From the NCBI RefSeq assembly GCF_021389935.1, contig NZ_CP089979.1:1965001-2029000 (forward strand): a stretch of 64,000 bases of DNA, read 5' to 3'. Source of the stretch: Fulvivirga ligni (lineage in GTDB: Bacteria; Bacteroidota; Bacteroidia; Cytophagales; Cyclobacteriaceae). This document shows, in pieces, positions 1 through 64,000 of this stretch. Position numbers and translations under genes: made by a program. Under the pieces are notes generated by a model. The model searched no databases. It was not told the origin of the DNA and saw only the letters and a program-made list of their open reading frames with translations. Each line of letters starts with the position of its first letter. Within the stretch, counting starts at the first letter, position 1.

Positions 1-1
1 T

Positions 2-1582
2 GCTAATGCCACGGAGGCAGAAATGCCTGCTGCGCTTATTGCCGAGGCTCGATTCTTTAGAGCATTTGGATATTTTCAGCTAGTACAAGCCTTTGGTGGT
101 GTGCCTTTAGATTTAGGTGGTGGAATTTTAGAATTTAACACAGCTCCTACACTAGTTTCTTCTCGAAATACTGTTCCTGAAGTGTATTCATTAGCAATTT
201 TTCCTGATCTGGTGCAGGCAGTGGCTGATTTGGAAGACAACCCTCGAGTAAACGGTGGAGTCACTAAAAACGTAGCAAGACTGATATTAGCCAAGGCATA
301 TCTTACTTATGGTTGGTGGTTAGAAAATCCTAATAATATTCCCACATACCCTGAGGCGAGTAGAACTGACCCGGATGGGCATGATGCACAATGGTATTTT
401 CAAGCGGCCTATGATGTTGCGACAAATGCTATTGATAACCCTGGACCATACATGCTTCAGGAAACATTTTATGATGTGAATCTAGCTCAAAACGATCGTA
501 ACAGTGAAATTATGCTATGGGCAGATCATACTGAATACAGTGCCAAGTATAGCGAAAGCAATGTTACTGGCTGGGACGGAGGTGATGCTCAAAATCAAGC
601 TGTTTGGATGGTGACATGGTATTTTCATACTATAAAAGCCAGTGCTGATCCCGCCACCTGGTCACCAGTAGATGCCATGTTTAGAACAGTGCAGGCAGGG
701 CAGTCTTATAGCAGAATGTGGTCAAGAATGGCTCCACCAATTGGTGTTTTTACCAATACTTTTGCAGATAAAACCAATGATTCCCGTTTTAATGGCACTT
801 TCACCACGGCATATCGAGCTACATGGCACTACAATCCGGGACGAGCTGAAAATACGCTTTATGGTGCCAACTTTATGCCTGTAGGGCCAAATGACAGAAT
901 TCTCTCGTTTTTACCAAGTGATCCTGGAGGTATTGATTATTCTAATACTACATTCAATAGCGGCACGGAAGCTGGCTACTTGCCTGGAAGACAAGATTAT
1001 GTGGTTCCATTAACCAAAATATCTAGAGCTGATTATCCTGGACTTTGGAAGCTGGGGGTTTATCGTCAGGGTAGCGATTATAATGATGATAAGGTGGCAA
1101 GCTCAAGACCATATAATATTCTTAAATTCTCAGAACTGTATTTCATTGCTGCCGAAGCAGCTGTTAAGGGGGCGAACGGCTCAAGAACTGCCCGAGATCT
1201 TATCAATGTAATCAGATCAAGAGCTGGTAAGTGGAGGTTTGATGTGGCTGAAAATCAAGAGAAACTAGAAGATTACAGTGCGGAAATGACCAACGCAACA
1301 CCAGTTACCATAGATATTAATTATATTCTTGATGAACGCTCAAGGGAATATTTTGGTGAGGGCTACCGGTGGTATGATCTTGCTCGTACGCAAAAATGGG
1401 AAGAATATGCCGGAACCTATCAGATATCTCCGAAAGCTGGACAAGATCCCGTGACTGTAGAAAGAGAAATTGAGCCATATCTTTATCTACGCCCTGTACC
1501 TGTAGGACAGCTAGATCGAATGGATGGTGATGAGGCTTATAAAACTAACTATCAAAATCCTGGCTACAGAGGTGGTGAATAA
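2..1582 (+). CDS. SusD/RagB-family outer-membrane glycan-binding lipoprotein (5' end outside window)
   Basis: SusD proteins sit on the cell surface beside a SusC TonB-dependent transporter and bind oligosaccharides for import. The frame is open to the left edge, so the signal peptide and roughly the first 100-150 residues are missing; the ATG at 23 is internal. Family marks are the N-terminal helical motif RAFGYFQLVQAFGGVPL near the left edge, the FSELYFIAAEAAVKG helix near the middle, the DERSREYFGEGYRWYDLAR segment, and the closing LRPVPVGQLDRMDGDEAYKTN followed by QNPGY. Such genes almost always follow susC, which should lie just outside the window. Position beside xylan-degrading genes suggests a xylo-oligosaccharide ligand; this is inference from context only. 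Confidence 0.93.
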   Translation, partial: ANATEAEMPAALIAEARFFRAFGYFQLVQAFGGVPLDLGGGILEFNTAPTLVSSRNTVPEVYSLAIFPDLVQAVADLEDNPRVNGGVTKNVARLILAKAYLTYGWWLENPNNIPTYPEASRTDPDGHDAQWYFQAAYDVATNAIDNPGPYMLQETFYDVNLAQNDRNSEIMLWADHTEYSAKYSESNVTGWDGGDAQNQAVWMVTWYFHTIKASADPATWSPVDAMFRTVQAGQSYSRMWSRMAPPIGVFTNTFADKTNDSRFNGTFTTAYRATWHYNPGRAENTLYGANFMPVGPNDRILSFLPSDPGGIDYSNTTFNSGTEAGYLPGRQDYVVPLTKISRADYPGLWKLGVYRQGSDYNDDKVASSRPYNILKFSELYFIAAEAAVKGANGSRTARDLINVIRSRAGKWRFDVAENQEKLEDYSAEMTNATPVTIDINYILDERSREYFGEGYRWYDLARTQKWEEYAGTYQISPKAGQDPVTVEREIEPYLYLRPVPVGQLDRMDGDEAYKTNYQNPGYRGGE

Positions 1583-1610
1583 AGTCTTGTAGGCAGTTTT
1601 CTGTAAAAAT

Positions 1611-1643
1611 AAAAGGGTTAACAGATTCGCTGTTAACCCTTTT
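1611..1643. terminator. Bidirectional intrinsic terminator between susD and the CE15 gene
   Basis: A perfect 14-bp inverted repeat (AAAAGGGTTAACAG, five-base loop ATTCG, then its complement) gives a T-run on both strands. It lies between the convergent susD and CE15 stop codons and can end transcription from both sides. Confidence 0.85.
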
Positions 1644-1663
1644 ATTATTCTTAAGACCTGATT

Positions 1664-4087
1664 TTATTCCTTTACAAACTTCGAGTTGATTGTTCCATTA
1701 GGTGTGATGAATTCAAGGATATAATGTCCCTTTTTTAGGTTGCTCACATCTATTTTTTGATCTTCCCCGGAGAATGTTTCCTGCAATACTCTTTTACCTG
1801 ATGTGTTGTATATACTAACCTCTTGAGCGCTGCGTCCCTCTGGTAGCTTTATGTGCAAAAAGCTTTGCACAGGATTTGGGTAAATTAATGCATTTTGTTC
1901 GTAAATATTTAAGTCATTCTCTGCCGGACTGTGCCTCGCAGAAGAACTTGACGATACACTAATTAATTGCCACTGAGCATTTTGATTAGTCGTATTGGCA
2001 TATTGGCCACAAGCTGCTCCATTTGTATTTCTTCCCATTCCATCCAGATAAAGACCGGTAGCTCTGTTTTGAATTCGATAGTAGCTGCCGCTATATTGCT
2101 GGGCAATCCAGTGAGAGTTAGGATGGCTAGTGTTGGCCCATTGAGCTACGTCAGCACCGTTGGTGGTTGTGCCCATACCATCCAGATACAAACCAGCGCC
2201 TACATTTCTTAGTTGGTTATAGCCGTCGCCTGTACTAATAAACTGCCATTGAGAATTGGGATGAGACGTACTGGCCCATTGCACTGCAGGATCTCCATTA
2301 GTTGTTGATCCTAATCCATCTAAATACATCCCAGTAGCTCTATTTCGAATTTGATAAATACTTCCTGTACTACCTCCACCTCCAGAGCAGTTGCCAGCGG
2401 CACTTCCAGTGCCAGAGGGAGAGCCGGAGGTGGTTAAATATAGTTTGTCCAGCTGTGCTCCATCTTCTCGATAGGCAATGGTAAGGGTATGATTTCCAGA
2501 GCTTAAGTTATATGATGAGAAGCTATCCCAGGTCCAGGAGGTGGCTCCGGGAGCAATGTTGTTCCAGCTTTGCCAGCTGCCGTTATCGATTCTTACCCAG
2601 AAAGAATCATCGTTAGCTGTAGGCGTAATTACTCTGCCCCACAAGTTATAGTTTCCAGCAGTGCTGACATTAAAATTATAGGTAATATGTCCATTAGAGC
2701 TGGATGGAGCGGATGAAGTACTGTTGTTGCCAGGCTGGATTGTGACAAACTGGCCATTTGAAGCACTTTCGCTTGATGATGTGTTCCAAAGGCTGCCGGT
2801 TGATCCACATTCGGCTTCAAGCCATATTTCACTGGCATTACCACCGCCACCGCCATTGCCACCTGAAAGGTTTGGCGTAGTCCAGTTTACATATGATTGC
2901 CAGTTATAATTAAAATCTGATCTGGTGGGTTGCACTCTTATGGTGGTGTTAGTGCTGGTGTTGTTTCTTAGAAATTTATTTACAAATGCAGTAACCGCCG
3001 AGTTTTGACTTGATGCAGCTTGACAATGTTGGTGGCCTCCGGTGAAGTTAAAGCCAAAGCGATCTTCTACGCCCATGGCTTTCCATACTTCTAAAGCTGC
3101 CATGGTAGACTTATAGCCAGATTCATCTCCCAGCCAATCACCATAGTTTTCGTTTCCTAATGTTAAAAATGCCCGTGGTGCTATCATAGCTATTAGCTCG
3201 TGGTGATCATGCGGTAGACTGTATGGGTTTCTGCTGAGCATGCTACTCATAAACCATGAGCCATTGGTATTGTCAATTTTTTCAACATTAATACCTGTGC
3301 GGTTAACAAAATCCTGAGAGGCGCGCCATGAGTTAATACCTCCACCACCAGACTCCTGGGCAATTGTGAGTGCTATCCTTTCGTCTAGGGCACCTGAAAA
3401 AAGAGCCATTTTACCTGCATACGAACATCCGGTTACGGCTATTCTGCTCATATCCAGATTTAGTTGTGGTGCCACTATTTCTAAACCATCTATTAAACGA
3501 CTGACTCCCCAGGACCAGGCGGCATAATCCCCAACATAAGTCAGGTTTGGGTAAAAGCGATAGAATGGTGCGCCAGTATCTTTCCCACTGAAAGAATATG
3601 TAGCTACCTGATTATGATTAAAGGGCACTTGTACAATACCATTAAATAAAGATGAGGATAAACTGCCTGTGCCGCTATTCATACCTATTACAATGGGGTG
3701 CGGTCCGCCTCCTGAAGGTATGCTAAATTGGGAGGTTAAAGTAAGCGATCTACCATTTTCACTAACAGTTACGGTAAGTGTATTGCCTGAATAGCTGGCA
3801 GTAACATTGGCAGGTTTGTTGGGTTTCTGGCCGATCTCATAGGCCTCGAGATCTGCTTTGATCTCATTCCTTCGGCAGATCCAGTCATCTAGTGATGATA
3901 CCCGGCCACCACTGGTAAAACTAAAGGGATCTGGAAAGTTAGGATTATTGCTTAGACTTCCGGCGCTTACAGAGCAAGATTGCCACCTGTTTTCAACATT
4001 ATATGAAATAGGGATTGATTGTGCTAAAGAATTGATAATCAGCCAAAAGAAGGCGAGCTTAAAAAGGATAATTGATTTGATTTTCAT
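1664..4087 (-). CDS. T9SS-secreted CE15-like glucuronoyl esterase with CBM6/35-like and ricin-type (CBM13) modules
   Basis: Glucuronoyl esterases split the ester between glucuronic acid of xylan and lignin alcohols. Order in the 807 residues: signal peptide 1-22; CE15-type alpha/beta hydrolase about 30-375; Gly/Asn linker 405-418; CBM6/CBM35-like beta-sandwich about 420-555; three ricin-B repeats (YLDGLG/YLDGMG) about 575-712; T9SS type A sorting domain 733-807 starting IYPNPV and ending SKFVKE. The nucleophile is Ser222 in TGCSYAGK, the acid is probably Glu245 in AQESGGGG, and His352 or His354 in GHQHC completes the triad. The canonical fungal motif is GCSRxGK, so the Arg after the Ser is replaced by Tyr here. 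It is transcribed from the region of LacI-type operators to its right. An acetyl-xylan or related esterase is the main alternative; secretion by T9SS is well supported. Confidence 0.85.
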   Translation of the reverse strand: MKIKSIILFKLAFFWLIINSLAQSIPISYNVENRWQSCSVSAGSLSNNPNFPDPFSFTSGGRVSSLDDWICRRNEIKADLEAYEIGQKPNKPANVTASYSGNTLTVTVSENGRSLTLTSQFSIPSGGGPHPIVIGMNSGTGSLSSSLFNGIVQVPFNHNQVATYSFSGKDTGAPFYRFYPNLTYVGDYAAWSWGVSRLIDGLEIVAPQLNLDMSRIAVTGCSYAGKMALFSGALDERIALTIAQESGGGGINSWRASQDFVNRTGINVEKIDNTNGSWFMSSMLSRNPYSLPHDHHELIAMIAPRAFLTLGNENYGDWLGDESGYKSTMAALEVWKAMGVEDRFGFNFTGGHQHCQAASSQNSAVTAFVNKFLRNNTSTNTTIRVQPTRSDFNYNWQSYVNWTTPNLSGGNGGGGGNASEIWLEAECGSTGSLWNTSSSESASNGQFVTIQPGNNSTSSAPSSSNGHITYNFNVSTAGNYNLWGRVITPTANDDSFWVRIDNGSWQSWNNIAPGATSWTWDSFSSYNLSSGNHTLTIAYREDGAQLDKLYLTTSGSPSGTGSAAGNCSGGGGSTGSIYQIRNRATGMYLDGLGSTTNGDPAVQWASTSHPNSQWQFISTGDGYNQLRNVGAGLYLDGMGTTTNGADVAQWANTSHPNSHWIAQQYSGSYYRIQNRATGLYLDGMGRNTNGAACGQYANTTNQNAQWQLISVSSSSSARHSPAENDLNIYEQNALIYPNPVQSFLHIKLPEGRSAQEVSIYNTSGKRVLQETFSGEDQKIDVSNLKKGHYILEFITPNGTINSKFVKE

Positions 4088-4302
4088 GAGTTTGTAGGTT
4101 TATTTTTAATTGGTTGAGTACGTTTTACTTCTGATATATTAGCCGTTTCAAGCACATATACGCCTGAAGGGAATTGAGATGAAAACAGTAATAGAATAGC
4201 TTTTTCATTGCGGTGAGGTTTTGGTTGAAATAGATTATCTGACAATGAGAAAAGGCTGGGACATTCAAATGCACTCATTAAAGGTGTGAAGAGCCTTTTC
4301 AA
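4084..4302 (-). pseudogene. Possible remnant of a T9SS-sorted protein upstream of the CE15 gene (doubtful)
   Basis: A 72-codon open frame ends in an ATGA overlap with the CE15 start. Its last 30 residues (QFPSGVYVLETANISEVKR, then TQPIKNK) resemble the end of a T9SS type A sorting domain, which usually has an SGxY hydrophobic strand followed by a basic IKN-like tail. The first half resembles nothing I know. It could be a decayed 3' end of a former upstream gene, or chance. Confidence 0.2.
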
Positions 4303-4391
4303 ATTATCATAAAGTCGACTTATAGACAGTAATAAGTGATGCTTCAGTTAAGTGAATGGGTTAAGTGTACAAGTTTAGGTTTATGTGAAAT

Positions 4392-4411
4392 TTACTCAAT
4401 CGATTGCGTAA
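4392..4411. promoter_or_regulatory. LacI-type operator O1 (CE15 side)
   Basis: TTACTCAATCGATTGCGTAA is a 20-bp palindrome with one mismatched pair. On the minus strand TAAATTTC (one mismatch to TAnnTTTG) overlaps its distal end, so a bound repressor would block the CE15 promoter. Confidence 0.75.
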
Positions 4412-4523
4412 TGAATTTATGAATATTAATTACTAAAAACCAGTGTTAATTTTAATAAATGCGATTTTCACATTGGCCTTTTCGATAAAACATTGATAGG
4501 TATATTATTAAGCTTTAAATAAT

Positions 4524-4539
4524 AAACAATCGATTGTTT
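4524..4539. promoter_or_regulatory. LacI-type operator O2 (central)
   Basis: AAACAATCGATTGTTT is a perfect 16-bp palindrome with the same CAATCGATTG core as the other sites, but its flanks lack GCGTAA, so it may bind with different strength. Confidence 0.65.
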
Positions 4540-4660
4540 TGTGATCAGGAGTTTGGTTTGAATAAATTATCCATTGACATAAAAGTCTCTTTGATCATCA
4601 ATGAATCAACTTCTTCTTTAAAAGAACAAAAACTATTGGTAAAGGAATAATTAATAAATT

Positions 4661-4680
4661 ATACGCAATCGGTTGCATTA
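4661..4680. promoter_or_regulatory. LacI-type operator O3 (GH2 side)
   Basis: ATACGCAATCGGTTGCATTA keeps the half-sites GCAATC/GGTTGC around a one-base variant core. It lies 66 bp before the GH2 start codon, next to an ATTATTTG sequence that could serve as a -7 element. Confidence 0.65.
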
Positions 4681-4745
4681 TTTGTATGTCTTGATTAGTT
4701 TGAGATTTGAATTAATATGATCATGATCTGAAGCACTGAATTTCT

Positions 4746-7490
4746 ATGCCTAAGCTTACTAGCTTTTTTGTTGTCATTTATCTTTTACTGTTCTCATGTG
4801 AAAGTGAGAAAGTACCATCAAGTCTTGAAGAGTCATATTATAATACCAGACAAAGAATCTCCATAAACGAAGGCTGGAAATTTATGAAATATGCCTCTGT
4901 GGAGAATGCTGATAGCTTAACTTATGATGTGAGGCCAGAAATAACTGACGACAGAGATGAAAAACCTGCGGATGAAAAACCAACCGAAGCCGTGGAGGTT
5001 GCTTCTACACATAATATTCTAAAGCCATGGATAATGCCTACAGGTAATTCATTTATCAAGGATGCTTTCAGGCACTACAAAAGACCCGAAGGAGATCCGG
5101 GAAAAGACTTTCCATTTGTAAAAGCTGACTTTGATGATGCCACCTGGGAAGTAGTTGATCTGCCACATGATTGGGCCATAAAAGGACAATTTATGGAAGG
5201 TTGGGATGCCGCAGTGGGAGGTGGTATGGGCAGGTTGCCAAGCCCTGGTGTGGGGTGGTACCGTAGAAAGATAGCTATTTCAGAAGCCGATCAAGATAAA
5301 AATATATATCTGGATATAGACGGAGCCATGTCTTATGCTATGGTCTGGCTCAATGGTCATCTGGTAGGCGGCTGGCCGTATGGCTATTCCTCATGGAGGG
5401 TAGAGCTAACTCCATATTTGAAGGAAGGGGATAATCAGCTGGCAATCAGAGTAGATAATCCATCTCATTCTTCTCGCTGGTATCCTGGTGGTGGTATTTA
5501 CAGAAATGTGTGGTTAGTGAAAACCAATCCTACTCATGTGAGCCATTGGGGTGCTTCTGTTACTACAGAGGATGTCTCAAAGTCATCGGCAAGAATCCAT
5601 TTGGAAATTGAAATTGAGAATAATGCTTTTGAAGAGAAGGAAATTTCTCTGCAAACAGATGTCTATGAAATCAATGAAAAAGGCGAAAGAACGGGCGCTA
5701 TAGTTTCCTCTTTTGAGCCATCAACCCTAAGGATAGCGGGTAAAACATCAGTTTCTCATGCCGGAATTACAACCTTGAAGAATCCTAAATTATGGGGCCC
5801 TCCTCCTAATCAAACACCAAATTTATATGTAGCGGTCACTACGCTTTTGGAAGATGGAGAGCCTATAGATCATTATGAAACCACTTTTGGAGTCAGGTCA
5901 ATCAAGTTTGATGCTGATAAAGGCCTTTTAGTCAATGGTGAACATGTTTTTATAAAAGGAGTAAACCAACATCATGATCTGGGTGCATTGGGAGCAGCTT
6001 TCAATGCCAGGGCTGCTGAGAGACAGTTGGTAATGCTGAAGGAGCTGGGGGCTAACGCCATACGAATAGCCCATAATCCGCCGGCACCAGAGTTATTGGA
6101 AATGACTGATCGTATGGGCTTTCTGGTAGTGGATGAATTGTATGACTGCTGGGAAAGAAAAAAGAATCCGCTGGATTTTCATTTGATCTTTCCCGATTGG
6201 CATGAACAGGATTTAAGAGCCTTGATCCGAAGAGACAGGAATCATCCCTCAGTGATCATGTGGAGCACTGGCAATGAGGTAGGTGAGCAATATACAGGTG
6301 AAGATGGGGCCAGGGTAGCTCAAGTGCTCAGAGAAATAGCGAATGATGAAGATCCCACCAGGCCAACTACCACTTCTATGAATTATGCCAAGCCCAATAT
6401 GCCCATATCTGAGGAAATGGAAATTATGAGTCTAAACTATCAGGGTGAAGGCATAAGAAATGCTACAGCTTACAGCCATCTAAAAGGCATTAATACCGCC
6501 CCACTTTACCCCGCCTTTCATGATAAATTTCCAAATAAAATGATTGTGAGTAGTGAAAATGCTGCAGCGCTCAGCAGTAGAGGAACATATTTATTTCCTG
6601 TGGCTGAGGAGATTAGCTCGCCCATTGGCCAAGGTATTGGCGGAGATCCTGAGAAAATGTATGTAAGCGCCTATGAATTGTATACTGCTGATTTTGGATC
6701 ATCAGCTGACAAAGTTTTCGCCTCTATTGATAAGCATCCATATGTCTCAGGAGGCTTTGTTTGGAGCGGGTGGGATTATCTTGGTGAACCGACTCCGTAT
6801 TATTTAGCCCGGAGTTCTTATTTTGGTCTTATTGATCTCGCCGGATTCAAAAAGGATAGGTTTTATCTGTACCAGGCCAGATGGAGACCCGATTATCCTA
6901 TGGCACATATTCTTCCTCACTGGAACTGGCCGAATAGAGTAGGGAAGGTTACTCCTGTGCATATTTTTACTTCTGGCGATGAGGCAGAATTATTTCTCAA
7001 TGGGAAATCGTTAGGCAAAAAGAAAAAAGGAGAGTACGAATATCGCCTTCGCTGGGATGATGTGATCTATGAGCCAGGAGAGCTGAAGGTAATTGCCTAT
7101 AAAGATGGAAAGCAATGGGCAGAGGAAATAGTGAAAACGACAGAGGCGGCCAATAAAGTAATTTTAGAAGCTGATAAAAAAGAATGTTATGCTGATGGCA
7201 AGGACCTGATATTTATCACAGCCAGAGTGGCTGATCATCATGGTAGTACTGTTCCGCAAGCCGATAATCTAATTGAATTTTCAATAGATGGGCCAGGAGA
7301 AATTGTAGCTACTGATAACGGTGATCCTACAGATATGACTGCTTTTCCATCGCATTCAAGAAAAGCTTTTGGAGGTTTAGCTTTGGTAATTATAAAAGCA
7401 AAAAAAGGAGAAAGCGGCATTATCAAGATCACTGCAAAATCCTCAGAGCTTAGTGCTGGCCTGCAAAATATTGCAATAATCAACCCTTAG
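4746..7490 (+). CDS. Glycoside hydrolase family 2 lipoprotein (beta-galactosidase/beta-glucuronidase type)
   Basis: GH2 enzymes are retaining exo-glycosidases acting on beta-galactosides, beta-glucuronides and related ends. The 914 residues begin with a lipoprotein signal (lipobox LFSC, Cys18) followed by the acidic CESEK, compatible with surface export in Bacteroidota. Then come the sugar-binding jelly roll (about 125-260), an immunoglobulin-like domain (265-385), the TIM barrel (about 388-720) and C-terminal beta domains (about 725-914, DUF4982-like). The acid/base is Glu511 in WSTGNEVGEQ and the nucleophile is probably Glu604 in VSSENAA. An acidic stretch at about residues 55-105 is unusual at the start of the family fold. 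It follows operator O3 and is 15 bp before the acetylesterase gene, so the two form an operon. Substrate is not determined by sequence; a glucuronoxylan side chain is inferred. Confidence 0.88.
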   Translation: MPKLTSFFVVIYLLLFSCESEKVPSSLEESYYNTRQRISINEGWKFMKYASVENADSLTYDVRPEITDDRDEKPADEKPTEAVEVASTHNILKPWIMPTGNSFIKDAFRHYKRPEGDPGKDFPFVKADFDDATWEVVDLPHDWAIKGQFMEGWDAAVGGGMGRLPSPGVGWYRRKIAISEADQDKNIYLDIDGAMSYAMVWLNGHLVGGWPYGYSSWRVELTPYLKEGDNQLAIRVDNPSHSSRWYPGGGIYRNVWLVKTNPTHVSHWGASVTTEDVSKSSARIHLEIEIENNAFEEKEISLQTDVYEINEKGERTGAIVSSFEPSTLRIAGKTSVSHAGITTLKNPKLWGPPPNQTPNLYVAVTTLLEDGEPIDHYETTFGVRSIKFDADKGLLVNGEHVFIKGVNQHHDLGALGAAFNARAAERQLVMLKELGANAIRIAHNPPAPELLEMTDRMGFLVVDELYDCWERKKNPLDFHLIFPDWHEQDLRALIRRDRNHPSVIMWSTGNEVGEQYTGEDGARVAQVLREIANDEDPTRPTTTSMNYAKPNMPISEEMEIMSLNYQGEGIRNATAYSHLKGINTAPLYPAFHDKFPNKMIVSSENAAALSSRGTYLFPVAEEISSPIGQGIGGDPEKMYVSAYELYTADFGSSADKVFASIDKHPYVSGGFVWSGWDYLGEPTPYYLARSSYFGLIDLAGFKKDRFYLYQARWRPDYPMAHILPHWNWPNRVGKVTPVHIFTSGDEAELFLNGKSLGKKKKGEYEYRLRWDDVIYEPGELKVIAYKDGKQWAEEIVKTTEAANKVILEADKKECYADGKDLIFITARVADHHGSTVPQADNLIEFSIDGPGEIVATDNGDPTDMTAFPSHSRKAFGGLALVIIKAKKGESGIIKITAKSSELSAGLQNIAIINP

Positions 7491-7505
7491 AAGAACCTTA
7501 ATATC

Positions 7506-9467
7506 ATGAATAAAAACTTCATCCCTTTTCTGCTACTACTCCTTATTATTGGACAGATGAACTGTGCCACTGCTGAAGTTCAATTACCTCAGCTGGTCAG
7601 CGATGGCATGGTTTTGCAACGAAATGCAAAATTGAAGATTTGGGGCTGGGCAGATACGGGCGAGAATATAAAGGTAAAGTTCAAAGGCAAAAGCTATAAG
7701 GCAAAAGCTGATCATGAAGGAAATTGGTCAGTTTTACTTTCTGCCTCAAAGGCTGGTGGCCCCTATGAAATGGAGATAGCTGGTGAGAATAATAGTATCA
7801 CTTTGAAGAATATATTAATTGGCGATGTCTGGCTGTGCTCAGGGCAATCTAACATGGTTCATTACTTGGGAGTACATCAGGATAGGTATTCAAAGGAAAT
7901 TGCTCTGGCAAATTATTCTGAAATAAGACAGTTTTTTGTGCCTACTCTGGCTGTTTTCCCTGGACCGGCCAAAAATTTACCAGAAAGTAGCTGGAAGGAA
8001 GCCAATCCTGAAAATGTACTTCAGTTCTCGGTGGTGGCCTATTTTTTTGCCAAGAAGATCTATGAGAAATACAAAATTCCTATTGGCCTGATCAACTCTA
8101 GTGTTGGGGGCTCTCCCATTGAAGCCTGGATCAGTGAAGATGGCTTGAAAGATTTTGATGATCTCCTTAAAACAGTGGAGCAGAATAAAGATACGGCTTA
8201 TGTATATGGTACCAACAGAAAAGCTGAAGCTTACCAGAGAGAAATGGCCAAGGATATGCCCAAAGACAAGGGGTTAGAGGAAGATGTGAAATGGTATGAT
8301 CCTGATTATCAGTTGAAAAACTGGAGCCAGATGAATATCCCGGGCTACTGGGAAGATCAGGGAGTAAGTAATTTGGATGGAGTGGTTTGGTTTAGAAAAG
8401 ATATTGAAATACCAGCATCTATGGCGGGAAAAGCAGCCAGGGTGGCACTTGGAAGAATTGTAGATGCCGATCAATTGTATGTAAATGGAAAGGAAGTTGG
8501 CAGTACCGGCTACATGTATCCTCAGCGTAGATATGATATTCCTGAAGGCTTGTTGAAAGCAGGTAAAAATACCTTTACCATTCGAGTGACTAATAACTTT
8601 GGAAAAGGTGGGTTTGTGCCTGATAAACCATATTATCTGGCGGTTGGCAAAGATACCTTGGACTTGAAAGGTTATTGGCAATATAAAGTGGGAGCAGTAT
8701 ATCAGCATAAGCCGAATAACGGGCCCAGAGGTATCGCTATGAGGAATCAGCCGGCAAGCTTTTACAATGGTATGATAGCTCCATTTATAAATTATTCTAT
8801 TAAAGGCATTCTCTGGTATCAGGGAGAAAGTAATGCTGGTAGACCAGGCGAATACCTTGCATTACAGAAGGCTTTGATTCATGACTGGAGAACTCAGTTT
8901 CAAAATGAAAACTTACCTTTCTTATATGTACAGCTTCCTAATTTCATGGAGGTTAATTACCTGCCATCGGAGAGTAGCTGGGCAGAACTTAGGGAGGCAC
9001 AACTACAATCTCTGGAAGCCCCAAATACTGCCATGGCCGTAGCTATCGATCTGGGAGAATGGAATGATATTCACCCGGATAGAAAAAAGCCTGTAGGAGA
9101 TCGTTTGGCTCTTGCCGCGGAGAATCTGGTTTATGGAGACAAAAGCATAGTGTTTTCCGGCCCTATTTTTAAGTCTGCTTCAGTGGCTGATGGGAAGGTT
9201 CAGCTAAGCTTTGATCATACAGGAAGCGGCCTGATCTCTAATGATGGGGAGGAACTGAGGTGGTTCTCCATTGCTGGTGAAGATAAGCAGTTTGTGTGGG
9301 CTAAAGCCGAAATTAAAGGTGATCAGGTGGTAGTTTGGAGTGAGGAGGTGAAAGATCCGAAATATGTCCGATATGCCTGGGCTGATAATCCTGATCAAGT
9401 GAATTTTTACAATAAGGAAGGGCTTCCTGCTTCGCCATTTAGAACCAAAGAAATAACTCAAAAATGA
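7506..9467 (+). CDS. Sialate O-acetylesterase-like (SASA/CE20-like) carbohydrate acetylesterase
   Basis: This SGNH-type esterase probably removes acetyl groups from xylan or its oligosaccharides. It has 653 residues: N-terminal signal sequence (about 1-23), a small beta domain (25-105), then the catalytic domain with the block I motif CSGQSNM (nucleophile Ser115) and the terminal Asp521-Ile-His523 pair in NDIHPDRK. A GH2-like jelly roll is inserted at about residues 280-385 (from NWSQMNIPGYWED through VGSTGYMYP), as in CE20-type acetylesterases. It follows the GH2 gene by 15 bp. The family name comes from sialic acid esterases, but nothing here deals with sialic acid, so a xylan role is more likely. 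Confidence 0.85.
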   Translation: MNKNFIPFLLLLLIIGQMNCATAEVQLPQLVSDGMVLQRNAKLKIWGWADTGENIKVKFKGKSYKAKADHEGNWSVLLSASKAGGPYEMEIAGENNSITLKNILIGDVWLCSGQSNMVHYLGVHQDRYSKEIALANYSEIRQFFVPTLAVFPGPAKNLPESSWKEANPENVLQFSVVAYFFAKKIYEKYKIPIGLINSSVGGSPIEAWISEDGLKDFDDLLKTVEQNKDTAYVYGTNRKAEAYQREMAKDMPKDKGLEEDVKWYDPDYQLKNWSQMNIPGYWEDQGVSNLDGVVWFRKDIEIPASMAGKAARVALGRIVDADQLYVNGKEVGSTGYMYPQRRYDIPEGLLKAGKNTFTIRVTNNFGKGGFVPDKPYYLAVGKDTLDLKGYWQYKVGAVYQHKPNNGPRGIAMRNQPASFYNGMIAPFINYSIKGILWYQGESNAGRPGEYLALQKALIHDWRTQFQNENLPFLYVQLPNFMEVNYLPSESSWAELREAQLQSLEAPNTAMAVAIDLGEWNDIHPDRKKPVGDRLALAAENLVYGDKSIVFSGPIFKSASVADGKVQLSFDHTGSGLISNDGEELRWFSIAGEDKQFVWAKAEIKGDQVVVWSEEVKDPKYVRYAWADNPDQVNFYNKEGLPASPFRTKEITQK

Positions 9468-9511
9468 TCCATATTCAGCCACTAAATTTTAGGTGTGGCT
9501 GAATATGGATC
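9466..9511. terminator. Perfect 17-bp inverted repeat between convergent operons
   Basis: GATCCATATTCAGCCAC and its exact complement are separated by 12 bases and overlap the acetylesterase stop codon. The hairpin lies between convergent genes. It lacks a long T-run, so it may terminate weakly or protect the 3' ends of both mRNAs. Confidence 0.65.
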
Positions 9512-9515
9512 GTAC

Positions 9516-12362
9516 TCATTTAAGGTTCTTGGTTACGGTAGGACCTAAATAATTCGTTTCAGATGATTCGGACCTGGTCATTGAAAGCTTTTGCAGAACC
9601 ACTCCAGGGTCTACCAACCAGTACTTCAGTGTATGCTTTCCTGACTTTTCTACCATTAGTTTAGTGCTGACAGTTCTAATGTTGTTGCTCACAGATTGTC
9701 CCCAAGTGTATCCATTTTCACCTTGGTGCATATTTAAAATTTGTGGGGCCTGATCATCTATGGAAATAGCCAGGCGAAGACCTTTATTATGATATGGTAA
9801 TGTAGGCGATAAGTAGGCCGTCACATTTAGTTCTCCCTTATCTAGAAGGTAAATATCATACTCAAGGTGAGGGCTATTCTGGCCAGGTTTTTCCACTGTT
9901 TTGGTCACCGGCATAGCACTAACAGCCGAGGAGGTACGACCTAGATTAGGGATTTCTGTCCAGCTAATACCTTCTGTATTTATCGCTTTGGTGTAATCTT
10001 TTGGTTCAATGGAGATGACTCCGTTTTCTTCTACATAGGCCACTCCTGTAGGGACATCAATTTTCAAGGCCTCAATATTCACAACCACCTGCTGATCTGT
10101 GCCTGAAATGGTGATGGAGCCATTATTTGAACCACTTTTCTTAAGCTGATCCCAGTTTATGCTTATCCAAATTCGTTGTTGATGTTGAATTTTTCCTTCA
10201 CTGCTGGAGATATTAATCCAGGGTTGTTCGGTAGATATAGTGTATTGAAAAGGTTTATTACCAAGATTAAATATATCTAAATACCATTTGTTTAATGGAT
10301 TGATGCTGCTAAAAGCTGGAAGTGCAAGTGACCCTTGAGAATATGTCTCCTTTTTGCCTTCAATGGCTATTCCCATTTCAGCTTCTTGCTTTAAAGTTAC
10401 ACTTTGAGTGTTCGGAATAATGTTCTTCCTGGGCTCCTGCCAGCTAGTGTAGCCGATATGGGTTTGGTCCATCATATGGTTCCATTTGCCATTCAGGAGC
10501 TGGTGGTATTCATCGGCCAATTTCTGATCTTTATTGAAAAGTTCTTCGACTCTATTAGCCAAAGAGTCAGTAGCAGACCGGCCCTGCTGAGCGTACAGAT
10601 TATTGAGTGCTGCGGCATAGTAAAGTTCATTGATATTGGCACTTGCCTTCACAGGGTAAGACACCAATTGAAAGTAAGCTGCTTGATAAGGTTCGGATAG
10701 CAGCTGTTGAATGCTATCAGTTTTTTCTACCAGCTGCTGATATTCATTTACTATAGTTTCAAACTCACCGTTGGTGATATTATAGGTCTCCGGAGAGAGT
10801 AGTTCTGGTTTTCGTCTACTATTGTATTTGGTGTACTTCTCCAGTATGTCACTAATAGCTTTTTCGTGTTCTTTGCCAAACTGAGAGGCAGTCCAGTTAA
10901 TGGTGTAATCTGGCAGTTTATCAGCTGAAAGAGTAGGGTCCCAGGCGTAGTCCATAAAAAAGCTAATGGGATATTCCATAGGCTTGATGTCACCCACGTT
11001 TACGATCCATATTTTATCCGCATTGTAGTTGTAGGCTAGATTCATTTGCTCCCATGTTCTTGATATCTGATTAGTATTCAGCCACTTGTAGTTTCTTGGC
11101 CCACCTACATAATCGAAATGGTAATAAATGCCATATCCGCCGCTACGCAAGCTGTCGGATAATGCGGGTAGCTTGCGAATATTGCCCCAGTTGTCGTCAC
11201 AAAGCAGTAGTGTAACATCATCTGGTACGCGCATACCTTTGTCATAATAATCCTGCACTTCCTTGTAAAGTGCCCAAAGTTGAGGAGTTTCTTTGGCGGG
11301 TTTTCCTGTTACTTCCTCAATGATTTCTCGCTGATCTTTTACTATATTTTCCAGCAGCTGAATATTACTATCCTCACTCATGGGCTCATCACCGTCACCC
11401 CGCATAGCAATGGTTACGATGCTTTCATTATTCTCCATTCGCTCCATGCCTTCTCGCCAAAATTCCTGTAAGATCTGTTTGTTTTTGCTGTAGTCCCACG
11501 GTCCCTTTCCGTATCTGCTCCATTCTACATGTGCTCGCATAAGAGGTTCGTGGTGCGAGGTGCCTATCACTACACCTAGTTTATTGGCTAAACGTGCACT
11601 CAGGCTATCATCATCGTAAATCGCACGGCCCCACATGGCTGGCCAAAGGTAATTGCCTTTCATTCTAAGTATGAGTTCGAAAACATGATTATAGAACTCA
11701 TGATTGAAATCGCCGAAGTTTTCCTGCACCCAGCCTGATAGGGCAGGAGCCTCATCATTGATGAAAATTCCTCGGTATTTTACCTTCGGTGCATCAGTAA
11801 AGTTTTTAGTGATATAAATATTCTGCTGATGGATTACAGGCACATCTGCCCACCAATACCAGGGAGACACTCCAATCTTTTCTGAGAGGTCCATCATGCC
11901 ATAAATAGTACCTCTTTTGTCACTACCGGCAATAATCAAGGCCTCATCAACTCCTTTAAATGGCTTTTTTATTTTTTGAATGAGAAAATGCTCCCACTTT
12001 CCGTCAATGCCGCTCACATCCAATTGACCGTTTTTTACCAGCTTGTCAATCAATGGATTTCTTCCTAATGTACCAATAATCACCAATTGCTCTGATTTAG
12101 GTGCCTTTTTGTCAATGAAAATCTCAGGCTTTATATTAGTAACCCTTTGAATATCAGATTGTAACCATCCAGCTATCTCCTGCACACCTTCAAACTCACC
12201 CGGGCTGAGATAGAAGGAGGTGGCCTTATTTTTAGCCACAAGAGGAAATGAGCCAGCCACGGCATTATAACTGACGTAATTTTCCTCTGGATCGAAGTTT
12301 TTTTGAGCCTTTAGGCTAATACAGAGACAAATTAAAAGATAGGTGATTAGGAAGCGTTTCAT
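9516..12362 (-). CDS. GH115 xylan alpha-1,2-glucuronidase
   Basis: GH115 enzymes remove (4-O-methyl-)glucuronic acid from internal xylose units of polymeric xylan, complementing GH67 which acts at chain ends. I start the protein at the ATG at 12362 because the secretion signal MKRFLITYLLICLCISLKAQ begins there; a longer frame reaches into the preceding gene and adds 33 unlikely residues. The 948 residues contain the family motifs YRGIFINDEAPALSGW and MKGNYLWPAMW, the long helical barrel region, and the C-terminal domain from about residue 770. It is the third gene of the GH10-AKR-GH115 operon, 10 bp after the reductase. Export to the periplasm or surface is expected. Confidence 0.92.
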   Translation of the reverse strand: MKRFLITYLLICLCISLKAQKNFDPEENYVSYNAVAGSFPLVAKNKATSFYLSPGEFEGVQEIAGWLQSDIQRVTNIKPEIFIDKKAPKSEQLVIIGTLGRNPLIDKLVKNGQLDVSGIDGKWEHFLIQKIKKPFKGVDEALIIAGSDKRGTIYGMMDLSEKIGVSPWYWWADVPVIHQQNIYITKNFTDAPKVKYRGIFINDEAPALSGWVQENFGDFNHEFYNHVFELILRMKGNYLWPAMWGRAIYDDDSLSARLANKLGVVIGTSHHEPLMRAHVEWSRYGKGPWDYSKNKQILQEFWREGMERMENNESIVTIAMRGDGDEPMSEDSNIQLLENIVKDQREIIEEVTGKPAKETPQLWALYKEVQDYYDKGMRVPDDVTLLLCDDNWGNIRKLPALSDSLRSGGYGIYYHFDYVGGPRNYKWLNTNQISRTWEQMNLAYNYNADKIWIVNVGDIKPMEYPISFFMDYAWDPTLSADKLPDYTINWTASQFGKEHEKAISDILEKYTKYNSRRKPELLSPETYNITNGEFETIVNEYQQLVEKTDSIQQLLSEPYQAAYFQLVSYPVKASANINELYYAAALNNLYAQQGRSATDSLANRVEELFNKDQKLADEYHQLLNGKWNHMMDQTHIGYTSWQEPRKNIIPNTQSVTLKQEAEMGIAIEGKKETYSQGSLALPAFSSINPLNKWYLDIFNLGNKPFQYTISTEQPWINISSSEGKIQHQQRIWISINWDQLKKSGSNNGSITISGTDQQVVVNIEALKIDVPTGVAYVEENGVISIEPKDYTKAINTEGISWTEIPNLGRTSSAVSAMPVTKTVEKPGQNSPHLEYDIYLLDKGELNVTAYLSPTLPYHNKGLRLAISIDDQAPQILNMHQGENGYTWGQSVSNNIRTVSTKLMVEKSGKHTLKYWLVDPGVVLQKLSMTRSESSETNYLGPTVTKNLK

Positions 12363-12372
12363 TTGAGTAGGT

Positions 12373-13203
12373 TTAGAAATTGAAGTTGGCAGGGTTCGGT
12401 CCCAGCCGCCTGTTTTGGTTGAGTTGATCAATGGTCTGGATATCTTCTTCCGAAAGTTCAAAATCGAAAATGTCGCTATTTTCTTTTATTCGTCCAGGAT
12501 TAGTGCTCTTGGGTATGGTAGCCATGCCTTTCTGTAAATCCCATCTTAGAATAACTTGAGCAGCAGTTTTATTATGCCTGGCACCAATTTCTTTCAGCGT
12601 AGCATGGTTAAGATCTCCTTGCATCAATGGGCTCCAGGCCTGTGGCTGTATTTGGTGCTTCTGACAAAAGTTGATTAGATCTTGCTGTATCAGTTTGGGA
12701 TGGAATTCAAATTGATTGACCATCGGTACAATGTCACTAGAGCCCATCAGATCTTCAAGTTGATCAATCAGGAAGTTACTTACACCAATGGCTTTAATTT
12801 TCCCGTCATTGTAAAGCGTTTCAAGGGCCTTCCAGGTTTCTTTGTATTTGCCTTTTACGGGCCAATGAATCAAGTATAAATCCAGGTATTCTAAATTCAG
12901 CTCATTGAGAGATGATTCAAAAGCCTTGATAGTTTTATCATATCCCTGATCACTATTCCAAACTTTGGTGGTTACGAATACATCTTTACGATCCAGCTTG
13001 TGTGAGTTGACTGCCTCACCTACACCTGCCTCATTTTTGTACATAGCCGCTGTATCAATGGCCCTATAGCCGCAGTCAAAAGCAGAATGAATAGCATTAA
13101 TTACTTCTTTTCCATCTTTTGCTTTATATACACCTAAGCCTAAATAAGGCATTTGTACACCGTTATGTAGTGTTACCGTTCCTTGTACGTCAGAAATATT
13201 CAT
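12373..13203 (-). CDS. Aldo/keto reductase (AKR5-like)
   Basis: A cytosolic NADPH-dependent reductase of 276 residues with the complete catalytic tetrad Asp50, Tyr55, Lys80 and His113 (motifs YRAIDTAAMYKNE, TTKVW, LIHWP) and the cofactor region IPKSTNPGRIKEN. There is no signal peptide. It lies 11 bp after the GH10 gene and 10 bp before GH115, so it is cotranscribed with them. Close relatives reduce 2,5-diketogluconate, xylose or other carbonyls. Its place in this operon suggests reduction of a sugar or uronate released from xylan, but the substrate cannot be read from the sequence. Confidence 0.88.
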   Translation of the reverse strand: MNISDVQGTVTLHNGVQMPYLGLGVYKAKDGKEVINAIHSAFDCGYRAIDTAAMYKNEAGVGEAVNSHKLDRKDVFVTTKVWNSDQGYDKTIKAFESSLNELNLEYLDLYLIHWPVKGKYKETWKALETLYNDGKIKAIGVSNFLIDQLEDLMGSSDIVPMVNQFEFHPKLIQQDLINFCQKHQIQPQAWSPLMQGDLNHATLKEIGARHNKTAAQVILRWDLQKGMATIPKSTNPGRIKENSDIFDFELSEEDIQTIDQLNQNRRLGPNPANFNF

Positions 13204-13214
13204 GTTAGTTATGG

Positions 13215-14345
13215 TTATTGATTATCATTATTATTGAAATCAACAACCTCCCAATAGGCTTGTTTACGATTAAAGTTTTGATCAAAAAGTAGTGGATAAT
13301 TTTTTCTTCCCGGCACGGGATAGGTATCTAGCCAGCTGTATTTGTCGGAGATGTTCCAAAAAGTGACACCGGTAATTGTGTCTTTATACTCCCTGAATAC
13401 ACGAAAAAACATAGCATACTTTTTAGATTGTTTTTTCTGTAGCTCAGCTGTATACTCATCAGACTCACCTGGTTTTCTTTCCCTTACGTTCTTTTCCCAA
13501 GGATAAATGGAAACGTCAAGCTCTGTGATTTGTACCTCAAGTCCGAGAGATGCATATTTTTCAATGGCTGTTTTTAGTTCATTTTCCGAAGGCTCGAAAA
13601 TTGACCAGTGACCTTGAATACCTACACCATCAATAGGTACTCCATTATCAATCAATTCCTTGAGGAAAGTATAAACTCTCTCACGCTTTTCCGGTCTTAC
13701 TATATTGTAATCATTATAAAACAGTTTAGCATTAGGATCGGCGGCTTTGGCGTATTCAAATGCTTTAGCCACAAACTCTTTACCGCAGATCTGGTGCCAT
13801 TTAGAGTCCCTATAAATCATGGTGGAATCATCGGCCACGGCTTCATTCACTACGTCCCAGGCATAAATGGTACCTTTATATCTATTCACTACAGTAGTAA
13901 TATGATCCTTCAATCTGGCTAGCAGCTCCTCTTTATTTACATCATTACCCAGGCTATCTTTAAAGAGCCAGTTAGGTGTTTGCTGATGCCAGCAAAGTGC
14001 ATGCCCCCTCAGCTTAAGGTTGTTTTCTTTTGCAAATGCAGCAATTTGATCGGCGTCTTTCCAGTAATATTCATCAGGTTTAGGATGGATAGGCCCCATC
14101 TTCATCACATTTTCCGGAGTCATACCGTTAAATTCTGAGGTGATGAGCTTTGCTTCTTCTCCCTTTAAGGCAGATGGATATACGGCTACGCCCACTGGGA
14201 AATAGTTTTGATAGTAGTCTTTTAGCCCTTTTGTAGAATCTAAAGCGATCTCTCCACTCACTTTGGAGGTAGGGGAGCTACAAGATGTTATTAAAAGCAC
14301 AAAAAGTATGATAACAGGGCTTATGAGGGATGATTTGATCTGCAT
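13215..14345 (-). CDS. GH10 endo-beta-1,4-xylanase lipoprotein
   Basis: GH10 xylanases cut the xylan backbone with retention of configuration. The 376 residues start with a lipoprotein signal (lipobox LITSC, Cys22) and continue as a single GH10 barrel. Glu168 in WDVVNEAVAD is the acid/base and Glu275 in QITELDVS is the nucleophile; LRGHALCWHQQTPNW is the usual strand-3 motif. It is first in the GH10-AKR-GH115 operon and is read from the divergent region holding operators O4 and O5. GH10 products keep glucuronate at the non-reducing end, which is what the GH67 enzyme of this locus needs. Confidence 0.95.
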   Translation of the reverse strand: MQIKSSLISPVIILFVLLITSCSSPTSKVSGEIALDSTKGLKDYYQNYFPVGVAVYPSALKGEEAKLITSEFNGMTPENVMKMGPIHPKPDEYYWKDADQIAAFAKENNLKLRGHALCWHQQTPNWLFKDSLGNDVNKEELLARLKDHITTVVNRYKGTIYAWDVVNEAVADDSTMIYRDSKWHQICGKEFVAKAFEYAKAADPNAKLFYNDYNIVRPEKRERVYTFLKELIDNGVPIDGVGIQGHWSIFEPSENELKTAIEKYASLGLEVQITELDVSIYPWEKNVRERKPGESDEYTAELQKKQSKKYAMFFRVFREYKDTITGVTFWNISDKYSWLDTYPVPGRKNYPLLFDQNFNRKQAYWEVVDFNNNDNQ

Positions 14346-14379
14346 CTTAGTTGATTAGAAATAAAAATTTTTGATTAAT

Positions 14380-14399
14380 TTAAACAATCGATTGCGTAA
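14380..14399. promoter_or_regulatory. LacI-type operator O4 (GH10 side)
   Basis: TTAAACAATCGATTGCGTAA is identical over 20 bases to operator O7 at 21931. It lies 34 bp upstream of the GH10 start codon, where it would cover the promoter region. Confidence 0.75.
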
Positions 14400-14526
14400 A
14401 TGGAAATCATTGACTTAATTAATTTTAGAAAAGGATTGAATTTTGAATATGGGACGTCAGCAGTTCCATCAAGGGTATAAATATGTCCTGGAATTAAATT
14501 TTATTTTTTTATCATTTCTTAAATGA

Positions 14527-14534
14527 TATATTTG
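14527..14534 (+). promoter_or_regulatory. -7 promoter element of the TRAP operon
   Basis: TATATTTG matches the Bacteroidota -7 consensus TAnnTTTG exactly. Its last base touches operator O5, so the predicted transcription start falls inside the operator. I see no clear TTTG at -33. Confidence 0.5.
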
Positions 14535-14553
14535 TGTACAATCGATTGCACAC
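14534..14553. promoter_or_regulatory. LacI-type operator O5 (TRAP side)
   Basis: GTGTACAATCGATTGCACAC is a 20-bp palindrome with one mismatched pair (TA against CA). Core and half-sites match the other sites although the outer flanks differ. It overlaps the predicted start of the TRAP transcript, a classical repression position. Confidence 0.72.
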
Positions 14554-14611
14554 ATAAATTCTATGTCTCAAGGTCGATAAAGCAAGCTACTATCTGTTAT
14601 ATTTAGAGAAG

Positions 14612-15607
14612 ATGTGTTATAAACTGAAAACGATTGAGAAGTTTCACATAGTCATAATCTTGCTGGGAGTGTTACTTTCAGGATGTGGCGGTGGAGAAAA
14701 TGTAAAGAGCATTAAGCTAGGACACGGTCTGGACGTAACGCATCCGGTGCATCAGGCTATGGAGTTTATGGCTAAGCGTGTAGATGAGAAGTCTGGTGGT
14801 AAATTACATATCGAAATTTATCCCAGTCAGCAGTTGGGTACCGAAAGAGAATGTCTGGAGCTCCTTCAAATAGGCAGTTTAGGTATGACCAAAGTAAGTA
14901 CAGGAGTTCTGGAAAATTTTGCTCCAGGAATGAAAGTTTTTGGTTTGCCATTCCTTTTTAGAGATCGTCAGCACTTTTATGATGTATTAGATAGTGATCT
15001 TGGAAACAGCCTATTGGCCGAGGGCGAGCAATATTGGTTAAAAGGACTAGCCTATTATGATGCAGGAAGTCGTAGTTTTTATACCATTGATAAACCAATT
15101 CATAAGCCGGAAGATCTTGCTGGTTTAAAAATACGAGTACAGGAAAGTGCCACTTCTATTGACATGGTAAAGGCCCTTGGCGGATCGCCTACTCCAGTAA
15201 GCTGGGGAGAGCTATATACCGCTCTACAGCAGGGCATTGTGGATGGAGCTGAGAATAACCCACCTAGCTTTTATCTTTCCCATCATTACGAAGTATGTAA
15301 ATATTACAGTCTGGATGAGCATACCTACCTACCAGATGTACTGATCATGAGCACCATTGTTTGGGATAAACTCACGGATCAGGAAAAGCAGTGGATTAGT
15401 GAAGCCGTGACGGAGTCTGTTGGTTTCCAGAGAGAACTGTGGCAGAAGGCTGAGAAACAGGCGCTTGATTCTGTGAAAGCGCATGGTGTGGAGGTGATTT
15501 ACCCCGAGAAAAATCTATTTAGCGATAGGGTGAATGACATGTACAATACATACGGTTCAGAAGCTAAAATGAAGAGTTTAATTCAAGAGATTCAGAATAC
15601 AAAATGA
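14612..15607 (+). CDS. TRAP transporter substrate-binding protein (DctP family), probable lipoprotein
   Basis: The DctP protein captures a carboxylate outside the inner membrane and hands it to the DctQM channel. It has 331 residues with a lipoprotein signal (lipobox LLSGC) and then the TRAP-binding fold; motifs include IEIYPSQQLGTERECLELLQ and the carboxylate-binding region around KIRVQESATS, followed by ALGGSPTPVSWGELYTALQQ and GIVDGAENNPPSF. The gene starts a dctP-dctQ-dctM operon with a 4-bp ATGA overlap to dctQ. Beside alpha-glucuronidases, uxuA and a mannonate oxidoreductase, the likely substrate is glucuronate or an aldouronate; this is inference. A membrane-anchored DctP is less usual than a soluble one. 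Confidence 0.93.
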   Translation: MCYKLKTIEKFHIVIILLGVLLSGCGGGENVKSIKLGHGLDVTHPVHQAMEFMAKRVDEKSGGKLHIEIYPSQQLGTERECLELLQIGSLGMTKVSTGVLENFAPGMKVFGLPFLFRDRQHFYDVLDSDLGNSLLAEGEQYWLKGLAYYDAGSRSFYTIDKPIHKPEDLAGLKIRVQESATSIDMVKALGGSPTPVSWGELYTALQQGIVDGAENNPPSFYLSHHYEVCKYYSLDEHTYLPDVLIMSTIVWDKLTDQEKQWISEAVTESVGFQRELWQKAEKQALDSVKAHGVEVIYPEKNLFSDRVNDMYNTYGSEAKMKSLIQEIQNTK

Positions 15608-16080
15608 TTAAAAAAGTTATAGATAAAGTACTGGCTAACCTGCTGGTGGCCCTCATGGTGGTCATGGTGTTAGACGTACTATGGCAGATTTTTTCCAGGT
15701 ATATTCTGGTTTCGCCAAGCTCATTTACTGACGAGCTGGCTCGATATCTTTTGATTTGGATTGGTGTACTTGGGGCTGCTTATGCTTCAGGTCAGGGTAG
15801 TCACCTGGCTATCAACTTACTGTCCGATAAGCTTAATGATAAACAGCAGATAAGGCTAAAGATCATACAGAACATTTTGATCATCATTTTTGCCTTGGCG
15901 GCCATGATTATTGGAGGAGGAAGATTAGTTTACATCACGTATGTACTGTCGCAAAATTCCCCTGCACTCAATATACCGCTATCCTTGATTTATGCAGTTA
16001 TACCGGTGAGCGGATTGCTCATTCTTATTTATAAGGTATTAGAAATTATCTCTCCTAAAAATATTACCGATGGCCAGTGA
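15604..16080 (+). CDS. TRAP transporter small membrane subunit (DctQ family)
   Basis: DctQ bridges the binding protein and the large DctM subunit. The 158-residue protein has four hydrophobic segments (about 12-32, 45-65, 88-110, 125-146), typical length for the family, and the conserved stretch SSFTDELARYLLIWIGVLGA. It overlaps dctP by 4 bp and dctM by 11 bp, indicating coupled translation. Confidence 0.9.
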   Translation: MIKKVIDKVLANLLVALMVVMVLDVLWQIFSRYILVSPSSFTDELARYLLIWIGVLGAAYASGQGSHLAINLLSDKLNDKQQIRLKIIQNILIIIFALAAMIIGGGRLVYITYVLSQNSPALNIPLSLIYAVIPVSGLLILIYKVLEIISPKNITDGQ

Positions 16081-17362
16081 AGTTATAATCCTCGTACTTA
16101 GTTTTTTAATCCTTTTAGGAATAGGCCTGCCAGTGGCTTGGAGTATTGGTATTTCTACCTTGTTCACCATGCTTATTTCTATTGATTCAGTGCCGGCAGT
16201 GACAACTATTGCACAAAGAATGGCTACCGGATTGGATAGTTTTGCCTTGCTGGCGATTCCCTTTTTTGTGCTCTCAGGGCAAATTATGAATCAGGGAGGT
16301 ATAGCTAATCGACTCATTGCCTTTGCGAAAGCACTGGTGGGTTCTTTCCCTGGTGGCTTAGCCTATGTGAACATTATTGGAGCCATGTTATTTGGAGCTA
16401 TTTCAGGCTCTGCTGCAGCGGCAGCCTCAGCTATTGGAGGTATTTTAGGCCCCAGAATGGAAAAAGAAGGCTATCCGAGAGAGTTTGGTGCCGCTATTAA
16501 CATTACCAGTGCTACCACAGGTTTGGTAATACCACCATCAAACATCCTGATTGTTTACTCTCTGGCGAGTGGAGGGGCATCTATCACAGCCTTGTTCTTA
16601 GCAGGATATATTCCTGGAATTATCACTGGTTTAGTACTTATGGCCGTGGCGGCATATTGGGCTAAGAAGAAAAATTACCCTACTGGAGATAAGTCATCAT
16701 TAAAGGATTTGGCGGTTAAGTTTTTCCATGCATTACCTAGTTTATTCCTTTTGGTAGTGGTTATAGGTGGTATTGTTACTGGTATTTTCACCGCTACTGA
16801 AGCTTCTGGCGTGGCAGTACTTTATACGTTCGTTTTAGCAATGATCTATGGTGAAATGGACAAGAAGAGATTCTTTGATATTTTCATCAAATCCATAGTT
16901 ACTACCAGCGTGGTATTGTTGCTGATAGGTACTTCTATGAGTATGTCATGGGTTATGGCCTATGCAGATATACCCCAAAGTTTCAGCCAGGCTTTATTAG
17001 GGTTAAGCGATAACAAGTATGTTATCTTGCTTATAATCAACTTGATATTGCTGTTCATTGGTGTTTTTATGGATATGACGCCTGCGGTGTTAATCTTTAC
17101 ACCAATTTTCCTTCCTGTGGTAAAGAACCTGGGGATGGACCCGATTCATTTCGGGATTATCATGGTGCTCAATTTATGTATTGGGTTATGTACTCCACCG
17201 GTAGGGTCTGTGCTGTTTGTGGGGGTAGGTGTGGCTAAAACGTCTATTCAGAAAGTGATAAAACCACTTTTACCACTGTTCATAGCCATGTTAATTGTAC
17301 TGTTATTAGTGACCTATATTCCTGGATTAAGTTTATGGTTACCTAAGGCGTTTGATTATTAA
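16070..17362 (+). CDS. TRAP transporter large membrane subunit (DctM family)
   Basis: DctM forms the sodium-driven channel of the TRAP system. The 430 residues comprise about 12 hydrophobic segments and the family motifs AIPFFVLSGQIMNQGG, the small-residue stretch AISGSAAAAASAIGG and GLVIPPSNILIVYSLASGG, plus the second-half repeat CIGLCTPPVGSVLFVGVGVA. It starts inside dctQ and ends only 2 bp before the stop codon of the convergent SDR gene. Confidence 0.93.
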   Translation: MASEVIILVLSFLILLGIGLPVAWSIGISTLFTMLISIDSVPAVTTIAQRMATGLDSFALLAIPFFVLSGQIMNQGGIANRLIAFAKALVGSFPGGLAYVNIIGAMLFGAISGSAAAAASAIGGILGPRMEKEGYPREFGAAINITSATTGLVIPPSNILIVYSLASGGASITALFLAGYIPGIITGLVLMAVAAYWAKKKNYPTGDKSSLKDLAVKFFHALPSLFLLVVVIGGIVTGIFTATEASGVAVLYTFVLAMIYGEMDKKRFFDIFIKSIVTTSVVLLLIGTSMSMSWVMAYADIPQSFSQALLGLSDNKYVILLIINLILLFIGVFMDMTPAVLIFTPIFLPVVKNLGMDPIHFGIIMVLNLCIGLCTPPVGSVLFVGVGVAKTSIQKVIKPLLPLFIAMLIVLLLVTYIPGLSLWLPKAFDY

Positions 17363-17373
17363 TATCAAACGCC
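17347..17373. terminator. Hairpin shared by the 3' ends of dctM and the SDR gene
   Basis: A perfect 10-bp stem (GGCGTTTGAT, seven-base loop, ATCAAACGCC) includes the last codons and stop codons of both convergent genes. There is little T-run, so termination strength is uncertain. Confidence 0.5.
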
Positions 17374-18177
17374 ACTAAAGGCACTGAAACCTCCGTCTAC
17401 AGGAATTACAGTGCCTGTTATGAAGCTGGCTGCCTCGGAGCACAGAAACTGCACTATTCCATTCAGCTCTGTAATTTCCCCAAAGCGACCCATAGGTGTT
17501 TTGTTGATGATCTTTTTACTACGATCAGTTAACTCTCCATGCTCATCTAAGAGAAGGCTACGGTTCTGCTCACCTATGAAAAAGCCAGGAGCTATGGCGT
17601 TTACTCGTACTTTGTCTCCATATTTATGAGCCATTTCGCAAGCCAGCCACTGGGTAAAGCTGTTGATGCCCGATTTAGCCACAGAATAAGCTGGAACTCT
17701 GGTAATGGCTGATTCAGCAGCCATAGATGAAACATTAATTATGGAGCCCGATCCATTCTTAGCCATTATTTCCCCAAAAATTACTGACGGATATATGGTG
17801 CCTTGCAAATTCAATTGAACGGCGGTATCAAAATGCTCTAATTTTATGTCAAATATGTTTTGATCGGGTTGAAGAGTTGCGCCATTGGTATTGCCTCCGG
17901 CAGCATTTATTAAAATATCTATGGTTTTAAAAGTGGCCACAATTTTCTCTGCCGCCGTTTTTAGCGAGTTGACATTTAGAACATCACAGGTAATCCCTAT
18001 CACCTCAGCAGAAGCGGCTTTTAGCTCATGTACTATATGATTAACTTTCTCCTCTGTCCGTCCGATAATAACGATTTTTGCACCTGCCTGAGCAAAACTT
18101 TTAGCGATATTGCTCCCCAACACACCGGAACCACCAGTGATTACCGCTACTTTATTTTCTATACTAAAATTGATCAT
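17365..18177 (-). CDS. SDR-family oxidoreductase, probable D-mannonate oxidoreductase (fructuronate reductase, UxuB role)
   Basis: In glucuronate catabolism fructuronate is reduced with NADH to mannonate, the UxuA substrate. The 270 residues are a classical short-chain dehydrogenase: TGGSGVLG (14-21) binds the cofactor, NAAGG (91-95), then Ser150 or Ser151 with Tyr164 and Lys168 in YSVAKSG as catalytic residues. The C-terminal VDGGFSAFSGV is common in SDR enzymes placed next to uxuA in Bacteroidota. No E. coli-type UxuB is seen in the window, so this is the best candidate. A gluconate or 3-oxoacyl reductase is the alternative. It diverges from the lacI-type gene and shares operator O6. Confidence 0.75.
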   Translation of the reverse strand: MINFSIENKVAVITGGSGVLGSNIAKSFAQAGAKIVIIGRTEEKVNHIVHELKAASAEVIGITCDVLNVNSLKTAAEKIVATFKTIDILINAAGGNTNGATLQPDQNIFDIKLEHFDTAVQLNLQGTIYPSVIFGEIMAKNGSGSIINVSSMAAESAITRVPAYSVAKSGINSFTQWLACEMAHKYGDKVRVNAIAPGFFIGEQNRSLLLDEHGELTDRSKKIINKTPMGRFGEITELNGIVQFLCSEAASFITGTVIPVDGGFSAFSGV

Positions 18178-18297
18178 TTATGATGTTTGAATTATTTAGG
18201 ATCTAAGCTGGTAAAGGTAAAGAATTTATTTAACGGCCCGCAACCGGTTGTTTTTAGTGTTTAGATTTCAGGTCTTAAAACTTCATTGTTACATGAA

Positions 18298-18333
18298 AAA
18301 ACCGGAGTACAGTTTTGAACTTACCCCGGTTTT
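18298..18333 (-). terminator. Terminator-like hairpin in the 5' leader of the SDR gene
   Basis: AAAACCGG and CCGGTTTT pair over 8 bp, extended by 3 bp (GTA/TAC) after one mismatch. Read on the minus strand the stem is followed by TTTTTT. It lies between operator O6 and the SDR start, about 120 bases upstream of the start codon, so it could attenuate SDR transcription. It could equally be a relic. Confidence 0.4.
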
Positions 18334-18437
18334 ATACCCTTACCTCATAAAGAATATGCGCTCATTCCTTAGGGTTGTGGTTGAAATGAACACAAGTTAA
18401 ATACACTTACGAGTACAAGTTAGCAACAATATTGAAT

Positions 18438-18457
18438 TTACACAATCGATTGCGTAA
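18438..18457. promoter_or_regulatory. LacI-type operator O6 (regulator/SDR)
   Basis: TTACACAATCGATTGCGTAA is a 20-bp palindrome with one mismatched pair, 95 bp before the regulator start. It suggests autoregulation as well as control of the divergent SDR gene. Confidence 0.75.
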
Positions 18458-18552
18458 TTTTTTCGTATATTCATTTTTCAATTTATTTTGTACTCTATAC
18501 TTTTAATAAATAAGTTTGGACAGACAGATCGTCCTAAAAAATTGATGGAGAA

Positions 18553-19581
18553 ATGAAAAACAAAAAGGGAGTAACCATTTATGATATCGCCAGTGAGCTA
18601 AAAGTTTCTCCATCTACGGTATCCCGTGCCTTGAAAGATCATTATAGCATTAGTAAAGAAATGATCAAAGAGGTAAAGAAGCTGGCTCAGAAAAGAGGCT
18701 ACAGGCCTAATAGCATAGCTGCCAGTCTCAGAAGCAATAAGACTAACAATATTGGTGTAATTATTTCCTGGATCAATCGCCCTTTTATTTCTTCATTAAT
18801 CAGTGGAGTAGAGGAGGAGGCTAATAAGGCGGGTTATAATGTTATCATCTCACAGAGCCATGACAGTTATGAAAATGAAGTGGCCAATGCCAGAGCACTC
18901 TATGACAGTAGAATTAGTGGTTTGGTAGTGTCGCTGGCCATGGGTACGCAGAACTATGATCACTTCAGTCAATTCATTAAGAATAATATTCCAGTAGTTT
19001 TTGTAGATCGGGTTACTGATGAGCTGAATTCAGACAGAGTGGTAATTGATAACTATGCTGCTGGTTTTAATGCTACAAAGCATTTGATAGAGCAAGGATG
19101 TAAGAATATAGCCCTGGTTTGTGGTTCACAATCAAGAAACATTTACAGAGAACGGGAAAGTGGTTATCTGGCCGCTATGCGCGAGCATAATATGCATATA
19201 AATGAAGATTATATCTATCATAATGATGTGCTAAATGCAGAGGAAGGCTTCCGTATTGCTGAACATCTTTTATCTATGGATACACCACCGGATGGAATCT
19301 TCACGGTAAATGATACTTCAGCGGTGAGTATTATTCAGTACGCTAAAGATAAAGGTATAAAGATACCTGATGAGCTCGCGGTTATAGGTTTTAATAATGA
19401 TCCGGTATCGTTAATCATTGATCCTCAGCTTTCTACAGTGGGGCATCCTGCTATAGAGATGGGTAGGCTTGCGGCTCAGCAGGTTTTGAAGCAAGATAAG
19501 TTCAAAGACGTGGTTAAATCAGAAACGGTAATGCTACGCACAGAGCTTTTAGTGAGGGCATCTACCTTAAGAAAGAAATAG
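18553..19581 (+). CDS. LacI/GalR-family transcriptional regulator of the glucuronoxylan locus
   Basis: The 342-residue protein has the LacI helix-turn-helix at the N-terminus (VTIYDIASELKVSPSTVSRA, residues 6-25) with hinge helix around SIAASLRSN, then a periplasmic-binding-protein-like effector domain (about 62-340; NIGVIISWINRPFISSLISG, then FVDRVTDEL, then DGIFTVNDTSAVSIIQYAK). It is the only DNA-binding regulator in the locus, and seven palindromes of LacI type (central CG, CAATCGATTG) lie in the surrounding divergent promoters, one just upstream of itself. I infer that it represses the locus and is released by a uronate or aldouronate; the ligand is not known from sequence. Confidence 0.93.
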   Translation: MKNKKGVTIYDIASELKVSPSTVSRALKDHYSISKEMIKEVKKLAQKRGYRPNSIAASLRSNKTNNIGVIISWINRPFISSLISGVEEEANKAGYNVIISQSHDSYENEVANARALYDSRISGLVVSLAMGTQNYDHFSQFIKNNIPVVFVDRVTDELNSDRVVIDNYAAGFNATKHLIEQGCKNIALVCGSQSRNIYRERESGYLAAMREHNMHINEDYIYHNDVLNAEEGFRIAEHLLSMDTPPDGIFTVNDTSAVSIIQYAKDKGIKIPDELAVIGFNNDPVSLIIDPQLSTVGHPAIEMGRLAAQQVLKQDKFKDVVKSETVMLRTELLVRASTLRKK

Positions 19582-19605
19582 AAGATAGCCCAAAGGACTA
19601 TCTTC
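19581..19605. terminator. Bidirectional hairpin between the LacI-family gene and the GH3 gene
   Basis: GAAGATAGCC, loop CAAA, then GGACTATCTTC forms a 10-bp stem with one bulged A, starting at the last base of the regulator stop codon and lying before the convergent GH3 stop. The T-tract is poor. Confidence 0.6.
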
Positions 19606-19613
19606 CAAACCAT

Positions 19614-21803
19614 TTATTTTAAAGTCAACGTAGTTTTTGCCACTTCAGGCATGCCTAATGCCTTACTTCTCTCACCAGGAAGTGAGCCACCGATAAATAT
19701 ATCGAAATCGCCTTTTTCTAATTTGCTTTGTCCTTCGTCATCAATGAGGTAAAGCATGTCTTTAGTGATGGTAAAAGTCACTCTTTCAGAAGCACCTGCT
19801 TTCAACTTCACTCTCTTTATGCCGTGCAAAGAGAATAATGGGGTTCTTGTACTTGCGTCTTTATCAGTGATATATAATTGCACTACCTCTTCTCCTTCAG
19901 TTTTGCCAGTATTTTTCACTAATGCGGAAACGGTTAGCGGCTCAACCTTTTTGGTTTTTGCTGTTTTGGTAGAAAGCTGAATATCAGAATATGTGAAGGT
20001 GGTGTAGCTTAAACCATACCCAAAAGGATAAAGAGGCTCCTTGGTCATGTATTTATAAGTACGGCCTTCCATGTCATAGTTTTCATAATCAGGCAACTGA
20101 TCGAATGATTTCGGAAAAGTAATAGGCAATCTGCCCGATGGAGAAGTTTTTCCAAATACAATATCAGCTACAGCATTACCTCCTTCTTCACCCGGATACC
20201 ACACCAAAAGTACAGCATCAGCTATTTCCTGAACCTCTGCCAGATTCATGGGGCTGCCTCCTGTTACAATGGCAATTACCGGATTGTCATTTCCATTTTT
20301 AAGCTTTCTTAAATAATCAATTTGATTCTTGGGCAAGTTGTAATCCAGGCGATCACCATAATGCTCAGAAGCAATAGATTCACCTTCTTCGCCTTCAATC
20401 AGGCCATTGATACCCATTACCATAAAGGTAGCATCGCTTAATTTAGCCACATCGCTCGACCAGTCAATGGGGTTAACATTGTTCCTGTCCAGCAAAACGC
20501 CTGGTCTGTATTGTAGCTGACTTCCCGGTTGAATGGCTTTGGTGATGCCTTCCAAAACCGTTACCATTTCAGGATTTACACCATAATAGTTTCCGACTAA
20601 TGACTCCACATTAGCAGCATTTGGACCTGTTACATAATAAGTGGGAAGGTCATTTTTCAATGGAAGAACACCATTGTTTTTAAGTAGCACGATGGATTTG
20701 GAGGCCACTTCCTTGGCTAATGCTCGGTGCTCTTTGCTGTTGATTACCTCGGGAGAAATATTGTTGAAAGGTACGTTCTCTTTAGGATCAAACATGCCTA
20801 GTTTGAAGCGTGTTTCTAATAAATGAGCCAGGGCATTGTCAATGGTTTCTTCAGAAATCAAGCCTTGCTTTACAGCTTCTACCAGAGCAGGATATTCATC
20901 ACCACAGTTAAGATTGACGCCCGTGTTCACTGCCAAAGCAGCGGCTTCGGTTACATTTTCAACATTTTTATGCCCCTGGTAAAAGTCTACAATGGCCCAG
21001 CAGTCACTCACCACATGCCCATCGAAACCCCAGTCTTTTCTCAGTAGCTCTTGTAGTAGATATTTATTAGAGCAGCAGGGCTCACCGTTGGTGGCATTGT
21101 ATGCACACATAACTGCTTCTACATCAGCATCTACCAGTGCATGAAAGGCTGGTAAGTAAGTCTCAAAAAGGTCTTTCTTGCTGGCTACCGCATTGAACTC
21201 GTGTCTTAATCTTTCCGGGCCGCTATGCACAGCAAAGTGTTTAGCGCAGGCCGCTGTTTTTAAATATTTGGGATCATTTCCCTGAAGACCTTTTACAAAC
21301 GAAACACCTAACTGGGAGGTAAGGTATGGATCTTCTCCATAAGTTTCCTGTCCACGGCCCCATCTGGGATCTCTGAAGATATTAATATTAGGAGTCCAGA
21401 AGGTGAGCCCACCATACTTTTGATGATAATCTTTAGCAAGAGCTGCATTATACATCGCTCGCGCTTCATCAGAAATGGCGGTGGATACTTTCAATGCCAG
21501 GTCTGAATCAAAAGTAGCCCCCAGAGCTATGGCCTGAGGAAATACCGTTGCTGATCCGGAACGGCCTACTCCATGCAGTGCTTCGTTCCACCAGTTGTAG
21601 GCGGGTAAATCCAGTCGCGGTATGGCAGGGGCAGTATGCATCATTTGCAATACCTTTTCTTCCAAAGTCATTTTGCTCACCAGATCTTTGGCTCTGGCTT
21701 CAATGGATTGGTTTGGGTTTTTGTAAATAGCGTCTTGCGCGAACAAGGAGCCGGAGAGAATGAATGATAATAGTGTAAATAGAATTTTAGGGTAGGTTTT
21801 CAT
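19614..21803 (-). CDS. GH3 beta-glucosidase/beta-xylosidase family enzyme, probable beta-xylosidase
   Basis: GH3 exo-enzymes release single sugars from the non-reducing end. The 729 residues carry a signal peptide (1-22), the barrel domain (about 35-340), the alpha/beta sandwich (about 370-600) and a fibronectin III-like domain (about 640-715). The nucleophile is Asp267 in VVSDCWAI and the substrate-contacting KHF is at 188-190; EALHGVGRSG is a common motif in beta-xylosidase members. Context makes xylo-oligosaccharides the likely substrate. It diverges from the GH67-uxuA operon around operator O7, and is expected in the periplasm. Confidence 0.88.
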   Translation of the reverse strand: MKTYPKILFTLLSFILSGSLFAQDAIYKNPNQSIEARAKDLVSKMTLEEKVLQMMHTAPAIPRLDLPAYNWWNEALHGVGRSGSATVFPQAIALGATFDSDLALKVSTAISDEARAMYNAALAKDYHQKYGGLTFWTPNINIFRDPRWGRGQETYGEDPYLTSQLGVSFVKGLQGNDPKYLKTAACAKHFAVHSGPERLRHEFNAVASKKDLFETYLPAFHALVDADVEAVMCAYNATNGEPCCSNKYLLQELLRKDWGFDGHVVSDCWAIVDFYQGHKNVENVTEAAALAVNTGVNLNCGDEYPALVEAVKQGLISEETIDNALAHLLETRFKLGMFDPKENVPFNNISPEVINSKEHRALAKEVASKSIVLLKNNGVLPLKNDLPTYYVTGPNAANVESLVGNYYGVNPEMVTVLEGITKAIQPGSQLQYRPGVLLDRNNVNPIDWSSDVAKLSDATFMVMGINGLIEGEEGESIASEHYGDRLDYNLPKNQIDYLRKLKNGNDNPVIAIVTGGSPMNLAEVQEIADAVLLVWYPGEEGGNAVADIVFGKTSPSGRLPITFPKSFDQLPDYENYDMEGRTYKYMTKEPLYPFGYGLSYTTFTYSDIQLSTKTAKTKKVEPLTVSALVKNTGKTEGEEVVQLYITDKDASTRTPLFSLHGIKRVKLKAGASERVTFTITKDMLYLIDDEGQSKLEKGDFDIFIGGSLPGERSKALGMPEVAKTTLTLK

Positions 21804-21930
21804 GAGTATAACGTTTAAAGTATTGTAGCCATCTATTTCAGATAGTCTCAGAAGAGAAGTAGCTTCGAATACCTATATAGTAAAATTGACCATTTCATGT
21901 ATGGATTTTAAAATTATAAACTTCTTCAAT

Positions 21931-21950
21931 TTAAACAATCGATTGCGTAA
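21931..21950. promoter_or_regulatory. LacI-type operator O7 (GH3/GH67)
   Basis: TTAAACAATCGATTGCGTAA sits between the divergent GH3 and GH67 genes. A TAATTTAG sequence at 21960-21967, one base off the -7 consensus, follows it in the GH67 direction. Confidence 0.75.
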
Positions 21951-21993
21951 AATATTTTTTAATTTAGGATCGTACTAATCCCTCTTGAATCAG

Positions 21994-24126
21994 ATGAAAT
22001 TTAAACTGCTGTTGTTCTTCCTTTTTGTTACTTCAATCTGCCTGGCTGAAGATGGTTATGACTTATGGTTAAGGTATAAGCCCATAGAAGATACGGCTCT
22101 TAAAAGTCAATACAAAGAGCTTTTACACAAGTATGTGGCTAATGAAAGTAGCCCTACCATGGCGGCTGCCGTTCAGGAATTAAAATGTGCCTTAAATGGA
22201 CTTTTGGACTATCAAATAACAACTGAGTCCAAGCCTTCTGGTAAAACCTTGTTGATGGGAACGCCAGAAAACTCAAAGTATATTGCTTCCATGAAGCTGG
22301 ATAAAGATCTGCAAAAGATTGGAAATGAAGGCTTTATCATAATATCTCAAAAAGGAAATACTGTAATAACCGCCAATACCGATGTAGGGGTGTTATACGG
22401 CACTTTTCATTTTCTTCAGCTCGTGCAGATGCATCAACCTATTGAGCGCTTGCATATTGTGAGTAGCCCTAAAGTGAAACTCCGTGTACTTAACCACTGG
22501 GATAACCTGGACAGAACAGTGGAGCGGGGATATGCCGGATTCTCTTTGTGGGATTGGCACAAGCTTCCCGATTATATTGACCCAAAGTATATTGATTATG
22601 CCAGAGCCAATGCTTCCATAGGTATAAATGGCACCGTGCTTACCAACGTAAATGCCAACGCTCTGATTTTAACTGATACTTACATTCAAAAAGTAAAGGC
22701 CTTAGCCGATGCATTCAGACCTTATGGCCTAAAAGTTTATCTCACAGCCAGGTTTAGTGCACCCATAGAAATTGGAGGTCTGAAAACTGCAGATCCTCTC
22801 AATGAAGAAGTAAAGCAATGGTGGAAGGATAAAGTAGATGAAATTTATAAGGCCATTCCGGACTTTGGTGGGTTTTTAGTGAAAGCCAACTCTGAAGGCC
22901 AACCTGGTCCACAGAATTATGGCAGAACCCATGCTGATGGCGCTAATATGATGGCAGACGCGGTATCTCCTCACGGCGGTGTAGTGATGTGGCGCGCCTT
23001 TGTTTATAGCAATGAAGAACCTGACGACAGAGCCAAGCAGGCGTATAATGAATTCAAGCCGTTAGACGGAAAGTTCAGGGAAAATGTGATAATTCAGGTG
23101 AAGAATGGTGCCATCGACTTCCAGCCCAGAGAGCCATTTCACCCTCTCTTTGGCGCTATGCCCAAAACACCTTTGATGATGGAGTTTCAAATTACACAAG
23201 AATATTTAGGGCAGGGTACCCACCTGGCCTATCTGGCGGAAATGTATAAGGAATGTCTTGATGCAGATACTTATGCTCAAGGCAAAGGGTCCACAGTGGC
23301 TAAAGTGATAGATGGTTCTCTGGATAATCATCAGCTCACTGGTATGGCTGGGGTGTCTAATATTGGAACAGACAGAAACTGGACAGGACAGATCTTTGGT
23401 CAGGCCAACTGGTACTGTTTTGGGCGTTTGGCGTGGGATCATCAGCTTACCTCAGAGGCTATTGTCGAAGAGTGGATCAGAATGACTTTTTCTAACGAGC
23501 CACAAACAGTAAAAACCATTAAAAATGTAATGTTAGGCTCACGTGAGGCGGTAGTCAATTATATGACTCCACTTGGCCTGCATCACATGATGGGCTGGGG
23601 ACACCATTATGGACCGGGCCCATGGGTAGCTAATAAGCACCGGGCCGACTGGACCTCAGTATATTACCATAAAGCTGATAAAGAAGGGATAGGTTTCGAT
23701 CGAACCGCTTCGGGTAGCAATGCCGTGAGTCAATATTTCCCAGAAGTGGCTAAGCAATTTTCCTCATTGGATGAATGTCCTGAGAAGTATTTGCTGTGGT
23801 TTCATCATTTGCCCTGGACTTACACCATGAAGTCTGGCAGAAGCCTTTGGGATGAACTCTGCTATAAATATCAAGCCGGAGTGGACAGTGTAGGACAGAT
23901 GCAAGAACAATGGAATAGTTTGCAGGGGAAAGTGGATGAAGAAAGATTTGATCAGGTAAAGTCCTTTTTGCAAATTCAAAAGAATGAGGCTGAATGGTGG
24001 AGAAATGCATGTCTGCTATATTTTCAGACCTTTTCGGGAAAGCCCATTCCGGACGACATTCCCAAAGCAGACCATACTTTGGAGTACTATGAAGAGTTAT
24101 CTTTTCCTTATGCTCCAGGGCATTAA
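21994..24126 (+). CDS. GH67 alpha-glucuronidase
   Basis: GH67 enzymes remove (4-O-methyl-)glucuronate from the non-reducing terminal xylose of xylo-oligosaccharides made by GH10 xylanases. I start at the ATG at 21994 because MKFKLLLFFLFVTSICLAED is a clean signal peptide; a TTG three codons earlier only adds MNQ. In the 710 residues, Glu301 in VKANSEGQPGP matches the family acid, and Asp375 in AIDFQPREP and Glu403 in EFQITQEYLG match the two acidic base residues, with the 28-residue spacing known for the family. HWDNLDRTVERGYAG is another signature. It is 21 bp before uxuA, so release and catabolism of glucuronate are cotranscribed. Confidence 0.95.
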   Translation: MKFKLLLFFLFVTSICLAEDGYDLWLRYKPIEDTALKSQYKELLHKYVANESSPTMAAAVQELKCALNGLLDYQITTESKPSGKTLLMGTPENSKYIASMKLDKDLQKIGNEGFIIISQKGNTVITANTDVGVLYGTFHFLQLVQMHQPIERLHIVSSPKVKLRVLNHWDNLDRTVERGYAGFSLWDWHKLPDYIDPKYIDYARANASIGINGTVLTNVNANALILTDTYIQKVKALADAFRPYGLKVYLTARFSAPIEIGGLKTADPLNEEVKQWWKDKVDEIYKAIPDFGGFLVKANSEGQPGPQNYGRTHADGANMMADAVSPHGGVVMWRAFVYSNEEPDDRAKQAYNEFKPLDGKFRENVIIQVKNGAIDFQPREPFHPLFGAMPKTPLMMEFQITQEYLGQGTHLAYLAEMYKECLDADTYAQGKGSTVAKVIDGSLDNHQLTGMAGVSNIGTDRNWTGQIFGQANWYCFGRLAWDHQLTSEAIVEEWIRMTFSNEPQTVKTIKNVMLGSREAVVNYMTPLGLHHMMGWGHHYGPGPWVANKHRADWTSVYYHKADKEGIGFDRTASGSNAVSQYFPEVAKQFSSLDECPEKYLLWFHHLPWTYTMKSGRSLWDELCYKYQAGVDSVGQMQEQWNSLQGKVDEERFDQVKSFLQIQKNEAEWWRNACLLYFQTFSGKPIPDDIPKADHTLEYYEELSFPYAPGH

Positions 24127-24147
24127 TTTAGACTAATCAGAATTGAT

Positions 24148-25314
24148 ATGAAGAAATATTTGATGGAGCAAACCATGAGATGGTATGGCCCTAATGATCC
24201 GGTAAGTTTAAGTGATATTCGCCAGGCAGGCTGCACGGGCGTGGTTACAGCCCTGCATCACATACCTGTAGGTGAGGTGTGGTCAGTGGAGGAGATTATT
24301 AAAAGAAAGCAGACTATTGAACAAGCCGGTATGTCCTGGACGGTAGTAGAAAGCCTGCCGGTGCATGAAGATATAAAAAAGCAGACCGGAGATTATGAAC
24401 AGCTCATTGCTAGCTATCAGGAAAGTCTGAAGCATCTGGCTATGTGTGGTATTAAGGTAGTGACCTATAACTTTATGCCCATTTTAGACTGGATGCGTAC
24501 TGAGCCATTTTACGTTTTGGAGAATGGAAGCAAAGCATTAAGGTTTGAGAAACTGGCATTTATTGCTTTTGATCTGTTTCTACTGAAAAGGCCTGGGGCT
24601 GAAGAAGATTATTCTGAAGATGAAATAAACCAGGCTAAAATTCATTTCGATCAAATTACTCAGGATCAGAAAGATGACCTCTTTCAGCAGGCTTTGCTGG
24701 GACTTCCGGGTAGTGATGAGAGGTTTACGCCAGAAGGCATCTTGTTAGCCTTGAAAAATTATGAATTTATAGATGCCAGACAGTTGAAACATCATCTGGC
24801 TTTCTTTTTACAGCAGGTAGTACCTGTGGCAGAACAAGTAGGAATACAGCTGGCCATTCACCCGGATGATCCTCCCTATTCTATCCTAGGTCTCCCACGC
24901 ATAGTAAGCACAGAACAAGATCTGGATGATATTCTTGAAGCAGCACCTTCTCCTGCTAACGGACTTTGCTTCTGCACTGGAAGCCTGGGCATAAGGCCTG
25001 ATAATGACATCCTTCGCATGCTGAAAAAGTATGCCAGCCATGTGCATTTTCTTCACTTGAGAAATACCAAAAGAGATGAACACGGCAACTTTTATGAAGC
25101 CAATCACCTGGATGGGGACACCGATATGGTAGCCGTAATCCAGGAAGTATTAAATATAATGAATTCAGAAAATCGGTCTATCCCTATGAGGCCCGATCAC
25201 GGTCACCAAATGTTGGATGATTTAAGAAAAGTGACCTATCCTGGTTATACGGGCATTGGAAGATTGAAAGGGTTAGCAGAGTTGCGAGGGGTGGAGCGGG
25301 CTTTGGCAAGTTAA
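24148..25314 (+). CDS. uxuA: Mannonate dehydratase
   Basis: UxuA dehydrates D-mannonate to 2-keto-3-deoxygluconate in the cytoplasm using Fe2+ or Mn2+. The 388 residues match the family length. Key stretches are MEQTMRWYGPNDPVSLSDIR at the N-terminus, the metal-binding LAIHPDDPPYSILGLPRIVS, CFCTGSLG, FLHLRN and the C-terminal MRPDHGHQMLDD. It follows GH67 by 21 bp in the operon controlled from O7. UxaC and the KDG kinase and aldolase needed before and after are elsewhere in the genome. Confidence 0.96.
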   Translation: MKKYLMEQTMRWYGPNDPVSLSDIRQAGCTGVVTALHHIPVGEVWSVEEIIKRKQTIEQAGMSWTVVESLPVHEDIKKQTGDYEQLIASYQESLKHLAMCGIKVVTYNFMPILDWMRTEPFYVLENGSKALRFEKLAFIAFDLFLLKRPGAEEDYSEDEINQAKIHFDQITQDQKDDLFQQALLGLPGSDERFTPEGILLALKNYEFIDARQLKHHLAFFLQQVVPVAEQVGIQLAIHPDDPPYSILGLPRIVSTEQDLDDILEAAPSPANGLCFCTGSLGIRPDNDILRMLKKYASHVHFLHLRNTKRDEHGNFYEANHLDGDTDMVAVIQEVLNIMNSENRSIPMRPDHGHQMLDDLRKVTYPGYTGIGRLKGLAELRGVERALAS

Positions 25315-25407
25315 GAGTTATAATAAGTACCGCTTGCGTATTTTTCTTTTAAGATAAATCTTCATTACATAAATTGCACCTTTTTTAAACTTAAACAAGA
25401 AGATACC

Positions 25408-26979
25408 TTGAAGAAAATTGGCCTTTTATTTTTGTTGTTAACCTCCTTATTATCAAACTCTTCTATTGCACAGAACTTTACGATAGAAGAAAGTGAGGCA
25501 TTAGAACGTGAACCTGTCGAAGGTTGGATGAAACTTTTGTATTTGTCAAATGGTAATACGGCGCTGATTCATTTTACAGAGGAGCAAGGTATTGAATTAA
25601 GGGTTTATGGCACTGATCGTAAATTGTTATTAGAGCAGGTTGCAAGACCTCAATATAATTCTAAAGGCGCCATCCATCTTGATAAGTCTAAAATAGAAGG
25701 GGTCTTTAGTTTTGGTGCTGATTTGGTTTCCTTTATCAATATTTATAGCAAGGAGGGGCCAACTCTCTATAGGGTGATCATAGACCTTAACACTGGTAAA
25801 CTAAAGTCAGAAGAGGCTATAGCGACACTCATGCCGGAAAAAAAAGTATCCACAAACTACTTTGTAGTTAGAAAAGATGAAAACTCGGATAATTATGCAG
25901 TGGCTGTTTGTAATAGAACTGAATTTGATAAAAACAAACAGATAAAAATCTCCTATTATAATGGCACTCATAAAAATATAGCAGAATCTTATTTTGTAGC
26001 ACCAATAAATGATTTTAAGGCATTTGATTTGGTAGATATGTATGTTTTCAGTAGCAAAAAGGTTGTTGCTTTGGCCAGAAGCTATGGGAAAGAGGAAGAT
26101 CAATACGGACTTTATATCGGAGCGTTGGAAGCAGGTTCTGATTATTTTGTGGTAAAGGAAAAGGAGGCAAAAGAGCTAAAATGGATACAAGAAGGGGCAT
26201 TAAGGTTTGATGCTAAGAATAATAATTTGGTTCTCCTATCTCTCTCCGCTTACAGACGAGGGTTCGATATTTACTTCACCAATATTGTAATATTCAATTC
26301 AGATAATCTTGATACCAAATTTATTAAAACCCTTGACCTGCCTGATGTAGAGTTAAATTATATAACCTATGGACAAACGTCAAAGAGATATACCGGAATA
26401 CCTCAAAATTTGGTGCTAAATGATGATGGCACCTATTCCATAGTTTATGAAATAAAATTTACTCGGTCTAAAGGTAACATCGTAGAAGGAACAGGGCTTG
26501 GTGGTGCCGTGGTTTCCGTACTGAGTCCAGAGCTTAAAACACTTAAAAGTACACTTATAGCTAAAGGACACTGGCTTACAGGCGCTGTAGATGACCTTTT
26601 ACCTTATTCAAATGAAAATAAGGCTACGAAATTATTTGTATCGAATCATTATAAATCCATTGCTTATGTTGATGGCGCTACTGGTAAATATGCCATATAT
26701 AATGATTTCATGGAGAATGAAAAGAAAATAGAAGAAACAGGAAAGCTTCGAAATTTAAACGGTGTAACTGATACAGATGCTTTCTATATAAATTGCAGCC
26801 CTGATGCAGAGTCACATAAAAAAACCTTGCTTTATGGTGAAAATGCGACTGCAAGAGATCACAAATTTACAATGGTTGGGGTTTCTGCTTTTGATAAACA
26901 ATCTCATACCTATATCACTCTAAAATTAGTTCAGAGCAGAGAAGGTAAAAAGTTGAAAGTAGTATGGATCAAAATGTAA
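25408..26979 (+). CDS. Secreted protein of unknown function
   Basis: I do not recognise this 523-residue protein. It has a signal peptide (MKKIGLLFLLLTSLLSNSSIAQ) and then a beta-rich sequence without other membrane segments, conserved cysteine pattern or a known catalytic motif. It seems to start at a TTG at 25408, because the signal peptide begins directly there and no in-frame ATG precedes it. It lies 93 bp after uxuA with neither an operator nor a clear terminator between, so it may be outside the xylan regulon. Confidence 0.7.
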   Translation: MKKIGLLFLLLTSLLSNSSIAQNFTIEESEALEREPVEGWMKLLYLSNGNTALIHFTEEQGIELRVYGTDRKLLLEQVARPQYNSKGAIHLDKSKIEGVFSFGADLVSFINIYSKEGPTLYRVIIDLNTGKLKSEEAIATLMPEKKVSTNYFVVRKDENSDNYAVAVCNRTEFDKNKQIKISYYNGTHKNIAESYFVAPINDFKAFDLVDMYVFSSKKVVALARSYGKEEDQYGLYIGALEAGSDYFVVKEKEAKELKWIQEGALRFDAKNNNLVLLSLSAYRRGFDIYFTNIVIFNSDNLDTKFIKTLDLPDVELNYITYGQTSKRYTGIPQNLVLNDDGTYSIVYEIKFTRSKGNIVEGTGLGGAVVSVLSPELKTLKSTLIAKGHWLTGAVDDLLPYSNENKATKLFVSNHYKSIAYVDGATGKYAIYNDFMENEKKIEETGKLRNLNGVTDTDAFYINCSPDAESHKKTLLYGENATARDHKFTMVGVSAFDKQSHTYITLKLVQSREGKKLKVVWIKM

Positions 26980-27040
26980 ATTTAAGATAAAATTAATCTT
27001 GATAAGCTAATCAATAGAATGAAACTCAGTAAATTGTGGC

Positions 27041-27541
27041 ATGCTTTCCATTAATACTGAAAGACTGTCGCTTCTGGAAATTACTGAGGCAGACTGTGAA
27101 TTTATACTTGAGCTGATGAATACAGCAGGATGGCTCAAGTTTATAGGAGATCGAGGAGTTAAATCTGTGGATCAGGCTAAACAATATATTGAAAACCGCA
27201 TAAGAAGTAGCTATCTGGAATACGGCTTTGGGATGAATAAAATAGTCCTAAAAAATGATAATGTGCCTATCGGTATGTGTGGTTTAGTAAAGAGAGATTA
27301 TTTGGAAGGGCCAGACATCGGCTTTGCTATATTGCCTGAATATGAGGGGTTTGGCTATGCTTTTGAAGCGGCCCAGGCCGTATTAAACCATGCAATTCAT
27401 GAACTGAAGTTAAGCAATGTGATGGCCATTACGGATCCTGATAATGAACGTTCCCAGAAATTAATACGAAAGCTCGGTATGAAAGAAAGAAGCAGCATTG
27501 ATCCTCAAGGGAAGAGTATCAGCATGTTTTCATACCGATAA
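27041..27541 (+). CDS. GNAT-family N-acetyltransferase (RimJ/RimL type)
   Basis: The 166-residue protein has the GNAT fold: N-terminal TERLSLLEITEADCEFILEL, the acetyl-CoA-binding region around GFAILPEYEGFGYAFEAA (the Q/RxxGxG/A loop is degenerate: EYEGFGYA) and the C-terminal NERSQKLIRKLGMKE. Such enzymes acetylate protein N-termini or small amines; the substrate cannot be predicted. A strong terminator follows at 27630. Confidence 0.88.
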   Translation: MLSINTERLSLLEITEADCEFILELMNTAGWLKFIGDRGVKSVDQAKQYIENRIRSSYLEYGFGMNKIVLKNDNVPIGMCGLVKRDYLEGPDIGFAILPEYEGFGYAFEAAQAVLNHAIHELKLSNVMAITDPDNERSQKLIRKLGMKERSSIDPQGKSISMFSYR

Positions 27542-27629
27542 AACCATAATATTTTGATATTTCAAAACCTTAAACCGTATACAGCCGTATATTATAATGG
27601 TTTACAGGTTGAAAATAAATGAAAGTTGA

Positions 27630-27667
27630 AAAAGGTTGAAGTCTTCGGATTTCAACCTTTTTTGTTT
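27630..27667 (+). terminator. Intrinsic terminator with UUCG tetraloop
   Basis: AAAAGGTTGAAGTC, loop TTCG, GATTTCAACCTTTT forms a 14-bp stem (one G-T pair) closed by the very stable C(UUCG)G loop and followed by TTTTTTG. It ends the acetyltransferase transcript. Confidence 0.85.
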
Positions 27668-27764
27668 TTAACAATATGGTGTAAAATCCTGTTAGTGCTG
27701 TAGTGTAATCTGGCAAAGATATTGTTGATTACGACTATAGGTATAAAATGTAAAAACTATAAAA

Positions 27765-28268
27765 ATGAGAAATAGAATATATACTACATTATTACTAATG
27801 CTTATTTCTGTTGTGGCATTCGGACAGAAGAAAATGAAAAGTCCGGCCGCAAGTTCGGAAGGAAGTATTGATGGGGTAAAGGTTGAAGTAAAATATCACC
27901 AACCCTCAGTTCAAGGAAGACAAGTTATGGGTAAGCTAGTACCTTACGGCCAGGTTTGGAGAACAGGAGCGAATAATGCCACTACTATCTCCTTTGATCA
28001 GGATGTTAAGGTGGAAGGTAAAGCCCTGCCTAAAGGTACCTATGCTCTCTTTACCATCCCAGGTGAAGGCGAGTGGGAGATCATTTTCAACAAAAATGCT
28101 AACCAGTGGGGCGCATTTAATTATGACAAGGCTGAAGATGTACTACGAGTGAAAGTGAAATCTAAAGCTACATCCTCTATGGTAGAAGCATTTACCATTA
28201 CCGTGGGAAGCAATGATGTTTCAATGGCCTGGGAGAATACGGAAGTGAAATTTAAAGTGAGCAAATAG
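27765..28268 (+). CDS. DUF2911 family exported protein
   Basis: The 167 residues begin with a signal peptide (MRNRIYTTLLLMLISVVAFG) and continue as a single DUF2911 domain, recognisable from VKVEVKYHQPSVQGRQ, LVPYGQVWRTGANNATTI and LPKGTYALFTIPGEGEWEII. The family is common in Bacteroidota and its function is unknown. It appears monocistronic. Confidence 0.85.
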   Translation: MRNRIYTTLLLMLISVVAFGQKKMKSPAASSEGSIDGVKVEVKYHQPSVQGRQVMGKLVPYGQVWRTGANNATTISFDQDVKVEGKALPKGTYALFTIPGEGEWEIIFNKNANQWGAFNYDKAEDVLRVKVKSKATSSMVEAFTITVGSNDVSMAWENTEVKFKVSK

Positions 28269-28352
28269 AAATTTTTCACATAAAAAGTGGAAATTCTATT
28301 TAAATGTGATTTCCTAGGGCTAATTTGAGCTCGGAAATATGAATTTGATTGA

Positions 28353-28793
28353 ATGAAGCAAAAAATAGTTATCGGCAGAAATGATAAAATTGATCTGCCG
28401 AAATTACATTTATATGACCTGGACGCCAAGGTAGATACTGGCGCTTTTACCTCAGCCATTCATTATCACATGGCAGAAGTAATTGAAAAAGAGGGCAGAA
28501 GAGTGCTGCATTTTACTCTTTTAGATCCTTCTCACCCTGATTATAACGGGAAGAGCTTTTACTTCGAGAATTTTGAAGAAAGAGAAATAAAAAATTCTTT
28601 CGGAGATTCTGAAAGAAGGTATATTATCAGCACTATAATACATATCTTCGGCCGCGATTTTGAAACTGAATTCTCCCTGAGTAATAGAGGCAACTTAAAG
28701 TTTCCCATCCTCTTAGGGCGTAAGCTTTTGAAAAAGGGTTTTTTGGTAGATGTATCATACAAAAACCTTTCCTTTAATCAGAAGCAGAAATAA
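28353..28793 (+). CDS. Retropepsin-like ATP-dependent zinc protease family protein (RimB-like)
   Basis: The 146 residues form a single retropepsin-like domain with the catalytic triplet Asp28-Thr29-Gly30 in AKVDTGAFTSAI and the C-terminal FPILLGRKLL motif. There is no signal peptide. In Pseudomonas a related protein (RimB) works with RimK, which adds glutamates to ribosomal protein S6. Here rimK follows by 50 bp, supporting a shared pathway, for instance trimming of glutamate tails. Confidence 0.85.
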   Translation: MKQKIVIGRNDKIDLPKLHLYDLDAKVDTGAFTSAIHYHMAEVIEKEGRRVLHFTLLDPSHPDYNGKSFYFENFEEREIKNSFGDSERRYIISTIIHIFGRDFETEFSLSNRGNLKFPILLGRKLLKKGFLVDVSYKNLSFNQKQK

Positions 28794-28843
28794 TTATAAA
28801 CCGGCATAAGCCATAAAATTTTAAACTAGCAAAACCAACAGAC

Positions 28844-29755
28844 ATGAAGGTAGGAATCCTATCCCGGAACCAAGATTTATATTCTACACGCAGATTAGTA
28901 GAGGCTTGTGAAGTGCGAGGGCATGAGTGTGAGGTGATCGACCACCTTAAGTGTACCCTGGTAATGGAGCAAAACAACCCTACGGTAATATACAAAGGAC
29001 GTCACCTGGATGACTTCAATGCTATTATTCCTAGAATAGGTGCCTCTGTAACTTTCTATGGCTCAGCAGTGGTAAGGCAGTTTGAAATGATGAAAGTTTT
29101 CACCGCTGTGGAATCTCAAGCCTTAATCAGGTCGAGAGATAAACTGAGAAGTTTGCAAATTCTCTCTAGAGCGGGTTTGGGATTACCTAAGACAGTATTC
29201 ACAAACTATTCCAGAGATACTGATGATATTTTGAATGGCGTTGGCGGAGCTCCTGTTATTATAAAGTTATTAGAAGGTACTCAGGGTCTAGGGGTGGTGC
29301 TGGCTGAAAATAAAAAAGCAGCGGCCTCTGTTATTGAAGCTTTTCATGGACTTAAAGCAAGAGTGATAGTGCAAGAATATATCAAAGAAGCTGGTGGTGC
29401 TGATATTAGAGCTTTCATTGTAGATGGCGAAGTAGTTGGTGCTATGAAAAGACAAGCTAAAGAAGGTGAGTTCAGATCTAATCTGCATAGAGGAGGTACA
29501 TCTCAGGTGATTAAACTATCTCGTAAAGAGAAGTCTGCGGCCATCACTGCTGCAAAGAAAATGGGTCTGGGTGTAGCTGGTGTTGATATGCTTCAGTCAT
29601 CTAGAGGGCCATTAATATTGGAGGTAAACTCTTCACCAGGATTAGAAGGAATTGAAAATGCTACCGGTTTGGATATTGCAGGTAAAATTGTTGAATATCT
29701 GGATCGAAACAGTAGCAAACAGAAAAGAATACAAAAGGATAAAGTGAATGCCTGA
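28844..29755 (+). CDS. rimK: RimK-family ATP-grasp alpha-L-glutamate ligase
   Basis: RimK ligases add glutamate residues to a protein or small-molecule carboxylate using ATP. The 303 residues show the N-terminal pre-ATP-grasp domain ([20 protein letters not shown]), the ATP-binding region [20 protein letters not shown], the [20 protein letters not shown] stretch and the metal-binding [15 protein letters not shown]. Length equals that of E. coli RimK (about 300). Its stop overlaps the next start by 8 bp. Whether the target is ribosomal protein S6 or something else is open. Confidence 0.9.
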
Positions 29756-30689
29756 TATTGTTATTGATGGCCATAAGGTGTCTCCGGGGCAAGATATTCA
29801 AATTAATGCCCTGATTGCCAGATTGCCTACCAGAACACCAATAAATATTCCCGTTTTTGTGAGCCGGTCTACCAAGCCCGGCCCTACGCTTTTGGTTATG
29901 GCTGGTGTGCATGGAGATGAAACCAACGGGATTGAAATCTTAAGAAGAATCATCATAAATAACTATCACAAGCCTACTAAGGGTACGGTGATAGCTATTC
30001 CTGTTTTTAACGTTTATGGTTTTATAAATCATTCACGTGGATTGCCAGATGGAAGAGATCTGAATCGATCCTTTCCTGGATCTAAAAATGGATCTTTAGC
30101 AAGTCGTGTGGCTCATTTTATGACCAGCGAAATACTGCCTCAGGTAGACTTTGGAATAGATTTTCATACCGGTGGGGCTAGTCATAACAACTTCCCGCAG
30201 ATTCGAGGTGTTTTTAATACCGTGAAGGAAATGGAAGTTGCTAAGGCTTTTGGTGCGCCATTTATTATAGAATCTCCTTTTAGAGAGAAGTCGTTAAGGA
30301 AAACGGCGGATAAGGCCAATAAAACTATTTTGGTTTATGAAGGAGGAGAAACACTTAGGTTAAGGAAAAAGGTGATTGACACCGGCGTGGATGGCATGCT
30401 AAGAGTAATGAAATACCTTGGAATGAGAGATGATGCTCCGGAAATAGAGCAAAAGTCTATCTATCTAAAAACCTCCACCTGGGTAAGAGCCAAGTATGCA
30501 GGGCTACATCACGCTGATGTCCGAAATGGTAGCAGAGTCGAGAAAAATGAAGTTTTAGGCCTTATTACAGATCCTTACGGTCAATTTGAAAAGAAAATAA
30601 AATCACCTGTAAATGGTTTTGTGATTGGAATAAATAACTATCCGGTCGTAAATATGGGAGACGCTATTTTACATATAGGTAGCGAATAG
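29748..30689 (+). CDS. Succinylglutamate desuccinylase/aspartoacylase family zinc hydrolase
   Basis: The 313 residues have the AstE/AspA M14-like motifs: zinc ligands His55 and Glu58 in [11 protein letters not shown], His140 in GIDFHTGG, the substrate-binding [10 protein letters not shown] and the C-terminal acid in VYEGGE. Such enzymes hydrolyse N-acyl amino acids or related amides. It overlaps rimK by 8 bp, so it probably acts on the same glutamate-modified target; the exact reaction is unknown. Confidence 0.87.
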
Positions 30690-30711
30690 AATTAATTTTT
30701 ATATTGCATTA

Positions 30712-33700
30712 ATGAATCCTGAACTTCAAGGGCAATACAACAACCTAAAAACCATCTTAAATGATAAGTTTCTCTCTGTTTTATGTAGAGAAATTAACGG
30801 CCACATTGATTTTCTTAAAAGAGTAAAGTCTTTAGAATCTAAGATTATTAAAGCTAATATCAGTACTCAACAGTATGATAAATCACTAGCCATAATCAAG
30901 GATTATAAGTCTACCCTTATTGTAGAAGTAGAAAAGCAGTTTACTCCTCCTGAGATTGTAAATTTTGATGTTGACTTCCTGAATTTTAATCAGGATATAA
31001 CAGATTATATTGCACAACTAGAACTAGATTATGTAAGGAAGCAGGAAGAGTCGCGCTTTCAACCCACAGATGGTGACTCAGTTTTACTCAAGGTTAAAAA
31101 ATGGTTCAAACGCTTTTTTTATAATACGAGTAAACTGCCGGTCAGAACAGGTAACGCTTTTAGAAAGCTTTTCAAAAAGCCAGTTAAGGAGCTTAAACCA
31201 TGGACTCATCATATTCATTTACAGGACCTTACTGCTTATTTCTTCAAAGAGAAGCTGCCTTGTCAGCTTTTGCCGATCATTGATAAGCTCAACTTAAGAT
31301 TGAGTCATGCTACTAAAGTGGCCTGGAAGATTGACGAGCAGATAGAGGTAATATGTAATCAGCTGGTAGAGCAGGATGATTACACCAGTGAACTGACCTT
31401 GGAGGTTCTAGAGCCTCTCGATCAGGCCATCACTAATCTGGAGGAGTTCAAAGGTGAACTCAAAAATGACTTAATTGAGGCATTTGAGAATGTTTTTGGT
31501 AAGTATGAAGATGCGTTTCTGAAAGTGGGAACCATGGAGCTTAGTAATAATAAGTTTAAGCCTGTGAAATCTTCTAAGCTGCATTCTGAATTACTTAAGC
31601 AATACAAATCTAAGCGAGAAGGCTGGTATCATCTATTTACCGTATTGTCAGATGACTGGGAAATAGACCTGGAACTATATTTCATTCTTTATTCGGGCTT
31701 ATTGGAGTATCACCGTACACTACATATTCTTAAGCAGAAGATAGACACCGCGGTTATTTCTAAACTAGAGACTATAGCCTCTTATCTTGAAAGTATCAAA
31801 GATCAGATTCAAAAGGCCCCAGATGAGGCTGCTTTGAAAATGGTGATGGAACAAAATATGAAGGCTGTTAGGGGTGAACTTACTCCTAAAATTCTGCCCG
31901 AAACTAATGACCTTATTTTAAGGCAGGATCTTCCTTCTTTGGTAAATAATATTGAATCCAAAATTGATAAACTCATCTCTTCTGTTTCCGAAAAGAGGGC
32001 GGTTGTGAAAGGTCTCAACTATGATGAAGCTATTAAAAGTTCATCCATTAGTTATGTGTCTCCTTATGAGTTAATTCATTTTGAATCCTGGCCAGAGCTG
32101 GTTAAAGAGATTAAGGCCATCAAAATAAAGCTTACCGAGCAGCTCAGTGTTATTCAAAATGACATTTCCGGGCTGGGTCAGATAGCCGAGTTTAATTTGG
32201 AATCAGCCATGTCGCTTTTCAATGAGGAGGATAGAAAAGATCAACCTGATGTAATAGCATTACAAGGAATAGATCGCACGATCGAAAGAGTGAAGGCTAT
32301 CCAGTTATCATTTCAAAGCTTTGAAAATGACGTGGAGAGTGTTTTATATGAGGGTATTCAGCAATTCAATAAAAGGCTGGTTCAGTTTACCAATAATGAG
32401 AATATCTATGACATTAGGGTAAGAATAGCCAAAGGAAAGGCACTACAGAGGAGTAAGGAGTGGCGGGAGCAGGCTATTTATAAGCTGAAGAACATTGTGC
32501 CTACGGTTATTTCTTTCGCAAGGCTCAACTATCAGAAAGTCAATCATTTTGTAACTACAACTTATAAAAAGTATGGCTTGACCAGCCAGCCTGAGAGTAT
32601 TACAGCAGAGCTGGCAGACTTCCTTGCTGAGACTAAAGGTGCAATAGAAAAACTTCCTTTTGTCTATCAAAGGCTGTTTAAATTGGAGCCTTTGTCGGAT
32701 ATCAACTTTTTTGAAGGTAGGGCAGAGGAAATGCTTACGTTGAATACGGCTTATAATAATTGGATGAAAGGCCGTTTTGCTGCCACCGTTTTATTGGGAG
32801 AAAAAGGTAGTGGAGCTACTACGTTGCTTAATTTCTATCTAAGCGATCTTGGAACGTCAAGTGCCGTACACCGATTGGTTCCAAAGTCCAGCATTTCAAG
32901 TATTGAGGAGTTGCTTGAATGGTTCTCGATATCTTTTGAGCAAAATTTTAAATCAGCTGATGAGCTAATCATATTTCTAAATCAGAAGAAGAGAGTACTG
33001 GTGTTAGAAGATATTCAAAAGCTGTATTTGAAAAAAGTGAAGGGTTTTGAAGCTCTAAAATGGTTGTCAGAAATTATTGCGCTTACTAATGAGAAGGTAT
33101 TTTATGTATGTAGCTGCACCAAATATGCGTGGAGTTATTTAGATAAGACCATTCAGTTATCAGAGCACTTTAGTTATCATATTTCATTAAACGATATGGC
33201 TGATGGTTCCGTGGTCAATGTGATAGAGAAAAGGCACCGTGTTAGTGGGTATAATCTTAAATTTGAACCCACCGTTTCCGAGTTAAATAATAAGAAATTT
33301 AAGAAACTGCCTGAACAGGAACAGCAGGTGGTTTTAAGGGAGAGGTATTTTTCTTCTATGAATAAAATTGCCAAGAGCAATGTCAGCCTGGCACTAGTTT
33401 ATTGGCTTAGGTCGACCAGACAAATTACAGGTAATACCATCCATATAGGATCTCTCAAAGAGATTGATTTTTCCTTTATGAAAGGCCTCTCTATGAATAA
33501 AGTGTTCGCTTTGGCTAACATAGTATTGCATGACGGGCTTACCGAAGATGAATGTGTAGCTATTGAACGAAGTTCTGTAAGGAAGGTGAGGTCTACACTT
33601 TATCCTCTATTTGAAGACGGTATTCTCGTGAAAAATGAAGGTAAATATTATATTAACCCTTTGCTGTACAGACATACTATCCAACTGCTAAAATCTAAAA

Positions 33701-33714
33701 ACATAGTTCATTAA
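30712..33714 (+). CDS. 1000-residue helical protein with a C-terminal P-loop ATPase domain, unknown function
   Basis: I do not recognise the whole protein. The first about 650 residues are almost entirely helical and charged, with coiled-coil tendency and a basic patch around residue 130-165 (KVKKWFKRFFYNTSKLPVRT). From about 660 an ATPase-like domain starts: Walker A GEKGSGATT at 696-704, Walker B-like RVLVLEDI around 760-767, and a C-terminal part resembling a winged helix (about 900-1000). There is no signal peptide or clear membrane segment. The fold suggests a STAND or AAA-type NTPase. It lies 22 bp after the AstE-like gene and one base before the MscS gene, so it is cotranscribed with both. 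Confidence 0.65.
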   Translation: MNPELQGQYNNLKTILNDKFLSVLCREINGHIDFLKRVKSLESKIIKANISTQQYDKSLAIIKDYKSTLIVEVEKQFTPPEIVNFDVDFLNFNQDITDYIAQLELDYVRKQEESRFQPTDGDSVLLKVKKWFKRFFYNTSKLPVRTGNAFRKLFKKPVKELKPWTHHIHLQDLTAYFFKEKLPCQLLPIIDKLNLRLSHATKVAWKIDEQIEVICNQLVEQDDYTSELTLEVLEPLDQAITNLEEFKGELKNDLIEAFENVFGKYEDAFLKVGTMELSNNKFKPVKSSKLHSELLKQYKSKREGWYHLFTVLSDDWEIDLELYFILYSGLLEYHRTLHILKQKIDTAVISKLETIASYLESIKDQIQKAPDEAALKMVMEQNMKAVRGELTPKILPETNDLILRQDLPSLVNNIESKIDKLISSVSEKRAVVKGLNYDEAIKSSSISYVSPYELIHFESWPELVKEIKAIKIKLTEQLSVIQNDISGLGQIAEFNLESAMSLFNEEDRKDQPDVIALQGIDRTIERVKAIQLSFQSFENDVESVLYEGIQQFNKRLVQFTNNENIYDIRVRIAKGKALQRSKEWREQAIYKLKNIVPTVISFARLNYQKVNHFVTTTYKKYGLTSQPESITAELADFLAETKGAIEKLPFVYQRLFKLEPLSDINFFEGRAEEMLTLNTAYNNWMKGRFAATVLLGEKGSGATTLLNFYLSDLGTSSAVHRLVPKSSISSIEELLEWFSISFEQNFKSADELIIFLNQKKRVLVLEDIQKLYLKKVKGFEALKWLSEIIALTNEKVFYVCSCTKYAWSYLDKTIQLSEHFSYHISLNDMADGSVVNVIEKRHRVSGYNLKFEPTVSELNNKKFKKLPEQEQQVVLRERYFSSMNKIAKSNVSLALVYWLRSTRQITGNTIHIGSLKEIDFSFMKGLSMNKVFALANIVLHDGLTEDECVAIERSSVRKVRSTLYPLFEDGILVKNEGKYYINPLLYRHTIQLLKSKNIVH

Positions 33715-33715
33715 C

Positions 33716-34702
33716 GTGAAAAAAGCTTTTTTTATACTGATCTTATTCATTAACTCATGTATAGCATGGGCTCAGGCTGACTCTGTGAAAGATACTACTG
33801 TTATGGTAGTGGCGATTAAGGCAGACTCTACAGTGCCCGTTGCTGTAAAAGTAGATACAGCAACCGTTACGGCTGATGAGAAACTTAATAATGAGATCAG
33901 CGATTTGAAGAAAGATATCCCATCACTTTCTGATCTAATCTCCATTGGTAAGGTCTTTTGGGCCATTGTATTTCTATTTGGAGGATACTTTACAGTCCGC
34001 TTCATTGGGTCCATTCTGGAAAAGCTTGCAGAGAAGAGTACTAACTATCGAATTACTATTAAGGGTCTCGTCCCAGTGATAAAGATATCCGTTTGGATGA
34101 TTGTCCTATTTATCATCATTATGGGGATTTTTCATCCTCCCGTGAATGGTATAATAGCCGCTACAGCTTCCATAGGTATTGCAGTAGGTTTTGCTGCTCA
34201 GGATATTCTTAAAAACATCTTTGGCGGTATCATGATCCTTTTTGACAGACCGTTTCAGGTGGGAGATAAGATTGAGATTGGAGAGTACTACGGTGAAGTC
34301 CTTGAGATTGGCTTGAGGTCTACGAGAATTGTTACACCTGATGATTCACTTGTAAGTGTTCCAAATGGAGAGTTAATGAACAAGTCGGTATCTAATTCTA
34401 ATACGGGAGAGGCTAATTGTCAGGTAGTTGCAGAGATATACCTGCCTATTACCGTGGATACTGCTGAAGTGCGCAAGATCGCTATAGAATCAGCTCAGGT
34501 TTCCAGATTTATCTACCTTAATAAGCCCATTACTGTACTGTTCTTTAACGAAGTGAAGGAGCGAAGGTCATATTTGAAGATGAGATTAAAGGCCTATGTT
34601 TCTGATATAAGGAATGAGTTTGCCTTTAAAAGTGATATGACTGAGATCGTTATGAGAGAACTTTTAAGTCAAAAGGTGATTTCACCTGATGACTTAAAAT
34701 AA
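33716..34702 (+). CDS. MscS-family small-conductance mechanosensitive channel
   Basis: MscS channels open under membrane tension and release solutes. The 328 residues start at a GTG directly before a signal-like segment (KKAFFILILFINSCIAWAQ), then three hydrophobic segments: about 82-102, 120-140 and the pore helix GIIAATASIGIAVGFAAQDI (about 142-162), followed by the beta domain DRPFQVGDKIEIGEYYGEVL and a C-terminal alpha/beta domain. Only one base separates it from the stop of the P-loop protein, so translation is probably coupled. Confidence 0.9.
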   Translation: MKKAFFILILFINSCIAWAQADSVKDTTVMVVAIKADSTVPVAVKVDTATVTADEKLNNEISDLKKDIPSLSDLISIGKVFWAIVFLFGGYFTVRFIGSILEKLAEKSTNYRITIKGLVPVIKISVWMIVLFIIIMGIFHPPVNGIIAATASIGIAVGFAAQDILKNIFGGIMILFDRPFQVGDKIEIGEYYGEVLEIGLRSTRIVTPDDSLVSVPNGELMNKSVSNSNTGEANCQVVAEIYLPITVDTAEVRKIAIESAQVSRFIYLNKPITVLFFNEVKERRSYLKMRLKAYVSDIRNEFAFKSDMTEIVMRELLSQKVISPDDLK

Positions 34703-34714
34703 TTCCCTTATCAT

Positions 34715-36478
34715 TTATAGCAAGCTAGCCATCTGCTGTTCTTGCATGCTTTTTAATTTCACCAACTGAATTTTATCTACATCATAGATGTCTTTTCTGA
34801 AGTTGATAAGGCCATTAGTGTCAACCCAAGAGGTTCTGTATACTAAGAATACTGGCACATCTTCAGTAAGCTTTACATTAACGGGTTCATCCTTTTCCAT
34901 GTATTCTTTCACCTTGAAGCTATCCCAATCCTGATCGCTTAATAAATACTCTGCTAATTTATCCGGTTGTTCTAATCTCACACATCCATGGCTAAATGCT
35001 CTTTTGTCTCTTGAGAATAAATAATCAGAAGGAGTATCGTGCAAGTATATGCTTCTGCCGTTCGTTAGAGGGAATTTAACAAGACCTAAGGCGTTTCTTC
35101 TACCTGGCTTTTGTACAACTCTTAAATTATTTATGTTAACCGTTTCCCAGTTTACTGTTGCAGGATCAATAGGATCAGTAGAGTCCCATCCTTCAAATAA
35201 ATCATAACCATTTCTGCTTAAGTAGGTGGGGTCATTCTTCATCCTACCCAACATTTCATTCTGAATGATCTTCTGAGGAATAGTCCATGTTGGGCTAAAT
35301 ACAAGGTAGTGCAATCTATCTATCATTACCGGAGTGGCATGATCGGTTTCTCCTGTTATAACTCTCATCTGTAGAGGAACTCTGTTGTTTTCATATACAT
35401 ATAGCTGATATTCAGGTATGTTTACGTAAATGAATTTCTTACCCAGATCACCAGGCATCCATCTTATTCTTTCCAGGTTTAGCTTTATTTGAGCTATTCT
35501 CTCGTCTAGAGAAATATTCATTACAGATGCTGTTCCTTTACCAACGATGCCATCAGAGGTTAAGCCATTTCTAGTTTGGAATCTTTTTACAGCGGACTCA
35601 AGTTCAGTGTCAAAATAAATTGAATCGGCTGTGGTTTTTAATTTTCTGTCCTTAAGATCATGAGTTAAGATCAGTCGTTGTTTAAGAGCCGCTACGTAGT
35701 TGCTGCTGTCACCCACTCTGATGTTGATGTCATCTGGAAGTGCCTTCCAGCCACCATTAACATTGATTGTTCTATAAAAAGCCAGGGCTTTAACTAACTC
35801 TTTATAGTTTTCATTCTTGGGAGTAACTTTCTCAATCGCATCTTGTACATCATTGGTGGCTAAAGTATGAGCTACAGGTTCAGGCGTGTATTCGCAATTC
35901 CAAAGTTTATCAATCTGAATGGGCTTTATTCTGCCATTTTGTAGGTGGTAGGCATAAGAAAGGTAAGCTATAGATAGGCGGACATCAAGCTGTATCAATT
36001 CAAACGCATTCACATTTTTAGCATTGTAAACCTCTTGTTCGTAGTTGATTAATTTTGAAATATCATAATCTGCAGTATTTAGACCTTGGGCGGAAGCATT
36101 GAGAAGTTCTCCTTCAAGAATTTTAACCTTGTCCTCTGGCTTTTTGTAGGTTAACCAAAACAGTCCTGAGTTATTTAAAGTATAAAAACTATCCAGTTCT
36201 TGCTTTATCTCAACCCGGTTAATATTATCTTTGATATAGTGGGCTGTGTTTAAAGTATCTAAAAACTGAGATAGGTAAGTTTTTAGTTGATTATCAGATA
36301 GTTTAGTCAGGTTACCTTGAGGAGGCTTTACTGTATATTTAAATGTATCATTAGGGTCATGATTCATGAGTCCTTTTGACTCAACCTTAGAAGTGGTCTT
36401 CATTCTGTTGTTACACTGGGAAAACACCAGTGGAATCAGCAAGAGTAGAAAAAAAGTTTTTATATAACGGTGCGACAT
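34715..36478 (-). CDS. YcbB-like L,D-transpeptidase
   Basis: L,D-transpeptidases make 3-3 cross-links in peptidoglycan or attach proteins to it. The 587 residues have an N-terminal signal ending in SQCNN (possible lipoprotein, but Gln before Cys is atypical), a scaffold domain, a peptidoglycan-binding domain (about 275-330, AVKRFQTRNGLTSDGIVGKG) and the YkuD catalytic domain with LHDTPS and the nucleophile Cys499 in FSHGCVRLEQP. The arrangement matches E. coli YcbB (LdtD). It converges on mscS with a 12-bp gap. Confidence 0.9.
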   Translation of the reverse strand: MSHRYIKTFFLLLLIPLVFSQCNNRMKTTSKVESKGLMNHDPNDTFKYTVKPPQGNLTKLSDNQLKTYLSQFLDTLNTAHYIKDNINRVEIKQELDSFYTLNNSGLFWLTYKKPEDKVKILEGELLNASAQGLNTADYDISKLINYEQEVYNAKNVNAFELIQLDVRLSIAYLSYAYHLQNGRIKPIQIDKLWNCEYTPEPVAHTLATNDVQDAIEKVTPKNENYKELVKALAFYRTINVNGGWKALPDDINIRVGDSSNYVAALKQRLILTHDLKDRKLKTTADSIYFDTELESAVKRFQTRNGLTSDGIVGKGTASVMNISLDERIAQIKLNLERIRWMPGDLGKKFIYVNIPEYQLYVYENNRVPLQMRVITGETDHATPVMIDRLHYLVFSPTWTIPQKIIQNEMLGRMKNDPTYLSRNGYDLFEGWDSTDPIDPATVNWETVNINNLRVVQKPGRRNALGLVKFPLTNGRSIYLHDTPSDYLFSRDKRAFSHGCVRLEQPDKLAEYLLSDQDWDSFKVKEYMEKDEPVNVKLTEDVPVFLVYRTSWVDTNGLINFRKDIYDVDKIQLVKLKSMQEQQMASLL

Positions 36479-36698
36479 ACTTGTATCAATTTTTATAAAC
36501 TAATACAAGTAAAAGCTGTGCCAGACTCTTGAAATGACGTTTTTTAAGAGCTTTTAAGATTGTGACAATGGAAGTTTGTGTAATTTTTTTCCCGAGATGA
36601 GAATTTTTTATACGTAACGGAAATTTTTTTGTGGTGATGTTCGTTTCTCATCTGGACATCAAAAAAGTATCAATTTTTAACCTATAAAAACCAACTGA

Positions 36699-37436
36699 AT
36701 GACAAGAAAAGCTATTCTCTTCTTAGTAGTTGTGCTTATTCCTTTCTATAACATTTTTGCTAGCGTTCCGGTATCCGAAAAAGCTAAGGCCTTAGGGACT
36801 TACATCGAGAACAACTATGCTTCATTAATATTCGAAGGTCCTAAACCAGATTACGAGTTATTCAAAAAAGGCCTTATCGGTTATCTTAATTTAAAGAAGC
36901 AAAACAAGCTGTCAGACAATGGACTACTTACTTTGATTGACTTTAGAATGTCATCAAATAAGAAGCGTCTGTGGGTGATCGATTTAAAGAAGCACAAGGT
37001 GTTGTATCATACACTTGTTGCTCATGGTAGAAACACAGGAAATGAGTTCGCTAAAACTTTTTCTAATGTACCAAATTCTAACAGTAGCAGCCTGGGCTTC
37101 TACGTTACAGGTGAGACTTATTATGGTAAGCACGGCTTATCTATGAGATTAGACGGTGTGGAATCAGGCTTTAATAACAATGCTCGTCAGAGAGCAATAG
37201 TAATGCATGGAGCTGATTATGTAGACAAGTCTTACACTAAAAGTTATGGAAGGATTGGAAGAAGCTTTGGATGCCCATCAATACCGATGAAATATCATAA
37301 AGAGATGATTCCAAAACTGGCGAATAAAAGCTGTCTGTTTATTTACTATCCAGATGCTGAATATTTAGAAAATTCAAGCCTTATTGATGAGGAAGTGGCC
37401 TATGAGGCCATCTCCACCCTTCAATATTTGCTCTAA
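36699..37436 (+). CDS. Murein L,D-transpeptidase catalytic domain family protein (YkuD_2 type)
   Basis: The 245 residues begin with a signal peptide (1-21) and contain one catalytic domain with VMHGADYVDKSY and the nucleophile Cys192 in GRSFGCPSIP. This subfamily replaces the usual HGC by FGC-P and is short. It lies between two YcbB-like genes facing away from it, with a 220-bp AT-rich upstream region containing a 9-bp inverted repeat (36595-36603 with 36645-36653). Confidence 0.86.
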   Translation: MTRKAILFLVVVLIPFYNIFASVPVSEKAKALGTYIENNYASLIFEGPKPDYELFKKGLIGYLNLKKQNKLSDNGLLTLIDFRMSSNKKRLWVIDLKKHKVLYHTLVAHGRNTGNEFAKTFSNVPNSNSSSLGFYVTGETYYGKHGLSMRLDGVESGFNNNARQRAIVMHGADYVDKSYTKSYGRIGRSFGCPSIPMKYHKEMIPKLANKSCLFIYYPDAEYLENSSLIDEEVAYEAISTLQYLL

Positions 37437-37439
37437 TAT

Positions 37440-39029
37440 TTATATAGAAGGAGGGTCTTGTAATAAGGCCTTCCTTAATATGTTATCCCTCTCATAGATA
37501 TCTAACCTAAAATTGGTGTTGCCGTTTTCATCAACAAAGGCAGTCCAATATAATAAGTGAACCATAATATCTTTCTTGATCATCATGGTCAAGTTTTTTG
37601 AGGTTCTAATCACTTCATCTACACGCTTTTCATCCCATTTATCAGTATCACTGTTGAGGATGTAAGCGGCCATTTCTTTGGGTCTTGATAGTCTTATACA
37701 GCCTGAACTGAGTGCTCTGTCTGTATTTCCAAAAAGCTCCCGGTGGTTGGTATCATGCATGTACACGTTATAGGGGTTAGGGAAGATAAACTTCACTATT
37801 CCCAAGGCATTATTTAAACCAGGCTCTTGTCTTAGCTGATATGGAAAGTTCCTCGGCGTAGTAGTCGCCCAATTGATGGTATTAGGATCTATTATTTGAT
37901 CTCCGTTTACTACTTTAATGTTTATGCTGTTCAGGTAGTTCGGGTTTTTGCGAATGGCTGGCAAAATATCCTGAGATAAGATGGTTGGAGGAACGGTCCA
38001 GTATGGGTTAAACACCAGGTATCTGAGCTTTTCGCTAAATACAGGGGTTTTTCTGAATGGCTTCCCTACCACCACATTCATTTTTAATTCAGTCTTACCA
38101 TCTTTTACTGCCTGTAATTCAAAATTCGCGATATTCACTATGATATGTTCCTTTCCTAAATTAGTAGGCAGCCATCTGCATCTTTCCAGATTAACTATAA
38201 TCATATCTATGCGCTCATCTACCGAGAAATTCATGGCGGAAAGCGTTCCTTTACCTATAGCACCATCAGACGCTAAGCCGTGCTTCTTTTGGAAATCTTT
38301 AACTGAAGCAGCTAGTCCTTCGTCATAGAATGAAATTAAAGAATCGGGCAGGTTCGGTAACTGATAGGTTTCAGTTACAGCAAGCCTCTTCCTTATGTCT
38401 TGAACTCGTGGATCAGTATCACCTGGTTTTATAGTTTCTCCTGCTGCTATGGGCTGCCAGCCTCCTTTTTCCTTCAGATCTCTATATTTTGCTAAAGCCT
38501 TTTTTAATTTGATATATGTCTCATACTTAGGCTTAAGGCTATTTATGCTTCTGGCTACCTCTATTTCTGATACGGCATGATTTAAAGTTTGCTTCAGGTC
38601 TACATCTTTGGTGCTTACAATCCATTCAGGGTCAATGGTTTTAGCGTTCACCTTACCAGAAATCAAATGGGAGGTAAGTAGTAAATAAGCATCTGTGAGC
38701 AAAATATCCTGAAGAGCCGTTACTTCTTTGGCAGTGGTAATGTTCTTTAAAAGGTAGCTCAAATGATAATCCTCAGGCTCTAATCCGTCCTCATGGATTC
38801 GCTTAATCTGCTCAATAAGCTCGGCGATATTGTCGTCATTAGTCCAGGCGGGTTCAAATCCTCTGTCCAGATAAAATTCTGGAATAGACTTCTTTCCAAA
38901 TATTCTCTGACCATCTATTTCAAAGGTTTTGTTTTCAACCCATCTTCTTATTTCCTCACTAGGCTCTATAGGAGCGGCAACTAATTTTAAATTTAGTAGG
39001 ATAAAAGCTGCTATTAGCAGATTTCTCAT
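37440..39029 (-). CDS. YcbB-like L,D-transpeptidase (second copy)
   Basis: The 529 residues show the same order as the protein encoded at 34715-36478: signal peptide (MRNLLIAAFILLNLKLVAAP), scaffold domain, peptidoglycan-binding motif (SVKDFQKKHGLASDGAIGKG) and YkuD domain with MHDTNH and the nucleophile Cys444 in SSGCIRLSRP. The start codon overlaps the corA stop (ATGA), so both are in one operon. Confidence 0.9.
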   Translation of the reverse strand: MRNLLIAAFILLNLKLVAAPIEPSEEIRRWVENKTFEIDGQRIFGKKSIPEFYLDRGFEPAWTNDDNIAELIEQIKRIHEDGLEPEDYHLSYLLKNITTAKEVTALQDILLTDAYLLLTSHLISGKVNAKTIDPEWIVSTKDVDLKQTLNHAVSEIEVARSINSLKPKYETYIKLKKALAKYRDLKEKGGWQPIAAGETIKPGDTDPRVQDIRKRLAVTETYQLPNLPDSLISFYDEGLAASVKDFQKKHGLASDGAIGKGTLSAMNFSVDERIDMIIVNLERCRWLPTNLGKEHIIVNIANFELQAVKDGKTELKMNVVVGKPFRKTPVFSEKLRYLVFNPYWTVPPTILSQDILPAIRKNPNYLNSINIKVVNGDQIIDPNTINWATTTPRNFPYQLRQEPGLNNALGIVKFIFPNPYNVYMHDTNHRELFGNTDRALSSGCIRLSRPKEMAAYILNSDTDKWDEKRVDEVIRTSKNLTMMIKKDIMVHLLYWTAFVDENGNTNFRLDIYERDNILRKALLQDPPSI

Positions 39030-40144
39030 AACCAGTCTTTCTTTTTAAAGTAAAACAACATTGCAATAAATATGGAAATCATCACACCCCAGGTGACATA
39101 GTAACTGTATTTCCAATGGAGTTCAGGCATATGATCGAAGTTCATGCCATAGATTCCAGCAATAAATGTAAGCGGTATAAATATGGTAGCAATGATGGTG
39201 AGGACTTTCATTACCTCATTCATTTTATTGCTTATACTGGTCATATACATATCCATAAGACCAGTGGTAAGGTCACGATAGGTTTCCACCGTTTCTATGA
39301 CATGTATGGTGTGGTCATAAACATCTGAGAAGTAAGTGAGTGTTTCATTGCTAATAATGGCATACTCACCTTTCATGATTTTGCTTATGGATTCCCTTAA
39401 AGGATATACAGATTTTCTAAGAAAAATAAGCTCTTTTTTAAGCTTTTGAATCTGCTTTAAAGTTTTTTGAGTCGGTTCTAAATAGACTTCATCTTCCAGT
39501 TCTTCTATCTTTTCACCTATTTGCTCAAGTACCACATAGTAGCTATCAACAATGGTATCTATTAAACGATAAAAGAGATAATCAGCCCCTTTTTTACGAG
39601 CTCTAATCACACTGGTAGTTTTGTCTTGCCTCAATCGACCTCTTAAACTATCAAACAAATCTCCTTCTTTTTCCTGAAAAGAAAGTAGATAGTTAGAGCC
39701 TAACACAAAGCTCATCTGCTCATAATTGATCACATCTCCCAAGTCACCTTCCTCCTGAATGGAGTGTAGTGTTTTCAAGGTAAAGAATAGATGATCTTCA
39801 TAATCATCAGACTTTGGCCTTTGGTCCGGGTTTAAAATATCTTCTAGCAAAAGGGGGTGAAGTTTATAGTGTTCACCTATACTCTCAATGAGTTGAATAT
39901 TGTGAAGGCCATCAACATTTAGCCAGTTTACATTCAGCTCATCGGTATGTGGGAGTATTTCGTCAATACTTTTACCAGTAGTTTCATGTATTTCATTTTC
40001 ATTATAGGAAATGAGCTCAATTTGCGATTTGTCAGTAAGCTGATTTCCTGTATATATTAAAGTGCCTGGGGGCAAACCCGCTGTTTCTTTGGAGTTTCTT
40101 ATGCCCAGTACTTTAGATAATTTAGTGAGGCGTGGTAAATTCAT
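39026..40144 (-). CDS. corA: CorA-type Mg2+/Co2+ transporter
   Basis: CorA forms a pentameric divalent-cation channel. The 372 residues have the large soluble N-terminal domain with a long helix, then two C-terminal membrane segments separated by the signature Gly333-Met334-Asn335 (IYGMNFDHMPEL) and a basic tail KKKDWL. It is upstream of and overlaps the second YcbB-like gene by 4 bp. Confidence 0.93.
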   Translation of the reverse strand: MNLPRLTKLSKVLGIRNSKETAGLPPGTLIYTGNQLTDKSQIELISYNENEIHETTGKSIDEILPHTDELNVNWLNVDGLHNIQLIESIGEHYKLHPLLLEDILNPDQRPKSDDYEDHLFFTLKTLHSIQEEGDLGDVINYEQMSFVLGSNYLLSFQEKEGDLFDSLRGRLRQDKTTSVIRARKKGADYLFYRLIDTIVDSYYVVLEQIGEKIEELEDEVYLEPTQKTLKQIQKLKKELIFLRKSVYPLRESISKIMKGEYAIISNETLTYFSDVYDHTIHVIETVETYRDLTTGLMDMYMTSISNKMNEVMKVLTIIATIFIPLTFIAGIYGMNFDHMPELHWKYSYYVTWGVMISIFIAMLFYFKKKDWL

Positions 40145-40191
40145 ATTTACTAAATTCAGTAATCTCTATACTTAATAATTAATAAGACCTT

Positions 40192-41079
40192 TTAGTTATG
40201 GTCAGAGCTCGGCTGAGTGGCCTTTTTTAAGAATTCCAGTGTTTTATCAAAAGCTTTTTGAGCGTCTTCGGGTAAAATTTCACTGTCATAAGGATGACTT
40301 CCTCCCAGCACATGGTTAGCATCTTCTATAAGAAATAGCTCAGACGTAGGATTCATTTCATGGAGCATAAGAGCTTCACGGTGCTCTACAGTTTCATCGT
40401 TAGTGCCGTGAACTATGAGCTGTGGAATGGTTAAATTTTCTGCGGCCTTTGAGATAGTAAATCTTTCTTCGTTTGCGAAGAAGTCTTCCACAATTTGATA
40501 GTCAAGCGGCATTTCCTGCTTAGTCCTGCTATTTGTAATGTAGATAGTTTGATCTTTTTTCCATTGGCCTAAAGCGGCCTCGGGCCATCTCATTTTAAAA
40601 TCAGCAACAGATGCCCAGGTTACAATACCTTTTATTCTACTATCTTCTGCGGCCTTTAAAATTGAAACGCCCCCGCCACGGCTATGCCCCATAATGAATA
40701 CTTTCTCAAGGTCCATTTCGCTGGCAGGTAGTGGGCAATCTTCAGTAAATAAATAATTAATGACCTCATCAATGTCATCTAGCTCTATGGTGAAATTGTT
40801 TTGACCAAAGGCCTTTAGATCGCTGAATTCACTAGGGTTTTCTGGTGTGGTACCGTTATGAGAGAGATTTAGTTTTAAGAAGACAAAACCATTATCAGCG
40901 AAATTATCGGCCATTATATTAAAATAACCCCAATCTTTGAATCCTTTAAAGCCGTGAATAAATATAATTACAGGTTTTTTCTGATTATTTGATAGATATC
41001 TGGCATCTACTAATATTTTTGCAGCATTATGCTTAGCAGATAGTAGGATGTTATCTTTCAATTTAATGGAGTTGGTCAT
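40192..41079 (-). CDS. Alpha/beta hydrolase of unknown substrate
   Basis: The 295 residues form a cytosolic serine hydrolase with oxyanion loop HGFKGFKDWGYFN, nucleophile Ser133 in GHSRGGG, acid in HGTNDETV and His in DANHVLGG. The family includes acyl esterases and dienelactone-type hydrolases; the substrate cannot be told. It diverges from the polyprenyl synthase gene. Confidence 0.85.
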   Translation of the reverse strand: MTNSIKLKDNILLSAKHNAAKILVDARYLSNNQKKPVIIFIHGFKGFKDWGYFNIMADNFADNGFVFLKLNLSHNGTTPENPSEFSDLKAFGQNNFTIELDDIDEVINYLFTEDCPLPASEMDLEKVFIMGHSRGGGVSILKAAEDSRIKGIVTWASVADFKMRWPEAALGQWKKDQTIYITNSRTKQEMPLDYQIVEDFFANEERFTISKAAENLTIPQLIVHGTNDETVEHREALMLHEMNPTSELFLIEDANHVLGGSHPYDSEILPEDAQKAFDKTLEFLKKATQPSSDHN

Positions 41080-41133
41080 TTTATATTTTGATTAGGTCTT
41101 TTTCGTCATTATTATTGTAGCTCATTAGTCCAC

Positions 41134-42108
41134 ATGGCTTTAAAACTACGCGATATTCAGTCCCCGATAGCTTCAGAGATGGAGGAATTTGAAAAAAAAT
41201 TCCGTGCCTCTATGAAGACCAAAGTGTTGCTTCTCGATAAAATAATGAGTTATATCGTAAAGCGCAAAGGTAAGCAAATGCGACCTATGTTCGTGTTTTT
41301 AACCGCCGGCACTTGTGGTGAGATCTCAGAAGCCACCTACCGGGGAGCATCATTAATAGAACTTTTGCATACTGCAACTTTAGTACATGACGATGTAGTA
41401 GATGACGCCAACTATAGAAGAGGCTTCTTTTCTGTAAACGCTTTGTGGAAAAATAAGATCGCGGTTTTGGTGGGTGACTACCTTTTGAGTAGAGGATTAC
41501 TTTTATCTGTAGATAATGAAGATTATCATCTGCTTAGAATAGTGTCACAGGCAGTAAAACTGATGAGTGAGGGTGAACTACTTCAAATGGAGAAAGCCAG
41601 AAGGCTGGATATCACTGAAGAGGTTTATTATGAAATTATTCGTCAGAAAACGGCTTCTCTTATCTCTTCTTGTTGTGCTGTGGGTGCTGCTTCTGTTCAG
41701 GATAACCCTGAAGTAATTGAAAAGATGCAGCAGTTTGGAGAGAAGGTCGGTATGGCTTTTCAAATTAAGGACGATCTTTTTGACTATGGTGAAGATGAAG
41801 TGGGCAAGCCGCTTGGTATCGATATCCGTGAAAAGAAAATGACCCTTCCACTTATTCATGCTTTGCAAAAGGCTCCATGGCTAGAGAAAAAGCGTATTTT
41901 GAATATGGTGAGAAACCATAATGATAATACCAATAAGATCAACCAGATTATTGAATATGTGAAGTCTTCGGGAGGCCTCGAGTATGCTCAGGAAGTGATG
42001 TACCGCTACTATAATGAGGCGATTGCTATTCTTGATGATTTTGCAGATACACCTTACAAAAACTCTTTAAGGCAATTGGTTCAGTTTACCATTGAGCGCA
42101 ATAAATAA
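41134..42108 (+). CDS. Long-chain polyprenyl diphosphate synthase (octaprenyl/solanesyl type)
   Basis: This enzyme extends farnesyl diphosphate with isopentenyl diphosphate to make the quinone side chain. The 324 residues carry the first aspartate-rich motif DDVVD at 86-90 (LVHDDVVDDANYRRG) and the second DDLFD at 213-217 (QIKDDLFDYGED). The small residues before the first motif fit a long product, probably the menaquinone tail in Bacteroidota. Confidence 0.92.
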   Translation: MALKLRDIQSPIASEMEEFEKKFRASMKTKVLLLDKIMSYIVKRKGKQMRPMFVFLTAGTCGEISEATYRGASLIELLHTATLVHDDVVDDANYRRGFFSVNALWKNKIAVLVGDYLLSRGLLLSVDNEDYHLLRIVSQAVKLMSEGELLQMEKARRLDITEEVYYEIIRQKTASLISSCCAVGAASVQDNPEVIEKMQQFGEKVGMAFQIKDDLFDYGEDEVGKPLGIDIREKKMTLPLIHALQKAPWLEKKRILNMVRNHNDNTNKINQIIEYVKSSGGLEYAQEVMYRYYNEAIAILDDFADTPYKNSLRQLVQFTIERNK

Positions 42109-42175
42109 CCTTTCTTTAGTTTAAACAAAACACACATTTCCGGCGTATTACATAGGTACTTACCTAAGTGTAGTT

Positions 42176-43543
42176 ATGGAATACGATGCGATAATAATTG
42201 GTGCCGGACAGGCTGGTCCTCCTTTGGCTTTTAAGCTGGCAAAGGCTGGTCATAAAGTAGCTATTATTGAGCGAAAATATTTTGGTGGAACTTGTGTCAA
42301 TACTGGTTGCACTCCCACAAAAACCATGATTGCCAGCGCCAAAGTAGCTTATACCGTGAAAAGAGCTCAAAAGTATGGTATTAGCGGGGTTTCCAATTTC
42401 AAAGTAGACTTCCATAAGGTAAGGGAGAGGAGAGATGAAATTGTGCTCAACTCCAGAGATGGCTTGAAATCTTCCTTAGAAAATGCTGAGAATATCACAG
42501 TTTTTGAAGGGCATGCAAAATTCACCAGCAATAAATCCATTCTAATTAATAATCAGGAGCTTCATGCAGAGAAGATATTTATAAATACCGGAGGTAGAGC
42601 CAGGGTAGGAGACCATGAAGAAGGTTTGGATTGTTTAACCAATAGCTCCATGATGAAGCTGGAAGAACTTCCTGAGCATCTGGTGATTATTGGTGGTAGT
42701 TATATAGGTATTGAATTCGCGCAAATGTTTAAGCGCTTTGGTAGTAAGGTGACTATAGTGGAGAAGGGCCCTTGCCTGGTGAGTCGTGAAGATGAAGAGG
42801 TATCTAAAAACGTACAGGATATCCTGGAGAAAGAAGGAATTCAAGTACGGACCAATGCCGAATGTATTTATGCTAAACACTCTGAAGATGGCGGTGTGGA
42901 GGTAGAGATAAACTGTGAGGATGGTGATCCCAGTGTTTTTGGAACTCGTTTATTGTATGCTATAGGTAGACAGCCAAATACTGATGAATTGGGCTTAGAG
43001 AATACTGAAATTGAAATGTCTGAGGAAGGATTTATAAAAGTTGACGAGCACTTACAAACTTCAGTAGCAGGTATTTATGCTTTAGGTGATTGCAATGGCC
43101 AGGGAGCTTTTACCCATACGGCGTATAATGACTATGAGATTGCTATTGATCATGTGCTGGGTGAAGGGAAGCGCAAGCTTTCAGATAGAAAGTTATGTTA
43201 CGCACTTTATATGGATCCTCCCTTGGCGAGGGTAGGTCTAAATGAAGCGGAAGTTAGAGAGAAGAATATTAAGGTTCTAAAGGCTGAAATGCCAATGGAT
43301 AAGGTGGCAAGGGCTAGAGAAAAAGGTGAAACAGAAGGATTTATGAAAATCCTTATAGATAAAGAAAGTGACCTGATTTTGGGTGCAGTGATCCTGGGAA
43401 CTGGGGCAGATGAAATCATACATTCTATTTTAGATGTAATGTATGCGGAGAAACCTTATGCTCTAATAAGAGATGCTGTACATATTCATCCTACCATTTC
43501 AGAACTGATCCCTACAATGCTTGAAAATTTGCAGGAGCTTTAG
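42176..43543 (+). CDS. MerA-like FAD-dependent pyridine nucleotide-disulfide oxidoreductase
   Basis: The 455 residues have the FAD motif IIGAGQAGPPLA, the redox-active pair Cys40/Cys45 in GGTCVNTGCTPTK, the NAD(P) motif VIIGGSYIGIEFAQMFKRFG and the dimer-interface active site HPTISE. The CVNTGC spelling is that of mercuric reductase-like enzymes, not of lipoamide dehydrogenase (CLNVGC). There is no N-terminal metal-binding domain, no C-terminal Cys pair and no mer gene nearby, so mercury reduction is not supported; a general quinone or disulfide reductase role is more likely. Its end overlaps the convergent next gene by 4 bp. Confidence 0.87.
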   Translation: MEYDAIIIGAGQAGPPLAFKLAKAGHKVAIIERKYFGGTCVNTGCTPTKTMIASAKVAYTVKRAQKYGISGVSNFKVDFHKVRERRDEIVLNSRDGLKSSLENAENITVFEGHAKFTSNKSILINNQELHAEKIFINTGGRARVGDHEEGLDCLTNSSMMKLEELPEHLVIIGGSYIGIEFAQMFKRFGSKVTIVEKGPCLVSREDEEVSKNVQDILEKEGIQVRTNAECIYAKHSEDGGVEVEINCEDGDPSVFGTRLLYAIGRQPNTDELGLENTEIEMSEEGFIKVDEHLQTSVAGIYALGDCNGQGAFTHTAYNDYEIAIDHVLGEGKRKLSDRKLCYALYMDPPLARVGLNEAEVREKNIKVLKAEMPMDKVARAREKGETEGFMKILIDKESDLILGAVILGTGADEIIHSILDVMYAEKPYALIRDAVHIHPTISELIPTMLENLQEL

Positions 43544-44979
43544 TTTGTATTATTATCAGCGGCCTTTCTTTGCTCCATAGCTTCATATTTCGATAAGAAA
43601 TCTTCCAAGCGCTCTGCAGGTAGTTTTTTAGCTATAATTTTCTTCTTTTCATCCAGCACATAAATGGTTGGAGTAGTCATAGCGTCGTAAAGATTTTTAT
43701 AAGACTCTGTATATGTTCTGGGGCCATCTACAGTAGTCCAGTCTTCCATCTTCATGGTTTTGATGTAATCCTTCATTTTTACCATAGATGTATCTGCAGA
43801 AACAGCATAGATGCCTATGTCAAAGGCTGTTTCATCATAAAACTTCTTCAACTTAGGAGTCTCTTTCTTACAGTGGCCACAATCAGGATCATAGAAGTAT
43901 ATAAGTGTGTACTTATTCTTCATGTCATAAAGTGATTTTGCCTGAAGATTTTCATCTAGCATAATCAGATTAGGCGCGGTCTTTCCTATCAGGCTGCCTC
44001 TCAGTTGGTTGGCTCTTTCCTTGAGGTTTTTAACAAGGCTTGCATTAGCCCAGTAACTCATTTCTCCAGATTCGAAATAAGTATCATAAAGGTGTACAAA
44101 GACCTCATCTAAGCCCATAATTTCAGGATGCTGGTATTTAATAGTTGCTATCCATATAAAATACTTGTAGGTATCTTCATTTTGTTTAGCTACCTGAGCT
44201 AATTCATCAATGGCTTTGCTCACACTATCAGGATGTTGATAGATTAACTTGTCTAGATAATCTTCCATTTTACGCTTGTATAGAGGTTCATTGAGCCTTA
44301 TCATAGCAGGATCTGCCAGATTAAAGTTGTCCCAATAATGGGCTTTATAATATCTGTAGCTAAATGTAGAGTCGATAGAGCCATTATCTAATTGAGGTGC
44401 TTCAGGTACGTCTATTTTCTGATTTGCCTTTAGTATTTTAGAATATAAAGTGTTAGGGTGCTTCTTGATGATTTCATCCTGATGCGCCATTACTTTGTCA
44501 TTCAGCTTGTTCAGAAACTCTCTAGATTCTTTTTTGTCAGCTTCAGAGCTGGTGCTGTCTTTCAGCGTTTTTACATAAGGCATAGCTTCTTCATTACGCT
44601 TTTCATTATAAAGCATATTCTGGAAGAAGATTTCATTATCTACATCACCATTTACTTTTGCAGACTTTACAAATTCCGGGTTGGTAGTTTCTATGCTGAA
44701 TTGCTGGTCTTGATTAATGATGATATCAAAGAGCTTATTCTTATTTAAAACCAGAAAGTAAATTCCGGGCGTTAAAGTTTTTGAGCCATCAAAAGTGAAT
44801 TTTCCATCATTTCCTGCCTGAGCAGTATCTGTAAGGTAGGTGCTTTCACCGAAGAAATTGCCTAAATAAATGGTGGTGTCAGCAAGGCCGTGAATCTGAA
44901 AATCAAGCTGATATCCTTGCTGGGCCTGGCTGGTGAAAAAAATGATAAGTAGTGAAAAAGTGAAAAAGAGTTTTCGCAT
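43540..44979 (-). CDS. TlpA-like thiol-disulfide oxidoreductase with N-terminal DUF4369-like domain
   Basis: The 479 residues start with a signal peptide (1-19), a beta-rich DUF4369-like domain (about 25-120), a helical middle (DUF5106-like, 130-330) and a C-terminal thioredoxin fold with the redox pair Cys367 and Cys370 in DPDCGHCKKE. Such periplasmic proteins of Bacteroidota serve in thiol-disulfide exchange or cytochrome maturation; the partner is unknown. Confidence 0.88.
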   Translation of the reverse strand: MRKLFFTFSLLIIFFTSQAQQGYQLDFQIHGLADTTIYLGNFFGESTYLTDTAQAGNDGKFTFDGSKTLTPGIYFLVLNKNKLFDIIINQDQQFSIETTNPEFVKSAKVNGDVDNEIFFQNMLYNEKRNEEAMPYVKTLKDSTSSEADKKESREFLNKLNDKVMAHQDEIIKKHPNTLYSKILKANQKIDVPEAPQLDNGSIDSTFSYRYYKAHYWDNFNLADPAMIRLNEPLYKRKMEDYLDKLIYQHPDSVSKAIDELAQVAKQNEDTYKYFIWIATIKYQHPEIMGLDEVFVHLYDTYFESGEMSYWANASLVKNLKERANQLRGSLIGKTAPNLIMLDENLQAKSLYDMKNKYTLIYFYDPDCGHCKKETPKLKKFYDETAFDIGIYAVSADTSMVKMKDYIKTMKMEDWTTVDGPRTYTESYKNLYDAMTTPTIYVLDEKKKIIAKKLPAERLEDFLSKYEAMEQRKAADNNTN

Positions 44980-45105
44980 GGCTTTAAAAAACTATTCCTT
45001 AAAAACAGGAGAACATTGACCAGGAAAGTAAAGTTTCTGGCCGTTCCTGCACAATTTTAGTTAATTTCGATCAAAAATTCCCATTATTACTAATAAGGAT
45101 ATTTT

Positions 45106-45136
45106 TTTGTATAAATACATCATCTTAATACTTTTG
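45106..45136 (+). promoter_or_regulatory. gldA promoter (TTTG, 19 bases, TACTTTTG)
   Basis: TTTG at 45106-45109 and TACTTTTG at 45129-45136 with exactly 19 bases between match the Bacteroidota -33/-7 consensus. The gldA start codon follows 16 bases later, so the untranslated leader is short. Confidence 0.75.
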
Positions 45137-45152
45137 TCGTTCATTTGGTAAT

Positions 45153-46079
45153 ATGTCGATATCGGTCAAAAATCTCACTAAAGTATTCGGACAACAAAAG
45201 GCTATTGATAATATCTCATTCGAGGTTAAAAAAGGAGAGATCCTAGGCTTTTTAGGTCCAAACGGTGCGGGAAAATCTACAACTATGAAAATTGCTACGT
45301 GCTACCTGCCACCCACGGAAGGTACAGTAGAGGTTTGTGGTTTAGATGTAATAGAAGAATCTGTTGAAGTAAGGAAGCATATAGGTTATCTGCCTGAGCA
45401 TAATCCACTTTATCTGGAAATGTACGTACGTGAGTATCTGCATTTTATCGGAAAAATATATGGATTGTCTGGAAAGAAGCTAAAAAGTAGGGTAGATGAT
45501 ATTATCTCACTGTGCGGATTGACTAAGGAGCAGAATAAAAAGATAGAGGCGTTATCTAAAGGCTACAGGCAAAGAGTTGGACTGGCGCAGGCGCTTATTC
45601 ACGATCCTGAGGTGCTAATATTGGATGAGCCTACCACAGGTCTGGATCCTAACCAAATTGTAGAAATCAGAAATCTTATTAAAAATATAAGTCAGGATAA
45701 AACCGTGATTTTTTCTACTCACATTATGCAAGAAGTGCAAGCTTTATGTGATAAGGTGGTGGTGATTAATAACGGTAAAATTGTGGCGAACGATGAGATC
45801 AATCAACTGAAGAATACCACCCGGAAAGTAGCTGTTATTACAGTGGAATTTGGTTCTGAAGTGGATGAAAATGGTCTCAAAGAAATAGAAGGGGTTTTAG
45901 AGGTTGAGAAAATTCAACAGAATAAATATAGTATCACCGCTTCGATAGAAAAAGATGTAAGACCAGCCATATTCAATTATGCTGCGAGTAAAAATATCAC
46001 CTTGTTAGGCCTTCAGCAAGAGGAGGTTACAATAGAAAATGTATTCCAGGAATTGACGAAAGGAGGGAAAGTAGAATGA
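45153..46079 (+). CDS. gldA: Gliding motility-associated ABC transporter ATP-binding subunit GldA
   Basis: GldA powers the Gld ABC transporter needed for gliding in flavobacteria. The 308 residues contain Walker A GPNGAGKS (35-42), the signature LSKGYRQRVGLAQAL, Walker B LILDEPTTGLDP and a C-terminal extension (about 230-308) typical of GldA. It overlaps gldF by 4 bp, and the gldA-gldF-gldG order is what identifies it among similar ABC ATPases. Confidence 0.9.
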   Translation: MSISVKNLTKVFGQQKAIDNISFEVKKGEILGFLGPNGAGKSTTMKIATCYLPPTEGTVEVCGLDVIEESVEVRKHIGYLPEHNPLYLEMYVREYLHFIGKIYGLSGKKLKSRVDDIISLCGLTKEQNKKIEALSKGYRQRVGLAQALIHDPEVLILDEPTTGLDPNQIVEIRNLIKNISQDKTVIFSTHIMQEVQALCDKVVVINNGKIVANDEINQLKNTTRKVAVITVEFGSEVDENGLKEIEGVLEVEKIQQNKYSITASIEKDVRPAIFNYAASKNITLLGLQQEEVTIENVFQELTKGGKVE

Positions 46080-46804
46080 TCCAGATTTTTGTCAAGGAAT
46101 TTAATAGCTTCCTGAATTCTCTCATTGCCTATATAGTAATAGCGGTTTTTCTTACAGGAATTGGTCTACTCATGTGGGTATTTCCAGATACCTCGGTTTT
46201 AGAATACGGCTATGCTGATATGGAAACACTATTTGTGTTGGGGCCATATGTGTTTATGTTCCTAATACCGGCCATTACCATGAGAATGTTTGCTGAAGAA
46301 AAACGTGGAGGCACCATAGAGTTATTGCTCACCAAGCCACTTACTGATTGGCAGATTATATTCGGCAAATATCTGTCTGGCCTGGTCTTAGTGATCTTTG
46401 CAATTGTACCTACTATCATATACTATTGGTCTGTTTATCAACTAGGTAGCCCGGTCGGAAATATAGACACTGCCGGAGTGATGGGTTCATATGTTGGGTT
46501 AGTATTATTGGGAGCGGTATTTACTGCCATAGGCATCTTTTCTTCAGTGATCAGTACTAACCAGATTGTATCATTCATTGTAGCAGTATTCTTCTGCTTT
46601 ATCGTGTACTCAGGGTTTGGTTCAATTGCTTCTATTAATAATTGGGGAGCCTTCTCCGCTTTGATAGAGCAGCTCGGTATTCTTTACCATTATGATGCAT
46701 TGAGCAAAGGCCTAATTGATAGTAGAGATGTGATTTACTTTTTAAGTGTCATATCCGTGGTTCTATTAGCAACTAAACTAGTTTTAAGTAGTAGAAAATG
46801 GTAG
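46076..46804 (+). CDS. gldF: Gliding motility-associated ABC transporter permease GldF
   Basis: The 242 residues form an ABC-2-type permease with about six hydrophobic segments, the family length, and the motifs MRMFAEEKRGGTIELLLTKP and DWQIIFGKYLSGL. It overlaps gldA by 4 bp and gldG by 7 bp, so the three subunits are translated together. Confidence 0.92.
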   Translation: MIQIFVKEFNSFLNSLIAYIVIAVFLTGIGLLMWVFPDTSVLEYGYADMETLFVLGPYVFMFLIPAITMRMFAEEKRGGTIELLLTKPLTDWQIIFGKYLSGLVLVIFAIVPTIIYYWSVYQLGSPVGNIDTAGVMGSYVGLVLLGAVFTAIGIFSSVISTNQIVSFIVAVFFCFIVYSGFGSIASINNWGAFSALIEQLGILYHYDALSKGLIDSRDVIYFLSVISVVLLATKLVLSSRKW

Positions 46805-48489
46805 TGTTGAATAGTAGAAAACTAGAATCGTTCTTAAGGTTTTTCATTGGCCTGGTGGCTGTGGTGCTTATCAATATTGTAGCTGGAACTAATTTCTTCC
46901 GTCTAGATCTTACGGAAGAAGGGAGATATACGATTAAAGAGCCCACCAAGGAAATGCTTCATGATCTGGACGACGTCGTTTATATAGAGGTTTATCTTGA
47001 TGGTGATCTTAATTCCGGTTTCAAGAGGCTTCAAAGATCCATAAGAGAAACTTTAGAAGAGTTTAGAATATATTCAGGAGATAATATTCAGTATACTTTT
47101 AATGATCCTACCGCAGCTATGAGCGAAAAAGCTCGAGGTGAATTTATGAGAGATCTGATGGCAAAAGGTATACAGCCAACTAATATTATTGATAATCAGA
47201 ATGGTAACAGGGTAGAGAAACTGATATTTCCAGGAGCTCTGGTTTCTTATGGAGGTACTGAGGCTGGAGTAATGCTTTTGAAAGGCAACCAGGCGGCAAG
47301 TGCGGAGGAGAAGCTTAATCAATCTATTGAAAGCATAGAGTATGAGTTGGCCTCAGCCATACGAGAGCTAACCACACTTACTCGAAAGAAGGTGGCAATA
47401 GTGCGCGGCCATGGAGAATTAGATTCATTGCAGATGGCTAGTTTCACTTCCGCCTTATCTCAGAGATATGATTTGGGTAAAGAGCGCCTGGATAGAGATT
47501 TAAGTAGTTATGATGCGATGCTGATAGCTAAGCCGCAAAATAAATTTTCAGATCAGGAGAAGTACTATTTAGATCAGTACCTGATGAAAGGTGGTAAGGT
47601 AATGCTCCTTTTGGATAAGCTGCAGGCTAATATGGATAGCGCTTCGGCTCCAATGAATTTTGCTTTTCCTTATGATGAAAACCTTGATGATCAGCTTTTT
47701 AAATATGGCATCAGATTTAATAACGATCTTATTCAGGATCAACGGGCGGCTAGTTATCCTATTGTGGTTGGTAACATGGGTGATCAGCCTCAGTTAAGTC
47801 TTGAAAATTGGCCATTCTTTCCGATTGTTAATCAGTTTGCTAATCACCCCATCACCAGAAATATGGATGCGGTGTTGCTGAAATTTGTCTCTACAATGGA
47901 TAGTATTAAAGTGGATGGTGTGAAGAAAACGCCGCTGCTATTTACATCACAGTATTCAAGGTCAGTGACATCGCCTGTAAATGTATCTGTGCAAGATTTG
48001 AGGAAGAATCTAACCCCTGAAATGCTCAATAAACCGCATCTTCCAGTGGCATTTTTGCTAGAAGGCACTTTTACTTCTTTATATAAGAACCGCTTTAAGC
48101 CCGAAGGAATTAATGCGGATAATGCTATTGATGATTCGGATCCAAGTGCAAAAATGCTGGTGGTGAGTGATGGCGATATTGCAGAAAATGAGATCAACAA
48201 AAGAACCGGTGATCCACAGCCTCTCGGGTTTTACCCTTTTGCACAAAGTGAATTTGCTAATCAAGACTTTTTACTCAACTCACTGGCATATATGCTAGAC
48301 GACGGAGGATTGATCACCGCAAGAAACAAAGAGGTGAAAATAAGGCCTTTAGATAAAGTGAAGATCGATAGAGAGAAAACTAAATGGCAGATCATTAACC
48401 TGGTACTGCCCGTCTTGCTGATCATCATTTACGGACTGATAAGGTTTTATCTCAGAAAGAAAAAATATACTGGTTTTACAGGAGAATAA
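46798..48489 (+). CDS. gldG: Gliding motility-associated protein GldG
   Basis: GldG is the third component of the Gld ABC system. The 563 residues have an N-terminal membrane segment (about 12-32), the large periplasmic domain beginning NFFRLDLTEEGRYTIKEPTK and a C-terminal membrane helix (IINLVLPVLLIIIYGLIRFY, about 534-553). KKVAIVRGHGELDS is a recurrent motif. Confidence 0.92.
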   Translation: MVVLNSRKLESFLRFFIGLVAVVLINIVAGTNFFRLDLTEEGRYTIKEPTKEMLHDLDDVVYIEVYLDGDLNSGFKRLQRSIRETLEEFRIYSGDNIQYTFNDPTAAMSEKARGEFMRDLMAKGIQPTNIIDNQNGNRVEKLIFPGALVSYGGTEAGVMLLKGNQAASAEEKLNQSIESIEYELASAIRELTTLTRKKVAIVRGHGELDSLQMASFTSALSQRYDLGKERLDRDLSSYDAMLIAKPQNKFSDQEKYYLDQYLMKGGKVMLLLDKLQANMDSASAPMNFAFPYDENLDDQLFKYGIRFNNDLIQDQRAASYPIVVGNMGDQPQLSLENWPFFPIVNQFANHPITRNMDAVLLKFVSTMDSIKVDGVKKTPLLFTSQYSRSVTSPVNVSVQDLRKNLTPEMLNKPHLPVAFLLEGTFTSLYKNRFKPEGINADNAIDDSDPSAKMLVVSDGDIAENEINKRTGDPQPLGFYPFAQSEFANQDFLLNSLAYMLDDGGLITARNKEVKIRPLDKVKIDREKTKWQIINLVLPVLLIIIYGLIRFYLRKKKYTGFTGE

Positions 48490-48492
48490 TCC

Positions 48493-49449
48493 ATGCAGAG
48501 AAAAAGAAATATAAAGCTTATCGTTGTATTAGTAGCATTAATAGTGTCTACTGTGCTGGCGTATTTCTTTACGCGGCCTGCGGATAAGATTAAGGTGGAT
48601 AGAACCATTTTTGCGTACGAAGATCCTGCGGGTATCAATCAGGTGGTTTTCGAAAAAGCTAATCACAGCGATACTCTTCAATTCGATGGGTCTTTCTGGA
48701 GAGTAAATGATACTTATGATGCTGATCCTCAGCGTGTAAGTGTAATTTTTGCTATATTGAAGCAGGAGAGGGTAAGGAGAAAGGTAGCTAAGCAACAAGA
48801 GGATTCTTTACAGCAAGCTTTTGAGCAAAATGGGGTTCATGTTACCTTCTATGAGAATGGTAGTGCCGTGAAAGATTTCTATGTGCTTGGAGATGATGCG
48901 AGTAAGATGACTTACATGGCGGAAAGGCCTGATGAACAAGCATATATCGTTGAGATTCCTGGTTATAGAAGTTACCTGGCAGGTATTTATGAGCTAGATG
49001 TAAATGGCTGGAGAAACCCCAGGATATTCGATTTTAACTGGGCTAATCTTAAAGGTGTGGATGTTCTGTATCCGCAGAGTGAAAAAGGATTTAAAGTAGG
49101 GTTTGATCAAAGTTTTTATCAGGTGCACGGTTTGGCTGAGACAGATTCCTCCAGACTCACTGATTTTCTGGATGATGTGTCGTTGCTATATGCCAATGAT
49201 TTCCTTGACCCAAAAGAAGTTGAAAAATATAAAAATCAGGTTTCAGTAGAGCCTCAGGCTGTTATTTCAGTATATGATGTAGGAGATAAAGCCTACACAT
49301 TAGAGGTGTATGAAACCCTTCCAAATAATCGTGAAATAATCGGTAGAAAAGATTCTTCTGATTATGTTATATTTGATGTTTCACGGATTCGTAAAGTTTT
49401 AAGGCCGAAGAGCTTCTTTCAGAAAAAAGAAAGCGCTGATTTAAAATGA
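48493..49449 (+). CDS. DUF4340 membrane-anchored protein
   Basis: The 318 residues have one N-terminal membrane helix (about 8-27) and a periplasmic DUF4340 region with internal repeats. The family usually accompanies Gld-type ABC genes, and here the start lies 3 bp after gldG, so it is probably part of the same machine. Function is not established. Confidence 0.8.
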   Translation: MQRKRNIKLIVVLVALIVSTVLAYFFTRPADKIKVDRTIFAYEDPAGINQVVFEKANHSDTLQFDGSFWRVNDTYDADPQRVSVIFAILKQERVRRKVAKQQEDSLQQAFEQNGVHVTFYENGSAVKDFYVLGDDASKMTYMAERPDEQAYIVEIPGYRSYLAGIYELDVNGWRNPRIFDFNWANLKGVDVLYPQSEKGFKVGFDQSFYQVHGLAETDSSRLTDFLDDVSLLYANDFLDPKEVEKYKNQVSVEPQAVISVYDVGDKAYTLEVYETLPNNREIIGRKDSSDYVIFDVSRIRKVLRPKSFFQKKESADLK

Positions 49450-49454
49450 TAACG

Positions 49455-49485
49455 TTTCCTGAGAATGATTTTATTTTTAACTTTA
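49455..49485 (+). promoter_or_regulatory. Possible dnaN promoter
   Basis: TTTC at 49455-49458, then 19 bases, then TAACTTTA at 49478-49485. Each element differs by one base from the Bacteroidota consensus. The spacing is right and dnaN begins 39 bases downstream. Confidence 0.3.
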
Positions 49486-49524
49486 CCGAGTTTTAAAATT
49501 AACTATACGTAATCAACATCAGTA

Positions 49525-50649
49525 ATGAAATTTATAGTCTCGTCATCAGCACTTTTAAAGCAGCTTGCTAGTATCAATGGTGTAATTACTACTAATCCTG
49601 TAGTGCCTATTCTTGAAAATTTCCTTTTTGAAATTGAAGATGGTAAGCTTACAGTTACAGCATCTGACTTGCAGACTTCTATGATCACTGAGATTGATGT
49701 TGAGTCGAAGGAAAGTGGAAATATTGCCGTGCCTGCAAAAATATTATTGGAAACGTTGAAAAACCTTCCTGAGCAGCCAGTGACTTTTACTATAGATGAA
49801 GATACGTACAGCGTAGAGATTAGCAGTGATAACGGACGTTATAAGCTGGCAGGTGAAAATGCTACGGACTTCCCGAAAGTGCCTACCGTTTCTGATGATT
49901 TTTCTGTGGATATGTCTACAGAGGTGTTGAGCAGTGCTATAAATAATACGATTTTTGCTACCAGTAATGACGAACTAAGACCCGCTATGACTGGTGTTTA
50001 TATGAATCTTACTGATACTAATACAACTTTTGTTTCTACTGATGGACACAGGTTAATTAGATATAGAAGAGTAGATGTGGCTTCTGATAATGGTAATGCC
50101 ATCATTATCCCTCGTAAGGCGCTAAACCTTTTAAAATCTACATTGCCATCAGAAAATACGAATGTATCGGTAGAATTTAACGTTTCTAATGCTTTCTTCA
50201 GATTCAACAATATCAGAATGATCTGTAGATTGATTGACGAGCGTTTCCCAGATTACGAAAACGTAATTCCTGTTGATAATAACAATAATATGGTAATCGA
50301 TCGCTCTGAGATATTGAGCTCACTAAAAAGGATTGCTATTTATGCTAACAAAACTACTCACCAGGTAAGATTAAAAATAACTGGCAGCGAGCTTCAGATC
50401 TCTGCTGAGGATTTAGATTTCGCTAACGAGGCAAATGAAAGACTCTCTTGTGAGCATGACGGAGAAGATATCGAAATCGGATTCAACGCCAAGTTCTTAA
50501 TTGAAATGCTTAACAATGTAGACTCTGATAAGGTAGAACTAAGACTTTCAGAGCCAAATAAAGCAGGTCTACTTATTCCATTAGATAAAAATGATAACGA
50601 AGATATCCTTATGCTGGTAATGCCAGTTATGTTGAATAACTACGTTTAA
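49525..50649 (+). CDS. dnaN: DNA polymerase III beta subunit (sliding clamp)
   Basis: The clamp tethers DNA polymerase to the template. The 374 residues contain the three repeated clamp domains, with VITTNPVVPILENFLFEIED at the N-terminus, RPAMTGVYMNL with FVSTDGHRLIRYRR in the middle and the ending LMLVMPVMLNNYV. dnaN stands alone behind gld genes rather than next to dnaA, which is usual in this phylum. A tidy terminator follows. Confidence 0.96.
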   Translation: MKFIVSSSALLKQLASINGVITTNPVVPILENFLFEIEDGKLTVTASDLQTSMITEIDVESKESGNIAVPAKILLETLKNLPEQPVTFTIDEDTYSVEISSDNGRYKLAGENATDFPKVPTVSDDFSVDMSTEVLSSAINNTIFATSNDELRPAMTGVYMNLTDTNTTFVSTDGHRLIRYRRVDVASDNGNAIIIPRKALNLLKSTLPSENTNVSVEFNVSNAFFRFNNIRMICRLIDERFPDYENVIPVDNNNNMVIDRSEILSSLKRIAIYANKTTHQVRLKITGSELQISAEDLDFANEANERLSCEHDGEDIEIGFNAKFLIEMLNNVDSDKVELRLSEPNKAGLLIPLDKNDNEDILMLVMPVMLNNYV

Positions 50650-50673
50650 GGAAAGATATACATATAAAATCAC

Positions 50674-50697
50674 AAGGGTCGCAAGACCCTTTTTTTA
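50674..50697 (+). terminator. dnaN terminator with GCAA loop
   Basis: AAGGGTC, loop GCAA (GNRA type), GACCCTT followed by a T-run (TTTTTTA). Confidence 0.85.
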
Positions 50698-50711
50698 TGA
50701 CCAAGAATTAA

Positions 50712-50766
50712 CCCAATAACCAATAACCAATAACCAATAACTCAATAACCCAACAACTCAATAACC
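50712..50766. repeat. Short tandem repeat (CCAATAA heptamer)
   Basis: Four perfect CCAATAA units at 50713-50740 are followed by degenerate 8-base variants (CTCAATAA, CCCAACAA, CTCAATAA). The block lies between the dnaN terminator and the convergent stop codon at 50768. Its role is unknown; slippage is expected. Confidence 0.85.
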
Positions 50767-50767
50767 A

Positions 50768-52333
50768 TCACCCTTCCTTCTCCTCCCTCAAAATAGCATC
50801 AGCCTTAGCTCTAATCACCTTACCCACAGGCTTCTTCTGAATCTTGCTCTCAAGCCACTCGATAATATCAAAATAGATAAAAGCACGCTTTTCGTATGGG
50901 TTTTTCTTTAATGGTATAAGCTGGTTTCTTAGTTTTTCGAATTCAGGTATCAACTCATCTTCCGTGATCTGATAACTTAGTTTTTTCAGGAAGTTGAGAA
51001 TGTACTTCTGGAAATTATGTAAATCGTCTTTCTTTAGTAAAAAGCGATAAGTAGAGCGGATGTAATAGTCAATTACATCTACGTTGCCGAGCTCATAATG
51101 ACTGATCAGGTTAAGGATTCTGGCGAAGGAGTGGATGTCTTCTCTGATGTCTACATTTTCTGAATTCAATATTCTGTTTAGCCAGAAGATAGCCTCATGA
51201 TAATCGCCATTTCCAAAATACAGGCAAGACATTTTATAGTACATAATCAGTTTGGAATGGTTGTCTATCTGGTTGATAAACTGCTCTAAACCTGGCTTGA
51301 TTTTGTTCATAAGAGCTACTCCAATTTCAAAATCGCCAAGCATAAAAAAGCGATTGAATTCATGTACGTAGGTGTATTTTAGCAGGCGCAGTTGAATATT
51401 CTCATTCATTACATTTCTAGGAAAATGCCTGATCTCCCTCAGCTGCCTGCTGGTCTGTACGAATTCATAATATTTATAAAGCTTGTACTGAGCTATTAAA
51501 AGGTTGTTAATAGCCCGGATGTAGGATTCCAGCTTTGATACTTTAATTTGCTTATACTGCTCAAAAAGATTGACCCATTTGCGTGCATACTTGTATCCGT
51601 TTTCAAAATCCTGAATAAAGAAATAATACCCCACATATAAATTGTAGAGATTTAGTTTTTCATCAAGGGATAGCTTTTGCTCTTCATATACAGGTAGGCT
51701 GGCTTTAAACATGCCAGTGATTCTGTCGTAATCACTTTCATTTCTGATGAAACCTATCTTCATGTAAGAGGCATTTAGCTTGGCCGCCAGGTTGGTGAAA
51801 ATATTTATGTTGTTAATGCGATTATTGCAGTCCTGAACCTCTTCTATAATTTTATTTACACGCACCTGATTTCCAGGTCCTACTGTCTGGTTAAGGACGT
51901 TCTTTTCCCATTTTAATATTTCCAGCTGTAGCTCTAGATTACCAATTTTCTGAGCCTGCTTTTTCGCTTTCTTTAAAACGCTGGCGCACTGATCATACAG
52001 GCTTCGATTAAAGAGAATCTGGGCATAATCGATCATTTCCCTGATCTGTATGTCTATTACTGATCCTTGATTGTACTGCCTTATGCATTGTAAGATTTTT
52101 TTGTATAAATGAGATTTTAAGTTGGAAAGCTGGGTAGGATTTAATGATGAATCTTTTCTTAAAATATCATTTTCATTAAAGTGTGTTTGCGCGTCAATAA
52201 GCTCGAATAACCTTACATACTTTCTGCTCGCACTATCGCTTTCTGCATTTACAGATACCTTGAAATATCGTTTTTCACTTTTTTTAAGTGATTTTATTAA
52301 TAAAAATAAAGCGTCTGATTTCTCCTTAGGCAT
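50768..52333 (-). CDS. Conserved helical (TPR-like) protein of unknown function
   Basis: I do not recognise a named family for this 521-residue protein. It is cytosolic (no signal peptide), starts MPKEKSDALFLLIKSLKKSE and is predicted to be a chain of helices with TPR-like periodicity (for example YDQCASVLKKAKKQAQKIGN), often with aromatic residues at repeat ends. It converges on dnaN and diverges from leuA. Confidence 0.75.
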   Translation of the reverse strand: MPKEKSDALFLLIKSLKKSEKRYFKVSVNAESDSASRKYVRLFELIDAQTHFNENDILRKDSSLNPTQLSNLKSHLYKKILQCIRQYNQGSVIDIQIREMIDYAQILFNRSLYDQCASVLKKAKKQAQKIGNLELQLEILKWEKNVLNQTVGPGNQVRVNKIIEEVQDCNNRINNINIFTNLAAKLNASYMKIGFIRNESDYDRITGMFKASLPVYEEQKLSLDEKLNLYNLYVGYYFFIQDFENGYKYARKWVNLFEQYKQIKVSKLESYIRAINNLLIAQYKLYKYYEFVQTSRQLREIRHFPRNVMNENIQLRLLKYTYVHEFNRFFMLGDFEIGVALMNKIKPGLEQFINQIDNHSKLIMYYKMSCLYFGNGDYHEAIFWLNRILNSENVDIREDIHSFARILNLISHYELGNVDVIDYYIRSTYRFLLKKDDLHNFQKYILNFLKKLSYQITEDELIPEFEKLRNQLIPLKKNPYEKRAFIYFDIIEWLESKIQKKPVGKVIRAKADAILREEKEG

Positions 52334-52456
52334 CGTATTTATAGATATTAAAATATATGCCTAAATATAGTAATTAGCGGATTATGTTGAAAATATTACC
52401 ATTTAGAAATTGTATTTAATCCCTTTTTAGGTAGCTCGTAAGCTTTGCTGGTCTGT

Positions 52457-52464
52457 TACATTTG
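52457..52464 (+). promoter_or_regulatory. Possible -7 element of the leu-ilv operon
   Basis: TACATTTG matches TAnnTTTG exactly and ends 31 bases before the leuA ATG. No TTTG occurs at the expected -33 place. No T-box or leader peptide was visible in the 160 bases upstream of leuA. Confidence 0.35.
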
Positions 52465-52495
52465 ATGTCAATATTTGAAACGAGACCATTTTATT

Positions 52496-53662
52496 ATGAA
52501 TAACAGAATCCAAATTTTTGATACTACCTTGAGGGATGGCGAGCAGGTGCCAGGTTGTGGCTTATCTAAAAACGAAAAAATAACCATAGCAAGAGCACTC
52601 GAAGAACTGGGAGTAGATGTAATAGAAGCTGGATTTCCTATATCAAGCCCTGGAGATTTTCAATCTGTAGTGGCTGTTTCAAAAGAAATTAAAAACGCAA
52701 CAGTTTGTGCTCTTTCAAGAGCCATAGAGAAAGATATAGATGCTGCCGCTGAGGCTGTAAAACATGCTGCAAGACCTAGAATACATACAGGTATTGGTAC
52801 TTCAGATCAGCACGTTTTTACTAAAATCAGAACTACACGAGAGGATATTTTAGTGAGAGCCGAAAGATGCGTGAAATATGCAAAGAAATTTGTTGAAGAT
52901 GTAGAATTCTATGCTGAAGATGCCGGAAGAACAGATAATGAGTTTTTAGCTCAGGTCATCCAAGTGGCAGTGAATGCCGGTGCAACTGTGGTAAATATTC
53001 CTGATACTACAGGATATTGCTTGCCAGAAGAATACGGTAAAAAAATCAAATTCCTTTGCGATAATGTAATTGGAATAGAGCATGTTACCATCTCAACTCA
53101 TTGTCATAATGATCTTGGCTTGTCTACAGCAAACAGTATAGAGGCCATTAAAAATGGTGCTCGTCAGGTAGAGTGTACCATTAACGGTATCGGAGAGAGA
53201 GCCGGAAATACTTCTTTAGAGGAAGTGGTAATGATTCTTAAAAAGCATAACTGGTTAAACTATGACACTGGTATAGATTCTACTAAAATATACCCAATCA
53301 GCCAGTTAGTGTCTTCTACCATGAATATGCCTGTGCAGCCTAATAAGGCTATTGTAGGAAGCAATGCTTTCGCTCACTCGTCAGGTATTCACCAGGATGG
53401 TGTAATCAAAAACAGAGATAACTATGAGATCATTGCTCCTGAAGAAGTAGGGGTAGATGAGTCTTCAATTATATTAACAGCACGTAGCGGAAGAGCTGCA
53501 TTGAACTTCAGAGTTGGGAAATTAGGAGTACAGTTGAGTAAAGATGAATTGGAAAATGTATACTCAAGATTCCTGGAAGTGGCAGATAGAGTAAGTGTGG
53601 TGAATGATGCAGAACTTAAAAATTTGGTGAGCCAGTATTTGATCACCAATACAAACTTTTAA
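52496..53662 (+). CDS. leuA: 2-isopropylmalate synthase (short form without the regulatory domain)
   Basis: LeuA condenses acetyl-CoA with 2-oxoisovalerate as the first step to leucine. I start at the ATG at 52496 ([20 protein letters not shown]); a TTG at 52475 would add seven unlikely residues. The 388 residues contain the DTTLRDGEQ motif, the [10 protein letters not shown] metal-binding stretch, [16 protein letters not shown] and [10 protein letters not shown]. The protein stops after the catalytic region, while E. coli LeuA (about 520 residues) continues with a C-terminal leucine-sensing domain. Context (leuC-leuD-leuB directly follow) makes LeuA far likelier than homocitrate or citramalate synthase. 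Confidence 0.92.
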
Positions 53663-53676
53663 TTTTTAAAAATCAA

Positions 53677-55071
53677 ATGAGTAAAACGCTTTTTGATAAG
53701 ATTTGGGATAAGCATGTGGTTCAGGAAATAAAAGATGGACCACAAGTTTTATATATAGACCGTCATTTTATACATGAGGTAACTAGTCCGCAGGCTTTTG
53801 CGGGACTTAAAAATAGAGGCATTGGAGTTTTCAGACCAGACCAAACCGTGGCTACTGCTGATCATAACGTGCCTACCAAAGACCAGCATCTTCCTATAAA
53901 AGATCAGCTTTCAAGGCATCAGGTTGATACACTGGTTCAAAACTGTAAAGATTTTGGTGTTGAGCTATATGGCTTGGGCCATCCATTTCAGGGAATTGTG
54001 CACGTAATAGGGCCAGAGTTGGGTATTACTCAGCCGGGCATGACTATAGTTTGTGGTGATAGCCATACATCTACACACGGGGCCTTTGGAAATATCGCTT
54101 TCGGTATTGGCACCAGTGAGGTAGAGCAGGTGTTTGCTACTCAGTGTATCCTTCAGAAGAAACCTAAAACCATGAAGATTCAGGTGGATGGTCAGCTTAG
54201 AAAAGGAGTTACTTCAAAAGATATTGTTCTGTACATCATCTCTCAAATCACTACTGGAGGAGGAACAGGATATTTTATTGAGTTCTGTGGTACTGCCATT
54301 GAATCACTTTCTATGGAGGCTAGAATGACCATTTGCAATATGAGTATTGAGATGGGGGCCCGTGGTGGAATGATCGCTCCAGATGAAATCACTTTTTCAT
54401 ATCTGAAAGGCAAAAAGTTTGCTCCGGAAGGAGAAGAATGGGATAAGAAATTAGCCTATTGGAAGACCCTAAAGACTGATGCTGACGCCACATTTGATAA
54501 GGAGTATGTTTTTAAGGCTGAAGACATAGAACCGATGATCACTTATGGTACTAATCCTGGAATGGGCATTGGTATTACCCAGAGCATACCTGGAGGAAAC
54601 GGGCAGATGGATGCCGGGTTGAAAAAATCACTTGAGTACATGGACCTAAAAGGAGGTTCTCAGCTTTTGGGTAAAAGGATCGATTATGTATTTATTGGAA
54701 GCTGTACTAACTCCAGAATCGAAGATTTGAGATTAGTTGCTAATCTGGTAAAAGGGAAAAGAAAAGCTGAACATGTAAATGCTATGATCATCCCTGGCTC
54801 TAAGCAGGTGGAGGATCAGGCTAAGGCAGAAGGTATAGATAAAATTTTGGCAGAGGCGGGCTTCGAGCTGCGTCAACCAGGATGCTCAGCATGTTTGGGT
54901 ATGAATGAAGATAAGGTGCCAAGAGGAAAATATTGTGTTTCTACCTCTAACAGAAACTTTGAAGGCAGACAAGGACCGGGTGCCAGAACTATGTTGGCTA
55001 GTCCTTTAACAGCGGCAGCTGCGGCTTTGAATGGCTATATCACTGATGTTAGAGAAATGATAGAAGACTAA
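53677..55071 (+). CDS. leuC: 3-isopropylmalate dehydratase large subunit
   Basis: Converts 2- to 3-isopropylmalate together with LeuD. The 464 residues show the aconitase fold with iron-sulfur cysteines in [13 protein letters not shown] and [26 protein letters not shown] and the C-terminal [20 protein letters not shown]. It lies 14 bp after leuA and 7 bp before leuD. Confidence 0.97.
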
Positions 55072-55078
55072 AATTGAG

Positions 55079-55672
55079 ATGGATAAATTCGATACATTAA
55101 TATCAACATGCGTTCCTGTTCCCTTTCAGGATATAGATACTGACCAGATTATTCCGGCCAGATTTTTAAAGGCTACCACCAGAGAAGGATTTGGAGATAA
55201 TCTGTTCTGTGACTGGAGGTATGATGACCAGGGTAATCCTAATGCTGACTTTGTGTTAAACAAGGATACTTATACTGGAAAAATATTAGTAGGTGGTAGA
55301 AACTTTGGCTGTGGATCTAGTAGAGAGCATGCTGCCTGGGCCATCTATGATTATGGGTTTAAAGTGGTGATTAGCAGCTTCTTTGCTGACATATTTAAAA
55401 ATAATGCGCTTAACAATGGTCTTTTGCCAGTGCAGGTGTCTGATAGCTTTTTAGAGAAGCTTTTTAGCGCCATAGAAGATGATCCTGAGGCGGAGGTGAA
55501 AGTAGACCTTGATGAGCAAACTGTGAGCCTTTTGGGCTCTAATCTAAGCGAGAAATTTGAGATCAATCCTTATAAGAAGCATTGTCTTAAAAACGGCTTT
55601 GATGACATAGATTTTCTGCTGAGCAGTCTTGATAAAGTGGAGGCTTACGAGGCGGAAAATACAATAAAGTAA
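55079..55672 (+). CDS. leuD: 3-isopropylmalate dehydratase small subunit
   Basis: The swivel domain partner of LeuC. The 197 residues carry the motifs [14 protein letters not shown] and [18 protein letters not shown], and the usual length of about 200. Confidence 0.97.
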
Positions 55673-55687
55673 TGATGGGTGAAACAT

Positions 55688-55731
55688 GCCCCTCGTAGAG
55701 ATATGGTTTAGGTTGACCTTTCTACGGGGGC
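55688..55731 (+). other. Long hairpin between leuD and leuB
   Basis: GCCCC(T)CGTAGA at 55688-55699 pairs with TCTACGGGGGC at 55721-55731 in an 11-bp stem with one bulged T; a short GGT/ACC helix can form in the loop. No strong T-run follows, so it is more likely an mRNA-processing or stability element than a terminator. Confidence 0.6.
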
Positions 55732-55756
55732 TGTTTCTATTATAGCAAATATAACA

Positions 55757-56833
55757 ATGAAGAAAAATATCGCAATATTGCCTGGAGATGGTATAGGGCC
55801 GGAAGTAACAAAACAGGCTTTAAAAGCATTACAATCTATAGAAGAAAGTTTCGGACATGAGTTTACCTATAAAGAAGCTCTTGTAGGTGCGGCAGCCATA
55901 GATGCTACTGGCAACCCTTTTCCTGAAGAAACTGAAAATACATGCCGTGAGGCAGATGCTATCTTGTTTGGGGCTATCGGTGACCCTAAATATGATAATG
56001 ACCCTAAAGCAAAAGTGAGACCTGAGCAAGGTCTGTTAGCCATGAGAAAGAAATTAAATCTCTTTGCTAACGTGAGGCCAGTGAAAAGTTATGATGCTTT
56101 GTTATCAAAATCACCATTAAAAGAGAGCATTATTCAGGGTACTGATTTTGTTGTATTCAGAGAGCTTACCGGAGGTATTTATTTCGGCCAGCCCAGAGGT
56201 AGATCGGAGGATGGAAGTAGCGCTTTTGATACCTGTAACTACAGCAAAGAAGAAATAACCCGAATAGCTAAGTTGGCTTTTGAGGCCGCTGGAAATAGGA
56301 GTAAGAGATTGACACTGGTAGACAAAGCCAATGTATTAGCCACTTCGCGCTTGTGGAGAGAAACCGTGCAGGAGATGGCTGCAGATTACCCTGACATAGA
56401 ACTAGACTATATGTTTGTGGATAACGCAGCTATGAAGATTATTCAAAATCCAAAAGGATTTGATGTAGTACTAACTGAGAACATGTTTGGTGACATTATC
56501 ACAGATGAGGCTTCGGTAATAGCTGGCTCATTAGGTATGTTGCCATCAGCTTCAATAGGAACAGAACAAAGTTTGTTCGAACCCATTCACGGATCGTTTC
56601 CTCAGGCTGCAGGAAAGAATTTGGCTAACCCTTTCGGCGCCATTCTTTCGGCAGCCATGCTGCTGGAGTATTCCTTTGGCCTGGTAGAGGAAAGTAAAGC
56701 AATACAAGAAGCTGTTTTAAAAGCTGTAGAAGAAGGATTTGTTACTGAAGATATTAACAGCGATAATCCTAAAACTACAGAAGAGGTAGGAGACAAGGTT
56801 GCTGCCTACATCAAGGAGGCATTAGCAGTTTAA
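55757..56833 (+). CDS. leuB: 3-isopropylmalate dehydrogenase
   Basis: Oxidatively decarboxylates 3-isopropylmalate to 2-oxoisocaproate with NAD. The 358 residues contain LPGDGIGPEVTKQALKAL, RELTGGIYFGQPRG, the catalytic Lys/Asp region VDKANVLATSRLWRE, and FGDIITDEASVIAGSLGMLP with EPIHGSFPQAAGK. It follows the leuD hairpin by 25 bp and is the last leu gene. Confidence 0.97.
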   Translation: MKKNIAILPGDGIGPEVTKQALKALQSIEESFGHEFTYKEALVGAAAIDATGNPFPEETENTCREADAILFGAIGDPKYDNDPKAKVRPEQGLLAMRKKLNLFANVRPVKSYDALLSKSPLKESIIQGTDFVVFRELTGGIYFGQPRGRSEDGSSAFDTCNYSKEEITRIAKLAFEAAGNRSKRLTLVDKANVLATSRLWRETVQEMAADYPDIELDYMFVDNAAMKIIQNPKGFDVVLTENMFGDIITDEASVIAGSLGMLPSASIGTEQSLFEPIHGSFPQAAGKNLANPFGAILSAAMLLEYSFGLVEESKAIQEAVLKAVEEGFVTEDINSDNPKTTEEVGDKVAAYIKEALAV

Positions 56834-56891
56834 GAATAGTTATTATGGAAAAAAACATGCCACAGCGTTGTTATTTCAAAAACTATTTGGT

Positions 56892-56899
56892 TAGCTTTA
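56892..56899 (+). promoter_or_regulatory. Possible internal promoter before the ilv attenuator
   Basis: TAGCTTTA is one base off TAnnTTTG, with a TTG at 56868-56870 21 bases upstream. A start near 56905 would put the leader-peptide ATG close to the 5' end. Read-through from leuB is an equally good source of transcripts. Confidence 0.25.
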
Positions 56900-56914
56900 A
56901 ATCAAAGAACAAGA

Positions 56915-56992
56915 ATGAAAAGTCTAAGCATCAATATTATTTCCCTGATTATTATTAACGTCATCGTGGTGACTTCCACGAGGGATTGGTGA
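56915..56992 (+). CDS. Branched-chain amino acid leader peptide (attenuator peptide)
   Basis: This 25-residue open frame starts MKSLSINIISLIIINVIV and ends VTSTRDW. Twelve residues are Ile, Leu or Val, clustered at positions 4-19 (seven Ile, two Leu, three Val), the composition of ilv-type control peptides. The stop codon (56990-56992) lies directly after the antiterminator segment GGATTGG (56983-56989), so a ribosome that reaches the stop covers that segment, while one stalled at the Ile/Val codons leaves it free. It sits 24 bp before a strong terminator and upstream of ilvE. The peptide itself probably has no function beyond regulation. Confidence 0.88.
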   Translation: MKSLSINIISLIIINVIVVTSTRDW

Positions 56993-57047
56993 TGCTTTGT
57001 ATATAAAATAATACTAAGCGCCAATCCTCAGGGTTGGCGCTTTTTTT
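56965..57047 (+). promoter_or_regulatory. ilv transcription attenuator (antiterminator and terminator arms)
   Basis: Terminator: AGCGCCAATCC (57017-57027), loop TCA, then GGGTTGGCGCT (57031-57041), 11 bp with one G-T pair, followed by seven T. Antiterminator: GGATTGG (56983-56989) is the exact complement of CCAATCC (57021-57027) and can be extended by GAG/CTC with one bulged G. Pause hairpin: CGTGG (56965-56969) with CCACG (56976-56980). A further 8-bp match joins AAGCATCA (56926-56933) with TGATGCTT (56990-56997). These are the mutually exclusive structures needed for translation-coupled attenuation. Confidence 0.85.
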
Positions 57048-57072
57048 ATGTCAAAAAATTAAATGTATAGCC

Positions 57073-57963
57073 ATGTATTACAACAATGAGACCACTGTAT
57101 TTCAAAATGGCAAATGGTTAAAGGCCAAAGATGCCAAAGCCAGCATGTACAATCAAACATTGCACTATGGTATTGGAGTGTTTGAAGGAATAAGATCGTA
57201 TAAAAATGTGAATGGCTGCAATATATTCAGAGCCAAAGAACATTATGACAGGCTCCTGTATTCTGCAGAAAAAATGCATATAGAGGTGCCTTATACTGTA
57301 GAAGAATTAGTAGGTATTACTTATCAGCTGCTTGATAAGAATAACCTTAGTGACGCATATATCAGGCCATTGGTTTATCAGGGTATGAACATGGCGCTAA
57401 CACCAGCTTCTGAAACAAATGTTTTCATAGGAGCCTGGGAATGGGCTAAATATCTGGGTAATGAACCTTTAAATGTAATGATTTCATCATACCAAAGGCC
57501 AAATCCTAAGTCTTGCGTGATGGAAGCGAAAGTAGTGGGTCATTATACTAACTCGGTATTGGCTACTACAGAGGCTAGAAAGCTGGGCTATGACGAGGCT
57601 CTTTTATTAGACATACATGGTTATGTAGCTCAGGGGCCAGGCGCTAATTTCTTCTATGAGAAAGATGGTGTTTTATATACTCCACCGGCAGGAAATATTC
57701 TTCCGGGAATTACCAGAGCAACCATCATGGAGTTGGCTAAAGAATTAGAAATCAGAGTGATAGAGAGTCATTTTACTGTAGATGAGGTATATGATGCAGA
57801 CTATGCTTTCTTCGCCGGTACCGCCGTGGAAATAACCCCGATCGGTGCTATAAACGGCGAGAAATTTAAGGCCAATTGGGAGGAATCTGCTGGTCATAGC
57901 ATATATCAGATGTATCGCACTAAAGTGCAACACAACGAATATCAAGGACTTACAATCGTATAA
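57073..57963 (+). CDS. ilvE: Branched-chain amino acid aminotransferase
   Basis: Transfers the amino group from glutamate to the Ile, Leu and Val keto acids with PLP. I start at the ATG at 57073 ([20 protein letters not shown]); an upstream TTG at 57034 lies within the terminator hairpin. The 296 residues contain [14 protein letters not shown], the PLP lysine region [40 protein letters not shown] and [14 protein letters not shown], all fold-type IV marks. It is the first gene after the attenuator. Confidence 0.96.
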
Positions 57964-57971
57964 AATTTATA

Positions 57972-59651
57972 ATGTCAGAAATACTTAACAAATATAGCCG
58001 TACCGTAACTCAAGACCCTACGCAGCCAGCTGCACAAGCCATGCTGCACGCCATAGGTTTAACTGATGATGATCTTAAAAAACCACAAATCGGAATAGTG
58101 AGTACAGGTTATGAGGGCAACCCTTGTAACATGCACCTTAACGATTTGGCTAAGGTGGTGAAAGAAAGCACTAACGAGCAGGATCTTGTAGGACTTATCT
58201 TCAACACTATTGGTGTAAGTGATGGTATCTCTATGGGGACTCCAGGAATGAGATATAGCTTACCTTCTCGTGATGTAATTGCTGATTCAGTAGAGGTAGT
58301 AGTAAATGCGCAGTCATACGATGGTGTAGTTACCGTGGTTGGTTGTGATAAGAATATGCCGGGAGCTATGATTGCCCTGGGTAGATTAAACAGGCCGGCT
58401 ATTTTGGTATATGGAGGTACAATTGCTCCAGGATGCTATAAAGATAAAAAACTAGATGTAGTAAGTGCTTTTGAAGCTTTAGGTCAGAAAATAGCAGGTT
58501 CTATTTCTGAGGAAGACTTCAGTGGTGTAGTTCATAATGCTTGCCCAGGTGCTGGTGCTTGTGGAGGTATGTATACTGCGAATACCATTGCATCGGCCAT
58601 TGAAGTTTTAGGCTTGAGCTTGCCTTATGGTTCTTCAAACCCTGCTGTGAGCGGTGAAAAAGGTGAAGAATGTAAGAGAGTAGGTGAGGCCATGAAGTTG
58701 CTTATTGAAAAAGACCTTAAGCCAAGAGATATTGTTACAAAAGCATCATTTGAAAATGCTGTGAAGCTGATCACCGTTCTTGGTGGTTCTACTAATGCAG
58801 TGCTTCATTTATTGGCAATGGCCAAAGCATTTGATATTGATTTTGATATCAACGACTTCCAAAGAATAGGTAATGAAACGCCATTCCTGGCAGACCTTAA
58901 GCCAAGCGGTAAATACCTAATGGAAGACCTGCACATCAACGGCGGTGTGCCTGCAGTAATGAAACTTATGCTGGATGAAGGCCTGCTAGATGGTAGCTGT
59001 ATGACAGTGACTGGCAAAACAATAGCAGAAAACTTAGCTGATTTACCAGGATTAAAAGAAGGACAGGATATTATTCGTCCGGTATCAAACCCTATTAAAT
59101 CATCAGGTCATATTAGAATCTTGAGGGGAAACTTAGCTCCTGATGGAGGTGTAGCTAAGATCACCGGAAAAGAGGGTGAAGTATTTGAAGGGCCAGCCCA
59201 CATTTTTGATAGTGAGTATGACGCTAATGATGGTATCAGAAATGGCGAAGTGAAAGCTGGAGAAGTAGTAGTTATTCGCTATGAAGGACCAAAAGGTGGC
59301 CCAGGTATGCCTGAAATGCTTAAGCCTACCGCTGCCATTATGGGCGCAGGTTTAGGAAATTCAGTGGCCCTGATTACAGATGGTCGTTTTTCTGGAGGTA
59401 CTCATGGTTTTGTGGTGGGGCATATTACTCCTGAAGCACAAGACGGCGGTGCCATCGCATTGATTGAGAATGGTGATATTATAAAAATAGATGCTACCAA
59501 AGACACTATTGAGGTGATGGTAGATGAGGCCGAAATGAAGGCCAGAAAAGATAAATGGGTTGCTCCACCATTGAAAAAAACATCAGGAGTACTGTATAAA
59601 TATGCAAAAAGTGTTTCATCCGCATCCCAAGGGTGCATAACAGATCTTTAA
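57972..59651 (+). CDS. ilvD: Dihydroxy-acid dehydratase
   Basis: Dehydrates 2,3-dihydroxy acids to the keto acids of Val and Ile with an iron-sulfur cluster. The 559 residues show [56 protein letters not shown] and the C-terminal [19 protein letters not shown]. It begins 8 bp after ilvE and ends 2 bp before ilvB. Confidence 0.97.
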
Positions 59652-59653
59652 TT

Positions 59654-61384
59654 ATGGATACATTGACCAAAACAGTTGGTGAAAAACAAATTGAAAAGCA
59701 AAGTATGGCCGGTTCTGAGGCGGTCATCAGATCGTTGCTAGCCGAGGGTGTCGAGACTGTCTTTGGTTACCCGGGCGGTGCTATAATGCCGGTCTATGAT
59801 TCACTTTGGCATTTTCAGGAAGAGCTTAAGCACATCCTTACCAGACATGAGCAAGGGGCTATTCATGCCGCTCAGGGTATGGCTAGAGTTACCAACAAGC
59901 CTGGGGTAGTTTTCGCTACATCAGGTCCTGGAGCTACTAACCTGATCACTGGTTTGGCAGATGCTAAGATTGATAGTACGCCGTTGGTATGTATTACCGG
60001 TCAGGTAGCTTCACCATTATTGGGAACTGATGCTTTTCAGGAAACAGATATCATCAGTATATCTATGCCAGTAACCAAATGGAATACGCAAGTAACTAAG
60101 GCTGAGGATATTCCAAGTGCCATTGCCAAGGCGTTTTATATTGCTACTTCGGGTAGGCCAGGTCCTGTATTAATAGATATAACCAAAGATGCTCAATTTG
60201 CATCTCTTGATTTCTCTTATAAAAAATGTAACGGCTTCAGAAGCTACGTACCTAAGCCTGCCTTAGATCATGATGAGGTAGAAAAAGCGGCAAGACTGAT
60301 TGATTCAGCTAAAAAGCCATTCATACTTTTCGGTCAGGGTATAATACTTTCAGAAGCGGAGAATGAGCTAAAGGCTTTCGTAGAAAAAACAGGTATACCT
60401 GCGGCATGGACTGTCTTAGGACTTTCAGCAATGCCTACTGACCATCCTTTAAATGTAGGAATGCTGGGTATGCATGGAAACTATGCTCCCAATAAACTTA
60501 CCAATGAATGCGATGTGCTCATTGCTGTAGGTATGAGATTCGATGATCGTGTTACCGGCGATCTAAGTCGCTATGCTAAGCAAGCGAAAGTGGTTCATTT
60601 GGAAATAGATCCGGCCGAAATAGATAAAAATGTAAAGACAGATATAGCCATTCTGGGTGATGCTAAAGAATCATTGCAGTTGCTCACTTCGCTATGTAGT
60701 GAGAACAATCATGATGATTGGGTACAGAAATTTCATGATCTGAAAGCCATTGAATATGATCAGGTCATACAGAAAGAGCTAAATCCTGATAAGCCTGGCC
60801 TAACTATGGGCGAGGTAATAAGAAGAGTAAACGGGCTCACAGATAGCGAAGCTGTGGTAGTAACTGATGTAGGTCAGCACCAGATGGTGGCCTGTAGGTA
60901 TGCTACCTTCAAACAAACTAAAAGCAACGTTACTTCTGGAGGTTTGGGAACTATGGGCTTCTGTTTGCCGGCAGCCTTGGGGGCTAAATTGGGAGCTCCT
61001 GAAAGAGCAGTAGTAGCGGTAATAGGAGATGGTGGTTTTCAGATGACCTTGCAGGAATTAGGCACTATATTCCAGACTAATGCGGCGGTGAAGATTATTA
61101 TTCTAAACAATAACTTCCTGGGCATGGTGCGCCAATGGCAGCAGCTTTTCTTTGATAAGCGCTATTCATCTACAGAGCTGGTAAACCCTGATTTTGTGAC
61201 TATCTCTAAAGGTTTTGGAATAGAGGCTAGCTCAGTAAGTGAAAGACAGTATTTGGATGCTGCATTAAAAACCATGATGGATCATGATGGTCCTTATCTA
61301 CTAGAGGTAATGGTGGAAAAAGAGGATAACGTATTCCCAATGGTTCCTACCGGAGCTTCAGTAGAAGATGTAAGATTATCATAA
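59654..61384 (+). CDS. ilvB: Acetolactate synthase large (catalytic) subunit
   Basis: Condenses pyruvate with pyruvate or 2-oxobutyrate with TPP, FAD and Mg2+. The start is the ATG at 59654 (MDTLTKTVGEKQIEK); an earlier ATG lies within ilvD. Motifs: VFGYPGGAIMPVYDSL, the catalytic Glu in LTRHEQGAIHAAQG, FQETDIISISMPVTKWN, and the TPP motif GDGGFQMTLQELGTIFQTNA with ILNNNFLGMVRQWQ. Of 576 residues, close to the usual length. It pairs with ilvN, 18 bp downstream. Confidence 0.97.
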   Translation: MDTLTKTVGEKQIEKQSMAGSEAVIRSLLAEGVETVFGYPGGAIMPVYDSLWHFQEELKHILTRHEQGAIHAAQGMARVTNKPGVVFATSGPGATNLITGLADAKIDSTPLVCITGQVASPLLGTDAFQETDIISISMPVTKWNTQVTKAEDIPSAIAKAFYIATSGRPGPVLIDITKDAQFASLDFSYKKCNGFRSYVPKPALDHDEVEKAARLIDSAKKPFILFGQGIILSEAENELKAFVEKTGIPAAWTVLGLSAMPTDHPLNVGMLGMHGNYAPNKLTNECDVLIAVGMRFDDRVTGDLSRYAKQAKVVHLEIDPAEIDKNVKTDIAILGDAKESLQLLTSLCSENNHDDWVQKFHDLKAIEYDQVIQKELNPDKPGLTMGEVIRRVNGLTDSEAVVVTDVGQHQMVACRYATFKQTKSNVTSGGLGTMGFCLPAALGAKLGAPERAVVAVIGDGGFQMTLQELGTIFQTNAAVKIIILNNNFLGMVRQWQQLFFDKRYSSTELVNPDFVTISKGFGIEASSVSERQYLDAALKTMMDHDGPYLLEVMVEKEDNVFPMVPTGASVEDVRLS

Positions 61385-61402
61385 TCTAAAAAGAAGAAGA
61401 TC

Positions 61403-61954
61403 ATGAAAGAGACATTCACCATAGTAGTATTTACTGAGAACAAAATCGGTTTGCTAAACCGTATTTCGGCTCAGTTTACTCAGAGACATATAAATATAGA
61501 AAGCTTAACTGCTTCAGAATCAGAATACCCTGGTATTCATAGGTTTACAATTGTAATCAATGAAGATGAAGAGAAGACCAGAAAGGTAGTCAAACAAATA
61601 GAAAAGCAGGTGGAGGTATTAAAAGCTTATTGCTTTAAAGATTCTGAAACCGTGCATAGTGAAATTGCTTTGTACAAAATTAAAATGGATCCGAGCCTTG
61701 ATAGGCCAAAATTGGATAATGTGCTCATTACCCACGGAGCTTTTGTGCAAGAGCAGGTTGGCAGCTTTATGATCATCGCTAAAACCGGCACCAAAGAAGA
61801 GACACATCAACTCTTTGAGGATTTGTATCCATTTGGTTTACAGGGTTTTGTGAGATCAGGAAGAGTCTCCCTTTCTAACACCATGAGTACATTTAAAACA
61901 TATTTACAAGCTTTAGAAACACATTCTAAAGAAATAATAACAGACAACTTTTAA
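61403..61954 (+). CDS. ilvN: Acetolactate synthase small (regulatory) subunit
   Basis: The regulatory subunit that gives valine feedback inhibition and full activity. The 183 residues start with an ACT domain (FTIVVFTENKIGLLNRISAQ, then RHINIESLTASES) and have the C-terminal domain with EEKTRKVVKQIEKQVEVLKA. It lies between ilvB and ilvC in the conserved order. Confidence 0.95.
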   Translation: MKETFTIVVFTENKIGLLNRISAQFTQRHINIESLTASESEYPGIHRFTIVINEDEEKTRKVVKQIEKQVEVLKAYCFKDSETVHSEIALYKIKMDPSLDRPKLDNVLITHGAFVQEQVGSFMIIAKTGTKEETHQLFEDLYPFGLQGFVRSGRVSLSNTMSTFKTYLQALETHSKEIITDNF

Positions 61955-61979
61955 AAAGAATAACTAATTCAACAAAACA

Positions 61980-63026
61980 ATGGCAAAAATTAACTTTGGC
62001 GGAGTAACAGAAGATGTAGTAACAAGAGAGGAATTTCCTCTAGATAAAGCTCAGGATACATTAAAAGACGAAACTATTGCTATTATCGGTTATGGTGTGC
62101 AGGGCCCAGGTCAGGCGTTAAACCTAAGAGATAATGGCTTCAATGTAATCATTGGGCAAAGAAAAGAATCTAAAACATGGGATAAAGCCGTTTCTGACGG
62201 ATGGGTGCCTGGTGAAACTCTTTTCGAAATTGAGGAAGCTTGCCAAAAAGGAACTATCATTCAGTATCTGTTATCTGATGCCGGCCAGATTAGTTTGTGG
62301 CCTACTGTGAAAAAGAATTTAACTGCTGGTAAAGCACTTTATTTCTCTCATGGTTTTGGTATTACTTATAAAGAGAGAACAGGCATTGTTCCTCCATCAG
62401 ATGTAGATGTAATTTTAGTAGCGCCTAAAGGATCAGGTACTTCACTAAGAAGAATGTTCCTTGAGGGTAGAGGTTTGAACTCTAGCTACGCTATTTTCCA
62501 GGATGCTACCGGAAAAGCTAAAGACAGAGTAGTGGCTTTAGGTATTGGTGTAGGATCAGGATATCTTTTCGAAACTGACTTCAAAAAAGAGGTTTACAGT
62601 GACCTTACTGGTGAGCGTGGTACACTTATGGGTGCTATCCAGGGTATCTTTGCTGCTCAGTATGAAGTGCTTAGAGCTAATGGACACTCTCCATCTGAGG
62701 CTTTCAACGAAACAGTGGAAGAGTTAACTCAATCACTTATGCCGCTGGTAGCTGAAAACGGAATGGACTGGATGTATGCTAACTGTTCTACTACAGCTCA
62801 GAGAGGTGCATTAGACTGGTGGAAAAAATTCCGTGATGCTTCTAAGCCTGTATTTGAAGAGCTTTACAGCGAAGTGGCTGCAGGAAATGAGGCACAGCGC
62901 TCAATAGATAGTAACAGTAAGTCTGACTACCGTGAGAAACTCGAAGTAGAGCTGAAAGAGCTTAGAGAGTCTGAAATGTGGCAGGCAGGAAAAGAAGTAA
63001 GAAAGCTAAGACCTGAAAACGGTTAA
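61980..63026 (+). CDS. ilvC: Ketol-acid reductoisomerase
   Basis: Isomerises and reduces acetohydroxy acids with NAD(P)H and Mg2+. The 348 residues hold the Rossmann motif GYGVQGPGQALNLRDNG with GQRKESKTW as the cofactor-phosphate loop, SHGFGITY, and the metal-binding DLTGERGTLMGAIQGIFAAQ. The Arg-Lys/Ser-Lys loop favours NADPH. It follows ilvN by 25 bp. Confidence 0.96.
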   Translation: MAKINFGGVTEDVVTREEFPLDKAQDTLKDETIAIIGYGVQGPGQALNLRDNGFNVIIGQRKESKTWDKAVSDGWVPGETLFEIEEACQKGTIIQYLLSDAGQISLWPTVKKNLTAGKALYFSHGFGITYKERTGIVPPSDVDVILVAPKGSGTSLRRMFLEGRGLNSSYAIFQDATGKAKDRVVALGIGVGSGYLFETDFKKEVYSDLTGERGTLMGAIQGIFAAQYEVLRANGHSPSEAFNETVEELTQSLMPLVAENGMDWMYANCSTTAQRGALDWWKKFRDASKPVFEELYSEVAAGNEAQRSIDSNSKSDYREKLEVELKELRESEMWQAGKEVRKLRPENG

Positions 63027-63044
63027 TTAATTACAATAATTTAT

Positions 63045-63075
63045 CAGGCAGTCAAATTTTGGCTGCCTGTTTTTA
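63045..63075 (+). terminator. Terminator-like hairpin between ilvC and ilvA
   Basis: CAGGCAGTCAA (63045-63055), a three-base loop and TTGGCTGCCTG (63059-63069) form an 11-bp stem (one G-T pair) followed by TTTTTA. The 66-bp gap to ilvA then suggests partial termination. TTATCAG (63041-63047) and CTGATAA (63077-63083) offer a competing 7-bp pairing. Confidence 0.65.
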
Positions 63076-63092
63076 TCTGATAAAAGGAGATT

Positions 63093-64000
63093 ATGAAGTC
63101 TGAAGTGAACAAAGCAAAAATATCGATAGATAACATATTAGCAGCTGCCGAGAACCTTAAAGGTGTAGCTATTCGCACCCCATTAATGCCAAATCCAATT
63201 CTTTCTGAAAGATTTGGAGCTAATATTTTGCTTAAAAGAGAAGACCTTCAGGTAGTAAGATCTTATAAAATTCGTGGAGCTTATAACAAGATTCAAAGTC
63301 TTGCTCCAGAACAGCTAACTAACGGAGTAGCCTGCGCAAGTGCAGGAAATCATGCTCAGGGAGTAGCTTTTGCATGTGCTAAAAAACAGATTCAGGGCAC
63401 CATATTTATGCCTGCACCTACACCTAGTCAAAAGGTGAATCAGGTGAAAATGTTCGGTAAAGAATTTGTAAAAGTGGTGCTCACCGGAGATACCTATGAT
63501 GATGCTTTTCATGAAGCCACTAAATTCTGTGAAGAGAATGAAGTGATGTTTATACCTCCTTTTGATGACCCCAAAATCATAGAAGGACAGGCAACCGTAG
63601 GTAAAGAAATTATAGAAGATAGCTCAGATCCCATTGATTATCTGATACTTCCTATTGGTGGAGGAGGCCTAGCTGCAGGCTTAAGTAGCTATTTTAAAAC
63701 CCTTTCGCCCTCTACCAAAATAATAGGAGTAGAGCCAGAAGGAGCACCAGCTATGAAGGCTTCTCTCGAAAAAGGAGAGGTAGTGGTTCTCAGTAAAATA
63801 GATAAGTTCGTAGATGGAGCAGCGGTGAAAAAAGTAGGTGATCTTACTTTTGAAATCTGTCAGGAGCTGCTCGATGATGTAATTACCGTGCCTGAAGGTT
63901 TGGTTTGCGGTGAGATATTAAGACTTTACAACGAACAGGCCATTGTTGTGGAGCCTGCGGGAGCATTGGCCATCACTGCTCTTGAAAAACTAAAGGACCA
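63093..64000 (+). CDS. ilvA: Threonine dehydratase (3' end outside window)
   Basis: Deaminates threonine to 2-oxobutyrate for isoleucine synthesis using PLP. The visible 302 residues start MKSEVNKAKISIDNILAAAE and show the PLP lysine in RSYKIRGAYNK, the SAGNHAQGVAFACAKK stretch and the glycine-rich phosphate loop LPIGGGGLAAGLSS. The frame is open to the window edge. Whether an ACT-type regulatory domain follows cannot be seen. It is the last gene of the ilv operon in this window. Confidence 0.95.
   Translation, partial: MKSEVNKAKISIDNILAAAENLKGVAIRTPLMPNPILSERFGANILLKREDLQVVRSYKIRGAYNKIQSLAPEQLTNGVACASAGNHAQGVAFACAKKQIQGTIFMPAPTPSQKVNQVKMFGKEFVKVVLTGDTYDDAFHEATKFCEENEVMFIPPFDDPKIIEGQATVGKEIIEDSSDPIDYLILPIGGGGLAAGLSSYFKTLSPSTKIIGVEPEGAPAMKASLEKGEVVVLSKIDKFVDGAAVKKVGDLTFEICQELLDDVITVPEGLVCGEILRLYNEQAIVVEPAGALAITALEKLKD

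Follow-up and report, generated by a model that had tools for sequence, protein, structure and literature searches.

A probable ribosome-dependent transcription attenuator ahead of the ilv genes of Fulvivirga ligni and its counterparts across Bacteroidota

The ilvGMEDA operon of enterobacteria is preceded by an attenuator that combines a leader peptide (IlvL) rich in isoleucine, valine and leucine with alternative RNA arms and an intrinsic terminator. A comparable arrangement is described in the available text of two reports on Corynebacterium, a member of the Actinobacteria, where the ilvBNC leader (ilvB-II upstream frame) likewise has an Ile/Leu/Val-rich frame, a terminator and an antiterminator, and lies ahead of ilvB (PMC10272879, PMC11109978). 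Closer to the organism studied here, the available text on the Flavobacterium psychrophilum transcriptome presents strong clues for attenuation by short leader peptides ahead of amino-acid biosynthesis operons within the same phylum, although the term ‘ilv’ is absent from the main text of that paper (PMC9723704). Small frames resembling leader peptides are also mentioned in the accessible part of a study of Bacteroides thetaiotaomicron (PMC7366714). The attenuation mechanism itself is classical textbook material, and its use for ilv genes in Bacteroidota is little documented in the literature that we searched; no description of such an ilv attenuator was found there, in a search of incomplete coverage that mostly excluded subscription journals.

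We analysed a stretch of 64,000 nucleotides (the window) from the 6.5 Mb, single-contig genome of Fulvivirga ligni. Its genes are arranged in the order leuA, leuC, leuD, leuB, leader, ilvE, ilvD, ilvB, ilvN, ilvC and ilvA, with ilvA truncated by the end of the window. NCBIfam gives all ten genes these names: nine exceed the cut-off of at least one model of the same name, and the truncated ilvA does likewise. Between the stop codon of leuB (56831-56833) and the start of ilvE (57073) lie the leader frame and a terminator, and the following features can be assigned to this region.

56915..56992, + strand: leader peptide frame MKSLSINIISLIIINVIVVTSTRDW, stop codon TGA included; read from the sequence and conserved in the genus and across Bacteroidota
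56926..56933, + strand: arm 1, AAGCATCA, within leader codons 4-7; its partner in the free-RNA fold is 56990-56997
56982..56997, + strand: arm 2, GGGATTGGTGATGCTT, across the leader stop codon; its partner is arm 1 or arm 3
57016..57028, + strand: arm 3, AAGCGCCAATCCT, shared by the terminator (as 5′ arm) and the antiterminator (as 3′ arm); from the terminator scan, folding and duplex comparison
57031..57042, + strand: arm 4, 3′ arm of the terminator; from the terminator scan and the genus alignment
57041..57047, + strand: T run of the intrinsic terminator and expected end of the short transcript; from the sequence and the terminator scan
57073..57963, + strand: ilvE, the first gene past the attenuator; NCBIfam
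57972..63026, + strand: ilvD, ilvB, ilvN and ilvC; NCBIfam

On the evidence of sequence comparison and folding, this region very probably works as a classical ribosome-mediated transcription attenuator, with the supply of charged isoleucine, valine and leucine tRNAs as its signal. Like the enterobacterial attenuator it precedes ilv genes that include ilvE and ilvD, whereas the phylum and the gene order are different; the likeness is one of design and not of compared sequences. Attenuation of the E. coli style for branched-chain amino acids would then be widespread among Bacteroidota, whose promoters are unusual and in which translation starts without Shine-Dalgarno sequences, according to the available text of one study (PMC9723704). 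Because attenuation works only if a ribosome closely follows RNA polymerase, the locus also offers a test bed for the coupling of transcription and translation in this phylum. Moreover, it points to an RNA family that has no match in Rfam release 15, and to small genes that readily escape notice.

The leader frame runs from an ATG at 56915 to a TGA at 56990-56992 and is rich in codons for the products of the pathway, with isoleucine, leucine or valine at 12 of its 25 codons (4, 6, 8, 9, 11-14 and 16-19). Gaps within this frame in the genus alignment are of three or six bases. After 23 nt comes an intrinsic terminator (57016-57047), placed between the leader and the first structural gene, whose stem at 57016-57042 has 12 base pairs (seven of them GC) and a three-base loop and is followed by the T run. 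This stem has the most pairs among 14 terminator-like sites in positions 52000-64000, where the shuffle mean is 7.7. The sequence GGATTGG at 56983-56989, the last base of which adjoins the TGA, is exactly complementary to CCAATCC at 57021-57027 in the 5′ arm of the terminator. The original prediction had named a 25-codon frame with 12 such residues ahead of a strong terminator, as well as this complementarity, and our examination of the sequence reproduced the coordinates and composition of the former and the positions of the latter.

The leader RNA folds better than its shuffled versions (z -4.69, 0/200), and the fold of the free RNA consists of arm 1 paired with arm 2 and arm 3 paired with arm 4. 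Thus, arm 1, which lies within the coding frame, keeps arm 2 sequestered in the absence of a ribosome, a role borne out by the cross-species test and the genus count given below. The effect of a ribosome was modelled by folding only the RNA ahead of it, with an assumed footprint of 12 nt downstream of the A-site codon, or 10 nt for a ribosome at the stop codon, and with stalls at ten codons (5, 8, 9, 12, 13, 14, 16, 17, 18 and 19). In these models a stalled ribosome would leave arm 2 free, whereas one at the stop codon would cover it. With stalls at the nine tested codons from 5 to 18, arm 2 is predicted to be free and to pair with arm 3 before arm 4 exists, the free stretch having -18.6 to -27.5 kcal/mol with an antiterminator share of -18.6 kcal/mol. 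Late stalls leave arm 1 behind the ribosome and outside the folded stretch. A ribosome at the stop codon allows the terminator alone to form (-19.3 kcal/mol). Stalling had originally been placed at codons 4-19; the tested codons 5-18 agree with this range, whereas with the assumed footprint a stall at codon 19 already hides two bases at the 5′ end of arm 2 and shortens the antiterminator helix to -14.2 kcal/mol. The antiterminator formed by arms 2 and 3 excludes the terminator, as had been claimed, and the pairing on which this exclusion depends is confirmed both by folding and by comparison among species. Once arm 4 is present the terminator wins at nine of the ten stall positions, so the switch must be kinetic and be decided during transcription, as in the classical model.

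We envisage that RNA polymerase would start just 5′ of the leader or come in from the leu genes. If isoleucine, valine and leucine are plentiful, the ribosome would reach the stop codon and cover arm 2, arms 3 and 4 would form the terminator, and the transcript would end near 57047. Under shortage of a branched-chain amino acid, the ribosome would instead stall in codons 5-18, over arm 1 or between arms 1 and 2; arm 2 could then engage arm 3 ahead of the synthesis of arm 4, and transcription would continue through ilvEDBNC. Should the leader not be translated, arm 1 would pair with arm 2 and the terminator would form.

The same organization recurs well beyond F. ligni. A set of 140 loci provided 137 regions upstream of ilvE, of which 125 were left after removal of nine duplicates and three regions under 200 nt. 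All 125 entered the shuffled set, and 123 were usable once L011, which has no upstream sequence, and L012 had been left out. Leaders were recognized as frames of 10-45 codons that carry at least eight isoleucine, leucine or valine codons in some 14-codon stretch and lie at most 110 nt from a terminator. By this definition a leader with terminator is present in 96 of the 123 regions and in only one of 375 dinucleotide-shuffled versions of the 125, so the occurrence of such frames at terminators is not due to chance. Leaders were found in 56 of 76 named records (80 minus two duplicates and two that were too short), including representatives of Roseivirga, Chryseolinea, Pontibacter, Chitinophaga, Niastella, Pedobacter, Tenacibaculum, Flavobacterium and Chryseobacterium, and in 40 of the 49 remaining genomes, a number that includes L011 and L012. 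The Fulvivirga locus L012 has a leader too, outside the 123-region count; its ilvE gene is broken by a stop codon and a frame change, which reflects either a sequencing error or a pseudogene (genome G005).

In 89 of the 96 loci the leader stop codon lies 17-35 nt ahead of the terminator. At least two of the 96 (L059 and L103) look like false matches, and 27 of the 123 regions have no leader by this definition. Among the Sphingobacterium-like loci L104-L106, L108 and L109 none qualifies, with four scoring weakly and one not at all. Five loci (L015, L017, L018, L019 and L021) have two terminator-like hairpins ahead of ilvE, one by the leader and the other elsewhere upstream. Leaders also occur ahead of ilvD. 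Strong IlvD matches are present in 62 of 148 genomes of the phylum sample, and the same definition finds a leader in 19 of the 30 ilvD loci listed, the window among them, a count made without a shuffle control. In one family (f41, whose kinship to Fulvivirga is given as same phylum only, in a different class) 12 of 13 ilvD loci are preceded by a leader and the thirteenth scores 7. Ten of the 30 scanned ilvD loci have no leader, and one scores 7.

Complementarity of the arms was assessed by comparing the duplex energy of each arm with its own partner to that with partners from all other loci (96 loci, 5000 permutations). Arm 2 pairs better with its own arm 3 (-15.1 kcal/mol) than with swapped ones (-10.5 kcal/mol), a result equalled by none of the 5000 permutations. 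The pairing of arm 1 with arm 2 behaves similarly (own -13.8, swapped -12.3 kcal/mol; 0/5000). Control pairings of arm 1 with arm 3 (2641/5000) and arm 2 with arm 4 (616/5000) give no signal among the 96 loci. Arm 1 with arm 4 is weakly non-null (96/5000, same loci) and is not a clean control, because a signal may arise when arms 1 and 3 both match arm 2. Dereplication to 68 loci leaves both true pairings at 0/5000, with the 1:3 and 2:4 controls at 2764 and 1212. Individual loci illustrate how the arms change together: in L078 and L090 the codons at the peptide end (GGAGG..) match ..CCTCC of their own terminators, and in L020, L048 and L053 peptide ends of GGGGCG.. match CGCCCC of the terminator. 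Arm pairing is poor in a few loci, for example L015, L021, L023, L059 and L135.

Within the genus, the terminator is 95% paired in an alignment of ten sequences and its covariation score exceeds those of 500 out of 500 shuffles. Arms 1 and 2 are 76.7% paired in this alignment (shuffles 74.0%; 66.7% if slid by -3), and the number of their cells changed on both sides was reached by none of 500 shuffles. The antiterminator in the register of the window is 73.8% paired, which five of 500 shuffles equal, and shows no excess covariation in the genus alignment (191/500 shuffles reach its score), since most species have this pairing shifted by one base. Column-wise counting of pairs is therefore uninformative for this helix, which is why the arms were judged by the energies of own and swapped duplexes. 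Overall, the conservation on which the original prediction was to be judged is present: the frame, its Ile/Val/Leu runs, the distance to the terminator and the complementarity of arms 2 and 3 persist both within the genus and across Bacteroidota although the letters differ, and the reading of the region as an attenuator is supported.

These comparisons bear directly on other ways to account for the region. A terminator past leuB would be ordinary, and the hairpin begins 182 nt after the leuB stop codon, so one might regard it as merely the end of the leu operon with an Ile-rich frame beside it by chance. However, only 32 of 93 checked leaders directly follow a leu gene of the same orientation, leaders stand ahead of ilvD in other genomes, and both the rarity of leaders among shuffles (1/375) and the covariation of the arms make such a coincidence barely credible. 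A ligand-binding riboswitch, a T-box or a protein-bound leader with an incidental short frame is very unlikely as well. Strong structure ahead of a biosynthetic operon would suit any of these, but what is kept across families is the residues of the frame, the terminator distance and the pairing, with no sequence core discernible by eye. Furthermore, the window contains no match to an Rfam family at its gathering score, and 16 relatives gave none at E 0.1; the known leader families all remain below threshold in the window, the best being trpB (RF04312; 34.2 of 59 bits), with Phe_leader at 15.1 of 55.

It is similarly improbable that the frame encodes a functional hydrophobic micropeptide and that the hairpins are incidental. 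The leader peptides are indeed hydrophobic, with a median length of 24 among leader loci, but I, L or V make up 93% of all A, F, M, C, W, I, L and V residues in their 14-residue cores, a share biased by the selection of these cores for I, L and V. Moreover, the end of the frame changes along with the terminator such that RNA pairing is preserved.

The relation of this attenuator to the leu genes depends on where transcription begins. The -7 box of Bacteroidota is given as TAnnTTTG in the available text of two studies (PMC7366714, PMC9723704), and candidates for promoter elements precede both the leader and leuA.

56868-56870, + strand: TTG, possible -33 element of the leader transcript; fits the pattern TTG-N17-22-TAnnTTTR
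56892..56899, + strand: TAGCTTTA, probable -7 element for the leader transcript, differing from TAnnTTTG by one letter; TAnnTTTA in the genus
52457..52464, + strand: TACATTTG, probable -7 element of leuACDB; TACWTTTG conserved in the genus

TAnnTTTA stands ahead of the leader in ten of ten Fulvivirga sequences, and the TTG is present in seven of the nine Fulvivirga leaders that belong to the set of 93. Across the wider collection, TAnnTTTG occurs no more than 70 nt 5′ of 26 of 92 leaders compared to a mean of 3.8 for mononucleotide shuffles, with control values of seven on the reverse strand and 5/89 in windows farther upstream. Half of the 28 TAnnTTTG starts within 100 nt (14) fall 25-29 nt 5′ of the leader start. 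The combined pattern TTG-N17-22-TAnnTTTR precedes 22 of 93 leaders (shuffle mean 1.1), and 12 of these 22 sites are among the 32 loci with a leu gene directly upstream. Likewise, a TACWTTTG promoter-like box is found in all nine aligned Fulvivirga regions upstream of leuA. No leader or terminator was seen between this box and leuA, by eye in nine Fulvivirga and by terminator scan in the window. Upstream of this box, at 52400-52440, sequences resembling TTTAGAAATTGTA and TTTTTAGG are partly conserved in the nine Fulvivirga and might constitute an operator.

The leader thus seems to have its own promoter. Because conserved promoter-like boxes precede both the leader and leuA, the leu and ilv genes probably form separate, adjacent units, and the attenuator stands right at the head of the ilv unit. 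The expectation that leuACDB escapes this control agrees with the presence of a box of its own without a leader. The cause originally given, the position of the attenuator inside one operon, does not hold as well, and only the ilv half would be attenuated because it appears to be a separate transcription unit with the leader promoter.

A second small frame overlaps the leader.

56845..56958, + strand: MEKNMPQRCYFKNYLVSFKSKNKNEKSKHQYYFPDYY, candidate small frame (ORF1) overlapping the leader in another frame; Fulvivirga only, with mixed coding evidence

ORF1 has 35-37 codons in eight of ten Fulvivirga, starts 70 nt 5′ of the leader start, just past leuB, and ends within the Ile run of the leader. 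It is open in nine of the ten, from a later ATG in L009, whereas L007 has a stop codon inside it. Codon-level similarity by column permutation is 4/1000 for the eight intact sequences and 44/1000 with L007 added. The variable columns number 13, 17 and 15 over the three codon positions, and since there is no excess at third positions and the synonymous count is ordinary (351/1000), strong protein-level selection is disfavoured. The probable promoter of the leader lies inside ORF1 and could explain part of its conservation. Outside the genus ORF1 was not found in 147 genomes of the family, strong matches being those to its own genome and to G006 of the same genus. Six further matches with E values of 0.002-0.01 were rejected, all of them partial and three with internal stop codons.

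It is conceivable, though we consider it unlikely, that ORF1 is read only on transcripts from the leu promoter and that a ribosome terminating on it blocks the leader start, such that leu-derived RNA bypasses or overrides the attenuator. Such transcripts would escape because the ribosome terminating ORF1 at the site of starvation stalling would keep the leader start blocked. If so, the ilv locus would have two promoters and two overlapping frames served by one terminator.

Downstream of the attenuator, ilvE followed by ilvD is the order in nearly all loci compared, and ilvC is followed by an ilvA in the same orientation in 46 of the 81 sources searched, window counted. A strong terminator-like hairpin occupies 63045-63069 between ilvC and ilvA, 23 nt 5′ of the ilvA start at 63093. 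Relief of termination had been proposed to carry transcription from ilvE through ilvA; our reading extends this to ilvEDBNC alone, since that hairpin stands before ilvA. No relatives of IlvE were found in viral contigs.

Two further leaders in the same genome resemble the ilv leader in that a run of the operon's own amino acid is followed by a terminator and then by hisG or trpE; they differ in their amino acids and operons, and the likeness is one of leader and terminator. The Trp leader MTTTFTYNAWWWHFSQKER, which may be longer with an earlier ATG, is followed by a strong terminator and a trpE homologue (L201, G000:C1:5353900-5354900, reverse strand) whose best matches are trpE models, below their cut-offs on the pieces tested. 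The His leader MNLSVNKYHHHHHHFNIDLMHGRYMF lies ahead of a terminator and hisG (L200, G000:C1:5145100-5146100, frame from position 182), and this hisG matches TIGR00070 with 203.7 bits against a cut-off of 75.75.
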